Source: a virus. Taken from it: 39,791 nucleotides of DNA. Shown piece by piece: positions 1-39,791 of the stretch. Positions within the stretch are counted from its first letter, which is position 1. Each line of letters starts with the position of its first letter. The position numbers were made by a program, and so were the translations under genes. Below the pieces are notes generated by a model that was not told where the DNA came from, did not search any database, and saw only the letters and a list, made by a program, of their open reading frames with translations. The stretch is taken from positions 1-39,791 of the IMG/VR virus record IMGVR_UViG_3300042691_022151; one strand, given 5' to 3'.

Positions 1-69
1 TGCAGGACCGCCGCGCAGCCTTCGCCGCGTGGGAGGCAGCCGGATCGCCGTGGCCACCTCCGGCCGGGC
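1..69. repeat. 69-bp direct terminal repeat, left copy
   Basis: These 69 bases are identical to 39723-39791. Joining the ends at this overlap gives one continuous reading frame (39668 to 140), so the simplest reading is a circular or circularly permuted genome opened by assembly. A true short terminal repeat is the alternative, but the repeat lies inside a coding frame and has no visible packaging-site features. Confidence 0.95.
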
Positions 70-140
70 TAACAAGCGCATGCCTCGACGCCGCGATGGT
101 CCGACCGGGCAAGCCGCAACCGAAGTGGGGCAAGCGATGA
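1..140 (+). CDS. Small hypothetical protein, 3' part (gene crosses the circular junction)
   Basis: Joined to 39668-39791, this gives a 64-residue protein of unknown function, with a basic N-terminal helix (YKRVQDRRAAFAAWEAAG) followed by a proline-rich middle and a basic tail ending KWGKR. Its stop codon overlaps the next gene's start as ATGA at 137-140, the coupling seen between most genes here, which supports it being translated. The protein directly follows the GGGGGACA/TGTCCCCC repeat cluster and may start inside it. Candidate starts are ATG 39668, ATG 39686 and GTG 39656, and none has a strong ribosome binding site. I recognise no family. Confidence 0.6.
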   Translation, partial: QDRRAAFAAWEAAGSPWPPPAGLTSACLDAAMVRPGKPQPKWGKR

Positions 141-352
141 CCCCCGTCGAAGCCCGGCGCTGGGTGGTCATGGCGCTACTCGACCACGCAGCGACGCAGG
201 CCGAGCAATGGCACGAGGCCGCAAGCCGCAGCCCCATGGCGGCACCCATTGCTAACGAATGGGACCGCCAGCGCGAGACGCTGCTGAGGGCAGTCCTGGC
301 CATGACCGAGGCCGAAAACACGCGCGCGTCAACCGAAGGAGCGACACGATGA
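137..352 (+). CDS. Hypothetical early protein, 71 aa
   Basis: The start is the ATG at 137, overlapping the previous stop (ATGA). The open frame upstream to 29 overlaps the preceding gene and was not used. The protein looks helical: MTPVEARRWVVMALLDHAA, then an Ala/Glu-rich remainder. No catalytic motif or membrane segment is visible. It ends in an ATGA overlap with the next gene at 349. Small helical proteins of this kind are common in early phage operons, and I assign no function. Confidence 0.65.
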   Translation: MTPVEARRWVVMALLDHAATQAEQWHEAASRSPMAAPIANEWDRQRETLLRAVLAMTEAENTRASTEGATR

Positions 353-501
353 AGCCAGACGTAACGCTGCGGCTGCTGGCCATGCGCGCCACCAGCCCGG
401 ACCCGGCGACGCTTGAGGATGCCGTGAGGGAGATCGAGCGGCTGCGGCAGCTTGTGCCGTGTGAGTGCCACAAGGACGGGCTGGCGGGGAGGGGTGCATG
501 A
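349..501 (+). CDS. Hypothetical early protein, 50 aa
   Basis: The start ATG at 349 overlaps the previous stop. AAGGAG lies about 9 bases upstream, inside the end of the preceding gene. The protein has one short predicted helix with leucine spacing (ATLEDAVREIERLRQLV) and a CxC pair in the tail (CEC), but no recognisable domain. It is coupled by ATGA to the next gene at 498. Function unknown. Confidence 0.6.
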   Translation: MKPDVTLRLLAMRATSPDPATLEDAVREIERLRQLVPCECHKDGLAGRGA

Positions 502-935
502 ACCGGCGCGCAGTCATCGAGGCGGTCCCAGATCCCGACGCGCCCAACCGCACCATCCGGCGCCAGCGCGTCTATGACCCCATGCGCCGGCTGCTAGAGA
601 CGGGCGCCATTGGCCAGCCACACTGGCTAGCGGCCGAGCGGTTCCGGGATTGCTATGCGTTAGCCGAAGGGGCGCGTGAGGGCTCTGGCGGGCGCCTGGA
701 AGCCTGGCAGCGGTGCCACTATGCGCAGCGGGTGGCAGATGCTCGGCAAGAGGTGCAAGGCAGCCTGCAAGCCGTGGGGCTGCGGCTGAGCGCGGTATTC
801 GTGGCTGCGGTGATCCAGCAGCAGCCGGTGCGGCAGATGGAGCGCGACCTGTCCATGCGCAGCGGCACAGGGCCGGAGCGCATAGCCGAGGCGCTGGAGA
901 CGCTGGCGAAGTGGCAGGCGCAGCATGGCGCTTGA
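498..935 (+). CDS. Putative late-gene regulator (DUF6456-like helical/HTH protein), 145 aa
   Basis: The start ATG at 498 is coupled to the previous gene, with GGGGAGGGG about 6 bases upstream. The N-terminal part (YDPMRRLLETGAIGQPHWLAA, about residues 26-46) resembles small alphaproteobacterial phage proteins related to DUF6456. Residues 105-140 could form a C-terminal HTH: a hydrophobic helix, then PVRQMERDLSMRSGTGPERI. It is the last gene before a Rho-independent terminator (982-1017) and the terminase genes, the position lambda Q and ArpU-type late regulators occupy. The family resemblance is from memory and moderate, and the regulatory role is inferred mainly from position. It could instead be a structural or replication accessory protein. 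Confidence 0.5.
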   Translation: MNRRAVIEAVPDPDAPNRTIRRQRVYDPMRRLLETGAIGQPHWLAAERFRDCYALAEGAREGSGGRLEAWQRCHYAQRVADARQEVQGSLQAVGLRLSAVFVAAVIQQQPVRQMERDLSMRSGTGPERIAEALETLAKWQAQHGA

Positions 936-981
936 CAGCGGGGACGGAAACGGCATATGAAAGCCTATCGTCTAGAGTTGC

Positions 982-1017
982 GCCCGGAGCCGCAAGGTTG
1001 CCGGGCTTTTGCGTTTT
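982..1017 (+). terminator. Rho-independent terminator before the late operon
   Basis: A GCCCGG stem (982-987) pairs with CCGGGC (1001-1006). Inside the loop, AGCC and GGTT pair around a GCAA tetraloop. The hairpin is followed directly by TTTTGCGTTTT. It lies between the early gene ending at 935 and the terminase start at 1029, so late transcription arriving from upstream would have to read through it. This is a plausible target for antitermination. Confidence 0.75.
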
Positions 1018-1028
1018 CCGGAGCTTTC

Positions 1029-1412
1029 ATGCCGCGTGATCCTCGCATCCCTGGCGGCACCAAGCGCCCCGCCAATGGCGCGGGCTACGGCGGACCAGCG
1101 AAGGGCGCCGGCAACCGCGCGGCAGGGCCTGGGCGCCCGGCTGGCGTGGCGAATGGCGAGGGAAAGCGGGCAAAGTTTGCGGAGATCCTCGCGCCCCGCA
1201 CACCAGAGTTGGCCGAGCGGTGGCTAGAGATTGCCAACGATACGCAGCACCCGCACCAGCATACGATGATCCTTAAGGCTGCCGAATTGGCGGGCGAGTT
1301 CAAGGCGCAGGTTGATGTCACGTCCGGCGGCGCGCGGATCGGCTACGTGATCGCGGCGCCGCCGATGGCAGAGGATGCGCATGCTTGGATGGAGCAGCAC
1401 AAGCCCCGGTGA
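1029..1412 (+). CDS. Putative small terminase subunit, 127 aa
   Basis: This would be the DNA-recognition subunit of the packaging motor. The call rests on its place directly before the large terminase, its size and its composition: a Gly/Arg/Lys-rich N-terminus (PRDPRIPGGTKRPANGAGYG, like the disordered basic leaders of such subunits) followed by a helical segment (about residues 45-85). The ATG at 1029 has GGAG at 1020-1023. An in-frame ATG at 957 would put the terminator hairpin inside the gene and is less likely. The end overlaps the terminase large start. No HTH is certain by eye. Confidence 0.6.
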   Translation: MPRDPRIPGGTKRPANGAGYGGPAKGAGNRAAGPGRPAGVANGEGKRAKFAEILAPRTPELAERWLEIANDTQHPHQHTMILKAAELAGEFKAQVDVTSGGARIGYVIAAPPMAEDAHAWMEQHKPR

Positions 1413-2794
1413 TCGTGTGGCAGCCGCAGCGCGGCCCGCAAACGGCGTTTCTGGCATGCCCGGTGTTCGAAATCTTCTTCGGGGGTGCGCGCGGCGGCGG
1501 CAAGACGGATGCTGTCCTCGGCGAATGGGCGGTGCATGCCGATCGCTACGGCAAAAGCGCCATCGGGTTGATGGTGCGTCGCTCGCGGGTGGAACTGACC
1601 GAGACTTTCGAGCGGGCCAAGACCATTTTCACGCCGTTGGGCGCATCGTTCACCACGATGCCGATGCGGGTGGTGATGCCTGGCGGTGCGCGGCTGACTT
1701 TCGCCTATCTGGAGCGCGACGCGGACGCCGAGGCCTACCAGGGCCACAGCTACACGCGGGTTTACGTCGAAGAGGCGGGCAACTTCCCGACCGCTGCGCC
1801 GATCCTGAAGCTGTTCGCGACGCTGCGGTCTGGTGACGGCGTGCCGTGCCAGATCAGGCTGACGGGCAACCCGGGCGGGCCGGGGCATCAATGGGTGAAG
1901 GCACGCTACATCGACCCGGACCCGTTGGGCTGGCGGGTCATCACGGACGCCGAGAGTGGGCTGGAGCGGGTCTATATCCCGTCGCGCGTGGGGGACAACA
2001 CGCATCTCGGGCCGGATTACGTGCAGCGCATCAAGGCCTCGGGCTCGGCCACGCTGGTGAAGGCCTGGTTGGACGGGGATTGGTCCATCATCGCGGGGGC
2101 GTTCTTCCCCGAGTTTAGCACCTTGTCGCATGTGGTGCCGGCGCAAGAGTTGCCGCCTTCCTGGGCGCGGTTCCGCGCGATGGATTGGGGCAGCGCCAAG
2201 CCGTTTAGCGTCGGCTGGTATGCGATCAGTGATGGCAGCATGTCGCGCTTTCCGCGTGGCGCGCTGATCCGCTACCGCGAATGGTATGGATCGACCGGCG
2301 AGCCTAACACGGGGCTGCGGATGACCGCCGAGCAAGTCGCGGACGGCATTCTGGCGCGTGAAAAGGCAGACGGGCCGCGCATGTTGGGCGTGGCTGATCC
2401 CGCGATTTTCAGCGAGGACGGCGGGCCGAGCATTGGCGAGCGTATGCATAGGCGAGGGGTGATCTTCCGGCGCGCCGATAATGCGCGGGTGGCGCAGCGG
2501 GGCGCCATGGGGGGCTGGGATCAAGTTAGGGCGCGGCTGATCGGTGATGGCGAGAAGCCGGCGCTTTACCTGTTCGACACATGCCGCGACTTGATTCGGA
2601 CGCTGCCAGGGTTGCAGCACGACAAGGCGCGGGCTGAGGACGTTGACACCGAGGGCGAGGACCACGCGGCCGACGAGCTTCGGTATGCGTGCATGTCGCG
2701 CCCCTACATTGCGCCGTTGAAGCGTGACGACCGGGCGCCGCGTGACCGCTACGGCCGCAATGAGCGCGTTGCAGAGGATTGGAAAACCGCATGA
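1385..2794 (+). CDS. terL: Terminase large subunit (ATPase/nuclease)
   Basis: This is the packaging motor ATPase and headful nuclease. Walker A is GGARGGGKTD (about residues 33-42), preceded by the typical WQPQRGPQTAFLACP adenine-binding lead-in. Walker B is RVYVEEAGNFP. The RNase H-like nuclease carries acidic sites in RAMDWGSAKPFSVGW, GVADPAIF and EDHAADELRYACM near the C-terminus. The length (461-469 aa) fits Terminase_6-type proteins. The frame opens at TTG 1385, but GTG 1409, whose GTGA overlaps the previous stop, fits this genome's coupling style and may be the true start. The end overlaps the portal gene's possible ATG at 2791. Confidence 0.95.
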   Translation: MDGAAQAPVIVWQPQRGPQTAFLACPVFEIFFGGARGGGKTDAVLGEWAVHADRYGKSAIGLMVRRSRVELTETFERAKTIFTPLGASFTTMPMRVVMPGGARLTFAYLERDADAEAYQGHSYTRVYVEEAGNFPTAAPILKLFATLRSGDGVPCQIRLTGNPGGPGHQWVKARYIDPDPLGWRVITDAESGLERVYIPSRVGDNTHLGPDYVQRIKASGSATLVKAWLDGDWSIIAGAFFPEFSTLSHVVPAQELPPSWARFRAMDWGSAKPFSVGWYAISDGSMSRFPRGALIRYREWYGSTGEPNTGLRMTAEQVADGILAREKADGPRMLGVADPAIFSEDGGPSIGERMHRRGVIFRRADNARVAQRGAMGGWDQVRARLIGDGEKPALYLFDTCRDLIRTLPGLQHDKARAEDVDTEGEDHAADELRYACMSRPYIAPLKRDDRAPRDRYGRNERVAEDWKTA

Positions 2795-2808
2795 TCGAGG
2801 GAGGCACG

Positions 2809-4557
2809 ATGGACCGCGACATGCTGCCGACCCTCGTGGAGTGGTTCGAAGACGCGGAGATGAACAGCGACACCGCGCGGCGCAACGCTGAGCGGGACCG
2901 CGACTATTACGACAACAAGCAATACACGGCCGAGGAATTGGCGGTGTTGCGGGCGCGCAAGCAGCCGGCGATTGCTGACAACCGCATCCGGCGCAAGGTG
3001 GACTACCTCGCGGGGCTGGAAAAGCAGTCTCGGCAGGATCCGAAGGCGTATCCGCGCAACCCGAACGACCAAGCGGCGGCGGACGCTGCCACGGACGCGA
3101 TCCGGTTTGTGGCCGAGGGCAACCGCTTCCCGATGATCGCATCGCGCGTGTGGGAAAACGTGCTGATCGAGGGCGCGGGCGGCGTGGATGTGTGCGTGGA
3201 GCCGGGCGGGCCGCAGGGCTACCGCATCACGCTCAAGCGCATTCCGTGGGATCGGATGTTCTGGGATCCGCATAGCTCGGAAGGTGACTTTTCGGACGCC
3301 AAATATCTCGGCCTCGTCATGTGGATGGATGCCGAGGACGTGCTGGCGCGTTGGCCCGGCTCCGAGGACGTGATTGAAAGCACATACGCGGCGCAGTCGC
3401 ACAGCGACACCTTTGACGACAAGCCGCGCTATGGTGTTTGGGGCGACGGCAAGCGCAAGCGCGTGCGCGTGGCGCAAATCTACTGGCAGGGCGTGGATGG
3501 CTGGCAATACGCCGCATACACGAAGGGCGGTTTTCTCGATGAAGCGCAGCCTTCGCCCTATGTGGACGAGGATGGCGCTCCGGACTGCCCGCTGATCTGC
3601 CAGAGCGGCTATGTGGACCGCGATAACAACCGCTATGGCGTTGTCCGGGACATGATCGACCCGCAGGACGAGATCAATAAGCGCCGATCCAAGGCGCTGC
3701 ATCTGCTGAGCGTCCGCCAGGTGATCGCGGAACAAGGCGCCGTGCAGGACGTGGACGCGGCGCGCAAGGAACTGGCTAAGCCGGACGGATACCTTGAAGT
3801 CGCGCCCGGCATGCGGTTCGAGATCCAGCAGACGGCGGACCTCGCGGCCGGGCAGATGCAACTTATGCAGTTCGCCATGTCGTCCCTGGACGCGATGGGT
3901 CCGAACGCCACGATGCAGGGCAAGGGCAAGGACACGGCGAGCGGCCGTGCGATTGCGTTGTCTCAGCAGGGCGGGCTTATCGAAGTCGGCATGTTGCTGG
4001 ATGCGCACCGGGACTGGAAGCGCCGCGTCTATGAGGCGATCTGGCAGCGCGTGCGGCAGTTCTGGACGGCTGAAACTTGGGTGCGCGTCACGGACGATGA
4101 ACAGACGGTGCGCTTTGTCGGGCTGAACGTGCCGCAGAAGGACGAGATGGGCCAAGTGGTCACGCAATATGACCAGATGGGCCAGCCTGTCCCGGTGCTT
4201 GAGAATGCCGCCGCCGAGACGATGGTTGACATCGTGATTGACGAGGCGCCGGACGTGGTGACGCTGCAAAGCGAACAGTTCGAAGTGCTGGGCAATCTCA
4301 TGCAGGCGGCGCCGCAGTTCATGCCGGCGCTTATCGAGCCGTTTCTACGTTCCAGCACGCTGCGGAACAAGGATCAGATCATCGAGCGGGTTAACGCGGT
4401 GTTGCAAGCGCCGCCGCCGCCTAATCCGCAGATGCTTGAGGTGGAACGCAAGGCGAAGCGGGACCAGGGCGACTTGGCCATTGATGCCGCGCGGCTGTCG
4501 CTCGATGTGGCGAAGGCTAGCGCGCCGCCTGCACCCGCGCCGATGGGCGCTTTCTAA
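2809..4557 (+). CDS. Portal protein, P22-like
   Basis: This forms the dodecameric head vertex that passes DNA and anchors the terminase and tail connectors. The long protein (582 aa) has the P22-portal hallmarks: an N-terminal tyrosine-rich helix (RDRDYYDNKQYTAEELAVL), DYLAGLEKQSRQDPKAYPRN, and the clip region DMIDPQDEINKRRSKALHLL. Its end is proline/alanine-rich and may be disordered. I chose ATG 2809 because GAGGGAGG lies 5 bases upstream (2797-2804). ATG 2791 overlaps the terminase stop and is an alternative. The gene is followed by a 96-base gap with a small GCGC-TTCG-GCGC hairpin and no gene. Confidence 0.93.
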   Translation: MDRDMLPTLVEWFEDAEMNSDTARRNAERDRDYYDNKQYTAEELAVLRARKQPAIADNRIRRKVDYLAGLEKQSRQDPKAYPRNPNDQAAADAATDAIRFVAEGNRFPMIASRVWENVLIEGAGGVDVCVEPGGPQGYRITLKRIPWDRMFWDPHSSEGDFSDAKYLGLVMWMDAEDVLARWPGSEDVIESTYAAQSHSDTFDDKPRYGVWGDGKRKRVRVAQIYWQGVDGWQYAAYTKGGFLDEAQPSPYVDEDGAPDCPLICQSGYVDRDNNRYGVVRDMIDPQDEINKRRSKALHLLSVRQVIAEQGAVQDVDAARKELAKPDGYLEVAPGMRFEIQQTADLAAGQMQLMQFAMSSLDAMGPNATMQGKGKDTASGRAIALSQQGGLIEVGMLLDAHRDWKRRVYEAIWQRVRQFWTAETWVRVTDDEQTVRFVGLNVPQKDEMGQVVTQYDQMGQPVPVLENAAAETMVDIVIDEAPDVVTLQSEQFEVLGNLMQAAPQFMPALIEPFLRSSTLRNKDQIIERVNAVLQAPPPPNPQMLEVERKAKRDQGDLAIDAARLSLDVAKASAPPAPAPMGAF

Positions 4558-4653
4558 TTCGGCGGGCGCTTCGGCGCTTGTCGCGAGCCGTCGCCGGGCT
4601 TTCGGGCGCATGGGCTGTCGCCTGGCCTTCAACCGGGCGTTTGAGCGGGACAC

Positions 4654-5568
4654 ATGGAACAGGAAACGGACCTCGGGCCGGCTGTAGAGCCGCGCTCGCT
4701 ATCGGACATTCTGGGCAGCCAGCCGGACACGGCGGCGCGTGCGGAACCATCTGCGGGGCAGCAGGCGGAACCACAAGCGGCGACGACCGAGCAGGAAACG
4801 GGCGAAGCCAAGGCGCAGCGGGCACGCGATGAAGCGGGTCGGTTTGCGCCGGAAGCACAGACGGCGCCGCCGGCCGAGCCAAATGCACCGGAGGAAGGTC
4901 GCGTCGCAGCGATCAAAGCCGAGCGTCAGCGCCGCCAGCAGGCGGAACAGCGCGCGGCGGATTTGGAGCGTCAACTACGGGAGTTCCAGCAGCGCCAGAC
5001 GGCGCCGGCAGCACCGCAGGCACCGGCACAGCCGGCAGCGCCCGCGCAGCCTCCGGCGGACTTCTGGGCCGATCCGGAAGGCTACGTCGCCAATCTGCAC
5101 AAGCAGACGCAGGCGGAGGTAGAGCGCCGGACTTCGGAGGTGCGGTTTGCACTTGCTGCCGAGGTGGTGCGGTCGCAGCACGCGGATTACGACGAGGCCG
5201 AAAGCGCCCTGCATGAGCATGTGCAGGAAGCCGAGGCTTCGGGCGATCCGATGCGGAAGGCGCAGGCGGAAGCTATCCGCGCTGCGATCCGCAATGCGCC
5301 GAACCCTGCCGCCATCGCCCTGCAACTCGGCCGTCAGGCCAAGATGCTGCGCGAGGCCGGCAACGACCCGCAAGTGATGTTCCAACGCGCTGTTGAAGCT
5401 GAGGTTGCGAAGCGGCTTGCCGCGCAGCAGCCCGCGCCGGCCCCTGTTCCGGCCAATCCCGCACCACGCCTGCCCACAAGCCTGGCCGGTGCCAGAGCGG
5501 CGGCGCCTCGTAGCGCCTCCACCTACTCTGGACCCCGGCACCTGTCGTCAATTCTGGGGCAGCAATAA
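4654..5568 (+). CDS. Capsid scaffolding protein
   Basis: This protein would direct prohead assembly and then leave the head. It sits between portal and capsid, is 304 aa, highly charged and alanine/glutamine-rich, and is predicted helical. A coiled-coil-like stretch lies at about residues 82-113 (AAIKAERQRRQQAEQRAADL and onward), followed by a Pro/Ala linker, a second helical region (about 130-270) and a disordered tail. Almost the same short motif occurs at both ends: RSLSDILGSQ at residues 14-23 and RHLSSILGQQ as the last ten residues. Annotation as scaffold rests on position and architecture rather than on a certain family match. Confidence 0.8.
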   Translation: MEQETDLGPAVEPRSLSDILGSQPDTAARAEPSAGQQAEPQAATTEQETGEAKAQRARDEAGRFAPEAQTAPPAEPNAPEEGRVAAIKAERQRRQQAEQRAADLERQLREFQQRQTAPAAPQAPAQPAAPAQPPADFWADPEGYVANLHKQTQAEVERRTSEVRFALAAEVVRSQHADYDEAESALHEHVQEAEASGDPMRKAQAEAIRAAIRNAPNPAAIALQLGRQAKMLREAGNDPQVMFQRAVEAEVAKRLAAQQPAPAPVPANPAPRLPTSLAGARAAAPRSASTYSGPRHLSSILGQQ

Positions 5569-5585
5569 CGCCGATGGCGTGAGCG

Positions 5586-5601
5586 CCCCTTTTCAAAGGG
5601 G
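5586..5601 (+). promoter_or_regulatory. Hairpin masking the capsid ribosome binding site
   Basis: CCCCTT, TTCA loop, AAGGGG form a perfect 6-bp stem whose 3' arm contains the AAGGGG ribosome binding site of the capsid gene (ATG 5610, 8 bases downstream). When folded, it would hide the site. There is no T-run, so it is not a terminator. Confidence 0.5.
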
Positions 5602-5609
5602 TATGTGCG

Positions 5610-6689
5610 ATGGCTGACAGCCGCGCCGCAACTGGTCTTACCGTCCAGCAGTGGGACGATAAGTTCTTCGAAGAGTATATCCAGGAAAACCTGTTCCGGC
5701 CCTACATGGGCACGGACGAAAACAGCGTCATCCAGCTCAAGGACGACCTGACCAAGAAGGCCGGCGACAGCGTGACCTTCGCGCTCGTCAACCGCCTGAC
5801 GAATGCCGGCATCACCGGCACTTCGACGCTGGAAGGCAACGAGGAAGACCTCGTGAGCCGTTCTTTCCGCCTGTATGTGGACAAGATCCGCAACGGCGTC
5901 CGTGTGCCGGAAATGGAGGAGCAGCGCTCCGCCATCAGCCTGCGCGATGCCGCTAAGGCGGTGCTGAAGACCTGGATGGACGAGAAAACGCGCAACGACC
6001 TTATCACCGCGCTCGGCTCGATCAACGGCGTGGCCTATGCCTCCGCAACGGCGGCGCAGCGCAACGCTTGGGTGGTGGACAACAGCGACCGCGTGCTGTT
6101 CGGCGCGACGATCTCCAACTACTCCGCGACCCACGCCACTGCCATTGCCAACATCGACACGACCAACGACCGGCTTACCCCGGAGCGGTTGCAGTTGATG
6201 AAGCGCATTGCACTTTCGGCCAACCCGAAGATCGCGCCGATCATGGTCAAGGGCGGCAAGCGCGAGTTCGTCGTGTTCTGCGGCGTGCGCACCTTCCGCG
6301 ATCTGGCGGCGAACGCGACCATGACGGCGGCTAACCGTGACGCGATGCTTCGCGGCATGGACAACCCGATCTTCACGGGCGCGGATCTCTACTACGACGG
6401 CATGATCATCAAGCAGGTGGACGACATCCCCGTTTACACGGGCGTGGGCGCATCGTCTTCGGACGTGTCGCCGGTCTATCTGTGCGGGCGCCAGGCGCTT
6501 GCGGTGGCGTATGCCAAGCGCACCAAGAGCGTGACGGATACCTTCGACTACGGCGACAAGCTCGGCGTGGCCATCGAGGAAATCCGCGGCATCCAGAAGA
6601 TGATCTTCGGCAGCGGTTCCGGCGACACGGACGACACCAAGGATAACGGTGTGGTCACGGGCTACTTCTCGGCGCCGGCTGACGCCTGA
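5610..6689 (+). CDS. Major capsid protein, N4gp56 family
   Basis: This is the main shell protein. The segment VTFALVNRLTNAGITGTSTL followed by EGNEEDL (about residues 52-78) and the later FCGVRTFRDLAAN and RGMDNPIFTGADLYYDGMII match the N4gp56/DUF4043 capsid family, which has the HK97 fold. The length of 359 aa is normal. The acidic C-terminus (GSGDTDDTKDNG) may be surface-exposed. The ribosome binding site AAGGGG at 5596-5601 lies in a hairpin. The gene is followed by a strong terminator (6696-6728), so capsid mRNA probably ends or is processed there, which fits the high capsid:other-gene ratio needed in phages. Confidence 0.93.
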   Translation: MADSRAATGLTVQQWDDKFFEEYIQENLFRPYMGTDENSVIQLKDDLTKKAGDSVTFALVNRLTNAGITGTSTLEGNEEDLVSRSFRLYVDKIRNGVRVPEMEEQRSAISLRDAAKAVLKTWMDEKTRNDLITALGSINGVAYASATAAQRNAWVVDNSDRVLFGATISNYSATHATAIANIDTTNDRLTPERLQLMKRIALSANPKIAPIMVKGGKREFVVFCGVRTFRDLAANATMTAANRDAMLRGMDNPIFTGADLYYDGMIIKQVDDIPVYTGVGASSSDVSPVYLCGRQALAVAYAKRTKSVTDTFDYGDKLGVAIEEIRGIQKMIFGSGSGDTDDTKDNGVVTGYFSAPADA

Positions 6690-6695
6690 TCCTTT

Positions 6696-6728
6696 GGGGG
6701 TGCGGCATGAGGCCGCGCCCCCTTTCCT
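6696..6728 (+). terminator. Rho-independent terminator after the capsid gene
   Basis: An 11-bp stem, GGGGGTGCGGC (6696-6706) with GCCGCGCCCCC (6712-6722), contains one T-G wobble and closes an ATGAG loop. It is followed by TTTCCTCATTCT. It lies 7 bases after the capsid stop and may be a partial terminator within the late operon. Confidence 0.75.
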
Positions 6729-6753
6729 CATTCTGACATAGGAGGGTCCGGCG

Positions 6754-7194
6754 ATGCCGACCTATTCGCGTGATACCTCGGCGGCGAGCGCGCTGTTCGA
6801 GCCTTTGGCGCAGCATGTGGCCTGCGTCCGCAACGTCATCAGCATGGTGGCGGGCGATCTGGATGCGAACGACACCTTCGACATCGCGCGGCTTCCGCGT
6901 GGGGCGCGCGTGTTGGACGTGATCCTCGTTTTCACCGACATGGACACTGGCGGCTCGCCTACGCTGGCGTTTCATGTGGGCGATGCGGCGGACCCGGACC
7001 GCTTCATTGCGAGCGGCACCGCGACTGCGGCGTCTCGACTTGCGGCGGGCAACTCCGCGACCTCGGCGGCCAGCTTTGCCGCCCACACGCCCTACACGGC
7101 CGAGACGCTGATCTACGGCACAGTGTCGGCTGCCGCCGCGACCGCTGCGGCCGGCACCATCGTGGCGACGGTCCTCTACACCTGCGAGGACTAA
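6754..7194 (+). CDS. Putative head decoration/head-fibre-like protein, 146 aa
   Basis: The protein is Ala/Thr/Gly-rich and beta-strand-rich. It contains SPTLAFHVGDAADPDRFIAS (about residues 68-87), which recurs as SPTLTLDVGDASDVDRFIAA in the N-terminal half of the gene at 7422, so the two share a domain. N4gp56-type phages often carry a small beta-rich protein right after the capsid, proposed to decorate heads. An excellent ribosome binding site (AGGAGGG at 6740-6746) is 7 bases from the ATG. It has no signal peptide or membrane segment. The decoration role is inferred from position and fold-like composition only. Confidence 0.6.
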   Translation: MPTYSRDTSAASALFEPLAQHVACVRNVISMVAGDLDANDTFDIARLPRGARVLDVILVFTDMDTGGSPTLAFHVGDAADPDRFIASGTATAASRLAAGNSATSAASFAAHTPYTAETLIYGTVSAAAATAAAGTIVATVLYTCED

Positions 7195-7197
7195 GCC

Positions 7198-7419
7198 ATG
7201 CGCTTCGTCTTCCTGAGCGGCCCTGAGTGCGGCGACGTGGCCAGCACGGTCAACTTTGGCCTGCTGTTCCCTGTCGGCGTGCCGGTGGACGTGGCCGATC
7301 CGCGCATTGCTGCAAAGCTGCGCAGTAATCGGTTTTTCCGCTTGGAAGGCGATGAATTGCCCGCGACGGAAACGGCGGAAACGCCGCGCCGTCGCGGGCG
7401 TCCTCGCAAGGAGGGCTGA
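7198..7419 (+). CDS. Small head-region protein with basic AT-hook-like tail, 73 aa
   Basis: The start ATG at 7198 follows the previous stop by 3 bases. The first 50 residues (MRFVFLSGPECGDVASTVNF and onward) look globular. The C-terminus is RRRGRPRKEG, with the GRPR core of an AT-hook, so it may touch DNA. The gene lies between two decoration-like genes and before connector genes. Small proteins with this type of tail occur after capsids in related phages, function unknown. It could be a head-completion factor, but there is no direct evidence. Confidence 0.6.
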   Translation: MRFVFLSGPECGDVASTVNFGLLFPVGVPVDVADPRIAAKLRSNRFFRLEGDELPATETAETPRRRGRPRKEG

Positions 7420-7421
7420 CC

Positions 7422-8189
7422 ATGGCTGCGCCTGTTGGCTTCGACATCGTGACGGGCACGGGCACGGTTACGCCGGGCGCGTCGGGCTCCACGGCGCTGA
7501 CTGTGGCGGTTCCGGCCTATTGGGCGACCGGCGGGCTTGATCTCATTGCCGAGGATCTCGACGGCGCGACCTCGCCCACGCTTACGCTCGATGTGGGCGA
7601 CGCGAGCGACGTTGACCGCTTCATCGCCGCCAGCACCGTCGCCCAGGCGGGCGGGACGGTTGAGTATCGTCCGGCGGGCAGCGCCTATGTGCGCAGCGAT
7701 GCCGCTTCGTCCCTGTTGGTGAAGGTGGCGACGGCGGCGACCACGCCGCGATCTGGCGCGATCACGCTGGCCATCTACGGCTACCCTTCGACCTCCTACA
7801 CGATGCTCCGCGCGATGGTGATGCGTGAGCTTGGCGTGTTGAGCGAGGGCACCACCACAATTGCGGAGGATGACGCGCTGGCGCAGGAGGCTCTCCGCGA
7901 AGTCCATGAAACGCTGCGCGGGCGCGGCCTGGCCAATCGGCAAGACATGGAGTGGACGCTAGAGGCGGTGCCGCAATTTGCGGCGCGCCCCTATGCCGTG
8001 ATGGCAGCGTGGCGCCTGTCGGGCGCGTTCGGCGTTCATGCGCGGCGTGAGCAGGCGCTGGCGACCAAGGCGAGCGAGGCTGAGCGCGAGATGCGCCGCC
8101 AGACGCGCAAGGCCACGAGCGGCGATCCGGTGACGCTGGAACCCTACGAGGCCGGTGATTTCGTGCTGGATTATGGGGCGCTGGTGTGA
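7422..8189 (+). CDS. Fusion: decoration-like domain plus P22 gp4-like head-tail adaptor, 255 aa
   Basis: Residues about 1-127 repeat the beta-rich domain of the protein at 6754 (shared SPTL...VGDA...DRFIA core). From about residue 128 a helical adaptor-type domain follows: MVMRELGVLSEGTTTIAEDD, then ALREVHETLRGRG and a helix with AWRLSGAFGV. This resembles P22 gp4-like tail accessory proteins, which seal the portal from below. The likely role is as a connector ring under the portal with an attached decoration module. The stop overlaps the next start (GTGA). The fusion is visible in one uninterrupted frame. The function of the first half is inferred. Confidence 0.65.
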   Translation: MAAPVGFDIVTGTGTVTPGASGSTALTVAVPAYWATGGLDLIAEDLDGATSPTLTLDVGDASDVDRFIAASTVAQAGGTVEYRPAGSAYVRSDAASSLLVKVATAATTPRSGAITLAIYGYPSTSYTMLRAMVMRELGVLSEGTTTIAEDDALAQEALREVHETLRGRGLANRQDMEWTLEAVPQFAARPYAVMAAWRLSGAFGVHARREQALATKASEAEREMRRQTRKATSGDPVTLEPYEAGDFVLDYGALV

Positions 8190-10339
8190 GCCTGACCTTT
8201 CGCCCCCAGACGCGGCTACAAGCGGCGCGGCTCAACAATGCGTTGGAGCATGCCGCCGCGCGTGGCGCGACCTATTCGCCGGCTGACGGGTTCGACCGGC
8301 CGGCGACCGCCAAGATTGGCGAGATTGAGGTGTCCGTTGCCGACTTCATGACGGTTGGCGAGACGGACATCGGCGTGGGGTTGCGGCGCGCTCGTGATGC
8401 CGGCGCGCTGGGTGATGGGCGCGTGCTGGTGATCCCGGCGGGGCGCGATTGGACGATCAGCAGCATTGATCCGGTTGGCGCGGGCTACGCGCTGCGGCTG
8501 GACGGCTACGACAATTTCACCATTCGCGGTAAGGGGCAGCACGCCACCAAGGTCACGGCGGCGAACGGCACCGATATGGCGCTGTTTAATCTGGTGAACG
8601 TGTCGAACGCTGTTTTTAGCGATTTCACCTTCGACAACAACCGCGCCAACCAAGTCATCCCGAACCCGACGCGGCCAAACAAGCATTCGCTGCGCGGGGG
8701 CTATCTCTACGGCGTGACCTTTGATCGGCTGAGCATCATCAACGGCAACGGTTACGGCATCGGGTTCCAGACGGGCGAGTTTCAGGATATTCTCATCGAG
8801 GATGTCTATATCGAGGGCTGCGGCCTCGATGGCTTCGATTTCAAGAACCCTTTGGCGAGCAATCGCAACATCCGCATCAACCGCGTTACGGTGATCGACT
8901 TCGGTCGCGGTGATCCGAGCGTGGCGAAGGCCGGCATTGATATTCGCGGGCCGGCGCGCGTGTCGAATTGCTATGTAAAGCTCAGCACGGCGACCGGCAA
9001 CGCGACAAATCACGCCTTCTACAGGGCGCGGCCGGATGACACAGGCTCGATCACCTACGACAACGCCAGCGCCTTGCCGATTGAAGGCGATGTCGTCACG
9101 GGCGGCAGCAGCGGCGCAACGGCAGTGGTCAACGCCGTGTCTGGCAGCGCCACGCTTGCCACGGGCGGCATAGGGCTGCGCGACATCGTGGGCACATTCA
9201 CGGCTACCGAGGCGCTGACGTTGTCGGGCGGCAAGACGGCAACGTGCCGGTCCTTTAGCGCGCCAGTAAACAACGGCGGCGGCGGTGCGGTGTTCGAAAA
9301 CTGCATCGCGCAAGGCCCTACGGATGGCGTCAGCGGCGTGGGCTTCGTGGTGGTGGATGCGGATGTCACGCTGGCATCGCCGCGCGCTACGGATCTGCGC
9401 ACGGGCATTTCTGCCAATGTCGGCGGGCCAGGTGCAGATGGCGGTGTGCGGGCGCAGGTGGTCAACCCGACCGTGCAGCGTGTGGAGATCGGCATTGACT
9501 GCCGCGTGACCGGAACGCGGATCTACGGCGGAACGGTGACGGACGCGACCGAGACGGGCGTTGACTTCGTGGCGGCGACGAATGGCGCCATGTATGGGAC
9601 GCAGTTCGTAGATTGCGCACGAGCCGCGCGGCGCGATGTGCCTTCGCTGAATACGCGGGCCATCGATCTCATGTTCGACAACTGCCCGATTGAGACGGTC
9701 AACTTTGACCTAGGCGACCAGCGCAGCACCTTGCCGCATGTTTCGACGCGGCCAGGCTCGTGCTATTCGATCCTGCCGAGCGCGAGTTACGCCACGGCCA
9801 CCGCGCTTGTTGGCGGGGCAGGGGGCGCGGCAAACTCGACCATTTATTTCTGCCCGATCCCGATTTTTGACCGGGTTTCGATCCTGCGGCTTGGGCTGGT
9901 GATCGGCACGGCAACGGCTTCGACGCTGGGCAAGCTGGCGCTGTATCGTGACCTTGGGGGCACGCCTTCGAACGGCACCACGGCGAACCTGTTGGGCGAA
10001 TGCACGGGCACGGTGGACTTCAACAGCACGGCCAACACGCAGGTGCGCGTTTCCTTTGCGACGGCGCTCAAGCTGGATCCGGGCATCTACTGGGCGGCGC
10101 TCGTCTGCAACGGCGGCGCGCGGCCTTACACGGTGCCGGTCACTGGCGCCATGGGCGAATGGGCGCGCTTTGTAGGCATCAACAACGCCGCTTCGCTGTT
10201 CGGCGGCACGGGCGGTCAATGCCGCGTGTCCAGCACGGCGCTTGTGGATTACTCAGCGGCTTTCCCTGCGATCTGCCCGGCGGTTGACTTTGCCACAACG
10301 TCGCCGGGCAGCCCGTGGATTGGCGCGTGGGAGGGCTGA
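8186..10339 (+). CDS. Tailspike-like right-handed beta-helix protein, 717 aa
   Basis: Probably a receptor-binding or polysaccharide-degrading tailspike. Residues about 60-280 show the repeating short-strand pattern of pectate-lyase-type beta-helices (LFNLVNVSNAVFSDFTFDNN; FQDILIEDVYIEGCGLDGFD; RNIRINRVTVIDF). A Gly/Thr/Ala-rich module near residues 300-345 (EGDVVTGGSSGATAVVNAVS and onward) looks like an inserted carbohydrate-binding-type repeat. The helix resumes after it, and the last 170 residues form a separate beta-rich domain. GTG start at 8186 overlaps the previous stop. It lies upstream of the gp10-like hub, away from the other spike at 20045. Catalytic residues cannot be named by eye. 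Confidence 0.75.
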   Translation: MSLTFRPQTRLQAARLNNALEHAAARGATYSPADGFDRPATAKIGEIEVSVADFMTVGETDIGVGLRRARDAGALGDGRVLVIPAGRDWTISSIDPVGAGYALRLDGYDNFTIRGKGQHATKVTAANGTDMALFNLVNVSNAVFSDFTFDNNRANQVIPNPTRPNKHSLRGGYLYGVTFDRLSIINGNGYGIGFQTGEFQDILIEDVYIEGCGLDGFDFKNPLASNRNIRINRVTVIDFGRGDPSVAKAGIDIRGPARVSNCYVKLSTATGNATNHAFYRARPDDTGSITYDNASALPIEGDVVTGGSSGATAVVNAVSGSATLATGGIGLRDIVGTFTATEALTLSGGKTATCRSFSAPVNNGGGGAVFENCIAQGPTDGVSGVGFVVVDADVTLASPRATDLRTGISANVGGPGADGGVRAQVVNPTVQRVEIGIDCRVTGTRIYGGTVTDATETGVDFVAATNGAMYGTQFVDCARAARRDVPSLNTRAIDLMFDNCPIETVNFDLGDQRSTLPHVSTRPGSCYSILPSASYATATALVGGAGGAANSTIYFCPIPIFDRVSILRLGLVIGTATASTLGKLALYRDLGGTPSNGTTANLLGECTGTVDFNSTANTQVRVSFATALKLDPGIYWAALVCNGGARPYTVPVTGAMGEWARFVGINNAASLFGGTGGQCRVSSTALVDYSAAFPAICPAVDFATTSPGSPWIGAWEG

Positions 10340-10341
10340 GA

Positions 10342-11628
10342 ATGATGGATGCGCGCCGGCGGAAGATGACGATCCTAATGGCCATTAGCGGTGGCGGCGC
10401 CCCGCAAGGGTCGTTGCTGGTGCCGGGCCGGCTGTTCCCCCCCATGGTGCTGACGCGCGCGCAGGCGAGCGGCGCCATGTCCACGGGCATTGCGTCGAAC
10501 GGGGTGCGGCGGGACGCATATTCGGCCGATGTGCCGCGCTTCAACGAAACCGCGCAGCGGCTACTGTTGGAGGGCGCGCGCACCAACCTGATCCGCAACC
10601 CATGGGGCGAGGGGCTGGTGATCGGGGCGCCAGGCACGCTGCCGACGAATTGGAGTAGCTCCACCACGGCAGGCGGTATTACCCGCAGCGTCGTGGGCTA
10701 TGAGACGATCAACGGCGTGTCGTGCGTGCTGATCCGCTTCGCAGGCACTTCGACAAGCGGCGCTTTTGTGGTGCTGTTTGAGCCTGCGGCGCAGATCGCG
10801 GCGACGGTGGGGCAAGTCTATGCGTTGTCCGCTGTGATGCGGATCACCAATGCAGGGACGCCGCCTGCGGAAATGCGCATGCTGTTGCGCGAGGTGCCGT
10901 CGAACACCGATTACAGCTATGTCGTGGTGCCGGGGGCCAGCAACCTTTCCCGTGTCACCGCAATGCACACTGTCACGGACGCGGCGAACACCAGCATTCG
11001 GCCGGGGTTTTCCCTAGCGCACACCTCGGGGCAGGCGATCGAAACGACCATCGCGGTCAGCTTTGCGCAATGTGAGCTGGCCGCCTTCGCCTCCTCGCCC
11101 ATCTTGCCTGCTGTCGGCACGCCAGCGGCCAGCACGCGCGGCGCTGATCTGGTGAGCGCGACGCTGGCGAGCCTTGGCGTCGGTGCGAGTGGCGCCTGCA
11201 CGGTGATTGGGACGGCGATGCTGCCGCAGGCCGCGCCGAGCGGGGCAAGCCAAATCGTGCTGCACATCGACAACGGCAGCGACACGAACCGGATCATGGT
11301 TCGTAATTCGCCCGGCTCTGCCAACATCGTGTTGACCCGCACGGCGGCCGGTGTCGGCGCCGACAGCTTGTCTCAGGCGATCACGCCAGGCACGCCGTTC
11401 CGCTGGGGCATTACCGTGGATGGCGCCGGCAACGCGCTATTGAGCGTCGATGGCGCGGCACCGCTGACCGTGACGGGGGCGCCCACAAGCGGCCTCACCA
11501 CGTTGCGCGTCGGCAGCAACAGCGGCGGCAGCGCCAATATGTTCGGCGAGGTCGCCGGCCTTCGCGTGCTGCCATTCGTCGTGTCGGCCGCTGAATTGCA
11601 ACGGCTTGTCGCGGAGCAGGCGCTATGA
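10342..11628 (+). CDS. Minor structural protein with lectin/LamG-like C-terminal domain, 428 aa
   Basis: The segment RLLLEGARTNLIRNPWGEGL followed by GTLPTNW is the typical opening of a carbohydrate-binding jelly-roll module found in alphaproteobacterial phage structural proteins. The last 150 residues (TVDGAGNALLSVDGAAPLTV, GLTTLRVGSNSGGSANMFGE, AGLRVLPFVVSAAELQRL) have the concanavalin-like/LamG pattern. The ATG at 10342 has GAGGG 6 bases upstream; a second ATG follows directly. It directly follows the first tailspike, suggesting a spike-associated adhesin. The sugar ligand is unknown. Confidence 0.65.
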   Translation: MMDARRRKMTILMAISGGGAPQGSLLVPGRLFPPMVLTRAQASGAMSTGIASNGVRRDAYSADVPRFNETAQRLLLEGARTNLIRNPWGEGLVIGAPGTLPTNWSSSTTAGGITRSVVGYETINGVSCVLIRFAGTSTSGAFVVLFEPAAQIAATVGQVYALSAVMRITNAGTPPAEMRMLLREVPSNTDYSYVVVPGASNLSRVTAMHTVTDAANTSIRPGFSLAHTSGQAIETTIAVSFAQCELAAFASSPILPAVGTPAASTRGADLVSATLASLGVGASGACTVIGTAMLPQAAPSGASQIVLHIDNGSDTNRIMVRNSPGSANIVLTRTAAGVGADSLSQAITPGTPFRWGITVDGAGNALLSVDGAAPLTVTGAPTSGLTTLRVGSNSGGSANMFGEVAGLRVLPFVVSAAELQRLVAEQAL

Positions 11629-11873
11629 GCGAGACAGAGGCGCCCGCATGGGCGTGGCAGGGCTTCTTCGGCCCGATGGCAGCAGCGCAAGCGGCGTGGG
11701 AAGGCGTGACGCTTGGCGGCGCTGTCGGCGTGCTGGTGCCGCTGCAAGGCGGGCCGATGCCGGTGGACGAGGATGGCGAGGACGGCATGTTCGCGGTCCA
11801 GACGCGCCCCGAGGCGCCGATGCCGGTGCCGGCGGGCATGTATGAGGCGGACCCGGCGATGGTGGGCGCGTGA
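11625..11873 (+). CDS. Small hypothetical protein, 82 aa
   Basis: ATG at 11625 overlaps the previous stop (ATGA) and the stop overlaps the next GTG start. The N-terminus has an aromatic/Ala segment (APAWAWQGFFGPMAAAQAAW) and the C-terminus is acidic and proline-rich. There is no clear transmembrane span or domain. Its place between the lectin-like protein and a Gly-rich structural protein suggests a virion or chaperone role, perhaps a tail-fibre assembly factor, but this is only context. Confidence 0.55.
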   Translation: MSETEAPAWAWQGFFGPMAAAQAAWEGVTLGGAVGVLVPLQGGPMPVDEDGEDGMFAVQTRPEAPMPVPAGMYEADPAMVGA

Positions 11874-12826
11874 TCCCGTCGCGCCAACAGGCTGCGCTTG
11901 GGCCATATGGGCCGCTGCTGAGCGCCGGCTTGTTCCCCACGCCGCAGCCGCAGACCTTGCCGAAGGCCGCGCCAGGAACGCCGCAGACGCCTTCCAGGCC
12001 TTCGGCAGCACCGATGCAGCCGGCGCCGGCTGCGCAGGCGCCAGCGCCCGCCGTAGCGCAAGACGCGCCGGGGGTGCAGTTCGGCGGCAGCTATGACGGC
12101 GGCGACAAGGGCGAGCCGTCGCAGGATCGCGGTTACGCGCAGGAGATCGGCAACTTCGGCACGCTCGGCGCGATTGGCGGCGGGCTGCTGGGCATGGGGC
12201 TCGGCGTGCCGGGTATCGGCTCGGCGCTTGGCGCGCTCGGCACGGCGGTGGACGTGTCGCAACTCAACGGGCTGCTTGGCGAAATGCAGATGCCGCAGGA
12301 GATCGACACGGGCCGCGCCATTGCGAACAGCATGAGCTTCGGCATGGCTGGGCAATCGGCAAAAGGCCAGTTTGGCGAGATCGCAACGCGCGGCATGGAT
12401 TTCGCCAACGATGGCTTCCTCGGGCTTGGCGAGGTGGCGCCCATGGATCAGATCACCGACGCAAGCGGGCTGGTGGCCGATCCGGGCAAGAGCGTCACTG
12501 ACGGCGGCATGAAGGACGGCTTCGGCGCTGACTTCGGCAAGGACTTCGGCGGCGACTTCGGCGGCTTCTCTGAGGGCGCCGTTGCCGGCGACAAGGGCGA
12601 CGCAGGCCCCGGCGCGGACGGAGGCGACAAGGGCTTCAAGGCCGGCGGCTACACGGGCGCGGGGCATGATGGCGAGGTAGATCCGAGCGAGCCGGCGGGC
12701 ACCGTGCATGAAGGCGAAGTCGTCATACCGGCGCATGCGGTGCAGCATTACGGGCTAGACCTACTGATGGGGCTGGTGTCGAAGCAGGTTCCGCGCTCGC
12801 GGCTGGCGGAATTGGCGCGCGACTGA
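11870..12826 (+). CDS. Glycine-rich virion protein with tape-measure-type C-terminal motif, 318 aa
   Basis: The GTG start at 11870 is coupled to the previous gene. After a Pro/Ala/Gln-rich leader (about 20-65) comes a glycine-rich hydrophobic patch (GTLGAIGGGLLGMGLGVPGI, about 97-116) that could insert in or cross a membrane, and a repetitive Gly/Asp/Phe region (FGADFGKDFGGDFGGF). The C-terminus AGTVHEGEVVIPAHAVQHYG is a motif often seen near the end of tape-measure and other injected or tail proteins. The likely role is an ejection or tail-internal protein; the exact role is unknown. The stop shares a base with the next ATG (TGATG). Confidence 0.6.
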   Translation: MIPSRQQAALGPYGPLLSAGLFPTPQPQTLPKAAPGTPQTPSRPSAAPMQPAPAAQAPAPAVAQDAPGVQFGGSYDGGDKGEPSQDRGYAQEIGNFGTLGAIGGGLLGMGLGVPGIGSALGALGTAVDVSQLNGLLGEMQMPQEIDTGRAIANSMSFGMAGQSAKGQFGEIATRGMDFANDGFLGLGEVAPMDQITDASGLVADPGKSVTDGGMKDGFGADFGKDFGGDFGGFSEGAVAGDKGDAGPGADGGDKGFKAGGYTGAGHDGEVDPSEPAGTVHEGEVVIPAHAVQHYGLDLLMGLVSKQVPRSRLAELARD

Positions 12827-14214
12827 TGCGCCTTCCCTTCGCCCTGCAATCCTACCGCCACCGCGATCTGCCGGTGTCGGCGCAGCGGCTCATCAACTGG
12901 ATGCCCGAGGCGCAGACGCCGGACGCCAAGGCGCGCGTGATTACCACGCCGACGCCGGGGTTGCGGCAGTTCACGCTGCTGCCGCAAGGGCCTGTGCGCG
13001 GCATGGAGGAGATGCGCGGCGTTCTCTATGTCGTGGCCGGCGATGGCGTTTACACGGTGGACGCATCCGGCACGCTGACGCTACTCGGCACGATTGCCGA
13101 AGGCGGGCCGGTGTCCATGGACGGCAACGGGACGCAGATGGTCATCGTGGCGCCGGAGACGCGCCGGGCTTGGGTGGCGACCACGACCACGCTGGCGCAG
13201 ATCACCGACACGGACTTCCTGCCTTGCACATCGGTCGCGTGCATTGATGGCTACCATGTGTTCACGCGAGCGGACAGCACGCAGTTCTTCATTTCCGCGA
13301 TCAATGACGCGACCAGTTACGACGCTCTCGACTTTGCCAGCGCCGAAGGCTCGCCGGATAACCTTGTTGTGGCGCGCCGCATCGGGCGCGAGCTTTGGCT
13401 GTTTGGCGAGACCTCGACCGAGATATGGAGCAACGTGGGCGCGGCTGACTTTCCGTTCCTGCGCGTCTCGGGCGCCTTTGTGGAGCGCGGCTGTGCGGCG
13501 CGCTTTAGCGTGGCGTCGCGACTGTCAACGCCGTTTTGGCTAGGCGATGATCGGGTGATTTACCGCGCGGACGGCTTCACGCCGGTTCGGATTTCCACGC
13601 ATGCCATCGAGCAGGCCATCGGCGGCTACACCACCGTCAGCGATGCGCGCGGCTGGGTCTATGAGCAGGAAGGCCACGTCTTCTACGTCCTGAGTTTTCC
13701 GACAGAGGGCGAAACCTGGGTTTATGACCTCGGCACGCAGCTTTGGCATGAGCGCGAAAGCGAAGGCTATGGCGTCTGGCGGTGCAATGTTGGCGGCAAT
13801 TTCTTCGGCGGCGCGCTGGCGGGCGATGCTGTGGATGGGCGCATCTATGTGATTGACCCGACGCTCTCGACCGAGGCCGGCGACCAGATCATTCGCGTAG
13901 CTACAGGCACGGCATCGCATGCCGAGGCGCGGCCTGTGTGGTTCACGCGGTTTGAGTTGGAAACCACGACCGGCAACGGCCTGGCAGTAGGGCAGGGGAG
14001 CGACCCACAGATTTTCCTGTCTTGGTCGGACGATGGCGGGCGGACGTGGAGCAACGAAAGCTGGCGCGGGCTTGGCGCTCAGGGCCGCTACACGACGCGA
14101 TGCGAGTGGCGCCGTCTCGGGCGGGCGCGGGATCGTGTGTTTCGCCTGCAAATGGCGGATCCGGTGCGGACATCGTTGATTGCCGTGAATATCGAGGCTG
14201 AGGCCGGCGAATGA
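12826..14214 (+). CDS. P22 gp10-like tail hub/packaged-DNA stabilisation protein, 462 aa
   Basis: Forms the hub or plug below the connector that keeps packaged DNA in. The sequence has the beta-propeller-like repeats of this family: SAQRLINWMPEAQTPDAKAR near the N-terminus, RGMEEMRGVLYVVAGDGVYT, and VVARRIGRELWLFGETSTEI followed by WSNVGAADFPF. The region near 380-440 (LSWSDDGGRTWSNESWRGLG, CEWRRLGRARDRVFRLQMAD) is a typical ending. The length matches P22 gp10 (about 470 aa). It supports the podovirus assignment with the P22-like portal. The ATG shares a base with the previous stop. Confidence 0.88.
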   Translation: MRLPFALQSYRHRDLPVSAQRLINWMPEAQTPDAKARVITTPTPGLRQFTLLPQGPVRGMEEMRGVLYVVAGDGVYTVDASGTLTLLGTIAEGGPVSMDGNGTQMVIVAPETRRAWVATTTTLAQITDTDFLPCTSVACIDGYHVFTRADSTQFFISAINDATSYDALDFASAEGSPDNLVVARRIGRELWLFGETSTEIWSNVGAADFPFLRVSGAFVERGCAARFSVASRLSTPFWLGDDRVIYRADGFTPVRISTHAIEQAIGGYTTVSDARGWVYEQEGHVFYVLSFPTEGETWVYDLGTQLWHERESEGYGVWRCNVGGNFFGGALAGDAVDGRIYVIDPTLSTEAGDQIIRVATGTASHAEARPVWFTRFELETTTGNGLAVGQGSDPQIFLSWSDDGGRTWSNESWRGLGAQGRYTTRCEWRRLGRARDRVFRLQMADPVRTSLIAVNIEAEAGE

Positions 14215-14585
14215 GCCTCTTTAGCTTCACGTCAGAACCGCCGCTCCGCGAGGACATGGCGGGGCGGGATGGGCGCGCGTCTCGTGCTTGGCATGTGTGG
14301 TTCAGCTTTGTGGCGTCGCGCCTGTCCAAGGCGTTGATTGCGGCGGTGACTGTGGACCTTGGGCCGATCAGCCCACTGGCGCGACAGTCGGTCACGGTCA
14401 CGGTTCCGGGCGCTGCGGTGGGCGATTTCGCCATTGCGTCTTTTGTGCCGGCGAGTGCTGACCTGACGATGATGGCGCATGTGAGCGCCGCCGAGACGGT
14501 CACGGTTTGGTTTCTCAATCTGAGCGCGGCGACCACGGTGGACCTATTGCCGGGAACCTTGCGCGTGCGTGTGGAGAAAGTCTGA
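14211..14585 (+). CDS. Small virion-associated hypothetical protein, 124 aa
   Basis: ATG at 14211 overlaps the gp10-like stop. The N-terminal PPLREDMAGRDGRASRAWHV resembles the start of small structural proteins near tail genes in many phages. The rest is strongly beta (VTVTVPGAAVGDFAIASFVP, TVTVWFLNLSAATTVDL), like a small jelly-roll or fibre-cap domain. No signal peptide. The stop is TGATG with the next gene. It is probably a minor tail component; I cannot name the family. Confidence 0.6.
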   Translation: MSLFSFTSEPPLREDMAGRDGRASRAWHVWFSFVASRLSKALIAAVTVDLGPISPLARQSVTVTVPGAAVGDFAIASFVPASADLTMMAHVSAAETVTVWFLNLSAATTVDLLPGTLRVRVEKV

Positions 14586-15229
14586 TGTGGGAATACATCC
14601 TGCCTGCGGCGGTGTCCGGCATCGGCGCGCTTGTCGGCTCCAATGCAAGCAAGGCGGCGACACAGGCGCAGGTGCAGGCAGCCGGCGAGTCCTCGGCGGT
14701 GCAGTCTCAGCTAGGCAACCGCGCGCTTGACCTGCAACAGCAGCAATTCGACCTCGGGCGATCCGACCTTGCGCCGTATCGCGAGGCGGGCACGGCGGCG
14801 CTCGGCACCTATGCCGGCGAGGTGGATCTGCCGTTTACCGAAACGCCGGGCTATCAAGCGCGGTTCAACGAGGGCGTGCGCGCCATCGATGCCGGGGCAG
14901 GGGCGCGCGGGCTTCTGGATAGCGGGGCGCGGCTCAAGGCGTTGACGCGCTTCGGCACGGACCAAGCGGAACAGGGCTACGACGCCTATGCGAACCGCCT
15001 GGCAGGGCTTGCGGGCGTCGGGCAGACGGCGACGCAGGCGGGCGTTGCGCAGGGGCAGGGCTTTGCTGGGCAGGCTTCGGGCACGCTCGGCAATCTGGCG
15101 CAGGGGCTTTCGCAGACGGCGCAGTTTGGCGGGCAGGCACAGGCGGCGGGCGCTGTTGGGCAGGCCAACGCGATCAACTCCGGGATCCAGAACGGAACGC
15201 TTCTCTATGCGCTCGGGATGGGGAGATAA
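14585..15229 (+). CDS. DNA ejection protein, P22 gp7-like, 214 aa
   Basis: Small internal virion protein, expected to be injected before DNA. An N-terminal hydrophobic segment (YILPAAVSGIGALVGSNASK) is followed by an Ala/Gln-rich helix and the family signature: YQARFNEGVRAIDAGAGARG, then LDSGARLKALTRFGTD and YANRLAGLAGVGQTAT. The C-terminus is repetitive Gly/Gln/Ala, likely disordered. The order of small ejection protein followed by two larger Ala/Gln-rich proteins parallels P22 genes 7, 20 and 16. The start ATG shares a base with the previous stop. Confidence 0.78.
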   Translation: MWEYILPAAVSGIGALVGSNASKAATQAQVQAAGESSAVQSQLGNRALDLQQQQFDLGRSDLAPYREAGTAALGTYAGEVDLPFTETPGYQARFNEGVRAIDAGAGARGLLDSGARLKALTRFGTDQAEQGYDAYANRLAGLAGVGQTATQAGVAQGQGFAGQASGTLGNLAQGLSQTAQFGGQAQAAGAVGQANAINSGIQNGTLLYALGMGR

Positions 15230-15233
15230 GCCC

Positions 15234-16469
15234 ATGTTTCCGCAGTTGCAGATCCAACAGCCGGACCTTGGCCGGGCGCTTGCTCAGGGGCATGCGATCC
15301 AGGGCAACCGCTTGCAGATGCTGGCGCAACAGCGCGAGCTTGACGACCAGACGGGCATCCGGGCGGCCTTGACGGAAGCCGGGCCGGGGGCGCTGGAAGG
15401 CGACGGCTCGCTTTTGGCCCGGCTCGCCGGCTATGGCCCGCGCGGCATCCAACTGGCGCAGACGATCCAGCAGCGCGGCGACCAGCAGCGCGGGCAGACG
15501 CGCGAGCAACTGCCGCTTCTCGCCGGCATGCTCGATGGCGTGACGCCTGAGAATTATCCCGAAGTGCGGGCGCGGGCGCTTGCGGCTGGTTTGTCGCCAT
15601 CGATCCTGCCTGAGCAGTTCGACCCGAACCGGGTTGCGGGCTTGCAGCGCGCGGCCTCGACGCTTCGTGATGCGCGCGCGGCCGATGCTGCCGCGTCCTT
15701 CAACGCGACCTTGCCGGGCCGGATGGCTGTGGCGCAGGCGGGGCGGACAAGCGTGAATGTGCGCTTGCCGCCGATGGAGAACAGCTTTGCGCAGCGCACG
15801 GGCACGGATCTAGCCGAGGAAGCCGGGCAGCTTGGCGCGGCCGGGCGCCGTAGCGCGGAGACTCTGCGCATGGTGGACCGCTTCGAACAGGGGTTGCAGA
15901 ACTTCGACACGGGCGCCGCCGCTGCCGCGCGGCTTACGGTCGGGCAGGTGGCGCAGCAACTCGGCATCCCGGACAGCGTGTTGCCGCGCGGCTTGAACCG
16001 TGACGCGGTGGCGTCTGCCGAGGATATGCGCGCCCTGACTTCGCAGATGCTCGCCGGCATGATCGGGCCGGGCGGGTTCCCGGCGCAGAACTTCAGCAAC
16101 GCGGACCGCGAGATGTTGGAGCGCGCGCTGCCCAACATCGCCAACACGCCGGGCGGCAACCAGATCCTCCTGCAAGCCGCGAGGGCAGGGGCGCAGCGTA
16201 ACCTTGAGGTGGCGCAGGCATGGCGCCAGTGGCAGCAGCAGAACGGCGTTACGGCGGATAGCTACTTGCGGTTTACGCGCGAGCGGCTGCCGCAGATCAC
16301 CGAGCGCGATGTTCTGACGCCGTTGATGGCGAACAGGCCGCAGCAGCAAGGCGCGCCGGGCAGCGTCGCCATTCCGGGGGCAAACGGGCTGCGCGCATCG
16401 CCGCCCACGGCGCCGGGCGTAACGCATCGGTTTAACCCGGCCACAGGCCGCATTGAGCCGGTGCGCTGA
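15234..16469 (+). CDS. DNA ejection protein (P22 gp20-position), 411 aa
   Basis: ATG at 15234 has GGGGAG about 9 bases upstream. The protein is Ala/Gln/Arg-rich and mostly helical (DLGRALAQGHAIQGNRLQML, AGLQRAASTLRDARAADAAA), with a more ordered core at about 200-340. No enzymatic motif is visible. Placed between the gp7-like protein and the 692-aa protein, it takes the position of P22 gp20, an injected protein. The family call is from composition and order. It could also contribute to an ejection tunnel through the periplasm. Confidence 0.65.
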   Translation: MFPQLQIQQPDLGRALAQGHAIQGNRLQMLAQQRELDDQTGIRAALTEAGPGALEGDGSLLARLAGYGPRGIQLAQTIQQRGDQQRGQTREQLPLLAGMLDGVTPENYPEVRARALAAGLSPSILPEQFDPNRVAGLQRAASTLRDARAADAAASFNATLPGRMAVAQAGRTSVNVRLPPMENSFAQRTGTDLAEEAGQLGAAGRRSAETLRMVDRFEQGLQNFDTGAAAAARLTVGQVAQQLGIPDSVLPRGLNRDAVASAEDMRALTSQMLAGMIGPGGFPAQNFSNADREMLERALPNIANTPGGNQILLQAARAGAQRNLEVAQAWRQWQQQNGVTADSYLRFTRERLPQITERDVLTPLMANRPQQQGAPGSVAIPGANGLRASPPTAPGVTHRFNPATGRIEPVR

Positions 16470-16470
16470 C

Positions 16471-18549
16471 ATGGCAATCGTGCAAATGCCGGACGGCAGC
16501 GTTGTGGAGTTTCCGGAAGGCACCGCGCCGGAAGTCATGGAGCGCGCGCTGCGCGGGTTCCGGGCGCCTGCGGAGCAAATGCCGGGCGCATGGGCGCCAA
16601 CGGCGGCGGTGCGCGGCATTGGCGATCTTGTCGGGCTGCCGCGCGATCTCATGGATCTTCGCGACCAAGCCATCAATGCGGGCGTCGGCTATCTGGAAGA
16701 TCGCGGCGTGCCTGGCGTCCGGCGCGTGGCCGAGGGCGTGCGCGCTGTGGAGCGGCTGATGCCGGGCATGAGCGGGCGCGGCCCGACTGGTGAGCAGGTA
16801 TCCGGCGCCATCATGGACGCGACGGGCATGGAGCCGGTGGAGCCGGAGACGACCGCCGGACGCATCGGCGCCGAGGCGCTGCGGTTTGCGGCGGGCTCGG
16901 CGGTGGGCGGGTCTATGCCTGCCGTGGCGCGCAATGCGCTTGCCGGGGCTGTGGCTGGGACGGCCTCCGGAGGCGCTGGGGAGGCCACACGCGGCAGTGC
17001 GGCAGAACCCTTTGCGCGTGCCGCCGGGGCTCTGGCGCCCGCTGCCGTGGGCGGCGCGGCCCGTGTGGTGCGTGGCAATCCGGTGCGTGATGCCGCAGCG
17101 GCTCTCGACGGCGTAACGCCGCAGCAGATGGAGCAGGCGCAGGCGCTCATGCGGCAGGCCGAGCAACTCGGCTCGCCTATCACCTTGCCCGAAGCCGTGC
17201 AGCAGGTGGCAGGCCCAAACCGCAACCTGCGCAACGTGCAGGATCTTGCGCAGAACAGCATCGGCGGGCAACGGGTAATGAACCCGTTCTTGGATCGCCG
17301 GGACGCTGGCGCGCGGCAGGCAGCCGAGCAATTCGCGGAGCAGTTTGCACCGCAAGGGCGCGGCGCCGCCATGATCCCGGCAGGCATCCAAGAGGCCGCA
17401 CAAGCCGAGGTGGCGGCAGCCTATCGCGCGCGATCCGAAGCCGTGGCGCCGCTGTATGCGCAGGCGGCGCAGGATGCCGCACAGCCAGGCGTGCGAGGCG
17501 CTGTGCGAGGCATCGTATTCGCCGGCATGACCCGGCTGGAACAGGCGGCGGCGCGCGATCAGTCCGGCATCTTGCGGCCGCAATTTGAACAGATGGCCGA
17601 GCGGTTCCGCGCGCCGTTCGACCCCGCCAATCCGCAGCCGATGGATTGGGACAGCATCAACGACGCTCGCCGCTACATTCGCGACGTGATGCGCGCGCAG
17701 GGGCAGCCGGGCCAGCCGGTGGTTGACCGCAAGGTTGCGGGCGAGGCGCTGCGAGTCATCGAGCAAATGACGGACCAGCTAAAGCGCGCCGTGCCGTCCC
17801 TTGCGGCGGCGGATCGTGAGTATATCCGCCTGACGCAAGAGGTGGTGGCACCAGTCGAGCGCGGCATCATCGGTCGGGTTTCCGAGACCGACAACGCGCA
17901 GTCTCAGCGCGCGCTGCTGTTTCCGCGCTCGCCTATGGGTGGCGCCGTGCCGACCACGCCGGAAGCGGCGGGCGAGGCTTTCGGGCGGCTGGCAGGGCCG
18001 CAGGCCACGCGGGCGCGCGTGGGGACCGGCGACCTCGACAACGCGCGCGGGCTGTTGGGCGCCGAGCTTCGCGCCCGGCTAGACGAGGCGCTGGCGCTGC
18101 GCGCTTCCGGCCCGACCGAGCGCGCGGGCGCTGCCTCCATTGCGCGGATCGCCCCGACGCAGGGCCGCGAAGACACCATCATGGCGTCCTTTCGCGCGCT
18201 GCCAGGTGGCGACCAAGCGGCCGAGGGCTTCGCGCGCATGATGGACGTGTTGCATGCGCAGACCTTTGCGCCGGCTCGCGGCAGCCAGACGGCAGCCCGC
18301 ACAGAAGCCGCGCAGCGCGCGACGGGTGGCGTCAGGGCCGCAACCAATCCGGTGCGCGAGGGTCAACGCTTTATCGAGGATTGGTCCCGCAACACCAATA
18401 CGCAGGCGCTGGCCGAGGCGCTCACCACGCCACAGGGCTTCAATATGCTGCGCGCGCTAGCCGGGCTCGATGACGTGGCAGCGCGCGAGCGGCTGGTTTC
18501 GCAGATCCTCAGTTACGACCGCTCGCGGCGAGCCGCAGAGCCGCGATAG
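16471..18549 (+). CDS. Large internal/ejection protein (P22 gp16-position), 692 aa
   Basis: The N-terminus MAIVQMPDGSVVEFPEGTAP (residues 1-20) is a small beta module found at the start of many phage internal virion proteins. Glycine/alanine-rich hydrophobic stretches around 140-205 could act at a membrane. The remaining 400 residues are long helices, e.g. near QQMEQAQALMRQAEQLGSPI and RYIRDVMRAQGQPGQPVVDR. This is typical of the largest ejected protein in P22-like particles. No lysozyme or transglycosylase motif was found. Its 3' end overlaps a convergent reverse-strand gene by 41 bases. Confidence 0.68.
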   Translation: MAIVQMPDGSVVEFPEGTAPEVMERALRGFRAPAEQMPGAWAPTAAVRGIGDLVGLPRDLMDLRDQAINAGVGYLEDRGVPGVRRVAEGVRAVERLMPGMSGRGPTGEQVSGAIMDATGMEPVEPETTAGRIGAEALRFAAGSAVGGSMPAVARNALAGAVAGTASGGAGEATRGSAAEPFARAAGALAPAAVGGAARVVRGNPVRDAAAALDGVTPQQMEQAQALMRQAEQLGSPITLPEAVQQVAGPNRNLRNVQDLAQNSIGGQRVMNPFLDRRDAGARQAAEQFAEQFAPQGRGAAMIPAGIQEAAQAEVAAAYRARSEAVAPLYAQAAQDAAQPGVRGAVRGIVFAGMTRLEQAAARDQSGILRPQFEQMAERFRAPFDPANPQPMDWDSINDARRYIRDVMRAQGQPGQPVVDRKVAGEALRVIEQMTDQLKRAVPSLAAADREYIRLTQEVVAPVERGIIGRVSETDNAQSQRALLFPRSPMGGAVPTTPEAAGEAFGRLAGPQATRARVGTGDLDNARGLLGAELRARLDEALALRASGPTERAGAASIARIAPTQGREDTIMASFRALPGGDQAAEGFARMMDVLHAQTFAPARGSQTAARTEAAQRATGGVRAATNPVREGQRFIEDWSRNTNTQALAEALTTPQGFNMLRALAGLDDVAARERLVSQILSYDRSRRAAEPR

Positions 18550-18721
18550 CCGCGCGCGTCAGCCAAGCGCCACAGAAGGCAAATAGCCAAGCCGTCCCGC
18601 CGCCCGCAATTGCCGCCGCGAGGTGGTTATTGTTGGCGTATAGCACCGATAGGTTGGCGACATAAACGCCGACCGGGATCGAGAACCACAGCCAAACCGT
18701 GAAGATCCGGTCGCGCCTCAC
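18509..18721 (-). CDS. Small two-TM membrane protein (reverse-strand pair), 70 aa
   Basis: The GTG start at 18721 overlaps the stop of the upstream reverse-strand lipoprotein gene (GTGA), so they form a two-gene unit. Two hydrophobic spans are clear: IFTVWLWFSIPVGVYVANLS and AAAIAGGGTAWLFAFCGAWL, joined by a short polar turn (YANNNH). Positive residues cluster at both ends (MRRDR; RLAASGRN), predicting a cytoplasmic-in hairpin. The gene is opposite to all surrounding structural genes. It may be a superinfection-exclusion or host-modifying moron protein, or a lysis accessory. It does not look like an Rz inner-membrane spanin because it lacks a periplasmic coiled coil. Confidence 0.6.
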   Translation of the reverse strand: MRRDRIFTVWLWFSIPVGVYVANLSVLYANNNHLAAAIAGGGTAWLFAFCGAWLTRAAIAALRLAASGRN

Positions 18722-18828
18722 CGCGCCGCCGTAGCGGCAGAGATCGCCGGATAGAGGTTCGACGCCACAACCACGGCCTCACAGGCCGGCAGCGCCGCCA
18801 GCAGGCACAAGCCAAGGACCACTCGCAT
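18718..18828 (-). CDS. Small lipoprotein, 36 aa (reverse-strand pair)
   Basis: The sequence begins MRVVLGLCLLAALPACEAVV: a basic start, a hydrophobic core and a lipobox ending at Cys16 (LPAC), so a mature lipoprotein of about 21 residues is predicted. It is followed by the two-TM gene with a GTGA overlap. Its ATG (18828-18826) interlocks with the ATG of the forward tail-fibre gene (18827-18829) in one CATG. No strong promoter or ribosome binding site is visible upstream on this strand. Lipid-anchored small proteins are known as phage superinfection-exclusion factors or Rz1-type outer spanins. Which applies here is not decided. Confidence 0.55.
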   Translation of the reverse strand: MRVVLGLCLLAALPACEAVVVASNLYPAISAATAAR

Positions 18829-20041
18829 GACCACGCGCTTTTTTCTTTCTCGGCAACAGGTGTTTGATGACGCGGGCAACCCGTCATCCGGCGCGCTTCT
18901 CGATTTTTACGAAACCGGGACCAGCACGCCGAAGGCCACCTATAGCGATGCTGCCCTGACGGTTGCAAACGCTAATCCGGTGGTGGCCGATAGCGCGGGC
19001 CGGTTTGGGGATATCTTCCTTGACACGGGCGACTACAAGGCGAGGCTGCGGACCTCGGCCGGAACTGTCGTGTGGACTGCTGACCCGGTGCAGGGCGACA
19101 CCTCGACCGCCGCAGCCTCCGTGCCGACTGGGCGCAATCTCATCATCAACGGCGCCTTCGCGGTCAATCAGCGCGGAGCGACCAGCGTGGCGGATGACGC
19201 CTATTGCCTGGATCGGTGGTATGTCCTGGCGCAGTCGGGCAACGTCACCGTGGCACAGCAGACGGTGCAGGAGTTTGCGCAGCCAAACAACATCCGGCTC
19301 ACGCAGCCGGATTCCTCGGCCAAGCGCATCGGCCTGGCGCAGATTGTGGAGGCTGCGGATTCGCGCGGCTACCGCAACACCTTCCTGACCCTTTCGGCGC
19401 GCATCCGGTGCAGCGTCGCGCAGCCGATCCGCTATGCCGTGCTGGCGTGGGACGGCACGGCGGACAGCGTGACATCTGACGTTGTGCTGGATTGGACCAG
19501 CACATCCTATTCAGCCGGCGGGTTCTTCCTCGCGTCGAACCTGTCCGGCATCGCCACGGGCACAATCACGCCGAGCGCGGGCGTCTGGACGGACATCACG
19601 CCGCTAGAGTTCGATATGCCGAACGCCGGAAACAATATCATCGTGATGTTCTGGACCTCTGGCACGCTGGCGCAGAACGCCACGCTAGACATCGGGCTTG
19701 TGCAGCTTGAGCCAGGGCAGGAAGCCAACGACTTCGTGCGGCCGAGCATTGCCGAGACGCTCGCGCAGTGTCAGCGGTATTTCTACCAGACCGGCGCGGC
19801 GCGTCTGCTTGCCGCTTATGCCGGCGGCGCAAACTCCACAACGTTGCAAGCCTTGGAGTTCCCCGTTGCGATGCGTGTGGCGCCGACTGCCAGCGCGACA
19901 TGGGCAAGCGGAACGAACAATTCATCGCAAAGCGTAACCAACATTGCGCCGGAAGGGTGCCAGCTTTCGCTCATCAGCATAACGAGCGGCGACTTCTCTG
20001 TCACGTATTCGGCCGGAAACACTTTCTCCGCGGAGATCTAA
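18827..20041 (+). CDS. Tail fibre with N-terminal anchor domain, 404 aa
   Basis: The first 90 residues (FDDAGNPSSGALLDFYETGT, STPKATYSDAALT, NPVVADSAGRFGDIF, TVVWTADPVQGDT) are the widespread phage fibre head-binding domain. From about residue 105, NLIINGAFAVNQRG followed by DRWYVLAQSGNVTV is a carbohydrate-binding jelly-roll opening, continuing to about 310. The C-terminal 90 residues (AQCQRYFYQTGAARLL and onward) form a small beta domain often seen at fibre ends. AAGGA at 18814-18818 is 8 bases from the ATG. It probably attaches spikes or binds the receptor. The next gene, a beta-helix spike, may dock onto it. Confidence 0.8.
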   Translation: MTTRFFLSRQQVFDDAGNPSSGALLDFYETGTSTPKATYSDAALTVANANPVVADSAGRFGDIFLDTGDYKARLRTSAGTVVWTADPVQGDTSTAAASVPTGRNLIINGAFAVNQRGATSVADDAYCLDRWYVLAQSGNVTVAQQTVQEFAQPNNIRLTQPDSSAKRIGLAQIVEAADSRGYRNTFLTLSARIRCSVAQPIRYAVLAWDGTADSVTSDVVLDWTSTSYSAGGFFLASNLSGIATGTITPSAGVWTDITPLEFDMPNAGNNIIVMFWTSGTLAQNATLDIGLVQLEPGQEANDFVRPSIAETLAQCQRYFYQTGAARLLAAYAGGANSTTLQALEFPVAMRVAPTASATWASGTNNSSQSVTNIAPEGCQLSLISITSGDFSVTYSAGNTFSAEI

Positions 20042-20044
20042 GCC

Positions 20045-22309
20045 ATGAGCGGCGCCATCGTCGGGGATGTCATCAGTCTAGGCGCGGTGAACAGCGTCAA
20101 TGGCATAACTGGATCCGCGATCACGCTCGGCGCGGCGGACATCGCAGGCATCACCTCGCATGGCGGCGTGCGGGTCATGGACTATGTGCCGGCTGCGCTC
20201 AAGGCGGGCGTGCTGGCGGGTTCGACTTCGCTTACATCCTACCTCTCGGCCGCCATCGAGGCCGCCATCGCGGCGGGCGGCGGGCGTGTGATCCTGCCGG
20301 CCTCGCAATCGCTGACGATGGCGACCGCCTATTCGCGCACCGGGATCACGGTTCCTGTCGTGATTGAGGGCGCTGGCGCGAAGATCACGCGCATTCGGTG
20401 GAGTGCCGGCACCGATCCGGGTGGCAATATGATCGATCTGCGCGGCGATGCGATTGCCGGCGCGCTTGAAATCACTTTCCCGGTTACGAGCAACACATTC
20501 ACCACCGAAAGGCCGAGCGCCTCGATCACGGTTGATGCGGAGCCGGGTGACCGCATCGTGACCTTTTCGAGTGTGACCGACTTCGCGCCTGGTCGCTTGG
20601 TGCGGTTGAAGGCGCAGAGGCTCTGGCAGCAGGATCCCCGGAACAGCATCTTCTACGGCGAGTTGTTGAAGGTGAAGGCTGTTGTCGGCTCGACCGTCGA
20701 GTTCTTCACGCCGCTGGCCTTCGGCTACAAGGCGGGAAACCTCGCGGCCGGCACGGCGCAGGCCGGCTCCTCCAATACTGTGACGCTGGCCGCCGGCGCG
20801 AGCCTGGACCCGCTGCTGGTCCAGGGCTGCCGCATTCGCATCGTCAGCGGCACGGGCGCGGGGCAGCAACGCTACATCACGGCCTACGACAACGCGACCA
20901 AGGTCGCGACCATCGAGACGGGCACGAGCTACCCGCAGCCCGCCTGGTCGCCCGTGCCTGACGCGACCAGCGGCTATGAAATCGACGGAATCGCCTATGC
21001 CACCGCCGCGCGCCCCGCGCCGGGCTTGACCTTGCGGGGCTTCACGCTGGATGGCGCGGGCATCGTCAATCGCGCGCTCGTGCTGGACTGGTGCGATGGC
21101 GAGCGTGTCGAGGATGTGGCCCTGCAAAACTTCGACCTTGCGGGGCTCTATTCATTCCGGGGCTATGAGCCCCGCTGGATCGACATCGCGGTGCGCGAGA
21201 TCCCGGGCGTGACGACTTCTCTCGGGTATGGAACGGCTTTCAACGAATGCCGCGACGCCATCGTGACGGGGCTGCGGGTCCATAACTGCCGGCGCGGCAC
21301 GGATGCCCTTGGCTCGATCCCGACGGTGCGCGCGACCATTGGCCCGTTCATGGTAAGCCAGGGCGAAACGGCTGCCGACGGAACCGCATGGTCAGCGGAT
21401 CGGCGGCCGACGGGCCTCGGCTCGCACTCGCAAGCCTATGAATACACCTGGCACACCGGCAGCATCGATGGCGTTGCCACAGGCGTCATCGTGCGAGGCG
21501 TGAAATGCACTGTGCGCGATGTGGACGTGAGCGGCGATGTCTCAGAGGCTATCTTTGCGCTATGGGCAACCGATCTGACAATCGACAATGTGCGGCTGCT
21601 TGGCCGCTCCGGGCCTGGCATCAACCCGCCGACCGCTGGCCTGCGATACGGGCGGCGGCATCTGGCCTACATTTCCACCGGCTCTTGCCAAGGCACGATG
21701 ACGATCCGCAACTGCTACGCGGACGAGTTGCCATCCGCAGCTATCTACCTCGCCAATGCGGTTGATGCACCGATCACGACTTTCAAGATGCGCGCCCGTG
21801 GCAGCGAGTTTGAGTTTGTCACAGACAGCAACGCCTTTTTGCTTGCTGGCGACAACGTGCCAGACCCGGCTGAGTGGGAGTTTTCGGGCAATATAGGCCG
21901 CGTTATTCGTGGGGCGGGCACTTATGTTGGCGCGAATCTGCGCGGCAACTCGACGCAATCGACGTGGAACAAAATCAGCGACACGTCATGGTGGGTCAAG
22001 ATCCTCGACGATGGCTTCGTGTCGTTCCCTGTTGTCAGCGCGCGGCAGGATCAAGTTATGGTTTCGCTTCATAATTCCACAGCGTTCCTTAACCCTCAAT
22101 TTTTCGGCGTTGTGCGGGAAGGCAGCGCCAGCACGGTGTTTGACGTTGCGCCGGCTGCGGCCATTTCGCGCGCGGTGGCGCCGTTCACCGGCACAACCAA
22201 CGCGGACGGCTCCACTTACATCGGCTTCGCGGCGGATCGATTGTGGGTTGAAAACCGCAGCGGCGCGACGCTGCTGCTTACGGTGACGCTAGTAGGGGGC
22301 GCGGGTTGA
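20045..22309 (+). CDS. Tailspike, pectate-lyase-like beta-helix, 754 aa
   Basis: A short strand-rich N-terminus (VISLGAVNSVNGITGSAITL) leads into a right-handed beta-helix beginning with a pectate-lyase-like entry (AIEAAIAAGGGRVILPAS, GITVPVVIEGAGAKITRIRW). An inserted module at about 240-315 (GSSNTVTLAAGASLDPLLVQ; SGTGAGQQRYITAYDNATKV) is a known virion domain. The helix continues through GLTLRGFTLDGAGIVNRALV, RVEDVALQNFDLAG and TLTIDNVRLLGRSG-like rungs to about 620, and a C-terminal cap follows. Probable surface polysaccharide depolymerase or binder. The active site is not assignable by eye. The stop shares a base with the next ATG. Confidence 0.82.
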   Translation: MSGAIVGDVISLGAVNSVNGITGSAITLGAADIAGITSHGGVRVMDYVPAALKAGVLAGSTSLTSYLSAAIEAAIAAGGGRVILPASQSLTMATAYSRTGITVPVVIEGAGAKITRIRWSAGTDPGGNMIDLRGDAIAGALEITFPVTSNTFTTERPSASITVDAEPGDRIVTFSSVTDFAPGRLVRLKAQRLWQQDPRNSIFYGELLKVKAVVGSTVEFFTPLAFGYKAGNLAAGTAQAGSSNTVTLAAGASLDPLLVQGCRIRIVSGTGAGQQRYITAYDNATKVATIETGTSYPQPAWSPVPDATSGYEIDGIAYATAARPAPGLTLRGFTLDGAGIVNRALVLDWCDGERVEDVALQNFDLAGLYSFRGYEPRWIDIAVREIPGVTTSLGYGTAFNECRDAIVTGLRVHNCRRGTDALGSIPTVRATIGPFMVSQGETAADGTAWSADRRPTGLGSHSQAYEYTWHTGSIDGVATGVIVRGVKCTVRDVDVSGDVSEAIFALWATDLTIDNVRLLGRSGPGINPPTAGLRYGRRHLAYISTGSCQGTMTIRNCYADELPSAAIYLANAVDAPITTFKMRARGSEFEFVTDSNAFLLAGDNVPDPAEWEFSGNIGRVIRGAGTYVGANLRGNSTQSTWNKISDTSWWVKILDDGFVSFPVVSARQDQVMVSLHNSTAFLNPQFFGVVREGSASTVFDVAPAAAISRAVAPFTGTTNADGSTYIGFAADRLWVENRSGATLLLTVTLVGGAG

Positions 22310-22593
22310 TGACCGAGCGGGAACGCATTGCCTTGGCCGAGGAAGCCGAGAGCCTGCCAATCCATGTGAGGATGTGTGCCATGAGACATAGCCAAATCAT
22401 GGACCGCATCTCGGATGCGGAAGAGAAACGCGATGAGCGTTTCAAGGCGATGAAAGCGGGCATTGACGGGCTGCAAGACGACATCAAAGCCGTAAAGCGG
22501 GCGGCGTGGGGCATCCTCGCGACGCTTGCGGGCGGCGGCGCGCTGACAGCAGCGCAGATCGTGCCGATCATGCAGGCGCTGGCGGGGCAGTAG
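22309..22593 (+). CDS. XhlA-like coiled-coil membrane protein, 94 aa
   Basis: The N-terminal 65 residues are charged and helical (QIMDRISDAEEKRDERFKAM, then KAGIDGLQDDIKAVKRA). A single hydrophobic segment ends the protein (AWGILATLAGGGALTAAQIV). This layout matches hemolysin XhlA/holin-accessory proteins in other phages. It lies before the metallophosphoesterase and about 1.6 kb before the holin/endolysin pair. ATG 22309 shares a base with the preceding stop (a TTG at 22306 is in frame but unlikely). Role probably in lysis or membrane anchoring, not certain. Confidence 0.6.
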   Translation: MTERERIALAEEAESLPIHVRMCAMRHSQIMDRISDAEEKRDERFKAMKAGIDGLQDDIKAVKRAAWGILATLAGGGALTAAQIVPIMQALAGQ

Positions 22594-22596
22594 CCA

Positions 22597-23889
22597 ATGC
22601 CGAACCCCGGAATAACCGAGGCTGTGGCGCGCGAGACTTACGATGCTGTGGCGCATCATCGCAGCGTCACGCGCGCGGCCGTGGCGCTCGGCATCAATCG
22701 AGACACATTCTCGCATCGCTATCATACAGCGGTGCGGCTGCTGAACCTGCCGCCGATCAAGCTAGACCTGCGTCGGCCTCTGGTCGGTGATCGCCCGCGC
22801 CCGGCTGTAGATTGGGAAGTGTCGCGCGTTACGCAGCGGATCGACCGCGATGGCGTGGTGCAAGCCGAATACGTCCGAAGTGAACCGCCGCGCGGCGAGG
22901 CTTTTGAGCCGCTGCCAGGTCACGCGATCAAGGGCGAGAGCGCGCTGATAGACGCCAGCGGGCGCGTCATGCAGCGGTGGGTTAAGACACGCGAGGGCGC
23001 CATCGGCTCCGGGCTAGTGGATGCGCTACAGGCTGCCTTTGAAGCCTATCGCGGGCTTGTAGATCCGCCAGCCGCGCCGGCTGTGTCAGATGCTGACTTG
23101 CTCACGGTTTATCCGCTGCCAGACTTGCATTTCGGTATGTTGAGTTGGGGCCGCGAGACTGGCGCCGATTACGATATTGAGATTGCGACCGACATGGCGA
23201 CGCGGGCAATGGCGGCGCTGGTCGCGCAGTCTCGGCCGTCGCGTAAAGCGATCCTGCTAGGGCTTGGCGATTACTTCCACAGCAATGACGCCAAGCAGGT
23301 CACGCCGGGCAGCGGTCACAAACTCGACGTTGACGGTAGATGGCCCAAAGTTTTTGAGGGCGGCGCGCGTTTGCTTGTGCGGCTTATCGAGTTGATTGCG
23401 GCCAAGCATCCCGAGGTCGAAGTCGTCATGTTGCCAGGCAATCACGATCCGGATGCCGCAGTTTCGCTTGCCGTCGCGATGCGGCTTCTGTTTGACCGTG
23501 CGGCGGGCGTGACGGTCCACGATGGCCACGGGTTGGCGTGGTATAGCCGGCATGGGTCGGTGCTGCTTGGCGCGACGCATGGGCACACAATGAAGCCAGA
23601 CCGCATGGCGATGATGCTCGCCAATGACCGGCCCGAGGATTGGGGCGCGACGCAGTTCCGGCATTTTTTCTTTGGCCACGTCCACCACGAAAGCGCCAAG
23701 GAAGTTGGGCCGGTGCGCGTCGAGAGTTTCAGCACGCCAGCCGCGCGCGACGCCTATGCAGCCGGTGCCGGATACCGCAGCGGGCGGGCTTTAAACGCCA
23801 TCACGTTCTGCGCGCGGGCCGGCGAGATCGGGCGGCATCGCGTGAACATCGCGGCAGGCAAGCCGCGTATCCGGAGGAAAGCCGCATGA
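22597..23889 (+). CDS. HTH-metallophosphoesterase fusion protein, 430 aa
   Basis: Residues about 17-45 form an HTH (RSVTRAAVALGINRDTFSHR). From about 170 is a complete calcineurin-like phosphoesterase: D176/H178 in PLPDLHFG, GDYFHSN (224-230), GNHD (281-284), THGH (327-330) and GHVHH (360-364), the ligands for a two-metal centre. The middle (ALIDASGRVMQRWVKTREGA) is typical of a phage family carrying this fusion. Likely a DNA- or nucleotide-acting phosphodiesterase, with substrate unknown. It sits in the late operon between spike and lysis genes, unusual for an enzyme, so it might act late in infection or be packaged. The stop overlaps the next ATG. Confidence 0.82.
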   Translation: MPNPGITEAVARETYDAVAHHRSVTRAAVALGINRDTFSHRYHTAVRLLNLPPIKLDLRRPLVGDRPRPAVDWEVSRVTQRIDRDGVVQAEYVRSEPPRGEAFEPLPGHAIKGESALIDASGRVMQRWVKTREGAIGSGLVDALQAAFEAYRGLVDPPAAPAVSDADLLTVYPLPDLHFGMLSWGRETGADYDIEIATDMATRAMAALVAQSRPSRKAILLGLGDYFHSNDAKQVTPGSGHKLDVDGRWPKVFEGGARLLVRLIELIAAKHPEVEVVMLPGNHDPDAAVSLAVAMRLLFDRAAGVTVHDGHGLAWYSRHGSVLLGATHGHTMKPDRMAMMLANDRPEDWGATQFRHFFFGHVHHESAKEVGPVRVESFSTPAARDAYAAGAGYRSGRALNAITFCARAGEIGRHRVNIAAGKPRIRRKAA

Positions 23890-24113
23890 GCCGACTTCGC
23901 GTAGTGACCGGCGACGATACGCAGCCGGAAGTGAGCTTCGCGGATGCCGCCCGGAGCGCGCTAGAGACGGCGCTGGCATCCGGCGCCGTCGCCGTGGTGA
24001 TCCTCTACGAGACGCCCAAGACCATCGGCTGGGCGCCTGTGCCGGGCTCAGACGCTCTCGCGCGCGGCATGGTCGATACCGTGCGCGACTTGATGGGCGC
24101 GCCGGCTGAGTAA
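23886..24113 (+). CDS. Small hypothetical protein, 75 aa
   Basis: ATG at 23886 overlaps the phosphoesterase stop. The protein looks like one alpha/beta unit: ADAARSALETALASGAVAVV, a strand VVILYETPK, then helix DALARGMVDTVRDLMGA. There are no catalytic residues, membrane spans or signal peptide. Its coupling to the phosphoesterase gene and position just before the holin suggest a late role. Function unknown. Confidence 0.6.
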   Translation: MSRLRVVTGDDTQPEVSFADAARSALETALASGAVAVVILYETPKTIGWAPVPGSDALARGMVDTVRDLMGAPAE

Positions 24114-24119
24114 TCCCGC

Positions 24120-24140
24120 GCCGGCTCGGGCACAGCCGGC
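24120..24140 (+). promoter_or_regulatory. Hairpin upstream of the holin gene
   Basis: GCCGGCT and AGCCGGC form a perfect 7-bp stem with a 7-base loop. No T-run follows, so it is not an intrinsic terminator. It lies between a stop at 24113 and the holin ribosome binding site (AGGAGG). It may stabilise or process mRNA before the lysis genes. Confidence 0.4.
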
Positions 24141-24160
24141 ATCCTCACAGGAGGTTCATC

Positions 24161-24331
24161 ATGTCCTACATCATCACCAAACTGCGGGAGCCTAGCTCCT
24201 GGGCTGGCATCGCCGCGCTATTCGCCGCGCTCGGCTGGCAACTACCGGCTGAGTATTACGGCGCCATCACGCAGCTTGGCATTGCCGCCGCCGGCCTCGC
24301 GGCCATCATCCTGAACGAGCGCGAGCCGTGA
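24161..24331 (+). CDS. Putative holin, 56 aa
   Basis: A small membrane protein starting MSYIITKLREPSSWAGIAAL with two weakly to moderately hydrophobic spans (SWAGIAALFAALGWQLPAEY; ITQLGIAAAGLAAIIL) and a charged C-terminus NEREP. The ribosome binding site is strong (AGGAGG 5-6 bases before the ATG). Its stop overlaps the endolysin GTG start (GTGA), the classical holin-endolysin arrangement. Similar short proteins with this layout are annotated as holins in phages. It is too small for three spans, so class II or III. Confidence 0.75.
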   Translation: MSYIITKLREPSSWAGIAALFAALGWQLPAEYYGAITQLGIAAAGLAAIILNEREP

Positions 24332-24834
24332 CCTGGCGCGCGCTCTTTGCGCGTCTGCTTGGCGCGGGGCGGCCAGAGGCGCCGCTAGAGCCGCCCGCGC
24401 CTGCTATCGGCGGCGTCCCTGTCTCGACGGTGGGGGAGGCCGCAGAGCCTCCTCCGCACCGATCCGCCATGCTGACGGCCCGCGACCGCAAGCGCTTGGC
24501 CGGCGTGCATCCTGACCTGGTGCGCGTGGTCGAGCGCGCGCGCCGCGATGTGGAATTCTACGTTGCCGAGGGTGTGCGCAGCATCGAGCGCCAGCGCGAG
24601 TTGGTGGCGAAGGGTGTGTCGAAGACGATGGACAGCCGGCACATCACCGGCCATGCCGTTGACCTCTACCCGGTGTCGGATGTGCCTGTGCCGGCGATGA
24701 CGGCGCGCGACCTGGCGCCGGTGGTGAGCGCGATGAAACGCGCCGCGCATGCTGAATGTGTGCCGATGGTGCATGGTGCGGATTGGGGGTGGGACCACCC
24801 TCACCACGAATTGGCCCGCTCGCGGTATCCGTAA
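24328..24834 (+). CDS. Endolysin, M15 D,D-/L,D-peptidase
   Basis: Cleaves peptidoglycan peptides at lysis. The zinc site is visible: SRHITGHAVDL (H105 and D112) and the C-terminal DHPHHEL (around residues 156-161). The lead-in ARDRKRLAGVHPDLVRVVER (51-70) is typical of phage M15_4 endolysins. The first 47 residues are an extra Pro/Ala-rich stretch. If ATG 24469 were used, the enzyme would begin just before the catalytic domain, but the GTG at 24328 overlapping the holin stop fits coupling. No signal peptide is seen, so release through the holin is expected. Confidence 0.9.
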   Translation: MTWRALFARLLGAGRPEAPLEPPAPAIGGVPVSTVGEAAEPPPHRSAMLTARDRKRLAGVHPDLVRVVERARRDVEFYVAEGVRSIERQRELVAKGVSKTMDSRHITGHAVDLYPVSDVPVPAMTARDLAPVVSAMKRAAHAECVPMVHGADWGWDHPHHELARSRYP

Positions 24835-24841
24835 GCCGGGG

Positions 24842-25006
24842 TTATCGGGACGACTGAGGCGAGACATCAGCCCCGCGCTCGGCCAGCCACGTCAGGGCGT
24901 AGATAACGGACAGCAGAAGATGCTCGTTCGTCGTGAGCGGTTCGCCAGCCATCAGCTTTTGCTTTGCGGCTTCGATTTGGGCGGCAGCAGCGCCTTGGGG
25001 CAGCAT
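24842..25006 (-). CDS. Small hypothetical protein, 54 aa
   Basis: ATG at 25006 is preceded by GGAGG about 8 bases upstream. The sequence is helical: AAAAQIEAAKQKLMAGEPLT followed by NEHLLLSVIYALTWLAERGA. It contains a hydrophobic stretch but no clear membrane span. It lies convergent to the endolysin gene, 7 bases from its stop, and is the last gene of a short leftward pair. No family recognised. Confidence 0.6.
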   Translation of the reverse strand: MLPQGAAAAQIEAAKQKLMAGEPLTTNEHLLLSVIYALTWLAERGADVSPQSSR

Positions 25007-25023
25007 AGTTCGGTCCTCCGGGG

Positions 25024-25341
25024 TTAGGTGGAAAGGTTGGAAGCGGCGGCCAGCAGCTTCGCGCGGTAAGCCGCGATCCACTCGGGCGTTTCGCCCGCGC
25101 TGGCTGCGTATTCGCAAGCCGCGTCAATCTCGGCCATCGCGCGGGCGCGGCTGTCGGCTTCGACTTTCACCGCGAAGCAGTCAAACGTGTGCTTCGGCTG
25201 AAACCGAGCAATCTTGCCGATTGAGTAAGAGCCGCCGAGCTTACCGCCGACCACGCTGCGCGTGCCGCGATGCCAAGCGAACGGCTCATCCGCGCCCATG
25301 ACTGCTTTGCAGATGGCACAATGGCGGGGCTTGTTTTGCAT
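25024..25341 (-). CDS. Hypothetical protein with CxxC motif, 105 aa
   Basis: An excellent ribosome binding site (AGGAGG, 7 bases before the ATG at 25341). The N-terminus HCAICKAVMGADEPFAWHRG holds a CxxC and a His, possibly one half of a zinc site, and a Cys lies later (DCFAVK). The C-terminal half is helical. It is transcribed from the divergent promoter region at 25409-25438. It may be a small regulator or enzyme inhibitor. Function unknown. Confidence 0.65.
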   Translation of the reverse strand: MQNKPRHCAICKAVMGADEPFAWHRGTRSVVGGKLGGSYSIGKIARFQPKHTFDCFAVKVEADSRARAMAEIDAACEYAASAGETPEWIAAYRAKLLAAASNLST

Positions 25342-25372
25342 CTAGGTGCCTCCTGGCCGGGGTTGGTGCTTG

Positions 25373-25450
25373 TTGGACAATCTGGAACGGGATTGCCCGT
25401 CTCCGTCCTTCATAAACCCTAGGCGCTGCCTTGTCCAATGCTTTGTCCAA
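25373..25450. promoter_or_regulatory. Three TTGTCCAA boxes in a divergent control region
   Basis: TTGGACAA at 25373-25380 is the inverse of TTGTCCAA at 25431-25438 and 25443-25450. The two direct copies are exactly 12 bases apart, about one helical turn. They lie between the leftward gene at 25341 and the serine recombinase start at 25494, and one overlaps a leftward -35 box. They may be an operator or a recombinase binding site. Confidence 0.5.
25409..25438 (-). promoter_or_regulatory. Candidate leftward promoter
   Basis: On the reverse strand, TTGGAC (25438-25433) and TATGAA (25414-25409) are 18 bases apart, close to sigma-70 spacing. The -35 box is part of a TTGTCCAA box, so a bound protein would block it. 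It would drive the genes at 25341 and 25006. Not tested. Confidence 0.4.
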
Positions 25451-25456
25451 AATGCG

Positions 25457-25485
25457 TTGTGTAGTCTGTCAGGCCGGGCTATAGA
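25457..25485 (+). promoter_or_regulatory. Candidate rightward promoter of the serine recombinase cassette
   Basis: TTGTGT (25457-25462) and TATAGA (25480-25485) are separated by exactly 17 bases. The -10 ends only 8 bases before the ATG at 25494 and there is no clear ribosome binding site, so the mRNA may be almost leaderless. The -35 match is weak (3 of 6). Confidence 0.35.
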
Positions 25486-25493
25486 GACAGGGT

Positions 25494-26102
25494 ATGACAG
25501 ACCCTAAGCCCATCCTGATCGGCTACGCGCGGGTCAGCACATCCGACCAGGATCTAGCCCTCCAGCGCGACGCGCTGCTGGCTGCCGGGGTCGATGCCTC
25601 GCGCATCTACTCCGAGACGGCGAGCGGTGCGCGGGGCACCATCCGCCCGGCCATGGCCGCGTCCTTCAAGGCGCTGCGGAAGGGCGATACGTTGGTGGTG
25701 TGGAAGCTCGATCGGCTCGGCCGGTCCCTTGAGGAGCTTGTGCAGACCGTCCGGCGGATCGAGGCCAAGGGCGCGAACCTCCGCATCCTCACCATGGCCA
25801 TCGACACCAGCACCCCAGGCGGGCGCTTCATTTTCCACATCTTCGCCGCCCTGGCCGAGTTCGAGCGCGAGCTGATCGTGGAGCGCACGAACGCCGGGCT
25901 GGCGGCGGCGCGGGCTCGGGGGCGCGTGGGCGGCCGGGCTCGGGTGATCCCTGACGAGGACGTGGCCCGCGCCATCGACATGCTTAAGGCCGGCACCGAT
26001 CCGCGCGCCGTGGCCAAGGCCCTCGGGGTCAGCAAGAGCACCATCTACAACCGGATCGCGAAGGAATGGGCTTCGGCCCTGGCAGAAGGAACCGCCGAAT
26101 GA
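25494..26102 (+). CDS. Serine recombinase (resolvase/invertase type), 202 aa
   Basis: Full-length small serine recombinase. The catalytic serine is S15 in YARVSTSDQD, with R74/R77 in WKLDRLGRSLEEL. The GGRFIFHIFAALAEFERELI segment is the long E-helix. A C-terminal HTH (VAKALGVSKSTIYNRI, about 173-188) binds DNA. The length fits resolvase/invertase, not large integrases. It may resolve multimers of a circular prophage, invert DNA, or regulate. No inverted repeat pair flanking the fibre genes was noticed. It is the first gene of the 25494-28071 cassette, and its stop overlaps the next ATG. Confidence 0.92.
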   Translation: MTDPKPILIGYARVSTSDQDLALQRDALLAAGVDASRIYSETASGARGTIRPAMAASFKALRKGDTLVVWKLDRLGRSLEELVQTVRRIEAKGANLRILTMAIDTSTPGGRFIFHIFAALAEFERELIVERTNAGLAAARARGRVGGRARVIPDEDVARAIDMLKAGTDPRAVAKALGVSKSTIYNRIAKEWASALAEGTAE

Positions 26103-26359
26103 GCGAACCAACAACCACCCCAAAGGTTCAGTGGTGGCTGGCCAAGCTCGACCGCTACGGCAACCCGAGCCTGTGCGATGGCGCGCACAGCGGGCGGGCC
26201 GGCGCGGAACGGGCGATGTATCTCTATGACCGGCTGGGGCTGAGGAAGGGTGAGCAATACGGCATCTGTCGCGTCGAGGTGTTCCCCGCCGTGGCGGCGC
26301 CGCACGGCGCAAACGAGGATGCCATCGCGGTCCTCAACAGCATCGGACTGACACCATGA
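26099..26359 (+). CDS. Hypothetical protein, 86 aa
   Basis: ATG at 26099 overlaps the recombinase stop. A compact sequence VQWWLAKLDRYGNPSLCDGA with several aromatic residues, then MYLYDRLGLRKGEQYGICRV. It resembles short phage proteins that accompany early cassettes, but I cannot name a family. No membrane segment. The stop overlaps the next ATG. Confidence 0.6.
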   Translation: MSEPTTTPKVQWWLAKLDRYGNPSLCDGAHSGRAGAERAMYLYDRLGLRKGEQYGICRVEVFPAVAAPHGANEDAIAVLNSIGLTP

Positions 26360-26463
26360 CAGACGAGTCCAAGACGACCCTGCGCGAAGAAGTCGCTTAT
26401 CTGCTCTATTTCATTGGCGCTCTCGGTTTTTGGGCTGGCTTGGGCTGGCTTGTTGCCACCTGA
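26356..26463 (+). CDS. Single-span membrane microprotein, 35 aa
   Basis: Starts at the ATG overlapping the previous stop (26356-26359) and ends sharing a base with the radical SAM start (TGATG at 26461-26465). After a charged head (MTDESKTTLREEVAY) there is one strong transmembrane segment (LLYFIGALGFWAGLGWLVAT), so a small inner-membrane protein is predicted with the N-terminus likely cytoplasmic. Coupling on both sides argues it is translated. Function unknown. Confidence 0.55.
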   Translation: MTDESKTTLREEVAYLLYFIGALGFWAGLGWLVAT

Positions 26464-27461
26464 TGCGTATCCGCCTGACCCAGCTAGACGGCACGCTGCC
26501 CAACCTTGCGCTTATGAAGCTCGGGCACTGGCACCGCGCGCAGGGCCATGAGGTCGTGCTGACGCGACAGGCGGAGCGCGACCTGCTGGAAGGCGATTAT
26601 GATCGCGTCTATGGCTCTGCCATCTTCAAGTTCTCGGCCGCCAAGCTGGCCCGGTTCATCGCCGCTTGGCCGGATGCGATCATCGGCGGCACCGGCACCA
26701 GCAGCGCCGCGACGGTAGAGGGCGTGCTGGGGTGCGCGTCCTACGATGGCCTCGATTACAGCCTCTATCCGACCTATGAGCCATCGCTGGGGTTCACGCA
26801 GCGCGGGTGCCGCCTGTCCTGCAAATTCTGCGTTGTGCCGGGCAAGGAGGGTAAAGCGCGCAGCGTCAACACGATTGCCGAGATATGGCGTGGTCCAGGC
26901 CACGCGAAGAAGCTGCACCTGCTGGACAACGACTTCTTCGGCCAGCCCGAACCCGAGTGGCGCGCCCGCATTTCTGAAATCCGGGAAGGCGGGTTCAAGG
27001 TATGCCTCAACCAAGGCATCAACGTTCGCCACATTACGCCGGAAGCGGCTGCGGCGATCGCCAGCGTCGAATACCGGGATGATGCCTTCAAAGAGCGGCG
27101 GCTCTACACCGCGTGGGACAACCTAAAGGACGAACCGATCTTTATGCGCGGGATCGACATGTTGGAGGCGGCCGGCGTCCCGCCGAAGCACGTCATGGCC
27201 TACATGCTGGTCGGCTACGACAAGAACGAAACCTGGGACCGCCTGTGGCATCGGTTCAATGCTATGGTCGCACGCGGCATCAAGCCTTACCCGATGGTCT
27301 ATGACTGCCGGGCTACCGACGCAGCGCGGTATCGGGGGCTAAAGCAATTTCAGCGGTGGGTGGTGACTGGTCTCTATCGAGCCGTGCCGTTCAGCGATTA
27401 CGACGCGGGCCGCCGCCGAGCGCGCGCGCATGAGGATCAGCAGATGGAGTTCGCAGCATGA
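26463..27461 (+). CDS. Radical SAM protein, 332 aa
   Basis: A radical S-adenosylmethionine enzyme. The [4Fe-4S] cluster motif is CRLSCKFC (C116, C120, C123; CX3CX2C) after the typical strand YEPSLGFTQRG. The N-terminal 90 residues (LALMKLGHWHRAQGHEVVLT; AIIGGTGTSSAATVEGVL) resemble a Rossmann/B12-binding-like leader, seen in many radical SAM proteins such as methylthiotransferase relatives, without a visible DxHxxG cobalamin motif. A GlnGlyIle strand (CLNQGINVRHIT) and HVMAYMLVGYDKNETW fit the later barrel. Substrate is unknown, perhaps tRNA, DNA or protein modification. It is the largest gene of the cassette, coupled to its neighbours. Confidence 0.85.
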   Translation: MRIRLTQLDGTLPNLALMKLGHWHRAQGHEVVLTRQAERDLLEGDYDRVYGSAIFKFSAAKLARFIAAWPDAIIGGTGTSSAATVEGVLGCASYDGLDYSLYPTYEPSLGFTQRGCRLSCKFCVVPGKEGKARSVNTIAEIWRGPGHAKKLHLLDNDFFGQPEPEWRARISEIREGGFKVCLNQGINVRHITPEAAAAIASVEYRDDAFKERRLYTAWDNLKDEPIFMRGIDMLEAAGVPPKHVMAYMLVGYDKNETWDRLWHRFNAMVARGIKPYPMVYDCRATDAARYRGLKQFQRWVVTGLYRAVPFSDYDAGRRRARAHEDQQMEFAA

Positions 27462-27733
27462 CAGAGCAATTCCAACAATCGACCGCGCGACGCTGGCGCA
27501 AGAAGCCGGTCGTGGTCGAGGCAGTCCAGTGGTTTAAGCCCGGCGATCATCCGGCTGTGGTGATGAAGGCTGACCGCAGCCGCTACGCCGATGAAGGCGT
27601 GCCGTGGGTCGAGACGCTAGAGGGCGGACATATCGTCACGCCGGGCGATTGGATCATCACGGGCGTCAAGGGCGAGCATTACCCCTGCAAGCCGGACATT
27701 TTCGCCATGACCTACGAGCCGGCCAATGACTGA
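27458..27733 (+). CDS. Conserved phage protein of unknown function, 91 aa
   Basis: Belongs to a widespread small phage/prophage family recognised by RKKPVVVEAVQWFKPGD near the start, TLEGGHIVTPGDWIITGVKG in the middle and YPCKPDIFAMTYEP at the end. The pattern suggests a compact beta fold. Its role is not established. ATG at 27458 overlaps the radical SAM stop. The length is normal for the family. Confidence 0.85.
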   Translation: MTEQFQQSTARRWRKKPVVVEAVQWFKPGDHPAVVMKADRSRYADEGVPWVETLEGGHIVTPGDWIITGVKGEHYPCKPDIFAMTYEPAND

Positions 27734-28047
27734 GCCCCGTCCAGAAATGACCGGCCCGGCTGCGGCCGATCTGCGCCAAGCGGCTGCGGTGTTGATGGAT
27801 TGCGTGCGATGGCGCCGCGAGTATGAGCGCGGCGCCGCGTGTCCGTGCCCCATGAGAGATGAAACCGACCGCCTCGCGCAGGTGGCGGCGTGGCTAGAAC
27901 GGGAGGCTGCCAGCGATGACTGAACAGTTCAAGACGACCATGCGCGATAGCGGCCTTACCATCTTTGAAGAGCAGCCAATGCCACCCATCCCGCTCCGAG
28001 TTCGCCGGCACGCCGGGCCGCTCGGGGTTTGGCCATCCGCTGGTCAT
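27712..28047 (-). pseudogene. Truncated leftward gene (HW-type early phage protein)
   Basis: The ATG at 28047 overlaps the stop of the upstream leftward gene (ATGA), so it begins as a normal operon member. Its start contains NSERDGWHWLLFKDGK (about residues 17-32), clearly related to NPERDGFHWLVWHGY in the leftward gene at 31209. After about residue 33 the similarity ends and the frame runs antisense to the rightward genes. I read it as a gene whose 3' part was replaced at a recombination junction near 27950. Confidence 0.5.
27726..27923 (+). CDS. Hypothetical protein, 65 aa
   Basis: The start ATG at 27726 overlaps the previous gene by 8 bases. The sequence is helical and charged (AAADLRQAAAVLMDCVRWRR, then ETDRLAQVAAWLEREAA) with a Cys-rich bit (ACPCP). 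It overlaps a reverse-strand frame (27712-28047) that looks like the tail of a truncated leftward gene. Which frame is used downstream of about 27800 is uncertain, but this rightward frame is intact and coupled. Confidence 0.55.
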   Translation: MTEPRPEMTGPAAADLRQAAAVLMDCVRWRREYERGAACPCPMRDETDRLAQVAAWLEREAASDD

Positions 28048-28071
28048 CGCGTCGGCTCCTTCTGCGCGTAA
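27916..28071 (+). pseudogene. N-terminal remnant of a small gene running into the opposite-strand block
   Basis: The first bases (27916-27950) closely resemble the start of the microprotein gene at 26356: MTEQFKTTMRD versus MTDESKTTLRE, with about 28 of 35 bases alike. After about 27950 the frame reads through sequence that on the reverse strand encodes a recognisable phage protein start. The 51-residue frame therefore looks like a gene cut by recombination, not a working protein. Confidence 0.45.
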
Positions 28072-28343
28072 AGGCTGGCGGCGATTAACGCATCATACTC
28101 CTCGCGGAACATAAGACCGCCTGCGCCGGCAACGGCTTCAATCATGGCCTGCGTCGGCTCCTTCGGCACCACCGCGAAGCCGATCTCTTTGAGGTGGTCG
28201 AGCATTGCCTCGGCTTCCTCGCGAGCCTCGCATGACAGATCATAGGCGTTCTGACCGCCTTCCATCGGGTCCGTGTAGTAACAGAAACCCCGGCGATACA
28301 GCGCCTCTATGGCCATCGCCTCGACCAGTTCCGCGCGCGTCAT
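28044..28343 (-). CDS. Hypothetical early protein, 99 aa
   Basis: ATG at 28343 overlaps the upstream stop (28340-28342). Upstream extension to 28403 is antisense junk. It has a helical N-terminus (MTRAELVEAMAIEALYRRGF) and a repeat of helices (AREEAEAMLDHLKEIGFAVV, TQAMIEAVAGAGGLMF), resembling the common small early-phage proteins that end in 'EEYDALIAASLY'-like sequence. Likely part of the leftward early operon. Function unknown. Confidence 0.65.
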   Translation of the reverse strand: MTRAELVEAMAIEALYRRGFCYYTDPMEGGQNAYDLSCEAREEAEAMLDHLKEIGFAVVPKEPTQAMIEAVAGAGGLMFREEYDALIAASLYAQKEPTR

Positions 28344-28729
28344 GGCGTCGGCTCCGCGAGGGCGGCGGATGCCAATCTGCGCAGGTCCGAAACTTCCTGC
28401 CACGGCGAGGCAATGACACTCGCGGACATTGGCGCAGCGATCTTCGTCAACGCCTCCCGCAGCCGCGCCACCTCGCCCCGCGCCGCGTCGCGTTCCGCCT
28501 GGACAGCCTCAATCCGGCCGAGCAAAGCATTTGCAGCGCCTTCGTGGATCGCGGCCATCTGCTTGGCGTCGTCGCGCTCACTGACAAGGGCGCGCAGGGT
28601 GGCGGCGATAACCGGTCCGTGCGGCGTGTCGCTGGCTTGCGGCCCCGCATCTATCCATAGATTGCCGTGGAGCGAAATGCCTTGCGCCAGCCAATCCACC
28701 TCCTCGCGGCTCGTGTCCACGGCGCTCAT
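28340..28729 (-). CDS. Coiled-coil early protein, 129 aa
   Basis: ATG at 28729 overlaps the upstream stop. The centre is a long heptad-like helix (residues about 55-95: RDDAKQMAAIHEGAANALLG, then RIEAVQAERDAARGEVARLR) typical of small phage coiled-coil proteins, flanked by short polar ends. No catalytic motif. It may mediate oligomerisation with neighbouring early proteins. No family name assigned. Confidence 0.65.
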   Translation of the reverse strand: MSAVDTSREEVDWLAQGISLHGNLWIDAGPQASDTPHGPVIAATLRALVSERDDAKQMAAIHEGAANALLGRIEAVQAERDAARGEVARLREALTKIAAPMSASVIASPWQEVSDLRRLASAALAEPTP

Positions 28730-28962
28730 GCCTTGGGCTCCTTCCGCGCCGCAAGCATGGCGTCAGCCACCTCGTAAAGAATGCCGGATAGCTGCGCCCA
28801 AAGCATCCGGCGCTCCTCTGTTGTTGCTTGACCCATGTTCTCAGCCGTTCCCATAACGCTAGCCAGCGCCTGCCCCGCGAACCAATCGCGCAAGGTCATT
28901 CCATAGGTGCCGTGAATACGCATGTCCGCAGCCGGAAACGCCGGTCCACCATCGTCACTCAT
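28726..28962 (-). CDS. Conserved small phage protein (GGPAFP/YGMTLRDWFAGQ family), 78 aa
   Basis: The start DDGGPAFPAADMRI and the core YGMTLRDWFAGQALASVMGT are a pattern found in very many phage and prophage early proteins of unknown function. ATG at 28962; it overlaps the RecT-like stop by 8 bases and its own stop overlaps the next ATG. One small helical bundle is expected. No activity known. Confidence 0.8.
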   Translation of the reverse strand: MSDDGGPAFPAADMRIHGTYGMTLRDWFAGQALASVMGTAENMGQATTEERRMLWAQLSGILYEVADAMLAARKEPKA

Positions 28963-29824
28963 CGTTGCTCTCCATCATCATCGCGGCGCGGCGCTCGCCG
29001 GCTGCCTGGCGCACAGCCTGCACCGCGTCGGAGTCCCATGCCGTCAGCGCCTCGAAGTGCAGCCCCATCGCGGCGATCCACTCGTCAAGCGCCTGCACGC
29101 TTTCCAGCTTGCCGATGGCAACGCGGCACCATGTGACCCACTGCGCGGCGTGCTTCGCGGATTTCAGGCTGCCATCAGGCGCCAGCATCGGCCAGCCATC
29201 CGGGCCGTCCACGACCGGCGGCGCACGCTCGGCCATGATCTCGGCGCCCGCGTCGATGACCGGGCCACGCGCGGGCGGCATCGGCTCAGCAGGTATGTCC
29301 TGCGCCTCCTCCACGGTGATGACGCCACGCAGCGCATCGGGGAACACGTCGCGGATAGCGAAGCCACGGGCGCGCATCTGCAACATGCGATCCGGGTAGT
29401 TCTGCCACGGGCCAGACTTGCCCCACAGGCCGGCCTTTTTGGCGTCAGCAACGGAGAACGTGCGGCGCTGCGGCGCCTCGCCCCGGCGCGTGACCTCGCA
29501 GAAGCCGGCGCGGTTATCGCCTTCGCCTTCGATGCCTTCGCGGATGCCGGCGCAGGCCGGATGCGAGCGCACCAGCGCAAGGGCGGCGTCGCCCCACAGA
29601 GAAGGCTTGCCGTTGATGATGCTGATCCCGTTGAGCGCCTGCAACGGGCCAAGCCCGACTTCGGCGCCCCACTGGAGAGCTACCATCACGGCTTCCGGCC
29701 GGTTGGTGTAATCCTTCGGTACCATGCCGCTCTTGGCGAGCATCTGCGCGAATTGCACTGCCTCGCCAAACGACTGCGGCGCGAGGCTGGCGCTACCGGC
29801 TCGGGTAGCAATAGCACTGGACAT
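28955..29824 (-). CDS. recT: RecT-family single-strand annealing protein
   Basis: Promotes annealing of single-stranded DNA in phage recombination. The conserved RecT core is visible: ALQWGAEVGLGPLQALNGIS (about 50-69) followed by IINGKPSLWGDAALALVRSH, and later KAGLWGKSGPWQNYPDRML and RARGFAIRDVFPDALRGVIT. The C-terminal 90 residues are a separate helical tail. There is no obvious exonuclease next to it. Its neighbours are a Gp157-like and a zinc-finger protein. AAGGA lies about 7 bases before the ATG at 29824. Length normal for the family. Confidence 0.85.
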   Translation of the reverse strand: MSSAIATRAGSASLAPQSFGEAVQFAQMLAKSGMVPKDYTNRPEAVMVALQWGAEVGLGPLQALNGISIINGKPSLWGDAALALVRSHPACAGIREGIEGEGDNRAGFCEVTRRGEAPQRRTFSVADAKKAGLWGKSGPWQNYPDRMLQMRARGFAIRDVFPDALRGVITVEEAQDIPAEPMPPARGPVIDAGAEIMAERAPPVVDGPDGWPMLAPDGSLKSAKHAAQWVTWCRVAIGKLESVQALDEWIAAMGLHFEALTAWDSDAVQAVRQAAGERRAAMMMESNDE

Positions 29825-29827
29825 GGT

Positions 29828-30283
29828 TCAATCCTTCTTCGCGGTGAGGTGTGGCGACGCGCTGTTTCCTGTGCCGCCGCATGTGTGGCATGGGCGCATC
29901 CGCGTGCCGGTGATGTGGTTCCATCCGGCAAAAACGATGCCGGTGCCGCTGCACTCGGAACACAAGCCGGTTTCTGTCTCCCATTGAGCGCGCCAAGCGT
30001 CGAATTGCTTTTTGCCAATAGTCATGGTCACCAAAGAACCGGGTTCGGGCTTGCGGTAGTCCAGCCTTCCCTTCCTGGGGCCGCGCGAAATCGTATGGCG
30101 ATAGACGGCGCCTTCAACTTGAAGGCCGACGCGCACGTCCCCGACTTCGATCACCTTCCAAGACACAACGCGCCAGTCAGCCGGAAGCCCAAGCGCCTCT
30201 TTCGCAAATTGATCGTGAGAACAAGGCCGATCTGGCTTCGGCCGAACCGGGCTCGCGCTATCTGCGGTAAACAGATCGGACAC
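29828..30283 (-). CDS. Zinc-finger protein with two CxxCxGxG motifs, 151 aa
   Basis: The C-terminal 50 residues hold two DnaJ-type zinc motifs: CSECSGTG and CHTCGGTG, about 24 residues apart, enough to bind one zinc. The N-terminal half is mixed alpha/beta (DWRVVSWKVIEVGDVRVGLQ; GSLVTMTIGKKQFDAWRAQW). GTG start at 30283 with AAAGGA upstream. Phage early proteins with such a zinc finger are common beside RecT and Gp157. Role possibly in DNA binding or protein partnering. Not a full DnaJ. Confidence 0.7.
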   Translation of the reverse strand: MSDLFTADSASPVRPKPDRPCSHDQFAKEALGLPADWRVVSWKVIEVGDVRVGLQVEGAVYRHTISRGPRKGRLDYRKPEPGSLVTMTIGKKQFDAWRAQWETETGLCSECSGTGIVFAGWNHITGTRMRPCHTCGGTGNSASPHLTAKKD

Positions 30284-30286
30284 AGT

Positions 30287-30799
30287 TCAATCCTTTCGTG
30301 CGGTGATACGCAGCGCCGGGGCGCCGTTCGACAAATGCGCGCCGGGCACAGGCTCGCCGGCCAGCAGCGCGGCGCGGATCTTGTCCTTGGCCGGTTCAGG
30401 CGGCGGGAAACGCAGCAGCGCGCCGGGCAGCGCGGCCGGATCAGTGATGACCACGCTGCGCCCGCTGTTGCTCACGGCGGCGGTGTGATGCTCCGTTGCG
30501 ACCAGCGGCAGCCCGGTTTCCTCGATGACCTGTAGCAGCGCAGCACGGGCGCTGGCGGCGGCGGCCTTGATCTGCGCTTCCTCGGCTTTCGCCACAGCCA
30601 CGCGGCCCGCTGCCACCGTCGCGGCATCCTCGGCGGCGAGGATCAGCCGCAGCATGTCGCGCGCTGTGCCCTCGATGTCGCCGGCCTCGGCCACGACGCG
30701 CCACGCGGCATCGGTCACGCTGGTCGGCAGCGGCGCGGCCATGATGGCTTCGGCGGTGCTGGTAAGGCGCTCGATGGCGATCTTCTCGAAGGCGCTCAT
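30287..30799 (-). CDS. Gp157-like (siphovirus Gp157 family) protein, 170 aa
   Basis: Helical alanine-rich N-terminus, then a coiled-coil (AKAEEAQIKAAAASARAALL), followed by the family-like C-terminal block: LLQVIEETGLPLVATEHHTA, RSVVITDPAALPGALLRF, and IRAALLAGEPVPGAHLSN. The order 'helix, ET-G strand, VVxxxxALP, K-x-I-x-x-A-L-x-x-G' is the Sipho_Gp157 pattern. Proposed but unproven in recombination or host resistance. The stop lies 4 bases before the next gene's GTG start. Confidence 0.78.
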   Translation of the reverse strand: MSAFEKIAIERLTSTAEAIMAAPLPTSVTDAAWRVVAEAGDIEGTARDMLRLILAAEDAATVAAGRVAVAKAEEAQIKAAAASARAALLQVIEETGLPLVATEHHTAAVSNSGRSVVITDPAALPGALLRFPPPEPAKDKIRAALLAGEPVPGAHLSNGAPALRITARKD

Positions 30800-31209
30800 G
30801 TCGCGGACCTCGCGCGGATGGCGGCGGCGCCGTTGCGCTTGGCTGCGCTATCACACCAAGGCACACCGCCGCGCGACGATGTGTGTTCTCTCATGCCTTC
30901 GCTGAAGCCTGCGTTGTAAGCCTTGGCAATAAGCGTTTCGGCAATCGCCGCACACGCCTCGCGTTCCTCGCGCCGCGCCTGCTCGACCAGCGCGGCGACC
31001 TCAGCGGGCGTCAGGCAGGGGCCAAGGTAGCGAAAGAGTGGCGACCGATAGCGTGGCGTGGAGCCATCTTCGACATCATGCCATTGCTGATCGCTGGCGT
31101 TCCACCAATGCGTAAACGCCATGTCGTCGCTATACCCATGCCACACGAGCCAATGGAAGCCATCGCGCTCCGGGTTCTGCGGCAGCCCGTCCCACTGCGC
31201 GGCGGTCAT
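30796..31209 (-). CDS. Early phage protein with NPERDGFHWLV motif, 137 aa
   Basis: Start ATG at 31209 overlaps the upstream microprotein stop. The N-terminus (LPQNPERDGFHWLVWHGY) is shared with the truncated leftward gene at 28047. A helix follows (EREACAAIAETLIAKAYNAG) with an 'AAAIRAR' ending, the kind seen in many small phage regulators of unknown function. No enzyme motif. Confidence 0.68.
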   Translation of the reverse strand: MTAAQWDGLPQNPERDGFHWLVWHGYSDDMAFTHWWNASDQQWHDVEDGSTPRYRSPLFRYLGPCLTPAEVAALVEQARREEREACAAIAETLIAKAYNAGFSEGMREHTSSRGGVPWCDSAAKRNGAAAIRARSAT

Positions 31210-31307
31210 CGCAGCACCGCCACGACATGCACGAGGCCGATGCCGGCGAGCGGCGAAAGCAGCGCCAGCATTAGCACTGCCAGCCATGCGGGAATGCGCG
31301 CGCCCAT
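31206..31307 (-). CDS. Single-span membrane microprotein, 33 aa
   Basis: Reads MGARIPAWLAVLMLALLSPL at the start, then AGIGLVHVVAVLR: one strong hydrophobic helix, no charged loop. It starts one base after the upstream stop (31309) and its own stop overlaps the next ATG (ATGA). The tight fit between two genes supports translation. Function unknown; it could be a small inner-membrane modulator. Confidence 0.5.
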   Translation of the reverse strand: MGARIPAWLAVLMLALLSPLAGIGLVHVVAVLR

Positions 31308-31308
31308 C

Positions 31309-31590
31309 CTAGGCAACTCCTGCATCGCCATTCACCGCGTCGCAATGCGCCCGCGCCGGAAACCTGACGACAACGCCGCGCGCTGCCTCACGTTCGATGG
31401 CGGCGAGCGTGTCGGCCAGATCCTCGGAGGCGGCGTGTTCCATGTGCTGCGCCGTCTGCGCGAGATTGCCGAGCATCACGGACAGCGACAGCGCGCGATC
31501 CGGCGAGATCGGCACGCCAGCACGGGCAGCGGCTCGCGTCTCGGCGCAGAGCATCCACAGCGCGCCGGATAGGGTGCGGGGGTCGGTCAT
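31309..31590 (-). CDS. Hypothetical early protein, 93 aa
   Basis: ATG at 31590 overlaps the upstream stop. Helical, alanine-rich (TLSGALWMLCAETRAAARAG), then SEDLADTLAAIEREAARGVV. The sequence resembles small all-alpha early-phage proteins. Nothing catalytic or membrane-bound is visible, and no family is recognised. Confidence 0.6.
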   Translation of the reverse strand: MTDPRTLSGALWMLCAETRAAARAGVPISPDRALSLSVMLGNLAQTAQHMEHAASEDLADTLAAIEREAARGVVVRFPARAHCDAVNGDAGVA

Positions 31591-31802
31591 GGTGCAACAC
31601 TCCGGGCAAGGGCAGGAAGCGCGGCAAGTCCAATGCGCTCAACCAGGGCCGCTTCCTCGTTGCGTGTGCGGACATATCCGGCACTCATCTGCGTTGTGCC
31701 GTAAGCGTATTTCGCCTCCGCATAAGCCGGCGACGCACGCAGCCGTTCCAGCGCGCGTTGACGTCGGGCCATTTTGCGGCCGGGAAAATTGCTGGTCTTC
31801 AT
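31587..31802 (-). CDS. Small basic early protein, 71 aa
   Basis: The ATG at 31802 has GGAGG about 10 bases upstream and follows the preceding stop. The N-terminus is very basic (FPGRKMARRQRALERLRASP), so nucleic-acid binding is possible. The C-terminus is hydrophobic-helical (EEAALVERIGLAALPALARS). Its stop overlaps the next ATG. Function unknown. Confidence 0.6.
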   Translation of the reverse strand: MKTSNFPGRKMARRQRALERLRASPAYAEAKYAYGTTQMSAGYVRTRNEEAALVERIGLAALPALARSVAP

Positions 31803-31804
31803 GT

Positions 31805-32065
31805 TCACAGTTCCTCCGGGCTGGCAGGCAAACCGCACAAAGCGGCGCTGCGGTCTTCAATCTTGCTGGACAGCGCGTCGAGCCAATCCAGATCGCGCGC
31901 AGACTGGACGCCAACCGTGGCGATGCCGTCGAGTTCCGCGCGGACCTCGGCCAGCCACTCGCGAATGTTAGTGATGCACTCTTCGATGACCTCGGCATCG
32001 CGCCACGCTTGCACTTCCGCGCTCTTGGCGCTGCGGCGGGCGGCGTTGATCTCGGCGGCGCTCAC
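31805..32065 (-). CDS. Hypothetical coiled-coil early protein, 86 aa
   Basis: GTG start at 32065 overlaps the upstream stop (GTGA). The upstream open stretch to 32110 lies in another gene. The protein is a charged helix (EVQAWRDAEVIEECITNIRE; WLAEVRAELDGIATV) followed by DLDWLDALSSKIEDRSAALC. Small phage proteins of this shape are common; no function is assigned. Confidence 0.6.
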   Translation of the reverse strand: MSAAEINAARRSAKSAEVQAWRDAEVIEECITNIREWLAEVRAELDGIATVGVQSARDLDWLDALSSKIEDRSAALCGLPASPEEL

Positions 32066-32502
32066 GGCTTGTCTCCCGCTGCGGCGAGGGCGTCGATCAC
32101 GGCGCGCCACACATGCCGGCTTTCGGGGAATGCCCCATCGTCAACGCGGTCGTCGCATTGGTCAAAGACCAGCTTGGCGCATCGGTTGTATTCGCGCAGC
32201 GCGTCCAGCATCTGCGGCGCGGCGGCGAGCAAGCGCAAAAGGGCCGGCGCGTAGCCAGCCATTTCAACGCGCACACACGCGACGCAAAGCTCATCGTCTG
32301 ATGCCGTAGCTACCCCGCCATCGGCTTCTATCCACGGCCCCGGCGCCCACGCCAGCAGCGCGTCGAGCGGCGACTTCTGCGCGGCGTCGTAACGCGCGAG
32401 GGTCTTTTGAGCCTCGTCATGCTTGGCGCGGCTGTAGTTACCCAGCAGCGCCCGCACAGTCTCTGCCAGTTCGGCGGCGCTTGGGGTGTCGGCGGCGCTC
32501 AT
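32062..32502 (-). CDS. Hypothetical early protein, 146 aa
   Basis: ATG at 32502 overlaps the upstream stop. Sequence in order: helix TVRALLGNYSRAKHDEAQKT, then WAPGPWIEADGGVATASDDE, and helices ending VFDQCDDRVDDGAFPESRHV. The early-leftward position suggests a role in host takeover or recombination. No membrane segments, signal peptide or known domain. Confidence 0.62.
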   Translation of the reverse strand: MSAADTPSAAELAETVRALLGNYSRAKHDEAQKTLARYDAAQKSPLDALLAWAPGPWIEADGGVATASDDELCVACVRVEMAGYAPALLRLLAAAPQMLDALREYNRCAKLVFDQCDDRVDDGAFPESRHVWRAVIDALAAAGDKP

Positions 32503-32678
32503 GCCCGGCCCTCCGCCTTGGCAATGGCGGCGCGTGCAGCAGCGAGCGTCTGGCGCCATGCCAGCCCGAGAATGCCGGGCGGCGGCGTTTCGTCAGGCAG
32601 CGTCGCGAAGTCGCGCAGCACGGCGAGCAGTTCTTGCGCGGCTTCCTGCGAAATGTCGGGGTTCGGCTCGGTGGCCAT
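32499..32678 (-). CDS. First gene of the leftward early operon, 59 aa
   Basis: ATG at 32678 with GGAGG about 7 bases upstream, the first gene after the divergent promoter region. Short helical protein (ISQEAAQELLAVLRDFATLP, then LAWRQTLAAARAAIAKAEG). Its stop overlaps the next ATG. It could be an early takeover or regulatory factor. Function unknown. Confidence 0.6.
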   Translation of the reverse strand: MATEPNPDISQEAAQELLAVLRDFATLPDETPPPGILGLAWRQTLAAARAAIAKAEGRA

Positions 32679-32720
32679 TCTGCATCCTCCATCGCCGCGA
32701 CGTGCGGCGTGGTCATACAA

Positions 32721-32745
32721 CGCCAGCGACGGCCGAAACCGTCAA
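32721..32745 (-). promoter_or_regulatory. Candidate leftward early promoter
   Basis: On the reverse strand, TTGACG (32745-32740) is the -35. Nearest -10 candidates are TTGTAT at 19-base spacing or TATGAC at 22, so spacing is loose. It would drive the genes from 32678 to 28044. The -35 lies at the edge of the inverted repeat. Confidence 0.4.
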
Positions 32746-32783
32746 GAAAAAAATCTTGCATTTTTGAAGATTTTTCCCTTGAC
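32741..32783. promoter_or_regulatory. 43-bp near-perfect inverted repeat between divergent early promoters
   Basis: Left arm 32741-32757 and right arm 32767-32783 are mirror images at 15 of 17 positions, around a 9-base spacer. Outer ends are GTCAAG and CTTGAC, overlapping the two opposite TTGAC-type -35 boxes. The element is AT-rich inside a GC-rich genome. A bound repressor would block both leftward and rightward early transcription. Confidence 0.7.
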
Positions 32784-32784
32784 C
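32779..32784 (+). promoter_or_regulatory. Candidate rightward early promoter, -35 box
   Basis: TTGACC is the -35 box at the other edge of the inverted repeat. No good -10 is visible at 16-18 bases (CAGGAT is the best). A palindrome GTGCCGGGCAC at 32813-32823 would lie about at the start of transcription. Promoter activity is inferred from the symmetric layout. Confidence 0.35.
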
Positions 32785-32812
32785 CCTTTTGTGCTACCGA
32801 CGCAGGATGGCC

Positions 32813-32823
32813 GTGCCGGGCAC
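32813..32823. promoter_or_regulatory. Palindrome at the rightward start region
   Basis: GTGCC-G-GGCAC is perfectly symmetric and is enclosed by GGATGG (32805-32810) and CCATCC (23-28 in the same block, 32823-32828). It may be an operator or the 5' hairpin of the rightward message. No T-run follows. From here to 32909 I see no other feature. Confidence 0.35.
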
Positions 32824-32909
32824 CATCCGGCAGTCTGATCGACACATCAAGCTCGGCCCTCTCCGCGCTGCAAACGCGGGGGGGCACCCTTCGATTGAAA
32901 AGGCGTGCC

Positions 32910-32987
32910 ATGAGGTATTGCATCCTTCGGCTTTCATATGTGATGCGCGATGCCGCGCTTATGCTGCATTGCTGGGCAGTTCGATGA
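32910..32987 (+). CDS. Possible 25-aa leader peptide
   Basis: ATG at 32910 with AAAGG 7 bases upstream. It reads MRYCILRLSYVMRDAALMLH and ends CWAVR, with its stop overlapping the next ATG at 32984 (ATGA). The next gene has no ribosome binding site of its own, so coupling would explain its translation. Peptide function unknown; it may only be a leader. Confidence 0.4.
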   Translation: MRYCILRLSYVMRDAALMLHCWAVR

Positions 32988-33205
32988 ACGCGCCACCGTT
33001 CAACGCCGGGCCTGTAGCCGGGCGCGACGACTACACGACCGAGCAAGGCGCGCGACGCCTAGGCCACATGATCGCAGACGCATGGCGCAAGTGCGGCGTT
33101 GATCTGCATTTCGAAGTGGTGGGCGTCGGGCTCGGGAAGGACGGCCGCTTCGCCAGCTTCTCGCCGCGCTTTCCGCAGCTTCTCAACGGGCTGCCACGCA
33201 AGTGA
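32984..33205 (+). CDS. Small conserved-type early protein, 73 aa
   Basis: Residues 18-58 (YTTEQGARRLGHMIADAWRK, DLHFEVVGVGLGKDG) resemble a short alpha-beta phage protein found at the start of early operons in alphaproteobacterial phages, ending QLLNGLPRK. The frame is also open from ATG 32807, but that start overlaps the promoter region and is less likely. Coupled to the next gene by GTGA at 33202. Function unknown. Confidence 0.6.
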   Translation: MNAPPFNAGPVAGRDDYTTEQGARRLGHMIADAWRKCGVDLHFEVVGVGLGKDGRFASFSPRFPQLLNGLPRK

Positions 33206-34077
33206 GCGCCGCAGAGATCCCGAGTGCCGGCGGGGATGATACCGGCACCCTCCCTGTAAACTTGACCCCGGCGGCGGCTAACGCTGTCGCCGGGGCTTTT
33301 TCCTGGGAGCCGACATCGCGCGGCGCGGCGCCAATCGATCTACTGCTCCAGTGGCAGGCCGAAGGGCTGAGCTACTACGCCATCGCGCGCCGCATCGGTC
33401 GCGATCCTCGCACCGTGCAGAAGCGCCTAGAGCGGTATGCGGTGCAGCCGGAAGCCTGCCAGGTAGATCGCCACGCCGAGTTTGCCGAGCGCGTCGCGGC
33501 ACTCTGGGCGCGCGGTATGACGCAGCGGCAGATTAGCCAGCACATCCACGCCTGCGAACGCCGCGTGCGCGCTGTTACCAAGACGTTACCGAAGCCGCAG
33601 CGGCACCGCAAGCAGACGCCGACGCAACACTTCCTGGACAAGTGCGAAGCCTTCGTCGCGCTGGTTAAGGCCGGATCAACGTTCTACGAGGCGCGCGAGC
33701 GGGTCGGCATCGGCAAGGACGTTTACCGCAGGCTTGTCTTGCAGCACGGGCTAGTCTCGACGCGCAAGCCGCGACCGGCATCGGCCAAGCCGCGCCGCGA
33801 GAAAGCGCCGCCGGTTGAGCGCATTGCACGCGCCAAAGAAGCACCGCCCAACCCCTACCGCACCGAAGCGCAGAATGCCGTCATCAAGCTGTGGAAGGGC
33901 GAAGTCGGCATGGTGGTGCGCGGGCGAGACACGCGATCCGTGCCGCCGCCGCACAACGCTGAGCAACTCATTGCCGACGCCATCGCAGCCGGGCGCGTCA
34001 CGCGTTGCCCGCCGCGTGCGGTGTTGTCCGTGAACCAGGGGCTCGGCTTCGCGCCGGCTCCGGAGGTCAATCGATGA
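33202..34077 (+). CDS. Multi-HTH DNA-binding protein, 291 aa
   Basis: GTG start at 33202 overlaps the previous stop. Three HTH-type segments are visible: LSYYAIARRIGRDPRTVQKR (about 57-76), MTQRQISQHIHACERRVRAV (about 105-124), and TFYEARERVGIGKDVYRRLV (about 158-178). A basic linker and an Arg/Lys-rich region follow. It is probably an early regulator or an initiator protein binding repeats. A terminator hairpin lies in its first 100 bases, so expression may be attenuated. No recombinase catalytic residues seen. Coupled to the helicase by ATGA. Confidence 0.68.
   Translation: MSAAEIPSAGGDDTGTLPVNLTPAAANAVAGAFSWEPTSRGAAPIDLLLQWQAEGLSYYAIARRIGRDPRTVQKRLERYAVQPEACQVDRHAEFAERVAALWARGMTQRQISQHIHACERRVRAVTKTLPKPQRHRKQTPTQHFLDKCEAFVALVKAGSTFYEARERVGIGKDVYRRLVLQHGLVSTRKPRPASAKPRREKAPPVERIARAKEAPPNPYRTEAQNAVIKLWKGEVGMVVRGRDTRSVPPPHNAEQLIADAIAAGRVTRCPPRAVLSVNQGLGFAPAPEVNR
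33224..33248 (+). promoter_or_regulatory. First hairpin of a two-hairpin leader element
   Basis: GTGCCGG (33224-33230) and CCGGCAC (33242-33248) form a perfect 7-bp stem with an 11-base loop. It lies 17 bases before a terminator hairpin. Together they may form an attenuator or an antitermination RNA site. Confidence 0.4.
33266..33301 (+). terminator. Rho-independent terminator inside the 5' end of the HTH gene
   Basis: CCCCGGCG (33266-33273) pairs with CGCCGGGG (33288-33295), followed by CTTTTT. It is as strong as the other terminators here but lies within the open frame of the HTH protein. Either the true start is further downstream or transcription is attenuated here until antitermination or active translation. 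Confidence 0.6.
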
Positions 34078-35450
34078 ACGACGATTACATCGCCTTCCTC
34101 GCGAGCAAGGCGCCGCGCGTTCTGGCGTCTGGCCTCGATACGCTTCCGGACCTGCACCATGCGCTAAAGCCGCATCAGCGCGATTGCGTAGCGTTCGGGC
34201 TCAAGCTCGGCCGGTGGGGATGCTTCCTCGATACTGGGCTCGGCAAAACGCTGACACAGCTTGAATGGTGCCAGCACGCAGCACGCGCTACCAACGGCCG
34301 CGCGCTGATCCTGACGCCGCTTGCTGTTGCTGGCCAGATCGTCCGCGAGGCGCGCGACAAGTGGGGCATGGATAACGTCCGCATCATCCGCGACCAATCC
34401 GAAGCCGGTCCCGGCATCAACGTCTGCAACTATGACCGTCTGGACCGCATCACGCCGGCCGAGTTTGGCGCGGTGGCGCTGGACGAGAGCAGCATCCTCA
34501 AGAGCTTCACGGGCAAGACAACCCGCGCGCTGATCGATGCCTTTGCGGGCGTCCGCTTTCGCATGTGTGCGACCGCGACGCCCGCGCCAAATGATCACAT
34601 GGAATTGGGGAACCATAGCGAGTTCCTTGGGATCATGTCGGCAACCGAAATGCTGACGCGGTTCTTCATCAACGATACCGGCGACGCATCGCAGACGTGG
34701 CGCTTGAAGCGCCATGCCGAGCAGGACTTCTGGGCTTGGATGGCGTCGTGGTGCCGCATGGCCGAGACGCCCGCCGATCTCGGCCACGATGCCAGTGAGT
34801 ATGTTCTGCCTCCGCTGCGGGTGCATCGCCACAAGGCGGCAGGCGACACGCGCGCGCCGGCTGGGCTGCTGTTCGCTGGCGAAGTCAGCGCGACCACCAT
34901 GCACAAGACGAAGCGCGACACGGCAGAAGCCCGCGCCGATGCCGTGGCGTCTTTGGTGCCGAGCGAAGGCGCGTGCCTCATCTGGTGTGACACCGACTAC
35001 GAAGCCGACGCCTTGCGGGCTCGCATCCCGGAGGCAATCGAGGTGCGCGGGTCTATGCCTGCCGACAAGAAGGAGGATGCCCTAGCGGCGTTCTCGACGG
35101 GCAAGGCGCGCGTGATGATTACCAAGCCTTCCGTCGCTGGGTTTGGCATGAATTGGCAGCACTGCCGCGTCATGATCTTCGCCGGCCGCAGCTTCTCTTA
35201 CGAGGCTTGGTATCAAGCGGTGCGGCGTTGCTATCGCTTCGGCCAGACGCAGCCCGTCGATTGCCATCTGATCGTGGCCGAGGGCGAGGCGCAGATCGGG
35301 CGCGTTATCGACCGCAAGAGCGCCGACCACACGAAGATGAAGCGCGCGATGGCTGCCGCGATGAAGCGCGAAGGCCGCGAGGATCAAACGCGCATCCCAT
35401 ACAAGCCGACACATCAAGGGAGGTTGCCGCAATGGCTATTCGCTGCCTGA
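34074..35450 (+). CDS. SNF2-type DEAD/DEAH helicase, 458 aa
   Basis: DNA-dependent ATPase of the superfamily-2 SNF2 group. Walker A is DTGLGKT (about 53-59) after HQRDCVAFGLKLGRWGC. Walker B is ALDESS (D137, E138). Motif III is CATATPAPND. Motif VI is RRCYRFGQTQPVDCHLIVAE (about 385-404). The length (458 aa) is typical of phage versions that translocate on DNA during replication or repair. ATG at 34074 is coupled to the previous gene. Its end overlaps the methyltransferase gene by 19 bases. Confidence 0.9.
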   Translation: MNDDYIAFLASKAPRVLASGLDTLPDLHHALKPHQRDCVAFGLKLGRWGCFLDTGLGKTLTQLEWCQHAARATNGRALILTPLAVAGQIVREARDKWGMDNVRIIRDQSEAGPGINVCNYDRLDRITPAEFGAVALDESSILKSFTGKTTRALIDAFAGVRFRMCATATPAPNDHMELGNHSEFLGIMSATEMLTRFFINDTGDASQTWRLKRHAEQDFWAWMASWCRMAETPADLGHDASEYVLPPLRVHRHKAAGDTRAPAGLLFAGEVSATTMHKTKRDTAEARADAVASLVPSEGACLIWCDTDYEADALRARIPEAIEVRGSMPADKKEDALAAFSTGKARVMITKPSVAGFGMNWQHCRVMIFAGRSFSYEAWYQAVRRCYRFGQTQPVDCHLIVAEGEAQIGRVIDRKSADHTKMKRAMAAAMKREGREDQTRIPYKPTHQGRLPQWLFAA

Positions 35451-36376
35451 ACGAAGCCCACGGGGATAACTTCGTGGCGTATCATGGCGATTGCGTGGAC
35501 GTGCTGCGCCAGTTGCCAGAGCGGTCAATCGATTTCTCTGTTTACTCGCCGCCATTCGGCAACCTGTTCATTTACTCAAGCAGCGCCGCCGACATGGGCA
35601 ATTCGTCCTGCGATGGCGAGTTTGCCGCGCACTACGCGTACGGGGTCGCAGAAAAAATCCGCATCACGAAGCCGGGCCGGCTTAGCGCCGTGCATTGCTC
35701 TGACCTGCCCACGCGCGCTTGGTGCGACGGCGAGGTTGGGCTGAAAGACTTTAGCGGCGACATCATCCGTATCCATGTCGCTGCGGGCTGGGTCTATCAC
35801 TCGCGCGTCACCATCTGGAAAGACCCGGTGATTGAGCAGACGCGATCCAAGCCGGTCGGGCTCAACTATGGCCAAATGGTCAAGGACAGCGCCAAGTCGC
35901 GCGTCGGGATGCCCGACTATCTACTGATCTTCCGCAAGCCCGGCATCAACGCCGAGCCCATCCCGCACGACATGGGCGAGGAAACCACGCGCCGGCTTGG
36001 CCGCGAGGATCGCCGCACCATCGGCGCTCATCAGATGCCGCTAGAGAAGTGGCAGGAATGGGCCTCGCCGGTTTGGATGACGATCAACCAGACGCGCACG
36101 CTCAACGCCGCAGCAGCGAAAGACATGGGCGACGAGCGCCATCTCTGCCCGCTGCAACAGGATGTGATCGAGCGCGCGTTGCATCTGTGGAGCAACCCCG
36201 GCGACGTGGTGCTGTCGCCGTTCCTCGGGATCGGTTCCGAAGGCGTCGAGAGCCTCAAGGCGCGGCGCAAGTTCATCGGGGTGGAGTTGAAGGAGAGTTA
36301 CTGGCGGCAGGCGGTGCGCAACTTGACTGCGGCTCATGCCGATGCCGTCGATCTTTTCGACGTTGTGGGCGCATGA
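35432..36376 (+). CDS. DNA methyltransferase, beta-type amino-methylase, 314 aa
   Basis: Methylates an exocyclic amino group of adenine or cytosine. The catalytic motif is SPPF (residues 39-42, in DFSVYSPPFGNLFIYS) and precedes the SAM-binding loop SPFLGIGSEG (about 262-271), followed by RRKFIGVELKESY. This order is the beta class, and SPP often occurs in N4-cytosine enzymes, but N6-adenine is possible. The start ATG 35432 has AAGGGAGG 8 bases upstream inside the helicase end. No restriction partner is present. It may protect phage DNA from host restriction. Confidence 0.9.
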   Translation: MAIRCLNEAHGDNFVAYHGDCVDVLRQLPERSIDFSVYSPPFGNLFIYSSSAADMGNSSCDGEFAAHYAYGVAEKIRITKPGRLSAVHCSDLPTRAWCDGEVGLKDFSGDIIRIHVAAGWVYHSRVTIWKDPVIEQTRSKPVGLNYGQMVKDSAKSRVGMPDYLLIFRKPGINAEPIPHDMGEETTRRLGREDRRTIGAHQMPLEKWQEWASPVWMTINQTRTLNAAAAKDMGDERHLCPLQQDVIERALHLWSNPGDVVLSPFLGIGSEGVESLKARRKFIGVELKESYWRQAVRNLTAAHADAVDLFDVVGA

Positions 36377-36960
36377 GCGCGCCCGCCGTCTGCCTCGCGC
36401 TGCTGTTGGACGCCAGCGCATCGGTTGACACGCAGGCATGGCGCTTGATGTTGGACGGACACGCCGAAGCGTTCCGCCAGCCTGCCGTCATACGCGCCGC
36501 CGAGACGGATGGGCTGGCCGTGGCGCTGATCCAATACAGCGACGCGCCATCGCCGGCGACCTGGCGCATTCTCCGCACCGAAGCCGAAGCCCGCCGCTAC
36601 GCCGCTCAGATCGCCGCGCAGCCGCGCCAGCACATGGCCGGGACCAATACCGGCCGCGCGATTCATGCCGCGCTGGACGCAATGGAAAGCGGGCCAGCGT
36701 GCGAACAGCATGTGATCGACGTGGCGACCGATGGCGCGGCCAGCGATTGGGAAGATGTCCGGACGGCACGCGAGCGGGCGCAGAACATCGGCGTGCGGAT
36801 CAATGCCGTGGGCGTGGTCACGACCGCCGACCCGGACCCGGAGCCATGGTTGCGGCAGGAGATCATCACGGCGGACGGGTTCGTCATCATCGCGGATGGG
36901 TGGGCGGATTTTGCGCGGGCGATTTCCAGGAAACTGGTTATCGAGGTGAGCGCGCGATGA
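36373..36960 (+). CDS. Von Willebrand factor A domain protein (DUF1194-like), 195 aa
   Basis: A single vWA domain. The metal-ion (MIDAS) site reads LLDASASVD (D13, S15, S17), with GTNTGRAI (about 90-97) and VATDGAASD (D120) supplying the other ligands. The sequence between (WRLMLDGHAEAFRQPAVIRA) is like the DUF1194 family. No signal peptide, so it is cytoplasmic here. ATG overlaps the methyltransferase stop; its own stop overlaps the RuvC-like gene. Partner unknown: perhaps a scaffold for nucleic-acid enzymes. DUF1194 proteins are otherwise mostly bacterial. Confidence 0.8.
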   Translation: MSAPAVCLALLLDASASVDTQAWRLMLDGHAEAFRQPAVIRAAETDGLAVALIQYSDAPSPATWRILRTEAEARRYAAQIAAQPRQHMAGTNTGRAIHAALDAMESGPACEQHVIDVATDGAASDWEDVRTARERAQNIGVRINAVGVVTTADPDPEPWLRQEIITADGFVIIADGWADFARAISRKLVIEVSAR

Positions 36961-37433
36961 TCGTCGGCGTGGACGTTGGAGCATCCGGCGCCATCGCATG
37001 GATGACGGACGAAGGGCACCTTATTGAGGTGCGCGACCTGCCGCACATCAAGGGCCACGGCATGTGTCCCGCGATGCTCGCCGGATGGCTGCGCGAGCCG
37101 GGGCGCGGGCCGGTTCATGCCTTCGTTGAACGCGTCGCATCCAGGCCCGGCCAAGGCGTGGTTTCGGTGTTCACGTTCGGTCGTGCCTTCGGAATGATCG
37201 AGGGCGTGCTAGGCGCCGAGGAAGTGCCGGTCACGATGGTGACGCCAGCGAAGTGGAAAGCGCATTTCGGGCTCGGCACGGACAAGAACGCATCCCGCGC
37301 ACGCGCCGCGCAGCTATGGCCCGGCCTTGCAGGCACCTTTGCCCGCGCGAAGGACGATGGCCGAGCCGAGGCTGCGCTGATCGCGCTCTACGGCGCCAAC
37401 AGCTTGCACGGGGCTGGGAAGGGCGGCGCATGA
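36957..37433 (+). CDS. RuvC-like Holliday junction endonuclease, 158 aa
   Basis: RNase H-fold resolvase. Acidic residues are D6 (VGVDVGASGAI), E58 (AFVERV) and D133/D134 (AKDDGRAEAALIALYG), as in RuvC. The segment VTPAKWKAHFGLGTDKNASR is also typical of phage RuvC-like proteins. It would cut branched intermediates before packaging. ATG at 36957 overlaps the vWA stop. Length matches RuvC (about 160-170 aa). Confidence 0.85.
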   Translation: MIVGVDVGASGAIAWMTDEGHLIEVRDLPHIKGHGMCPAMLAGWLREPGRGPVHAFVERVASRPGQGVVSVFTFGRAFGMIEGVLGAEEVPVTMVTPAKWKAHFGLGTDKNASRARAAQLWPGLAGTFARAKDDGRAEAALIALYGANSLHGAGKGGA

Positions 37434-37576
37434 ACCACGACGAAGCCGAGCGCGCGGCGATGCAGTGGTTCTACGCGCAGCCCGCATCCGCCGATCCGTG
37501 GGTGCCAGGCACGCCGGACAGGCTGGCGGCGGGGCTGCTGCGATCCGCCAAGGAAGCACGGGAGGCGCGCAAGTGA
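37430..37576 (+). CDS. Small hypothetical protein, 48 aa
   Basis: ATG at 37430 overlaps the RuvC-like stop and the stop overlaps the next GTG. The sequence AERAAMQWFYAQPASADPWV plus a basic tail (LLRSAKEAREARK) is short and mostly helical. No domain visible. Likely an operon spacer-type early protein. Confidence 0.5.
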   Translation: MNHDEAERAAMQWFYAQPASADPWVPGTPDRLAAGLLRSAKEAREARK

Positions 37577-39600
37577 GCCTGACGGATACCGCGCTATTCT
37601 TGGCCGAGCAGTGGCCCGTTTTCCCATGCGACGCCAACAAGCGGCCGGTTACAGAACACGGCTTTAAGGACGCCACGCGCGATCCGGCGCAGATCGCGGC
37701 CATGTTCCGCCGGCCAGGCGCCTGCATGATCGGCGTTCCGACCGGCGCGGCATCCGACCTGCTCGTGATCGACCTCGATGTGAAGGACGGGCGCCCCGGT
37801 CTGGAATGGCTTGCGGCCAACCAACACCGCATCCCGCGCACTCGCCAGCACTCGACGCGATCCGGCGGGCGGCATCTGCTGTTCCGGTATCCGCAAGGCC
37901 GAGACATTCGCAACAGCGCGTCAAAGATCGCGCCGGGAGTGGATTGCAGGGCGAACGGCGGTTACATCATCACCGCGCCATCAGCCGGCTACAGCGTCCT
38001 AGACGACGCCATGCCCGCCGATCCGCCCGCATGGCTTATCGCGCTGCTCGACCCGCCAGCGCCGCCACCACGGCCCGCGCAACCGCTGCGCAACCCAGCC
38101 CCCGGCGAGGCCACCAAATACGGGCGCACCTCAATCGACAGCGCCTGCGACCGGATCGCGTCCGCACATCACGGCCAAAAGCACGATACCTTGAACCGCG
38201 AAGCCTATGGCGTCGGGCAGCTTGTAGCCGGCGGCGAGATCACGGACGGAGAGGCATTCGCGCGGCTACAGGACGCGCTGGAGGCCATGCACGCGCGCCA
38301 GCCATGCGAGGACTACCGCGCGGCTGTCCGCACCCTCCACACCGCTTACAGCCAAGGCAAAGCCGCGCCACGCTCGGCGCCGCCGCCGCGATACCAAGAT
38401 GTCCGCATTCGCGTTGAGGTGATGGCGCCGGAGCCACCACCACGCGAGGCGCCGCCGGACTATTGGGAAGCCGAGCCGGTTATCGAGATTGAGGAACCAG
38501 CGCAGCCGGCAACGCATCTGACGGACAAGCCGGCATCGCCCGGCCTGCCTCTAGTCTACTGGAACGACATCCAGCCATCCCTCGAAACCGAGGATTTCGT
38601 CGAAGGCGTCCTATCCCGCCAGGCCATGAGTGTCGTTTACGGCCCATCCAACTGCGGCAAGACGTTCTGGGCTTCCGACCTGTCCATGCACGTTGCCACA
38701 GGCCGGCAATGGAACGGGCGCCAAGTAGATCCCGGCGGCGTCATCTACTGCGCCCTAGAAGGCGGCGCAGGCATCCGCAACCGCGTAGCCGCATGGCGCA
38801 AGTTCCACGGGCTTGATGGCGTCGAAGTCCCGTTCGCCATCATCCCGGTTACGCTCAACCTGCTTGACCCGCTAGCCGACGCCACGCGCGTCTGTGACGC
38901 CATCCACGCCGCCGCCCGCGAGTTCGGGGTGAGGGTCATGCTCACCGTCATGGACACGCTGGCGCGAGCTATGGCGGGCGGCAACGAGAACAGCCCCGAG
39001 GATATGGGCGCGCTCGTCACAAACGGCACCATGATCCAGCAAGTGACCGGCTCGCACCTCATGTGGATCCACCACAGCGGCAAGGACCAAGCTCAAGGCG
39101 CGCGCGGTCACTCAAGCCTTCGCGCCGCCACCGATACCGAGATCGAGATCGGGCGCCCGGACAAGGACAGCCCATCCACCGCGAATGCGACCAAGCAGCG
39201 CGAAATGGACATCGACGGCGAGTGGTCGTTCAGCCTCCAGAAGGTCGATCTAGGCATCAACCGGCGCGGCAAGCCGGTCACGTCCTGCGTGGTTCAGCCC
39301 GCCGATGGGGTTGCAAAGAGCGGTCCAAAACTCGCGCCCGGCGCGAAGTTTGCCCTTGCCGCGCTCCACGAAGTGATGATCGGAGGGGGACAACCGTCAA
39401 TGTCCCCCTCCGTCCCCCAATGGGCTCGGGTGGTGCGTTTAGACGCATGGCGCCAAGCCTTCTACCAGCGCAGTCACCTCGATAATCCGCAGACAAAAAA
39501 GAAGGCTTTTCAGCGCGCAGTCAGTGACTTGCGGGACGCTGCTGCCATCGGGTTTCACGATGATTATGTCTGGATCGCAGATGCAAAAAAGCCTCTTTGA
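37573..39600 (+). CDS. Primase-polymerase/RepA-type helicase fusion, 675 aa
   Basis: Two replication modules. The N-terminal prim-pol (about 1-160): WPVFPCDANKRPVTEHGFKD, VIDLDV with D67/D69, and RSGGRHLLFRY (H101). After a Pro-rich linker comes an AAA_25/RepA-like hexameric helicase: Walker A GPSNCGKTF (about 357-365), VIYCALEGGAGIRNRVAAWR, a Walker B-like MLTVMDTLARAM, and ATDTEIEIG. GTG start overlaps the previous stop. A large protein that can start and unwind at an origin, so the nearby GGGGGACA repeats (some inside its 3' end at 39385-39418) may be its origin. Confidence 0.88.
   Translation: MSLTDTALFLAEQWPVFPCDANKRPVTEHGFKDATRDPAQIAAMFRRPGACMIGVPTGAASDLLVIDLDVKDGRPGLEWLAANQHRIPRTRQHSTRSGGRHLLFRYPQGRDIRNSASKIAPGVDCRANGGYIITAPSAGYSVLDDAMPADPPAWLIALLDPPAPPPRPAQPLRNPAPGEATKYGRTSIDSACDRIASAHHGQKHDTLNREAYGVGQLVAGGEITDGEAFARLQDALEAMHARQPCEDYRAAVRTLHTAYSQGKAAPRSAPPPRYQDVRIRVEVMAPEPPPREAPPDYWEAEPVIEIEEPAQPATHLTDKPASPGLPLVYWNDIQPSLETEDFVEGVLSRQAMSVVYGPSNCGKTFWASDLSMHVATGRQWNGRQVDPGGVIYCALEGGAGIRNRVAAWRKFHGLDGVEVPFAIIPVTLNLLDPLADATRVCDAIHAAAREFGVRVMLTVMDTLARAMAGGNENSPEDMGALVTNGTMIQQVTGSHLMWIHHSGKDQAQGARGHSSLRAATDTEIEIGRPDKDSPSTANATKQREMDIDGEWSFSLQKVDLGINRRGKPVTSCVVQPADGVAKSGPKLAPGAKFALAALHEVMIGGGQPSMSPSVPQWARVVRLDAWRQAFYQRSHLDNPQTKKKAFQRAVSDLRDAAAIGFHDDYVWIADAKKPL
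39385..39418. repeat. GGGGGACA/TGTCCCCC repeats inside the helicase 3' end
   Basis: GGGGGACA (39385-39392), TGTCCCCC (39401-39408) and CGTCCCCC (39411-39418) lie within the helicase reading frame. They are the same octamers as the intergenic cluster 200 bases downstream. Confidence 0.6.
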
Positions 39601-39604
39601 CGAT

Positions 39605-39704
39605 GGGGGACACGATGTCCCCCAGGGGACGTCCCTTGGGGGACAAAGGGGACATGTGTCTATAGACATGTCCCTTGTCCCCCTCATGTCCCCCCAGCCT
39701 GTCC
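39605..39704. repeat. Iteron-like GGGGGACA/TGTCCCCC cluster (candidate origin)
   Basis: About ten copies in 100 bases: GGGGGACA at 39605 and 39638, GGGGACA at 39648, GGGGAC at 39625, TGTCCCCC at 39616, 39676 and 39687, TGTCCC at 39669, plus TGTCC at 39700. Both orientations occur, and the block can fold into hairpins, e.g. GGGACATGT with ACATGTCCC around 39649-39674. It directly follows the replication gene, as iterons do at plasmid-type origins. Confidence 0.55.
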
Positions 39705-39791
39705 AGGCCACCTACAAGCGGGTGCAGGACCGCCGCGCAGCCTTCGCCGCGTGGGAGGCAGCCGGATCGCCGTGGCCACCTCCGGCCGGGC
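39668..39791 (+). CDS. Small hypothetical protein, 5' part (continues at 1-140)
   Basis: The reading frame begins at the ATG 39668 (other starts: 39656 GTG, 39686 ATG) inside the repeat cluster and reads through the sequence end into position 1, ending at 140. See the entry at 1-140 for the protein description. The ribosome binding site is poor. Confidence 0.55.
   Translation, partial: MSLVPLMSPQPVQATYKRVQDRRAAFAAWEAAGSPWPPPAG
39723..39791. repeat. 69-bp direct terminal repeat, right copy
   Basis: Exact copy of 1-69, closing the circle when the ends are joined. Confidence 0.95.

Follow-up and report, generated by a model that had tools for sequence, protein, structure and literature searches.

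Why would a P22-type phage carry two very small genes that read against its late operon, placed between the last gene in the ejection-protein position and the tail fibre gene, and what might they do there? The DNA analysed (the window) is the 39,791-nt stretch of IMG/VR record IMGVR_UViG_3300042691_022151, which carries a P22-type module with terminase, portal, and coat families, Hc3, a tail fibre, and a tailspike. A first-pass annotation had described the two reverse genes, encoding a lipoprotein and a two-span membrane protein, as a hidden moron in the structural operon. The features that bear on this are the following:

12826..14214, plus strand, P22 gp10-type packaged-DNA stabilisation protein (head closure Hc3; phrog_578, 1.2e-126)
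14988-16469, large gene without a family match, between Hc3 and the slot; ejection protein by order
16453..18549, plus strand, gene for a 698-aa protein that borders the slot upstream; by synteny in the place of an ejection-protein gene (P22 gene 16)
18509..18549, both strands, tail-to-tail overlap of the 70-aa gene and the upstream structural gene (ORF coordinates)
18509..18721, minus strand, gene for a 70-aa two-span membrane protein (ORF; GTG start 18721, stop 18509)
18718..18721, minus strand, GTGA stop/start overlap of the lipoprotein gene and the 70-aa gene (sequence)
18718..18828, minus strand, gene for a 36-aa putative lipoprotein (ORF and translation; ATG start 18828)
18826..18829, both strands, CATG that contains the start codons of both the reverse lipoprotein gene and the forward fibre gene (sequence)
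18827..20041, plus strand, tail fibre (PHROG tail fibre, 7.7e-37) bordering the slot on the right; its N-terminal adaptor (NANPVVAD motif) is widespread
20045..22309, plus strand, tailspike (phrog_14558 tail spike, 1.3e-20)
24161..24834, plus strand, lysis cassette of the endolysin gene (24328-24834) and, overlapping it, a hydrophobic holin-like ORF of 56 aa

The window Hc3 has relatives in 43 phage records and marks a P22-type tail module. Because tblastn found no relatives of the 698-aa protein, which also had no PHROG or Pfam match, its putative ejection role is assigned from position; that of the gene at 14988-16469 is likewise assigned by order and not by homology. The closest relative (L111, 59% in Hc3) ends before the slot. 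Further downstream, at 26430-27461, the window encodes a Radical-SAM-domain protein (phrog_9298, 9e-42).

The two reverse ORFs are well supported as real genes. ORF checking and translation confirmed both as first annotated, together with the GTGA overlap, which suggests translational coupling, and the single CATG in which the lipoprotein start (minus-strand ATG, 18828-18826) and the fibre start (ATG, 18827-18829) have two bases in common. At its other end, the 70-aa ORF extends 41 bp into the plus-strand gene 16453-18549, covering the 3' end of that gene. Codon-position GC in the two reverse ORFs (0.72/0.56/0.81 and 0.61/0.56/0.76) has the pattern of the genome's genes, from which the forward frames of the gap depart. 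When the 460-bp region was dinucleotide-shuffled 20,000 times, a lipoprotein-like ORF and, behind it, an overlapping two-span ORF arose once, which places the pair beyond chance, with the figure to be taken as indicative since the search criteria were set after the pair had been seen; on both strands of the 39.8-kb window, this arrangement occurs a single time.

A competing reading takes the ORFs for chance reverse frames in a GC-rich spacer that only regulates the fibre gene. It can point to the lack of any sequence homologue for either protein: the 70-aa protein had none in viral contigs, genome contigs, or phages, no Pfam match, and no PHROG match below E 0.08, and the 36-aa protein had neither a PHROG nor a Pfam match. 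It can also point to the region upstream of the lipoprotein gene, where no sigma-70-like promoter signal rose above chance; the orientation of the pair opposite to the late operon is itself clear. The shuffles and the codon-position GC speak against this reading, and related phages, described below, do so as well.

The search for a clear terminator of the reverse pair was negative, as was that for RNA families and tRNAs. A perfect 9-bp inverted repeat (18484-18492/18519-18527) lies in the 3' end of the upstream gene and overlaps the reverse gene's end; it folds stably (z -2.4) and lacks a T-run.

The 36-aa protein, translated from the minus-strand ATG as MRVVLGLCLLAALPAC-EAVVVASNLYPAISAATAAR, has a short basic start, a hydrophobic core, and a signal (MRVVLGLCLLAALPA) with lipobox LPAC and Cys16, which would give a 21-aa mature peptide with Glu at +2. 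The lipobox and Cys16 on which the lipoprotein annotation was based are thus present, but the lipobox is imperfect in having Pro at -2, a residue that the usual pattern (PROSITE PS51257) presumably does not list at that position, so lipidation is likely rather than certain. The 70-aa protein does have the two spans ascribed to it. Hydropathy places two hydrophobic segments at about residues 6 and 33, and AlphaFold, run on the single 70-aa sequence, predicts two helices (3-30 and 32-67, mean pLDDT 77). Both of its tails are positively charged, and both ends are therefore probably inside (N-in/C-in).

This hairpin brings a lysis function into consideration. Class II holins (e.g., S21 and T7 gp17.5) have two spans, both ends in the cytoplasm, a cationic tail, and about 70 aa, and the 70-aa protein shares the two spans, the inside ends (a topology that follows from charge), and the cationic C-terminus. 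The pair might then be a lysis accessory with its own reverse promoter, with the hairpin serving as a class II holin and the lipoprotein as an o-spanin-like or other small lysis peptide. The 70-aa protein fits in size, distribution of charge, and predicted hairpin, the window contains no other pattern-fitting lipoprotein ORF and hence no obvious o-spanin elsewhere, and the second protein of a similar pair in another phage (L016) has a sub-threshold match to Phage_holin_10 (E 0.15). We nevertheless consider a lysis accessory unlikely. A holin-like ORF already overlaps the endolysin gene at 24161-24834, whereas the reverse pair is more than 5 kb from the endolysin and antisense to the late operon, with which lysis genes normally run; the hairpin lacks the kind of periplasmic domain with which an i-spanin crosses the periplasm; L016 has another lipoprotein ORF, on the plus strand downstream of its fibre gene; and slot genes are missing from many relatives. 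A two-component spanin was rejected, as the hairpin has a very short loop and no long periplasmic coiled-coil domain.

The position of the pair corresponds to a known site of variation. P22-like phages carry a variable insert between genes 16 and 9, the "ant moron," which comprises mnt, arc, ant, and sieA in P22 and other genes in other phages (PMC2629481). By gene order and families, the window slot sits between the last ejection-position gene and the fibre gene of a P22-type module. It resembles the P22 insert (immI region plus sieA) in occupying the same slot of such a module, in having a small membrane protein gene, and in its variable, non-essential-looking content, and it differs in lacking mnt, arc, and ant, in holding just two tiny genes, and in showing no homology.

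To see how this slot is filled elsewhere, we used relatives of the fibre N-terminus, which was found at 92 loci in viral contigs. The best 80 of these 92, with named phages added, gave 69 non-redundant loci. Short and empty slots are the majority (37 of the 69 loci have slots of <120 bp). Among the 32 slots of at least 120 bp, 17 have a reverse membrane ORF of at least 40 aa, compared with 2.5 expected from shuffles, a count that is conservative in that ORFs of family A and of phage Pam1 extend into the upstream gene and went mostly uncounted, and generous in that a few (e.g., L048, L059, and L073) come from long, uncertain gaps. Forward membrane ORFs of the same minimum length were found in 5 of these slots, with 0.8 expected from shuffles. 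Related phages differ in whether the slot is filled and in what it contains, and the slot genes are diverse and mutually unrelated. Two slot families could be compared internally, with dN/dS of 0.18-0.55 in family A (six loci) and 0.18-0.38 in family B (four loci); both are under purifying selection.

Three further phages repeat the order of an exported protein or lipoprotein gene followed by a small membrane protein gene, all on the reverse strand. In L016, a 74-aa lipoprotein gene is followed, with an ATGA overlap, by a gene for a two-span protein of 65 aa; in L068, the lipoprotein also has 74 aa, and a one-span protein of 37 aa follows with a TTGA overlap; and phage CBW1004C-Prop1 has a 117-aa exported protein (signal peptide without lipobox) and then a two-span protein of 89 aa. 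The slot proteins of the window and L016 do not align, so what they have in common is an architecture, and we do not claim homology. The L016 lipoprotein matched only itself in viral contigs and nothing in phages, and that of L068 had no homologue in phages. Lipoproteins occur in just a minority of filled slots, and the recurrent component is the small membrane protein. With 17 slots filled against 2.5 expected, selection acting on slot families, and the same gene order in three other phages, we regard chance frames in a regulatory spacer as quite improbable.

Given the published ant-moron slot and the over-representation of reverse membrane ORFs in fibre-related phages, the status of the reverse pair as an independently oriented moron in a P22-type ant-moron slot is well supported, in agreement with the first-pass annotation. 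Not all P22-type tails follow this pattern, because relatives selected by Hc3 (with a five-member Hc3 alignment) did not consistently have a reverse membrane gene in the slot. Among fibre relatives in genome contigs, a two-span reverse ORF was found in one MAG (L099, 4646-4939), and the loci of Gluconacetobacter, Zavarzinia, Reyranella, and others showed no clear pair. Three family-A phages have, some 4 kb upstream of the fibre gene, a further lipoprotein gene in reverse orientation (minus strand; L022:792-1031, L027:675-878, and L044:669-872), and the encoded proteins have similar C-terminal ends with a Cys pair.

A counterpart closer to P22 in gene content is found in Acetobacter phage phiAX1, whose slot, the one that holds sieA in P22, contains Arc-type repressors and a KilA-N gene as in P22 immI, making it an Arc/KilA-N version of the ant moron in an alphaproteobacterial phage. 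The slot also encodes an unannotated 90-aa multi-span protein (L107:16217-16489, minus strand), the ORF of which overlaps the ends of two genes, the one in the gene-16 position and, by 4 bp, PhiAX1_530. PhiAX1 is treated as temperate in PMC8566455. Unannotated reverse membrane ORFs also lie in the slots of Rhodoferax phage P26218 (L083:3810-3971, minus strand) and Pseudanabaena phage Pam1 (L086:3721-3984, minus strand). These findings place the P22 ant-moron slot in a much broader range of phages, and phiAX1, Pam1, and P26218 illustrate that tiny antisense membrane genes in it can escape annotation.

Filled slots are modestly associated with integrase genes. Hc3 was present in 16 of 16 slot-filled viral records tested and in 24 of 26 slot-empty ones, so the two groups are the same kind of phage. 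A tyrosine integrase scored above the cut-off in 11 of 22 slot-filled and 5 of 26 slot-empty records (P = 0.034), and for viral contigs of at least 25 kb the counts were 8 of 13 and 3 of 16 (P = 0.027). As the records are fragments, the relatives are non-independent, and one slot-empty locus (L024) has no upstream sequence, we use this association as supporting evidence only. The window, which may not be a complete record, has no detectable tyrosine integrase and no clearly recognisable repressor of lysogeny; a small serine recombinase of the invertase/resolvase type is encoded at 25494-26102.

Because of its position and membrane location, superinfection exclusion is our best guess for the function of the pair. 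We hold with moderate confidence that it is an ant-moron-slot moron that most likely encodes such a device; we infer not only exclusion and its target but also expression, lipidation, and topology. The first-pass annotation had proposed superinfection exclusion or receptor masking, which is plausible from position (the sieA slot and T5 llp) and from the integrase link and has no homology behind it. It had also seen the pair as fitting beside the fibre gene, whose product presumably binds the receptor. The pair does adjoin the fibre gene, but its neighbour in the ejection position is at least as informative.

The two published precedents differ in mechanism. P22 SieA acts on ejection proteins; it has 162-164 aa and three spans and acts alone (PMC10883804). 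Like SieA, the window hairpin is a multi-span membrane protein encoded between ejection genes and a tailspike gene, but at 70 aa it has less than half the length of SieA and two spans instead of three, and its gene is coupled to that of a lipoprotein. Membership of the SieA family was rejected for the 70-aa protein, which lacks the FxRYPxEAxxFNK motif, the third span, and the length of ~160 aa. In T5-like phages, the gene llp for a receptor-blocking lipoprotein lies beside the receptor-binding gene oad, and T5 and BF23 fill the same role with unrelated Llp sequences (PMC4728585). Here too, the gene of a small putative lipoprotein adjoins that of a putative receptor-binding protein; unlike T5 and BF23, the window phage is a podovirus, and its 21-aa mature peptide is coupled to a membrane protein. 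We favour an injection block of the SieA kind over receptor masking, because the upstream neighbour is an ejection-position gene and SieA acts on ejection proteins, and because the recurrent slot component is a small membrane protein, with lipoproteins in the minority.

Under exclusion, the short lipoprotein would be made first and coupled to the hairpin, which would sit in the inner membrane like P22 SieA and interfere when an incoming phage of the same type assembles its ejection-protein conduit or docks it at the inner membrane. The lipoprotein, with Glu at +2, would by the E. coli rule be anchored in the outer membrane on its inward side and work where the injection path begins, or it might shield the receptor as T5 Llp does. 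A place between ejection and fibre genes would keep the pair linked to the genes that set its specificity. If the two proteins work jointly, a coupled lipoprotein and hairpin that exclude at both membranes would represent a new arrangement; we know of no prior description of two-component superinfection exclusion of this two-membrane kind. More tentatively, the slot in P22-type phages of diverse hosts could be a locus devoted to exclusion, where unrelated two-gene cassettes (an outer-membrane lipoprotein or exported protein plus an inner-membrane hairpin) arose repeatedly as two-membrane blocks against the injection conduit; we think this doubtful but possible.

The pair could instead be a lysogenic-conversion or host-takeover moron with another role, such as envelope stress, toxin-antitoxin, or nutrient or surface change. 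Slot genes are diverse and unrelated, and ant morons bear genes of several functions (PMC2629481), as such a moron would lead one to expect; the recurrent membrane or envelope location beside ejection and fibre genes is what exclusion predicts, and we give another role a rather low probability. The pair also suggests a simple rule for finding candidate superinfection-exclusion genes, which is to check the interval from the last ejection gene to the fibre gene for ORFs on the reverse strand.

Some slots also contain forward hairpins with T-runs that resemble intrinsic terminators, just before the fibre or spike gene. They occur in 3 of 18 slot-filled viral loci and 0 of 25 slot-empty ones, as well as in CBW1004C-Prop1, Pam1, and PBR31; the window has none. 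All lie within 160 bp upstream of the fibre or spike gene (L016:4961-4985, L050, L064, L109:15343-15371, L086:3901-3929, and L085). Where such a hairpin precedes the fibre gene, that gene may have a promoter of its own or need antitermination.

Follow-up and report, generated by a model that had tools for sequence, protein, structure and literature searches.

A near-symmetric AT-rich dyad between divergent early operons: a candidate operator in a complete phage genome that carries no CI or Cro gene

Between two divergent early operons of the viral genome analysed here (the whole 39,791-nt record, hereafter the window), a 43-bp AT-rich dyad occupies the position at which related phages carry a genetic switch. 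Judging from comparison with these relatives, we give about even odds (a probability of roughly 0.5) that the dyad is an operator-type site, namely the shared centre of divergent early promoters at a Pam5-like switch locus from which the phage repressors are gone, and the hub as a whole is best read either as a stripped-down switch site or as a pair of back-to-back early promoters. In this way an anonymous dyad is now assigned to a family whose members are compact early switches of uncultured podoviruses.

Results and discussion

The dyad and its neighbourhood

The two arms of the dyad (32741-32757 and 32767-32783, 17 nt each) are complementary at 15 of 17 positions (88%) around a 9-nt centre, the letters being GTCAAGAAAAAAATCTT on the left and AAGATTTTTCCCTTGAC on the right, and both ends are TTGAC pointing outward. 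With 13 G+C, the 43-mer is joint lowest among the 43-mers of a record whose overall GC content is 66%. The arm comparison and the composition thus confirm the near-perfect 43-bp inverted repeat and the AT-rich island in GC-rich DNA that the original prediction, made from this sequence without database searches, had described. Moreover, the arm motif AAGATTTTTNNCTTGAC has only two occurrences in the window when up to three mismatches are allowed, both of them in the dyad. An equally good dyad is seen in 0.3% of dinucleotide shuffles of the local 150 bp and in 0.15% of shuffles of the tight island, and by a score devised in this analysis the dyad is the third-best in the whole window; it exceeds local chance moderately. 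A chance origin, in an AT-rich island that serves some other purpose, for example as a melting element or a nucleoid-protein site, is very improbable. For it one might cite the joint lowest GC content in the genome and a local chance (0.15-0.3%) that is not negligible over 40 kb, but relatives show a like placement and architecture at this locus, together with common 13- and 15-mers.

Genes run away from the dyad both ways. The leftward genes, RecT among them, extend from 32678 to about 28044, and the rightward ones from 32984 to 39600, where the operon comprises the HTH protein, a helicase, a methyltransferase, a VWA protein, RuvC and a primase-helicase (Table 1). This layout, along with the equivalent TTGAC-ended AT-rich dyads in relatives described below, upholds the view that the dyad is the hub between the RecT operon and the replication operon.

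Several other roles for the dyad were tried and rejected. A bidirectional terminator is rejected on the orientation of the operons, both of which lead away from the dyad, and an invertase site for the serine recombinase because the arms have no second copy elsewhere in the window. As to an RNA element, the dyad precedes both putative transcripts, the fold of the rightward leader is no better than that of shuffled sequences (z 0.22), and Rfam gave only a sub-threshold SorX match (24.6 bits vs 46.6) away from the dyad, at 33217-33302. In that same region, within the first part of the gene for the 291-aa HTH protein, lies a strong terminator-like hairpin (33266-33295) with a T-run, which possibly reflects an attenuator or a wrong start codon.

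Elsewhere in the genome, a VWA-like gene (36373-36960, the name read by eye) is located between the methyltransferase and RuvC genes, and its homologue in the relative L077 is upstream of the helicase. Near the end of the structural region, a 332-aa protein (26463-27461) has a weak radical-SAM match (E 0.0018, below the cut-off). The window has nine GGGGACA/TGTCCCC words, and eight of them cluster in inverted pairs at 39381-39693, at and beyond the 3' end of the primase-helicase gene; this iteron-like cluster may be a replication origin or an array of binding sites.

Table 1. Features of the hub and of the adjoining operons in the window
Feature	Position	Strand	Basis or remark
Candidate operator and shared upstream element of divergent promoters	32741..32783	.	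43-bp AT-rich near-symmetric dyad
-35-like TTGAC, leftward	32741..32745	-	sequence
-35-like TTGAC, rightward	32779..32783	+	sequence
Weak -10 candidate CAGGAT, rightward; spacing 18 as in relatives (TAGGGT)	32803..32808	+	
Sub-site A, CAAGAAAAAAATCTTG, near-palindrome by itself	32743..32758	.	sequence
Sub-site B, GAAGATTTTTCCCTTG	32766..32781	.	sequence
First leftward gene, 59 aa	32499..32678	-	weak phrog_1273 match
RecT-like annealing protein, leftward operon	28955..29824	-	phrog_561, 8e-53
Rightward leader, about 200 bp, at the place of the relatives' cro-like gene	32784..32983	+	no Cro-like frame
First rightward gene, 73 aa	32984..33205	+	homologue adjoins Cro-like gene in L062
291-aa HTH protein, at the place of the relatives' GcrA-like protein	33202..34077	+	HTH_38, HTH_23
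DEAD-type helicase, rightward replication operon	34074..35450	+	

The same locus in related phages

Helicase relatives (64-79% identity) were fetched without use of the dyad. In nine of them (L065, L067, L068, L070, L071, L072, L074, L076 and L078) an AT-rich GTCAA...TTGAC dyad is located 1.0-1.4 kb upstream of the helicase, just as the window dyad is located 1336 bp upstream, and recT is divergent wherever it falls inside the fetched piece (L065, L067, L070 and L074). The dyads fall into two size classes, one of 43-44 bp (the window and the L065 type) and the other of 23 bp (L067, L071 and L074). In all nine relatives a small Cro-like gene (P22_Cro/YdaS-like HTH) begins about 30 bp past the dyad, and the promoters are TTGAC-N16-18-TAGGGT or similar; in the 44-bp type, with arms TTTATGATTGAC, TTGACA-N17/18-TAGGGT is kept on both sides. 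A loose-gap pattern for the 44-bp dyad (gap 12-26, with 12 bases per arm fixed) retrieved 20 viral stretches, of which some belong to contigs that were already among the relatives, and all have gap 20 and length 44 bp; the arm invariance among them carries no weight since the pattern itself fixes those bases, and the evidence lies in the fixed length and the flanking promoters. A search for the 44-bp dyad found none in four genomes, nor in 385 genomes from the class to which a Sphingobium (G001) belongs, and the Cro of L070 gave weak partial matches at best against known isolated phages. The GcrA-like proteins of the relatives hint at a host in Alphaproteobacteria, yet Pam5 infects a cyanobacterium.

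Two shared words tie the window dyad to this hub family, though not to a particular binder. The left-arm 15-mer CGTCAAGAAAAAAAT, in sub-site A, is common to the window and the L067 hub (1 of 2000 shuffle pairs), and the right-arm 13-mer TTTTTCCCTTGAC, in sub-site B, is common to the window and the L071 hub (2 of 2000); within 3.2 Mb of fetched phage DNA both are confined to such hubs. The exact window dyad has no match elsewhere in IMG/VR by a strict pattern search, and eight helicase relatives with enough upstream sequence have no such dyad: L062 has a Cro-like gene but a different control region, L075 has CI and Cro, and L056, L057, L059, L061, L063 and L069 have another arrangement. Conservation in related phages, which the original prediction had named as a check, is therefore found for position and architecture but not for the exact sequence.

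A further relative, L238, was reached via the terminase and not via the dyad. Its arms are GTCAAGCAT...ATGCTTGAC against GTCAATCAT...ATGATTGAC in the others, that is, the two arms are altered symmetrically (T>G / A>C), while its Cro-like protein has 11 unique differences, six of which fall in residues 23-33 (Fisher p 0.0016), presumably the recognition helix. Comparison of L238 (796-1070) with L065 (4771-5044) shows an apparent operator-specificity switch, in which the operator and the Cro recognition helix change together, and the two types thus form a natural operator/recognition-helix pair. The dyad of L238 and the 44-bp group is probably a Cro operator, for which this co-variation is good evidence, not conclusive because it is one event, and it bears on another operator sequence than that of the window.

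Moreover, in the terminase relatives L244, L270, L279 and L306 the corresponding region carries a leftward XRE-type repressor and a rightward Cro-like gene, the gene type in the last three being read from sequence. Altogether, CI/Cro or C/C pairs at the switch locus are found in L075, L244, L270, L279, L306 and Pam5, the last being an isolated podovirus with two C-type repressors at its switch locus and a GcrA gene to the right (PMC9382816). Since relatives carry CI/Cro or C-type repressors here, the hub of the window corresponds to the switch locus of Pam5-like podoviruses.

Promoter boxes at the hub

It had also been predicted that the arms end in outward-facing -35 boxes. TTGAC is indeed present at both ends, and the symmetric dyad overlaps both boxes between the divergent operons, but the -10 boxes are poor and no consensus sigma-70 promoter was found at the window dyad. 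On the right, CAGGAT matches TAGGGT at 4 of 6 positions and TATAAT at 3 of 6, and on the left nothing convincing was found at spacing 16-18. The alphaproteobacterial sigma-70 consensus is CTTGAC-N17-CTATAT, with CTTGAC as the -35 (quoted in PMC2573895); its -10 was not found in the window at spacing 16-18. An outward TTGAC pair by itself is not rare, as TTGAC sites in the window number 63.

These boxes invite a serious rival reading, less likely than the operator reading, that there is no operator here and that two back-to-back host-type promoters, each made of a T-tract (UP-like element) and a CTTGAC -35, have the early genes on from the start of infection, in which case the symmetry arises automatically. 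Both window arms read AAGATTTTTYYCTTGAC, of which CTTGAC is the alphaproteobacterial -35 (PMC2573895), although that consensus may not be the one the host uses, and although arm identity runs beyond the T-tract (AAGAT). T-tract/CTTGAC words are common to L067, L071 and L135 despite their differing Cro-like proteins; the arms of the 44-bp group, on the other hand, are not plain promoter sequence and change symmetrically with the Cro recognition helix. The absence of a repressor gene from the window fits such promoters, whereas the poor -10 boxes are odd for strong unregulated ones.

A complete genome without CI or Cro

The first and last 69 bases of the record (1-69 and 39723-39791) are identical, and a separate 4.5-kb contig (L136) spans the end junction at 99.9% identity. 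The record is thus a complete, circularly mapping viral genome though classed as linear, and therefore absence of CI/Cro from the window means absence from the phage. A Cro HMM built from 17 Cro-like proteins of relatives and run on the six frames of the window gave a best E of 0.4, while four of four held-out family members were recovered at 1e-12 to 1e-18. The HTH_3 search of the window matched only the HTH of the serine recombinase, below the cut-off, and the YdaS and tyrosine integrase searches of the window gave nothing. As a result, the complete genome has no lambda-type pair of divergent HTH repressors flanking the operator, no Cro-like HTH as first rightward gene of the kind found in Cro-only hubs, and no tyrosine integrase or other recognised lysogeny gene. 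The original remark that no CI/Cro-type repressor is visible accordingly extends to the whole phage with working HMM controls, and the accompanying suggestion of a genetic-switch site keeps its locus, where relatives have CI/Cro or Cro, but loses its repressor gene. A 202-aa serine recombinase (25494-26102; phrog_125, 1e-69) is nearest to DNA invertases, and given this invertase-type enzyme a temperate life is conceivable though unlikely.

Could the 291-aa HTH protein bind the dyad, as a successor to a Cro-like or GcrA-like regulator? It has HTH_38 and HTH_23 domains and is encoded in the rightward operon, where L065 and Pam5 have their GcrA-like protein, but it has no detectable homology to Cro-like proteins and no match to the GcrA Pfam model, and its resemblance to the GcrA-like protein is marginal (E 0.10). 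Moreover, GcrA-type proteins are sigma-70 cofactors and not symmetric-operator repressors. No homologue of this protein, nor of the first leftward gene, was found in IMG/VR searches. Position is what speaks for the 291-aa protein, and we regard it as a possible but unlikely binder.

Proposed mechanism

The first rightward gene of the relatives would give a small Cro-like HTH protein that binds the symmetric core as a dimer and covers both -35 boxes, so that the accumulated protein would turn down the recombination and replication operons. In the window phage a site of the same kind seems to have been kept, in the form of two CAAGA-A/T-TCTTG-like sub-sites 23 bp apart, and a dimer or a pair of dimers on the dyad would shut both promoters. 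With cro and cI presumably lost or replaced, the binder would be a host factor, a repressor supplied by a co-resident phage, or a phage protein that has escaped recognition, for which the 291-aa HTH protein is one candidate. A stronger version, in which the phage has dropped its own repressors but kept the operator, and early control has passed to a host regulator or to the Cro/CI of a relative that co-infects the cell or is resident in it, seems to us rather improbable. Against the operator reading in general are the lack of a Cro-like or HTH_3 gene, the poor -10 boxes, the uniqueness of the exact dyad and the close helicase relatives that do without one. If the window dyad does work without a phage repressor, it would show how a switch locus can shrink to a control site that is plain or borrowed, and such a reduction would be one stage on the way from a temperate to a virulent lifestyle.

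Comparison with known systems

Among isolated phages, Pam1 and Pam5 of Pseudanabaena, with a CI/Cro (C/C) switch, offer a comparison: here too the genome is that of a podovirus, almost equal in size (39.5 kb) to the window, with a circular map and a related terminase (PMC9382816). In Pam5, too, transcription flips between leftward recombination and a rightward operon, with a GcrA-type gene on the right (PMC9382816); however, Pam5 has two repressor genes around a short gap, whereas the window lacks such genes and has a long AT-rich dyad in their place.

EBPR podovirus 2 (JF412295) has a related helicase, whose operon is immediately preceded by a regulator gene and an annotated promoter. The putative operators of this phage, CACNNNATGTGG-like on visual reading, differ from the site in the window and form two separate clusters. 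These CAC...TGTGG-like repeats, at about 5045-5090 and 5800-5875 in this genome (L315), stand before the leftward operon and the regulator/helicase side, and resemble an OL/OR arrangement.

For PY54 Cro, of the telomere phages, one palindromic 16-bp operator between divergent promoters is the target of the lytic repressor (PMC4488713), a likeness to the window. There cI and cro flank the operator and binding has been demonstrated (PMC4488713), while the window has neither gene.

Also close are the Cro-only hubs of uncultured relatives, of 44 bp in L065, L068, L070, L072, L076, L078 and L238 and of 23 bp in L067, L071 and L074. Although these have a Cro-like gene about 30 bp off and TTGAC-N16-18-TAGGGT-like promoters, both of which the window is without, they share with it the position, the AT-rich GTCAA...TTGAC dyad and, where both are in view, the divergent recT and replication operons.

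Follow-up and report, generated by a model that had tools for sequence, protein, structure and literature searches.

Arrays of short words beside phage primase-helicase genes as candidate replication origins, and the C-terminal domain that their words appear to follow

We analysed the whole of virus record IMGVR_UViG_3300042691_022151 (39,791 nucleotides; hereafter the window) and found an array of short words at the 3' end of its primase-helicase gene. From sequence comparison, this array is very probably the replication origin of the phage, with the words bound, as double-stranded DNA, by the winged helix at the C-terminus of its own primase-helicase. For AAA_25 tailed phages in general we propose something broader, on which our own judgement is evenly balanced: a self-contained and exchangeable cassette of origin specificity, made up of a winged-helix reader and the adjoining array, with more than 50 words, a partly readable residue-base code (Arg684-C6, Lys680-G3, Gln680-T3) and a near-invariant palindromic core. 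A shared loading or priming function is possible for the palindrome.

The word GGGGGACA has eight exact copies in the 39,791-base window, and seven of these lie at 39385-39694, in both orientations (39385+, 39401-, 39605+, 39616-, 39638+, 39676-, 39687-; the lone outlier is at 1990). The mean count in dinucleotide-preserving shuffles was 1.16, and none of 100 shuffles got to 8; the octamer is not equally frequent elsewhere in the window. The 7-mer GGGGACA contributes an extra site at 39648+, and partial copies of the word occur at 39412, 39625, 39631 and 39669, giving ~11-12 sites altogether. This count agrees with the preliminary description of this DNA, which had noted about 11 near-identical octamers in both orientations in the gene end and the bases that follow. 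GGGGGAC and GGGGACA were the top two locally clustered 7-mers across the entire 39.8 kb. Two of the words are in the coding sequence (39385-39408), and the remaining ones are found just 3' of the stop codon at 39600. Because the word is present in both orientations, the array region is predicted to fold strongly as single-stranded DNA (-33.9 kcal/mol, z=-6.4), and the hairpins described earlier are real. A short-repeat array adjoining an initiator gene, the arrangement that marks an iteron-type replication origin, is therefore present in the window. Its parts are as follows.

39385..39694, no strand assigned: whole array, proposed replication origin (word array, comparison, GC-skew minimum 586 bp away)
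39385..39408, no strand assigned: two convergent in-gene words, GGGGGACA (39385+) and TGTCCCCC (39401-), the core of a perfect 12-bp inverted repeat at 39381-39412
39605..39612, plus strand: word GGGGGACA, exact match
39616..39623, minus strand: word GGGGGACA, exact match
39625..39635, no strand assigned: two partial inverted words, GGGGAC / GTCCC (partial copies)
39638..39654, plus strand: left arm of the terminal module, consisting of the tandem words GGGGGACA (39638) and GGGGACA (39648), which are spaced by 9 bp when read in the 7-nt register
39658..39667, no strand assigned: central palindrome GTCTATAGAC, a variant of the conserved CC(TTTA/TAAA/TATA)GG element (sequence and comparison)
39669..39694, minus strand: right arm of the terminal module, made up of the inverted words TGTCCC (39669, partial), TGTCCCCC (39676) and TGTCCCCC (39687) (word matches)

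The convergent pair inside the gene (39385..39408) is retained in the related locus L015, and in-gene words are ~10-fold enriched across arrays. Between the window (39656-39670) and L015, a paired change was observed in the arms beside the palindrome GTCTATAGAC, ACATGT becoming ACGTGT on one side and ACACGT on the other, with the inverted repeat kept. The last word of the array overlaps the apparent beginning of the following reading frame (ATGTCCCCCCAGCC..., MSPQPVQATYKRV...; window 39686-39791, on into a second contig, L001).

The window ends in an exact 69-bp terminal repeat (1-69 = 39723-39791), and L001 has the same array and then runs into the window start. Therefore, the map closes at ~39.7 kb, with the array flanked by the replication gene and the terminase, and the contig, although classed as linear, is probably a complete circular map. 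The preliminary description had tied the proposed origin to a GC-skew minimum close by. On the closed map, the detrended minimum, at 404, is separated from the array by 586 bp, and the maximum is at 18094, nearly opposite. Over 11 genomes the picture was mixed (KS p=0.03): GC skew agreed with the array in the window phage and several others and disagreed in the CRP phages, RHph_X2_25, ct3Oc712 and G009. Considering these mixed results and the confounding effect of gene direction, we counted GC skew as minor support.

The primase-helicase matched PF09250 (Prim-Pol, E=2.6e-36) and PF13481 (AAA_25, E=6.5e-31), the combination that characterizes phage primase-helicases with an AAA_25 (RepA-type) helicase. 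Its first ~35 aa are disordered, and the true start may be later. The last ~100 residues, a domain of ~95 aa, matched no Pfam family. AlphaFold models were made of this C-terminal domain (from a 45-sequence alignment) and of the full-length protein. The domain was modeled as a winged helix (pLDDT 83.6) with the order H-E-H-H-E-E (H625-641, E655-658, H659-669, H675-691, E695-698, E701-704), and its third helix is predicted to be positioned where a recognition helix would be. Foldseek with the winged helix gave no PDB match at E<0.001 and just winged-helix-type matches at E>0.04, a PDB sequence search with the C-terminal profile gave weak matches to ribosomal S6 and similar proteins that were taken as chance, and phmmer found no solved-structure relative of the primase-helicase. 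The corresponding features are listed below.

37465..39600, plus strand: gene for the initiator of 711 aa, with Prim-Pol, AAA_25 (RepA-type hexameric helicase) and C-terminal winged helix (Pfam, AlphaFold)
39301..39597, plus strand: codons of the C-terminal winged-helix domain, aa 613-711, the putative origin-binding domain (AlphaFold, word/domain covariation)
39487..39537, plus strand: codons of the predicted recognition helix, aa 675-691 (AlphaFold helix; residue-word association)
39514-39516, plus strand: Arg684 codon CGC, within the recognition-helix codons

We collected 79 further virus loci by their helicase, together with 80 loci from bacterial genomes, and the array was used in neither search. 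An array was scored when a significant short-word cluster fell within -350..+600 of the stop codon. Such an array was found at the gene 3' end in 118 of the 164 related loci (72%), compared with 14 of 822 control segments from the same contigs (Fisher p=6e-97). Of the 79 bacterial-genome loci, 64 had their best cluster anywhere within the ~8.7 kb at the gene 3' end (expected 10.4, p=3e-42). The words differed widely, with 57 distinct 7-nt core words among 110 good arrays, and the commonest forms were NNNNACA or NNNNRAA. Rhizobium phages 16-3 and RHph_X2_25 carry 13-14 copies of GCGTGACA at the equivalent place, the word of a Manatee Spring phage is TGGGACA, and the Roseobacter phages CRP-823 and CRP-831 have ACTACAAA and TGTATAAA, respectively. 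Together with the covariation of word and domain described below, the frequency of the array among relatives strongly supports the earlier suggestion of an iteron-type origin beside a RepA-like helicase. The adjacent array is absent in ~28% of the relatives, two of which were searched over most of the genome. Primase-helicase relatives in phages of Mycobacterium, Gordonia and Microcystis (L008, L009, L010, L014) had no such array in the stretch examined.

Other kinds of repeats were also seen in this collection. In two primase relatives (L011 3806-4097 and L005 2817-2922), word clusters (CAGTTGAA, CACGTTCA) were located within the gene instead of at the 3' end. CCAACCTC occurs ~13 times at L184 3341-3620 (G008) and CAATCTGG ~20 times at L187 ~14390-14758 (G010 33390-33758), both as long tandem runs in one orientation that lie far from the primase-helicase gene and are probably repetitive protein genes.

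Over 1654 array pairs, word distance was correlated with identity of the C-terminal domain (Spearman -0.55) more strongly than with that of the helicase (-0.22), and the partial correlations were -0.52 and 0.00, respectively. Since array pairs are not independent, natural swaps weigh more. L061 and L058 have helicases 100% identical and alignable primases ~100% identical, and their C-terminal domains are 80% identical; their words are GT(A/C)GGAAA and GCGGAGGA, the change being made at many sites in register, with the spacers and the palindrome ATACCTTTAGGTAT unchanged. CRP-823 and CRP-831 (helicase 99%, C-terminal domain 66%) likewise exchange ACTACAAA for TGTATAAA in register at many sites, and the spacers and palindrome are retained. 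Phage 16-3 and three relatives (L047, L067, L068) share 71-74% of the primase, 85-88% of the helicase and 34-44% of the C-terminal domain, and use four different words. A swap in the reverse direction was found between L022 and L023, in which the N-terminal halves are unrelated (21%), the helicase is 96% and the C-terminal domain 91% identical, and the word CGGGACA is common to both. Here a Prim-Pol (L022 4001-6010) stands against a region without a Pfam family (L023 3356-5506), which is a natural primase replacement. Relatives with TOPRIM instead of Prim-Pol have the same kind of array. These comparisons suggest that the word tracks the C-terminal domain and not the helicase or the primase.

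It is quite improbable that the words are recognised by the primase domain, in the way that TTTGGTTA serves the NrS-1 primase-polymerase, instead of being double-stranded sites of the C-terminal domain. That enzyme starts at an 8-nt word, which its primase part reads on the single-stranded template (PMC8718748), and the present system, like NrS-1, combines a phage Prim-Pol with a short word, 7-8 nt long and on both strands. Moreover, primase identity was correlated with word distance (partial correlation -0.41). However, the same kind of array occurs with unrelated primases (Prim-Pol, TOPRIM), the primase replacement in L022/L023 left the word unchanged, the word differs in L061/L058 despite the identity of their alignable primase parts, and the strongest residue link was in the recognition helix of the winged helix. 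The swaps contradict the primase as the cause, so its correlation with the word was attributed to shared ancestry, and primase sites were rejected as the main reading. Unlike in NrS-1, the evidence here favors the C-terminal winged helix as the reader.

When alignment columns were ranked by their association with the word, Arg684 was first (z 9.0) and Lys680 second (z 8.1); these residues are one turn apart in the predicted recognition helix. The mean association z was 3.0 in this helix, compared with 0.4 in the helicase. The register of the words was chosen blind to the proteins, under a declared rule that favored A as the last letter and A or C as the one preceding it, and is uncertain for a few (e.g., L130, L133, L152). 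The link of Arg684 with C at word position 6 (table 59/2/9/23, p=1.7e-12) was the best of 7637 residue-base tests, and it was still first after dereplication at 45% identity (p=1e-8). On the helicase tree, 12 of the 16 independent pairs differing at 684 were concordant, none was opposite and 4 were uninformative (p=0.0005), the cleanest pair being L143 (FNR, CGGGACA) and L146 (FSQ, CGGGATA). Weaker links agreed, namely K679/K680 with G3 and Q680 with T3. The Arg684 rule was broken in 11 of 93 dereplicated arrays and also in L197, a plasmid relative with the word CGCAACA and, by eye, no Arg at 684. Among other loci outside the training set, likewise judged by eye, Arg684 accompanied a C6 word in L199, L200, L201, L202, L044, L040 and L066, L060 had Gln and an A6 word, and L198 was ambiguous.

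The preliminary description had named another possible binder, the helix-turn-helix protein encoded at 33202-34077. This protein has a DNA-binding domain (HTH_38), but covariation links the word, down to single residues, to the winged helix at the C-terminus of the primase-helicase. No support for the protein as binder was found, and we consider that role barely conceivable.

Spacing was studied in 699 sites from 86 dereplicated arrays. For neighbors in the same orientation, the start-to-start distance had a sharp peak at 9-10 bp (141 of ~315 within 45 bp). This distance, about one helical turn, would suit side-by-side binding. The palindrome CC(TTTA or TAAA)GG was present in 50 of 110 arrays, compared with 0.006 expected per array (per 600 bp) from its rate elsewhere in the loci, and in 40 of these 50 arrays words converge from both sides. 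The terminal module of the window reads (GGGGGACAAA GGGGACA) TGT GTCTATAGAC A (TGTCCC TTGTCCCCC), and a TATA-centred form, CCTATAGG, was found in a Methylobacterium plasmid and in ct3Oc712. The palindrome is a putative helicase-loading or priming core.

Two relatives without an adjacent array, G001 and G003, were read over nearly the whole contigs. In G001, where the gene ends at 920, TGTATGAAT words lie 6.4 kb away at 7386-7499; L050-L052 use this word too and have the same helix residues, NPRS..KQA. In G003, TGCACAAA is found at 29458-29699, ~4.1 kb away from the gene end at 33832, and the array contains the only CCTAAAGG of that contig. Since these displaced arrays have words fitting the helix, the word follows the protein and not the position. 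Relatives that keep the replication gene without the cluster had been named beforehand as a point against the origin; they do exist, but G001 and G003 carry a displaced array that fits the helix. In the partial marine contigs (L056, L065-L092) there were no displaced GTATGAA arrays, which is uninformative in contigs so short.

The recurrence of the palindrome in displaced arrays speaks against its being merely a terminator for the gene. An array that acts as a structured RNA or a terminator of transcription, with the inverted words as hairpins of the transcript, would account for the strong predicted fold (z=-6.4) and for the compensatory changes near the palindrome between the window and L015. 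Nevertheless, Rfam gave no match, no terminator-like site was found at the array, at least 4 arrays of 4-8 words are wholly one-sided, making word-word hairpins impossible, and the palindrome accompanies the displaced arrays and not the gene end. On these grounds an RNA element or terminator was rejected. The fact that the word follows the recognition helix of a protein also speaks against such an element, and we regard it as highly improbable.

On the other hand, the words could be operators at which the C-terminal winged helix or another regulator represses or times the replication operon or late genes, with the origin elsewhere. Autoregulation is frequent among initiators, and the array is at a gene boundary beside the next operon. 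Nevertheless, the arrays are downstream of the gene and not upstream, no promoter-like site was found in 39300-39791, up to 19 words per array are set at helical spacing around a palindrome, and displaced arrays are kilobases from the gene. We consider operators alone unlikely, but a double role as operator and origin is possible and is compatible with these observations.

The preliminary description had suggested that this DNA is perhaps an extrachromosomal prophage, which is a possibility for the window phage; some relatives do reside on plasmids. In Methylobacterium (with ParA), Caenibius, M. radiotolerans and Klebsiella, the gene followed by the array was found on circular plasmids that carry phage genes, and a larger Xanthobacter plasmid has it too; the array of FF17 pD was seen by eye only. 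Because the gene tables are incomplete and another rep gene is possible, the module on plasmids is only suggestive of replicon function.

If the array is the origin, the C-terminal domain would bind the words cooperatively, and domain copies on the converging tandem pairs would load two RepA-type hexamers around the palindrome. After loading, the helicase would melt the DNA, and both strands would be primed by the primase fused to it, which is Prim-Pol in the window phage and TOPRIM or another type in relatives, leading to theta-type early replication. Since the codons of the domain and the array are contiguous at the gene 3' end, domain and origin could be exchanged as one cassette, and such exchange would keep the origins of related phages distinct.

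Several known systems have parts of this arrangement. In SaPIs, as summarized in PMC7581432 (citing Ubeda 2007), the initiator helicase uses its C-terminal domain to recognise short iterons that lie immediately downstream of the helicase gene. The isolated C-terminal domain of SCCmec Cch2 binds its repeats, and the initiators of SaPI and SCC are separate from the primase (PMC7581432). By comparison, the window phage resembles SaPI Rep/ori in that a helicase C-terminal domain appears to set iteron specificity for an origin directly downstream. Unlike in SaPI and SCC, the ATPase here is of the AAA_25/RepA type and is fused to Prim-Pol or TOPRIM primases, and the 7-8-nt words are in both orientations with a palindrome of the CC(TTTA)GG type. 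Pfam gives AAA_25, and the primase-helicase was not filed as a member of the SaPI Rep family. Like the present protein, ORF904 of pRN1 has prim-pol, helicase and winged helix in one polypeptide and an origin just downstream of its gene, this origin being a single ~100-nt stem-loop of conserved shape for which no short-word array is reported (PMC4234260). RepA of RSF1010 is a hexameric helicase, and the plasmid has iterons together with hairpins for priming on both strands (PMC4234260). The helicase here is likewise of the RepA hexameric type, but the iterons of RSF1010 are read by a separate RepC, whereas the putative reader domain here is fused to the helicase; pRN1 differs in having an SF3 helicase in place of PF13481 AAA_25. 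The alpha protein of phage satellite P4 is a fusion of primase, helicase and DNA-binding domain, whose C-terminal winged helix reads short iterons in both orientations, and P4 ori and crr are far apart. Its primase and helicase belong to families different from those here.

Literature searches with GGGGACA/TGTCCCC returned unrelated papers only, and CCCTTTAGGG likewise. The array, the diversity of words and the palindrome were not found described in a search that left most subscription journals outside, and we claim no priority. To our knowledge, most phages with a Prim-Pol and RepA-type helicase lack a mapped origin; the sequence rule would predict the origin from the genome alone, plus the domain and residues that read it. 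The near-isogenic natural swaps (CRP-823/CRP-831, which are cultured, and L061/L058) differ only in the reader domain and the words, and therefore the evolution of new initiator-origin pairs is directly testable. If our reading is true, the diversity of words would create origin-incompatibility groups of phages, and distinct words would let related phages or phage-plasmids share a host without cross-initiation. More speculatively, distinct words might evade elements that attack origins by sequence.

The early region of the phage also encodes a DUF1194/von Willebrand factor A protein (window 36049-36960; Pfam E=6e-37). A RuvC-like resolvase ORF (36438-37433) overlaps this gene in another frame, and its true start is probably near 36950.
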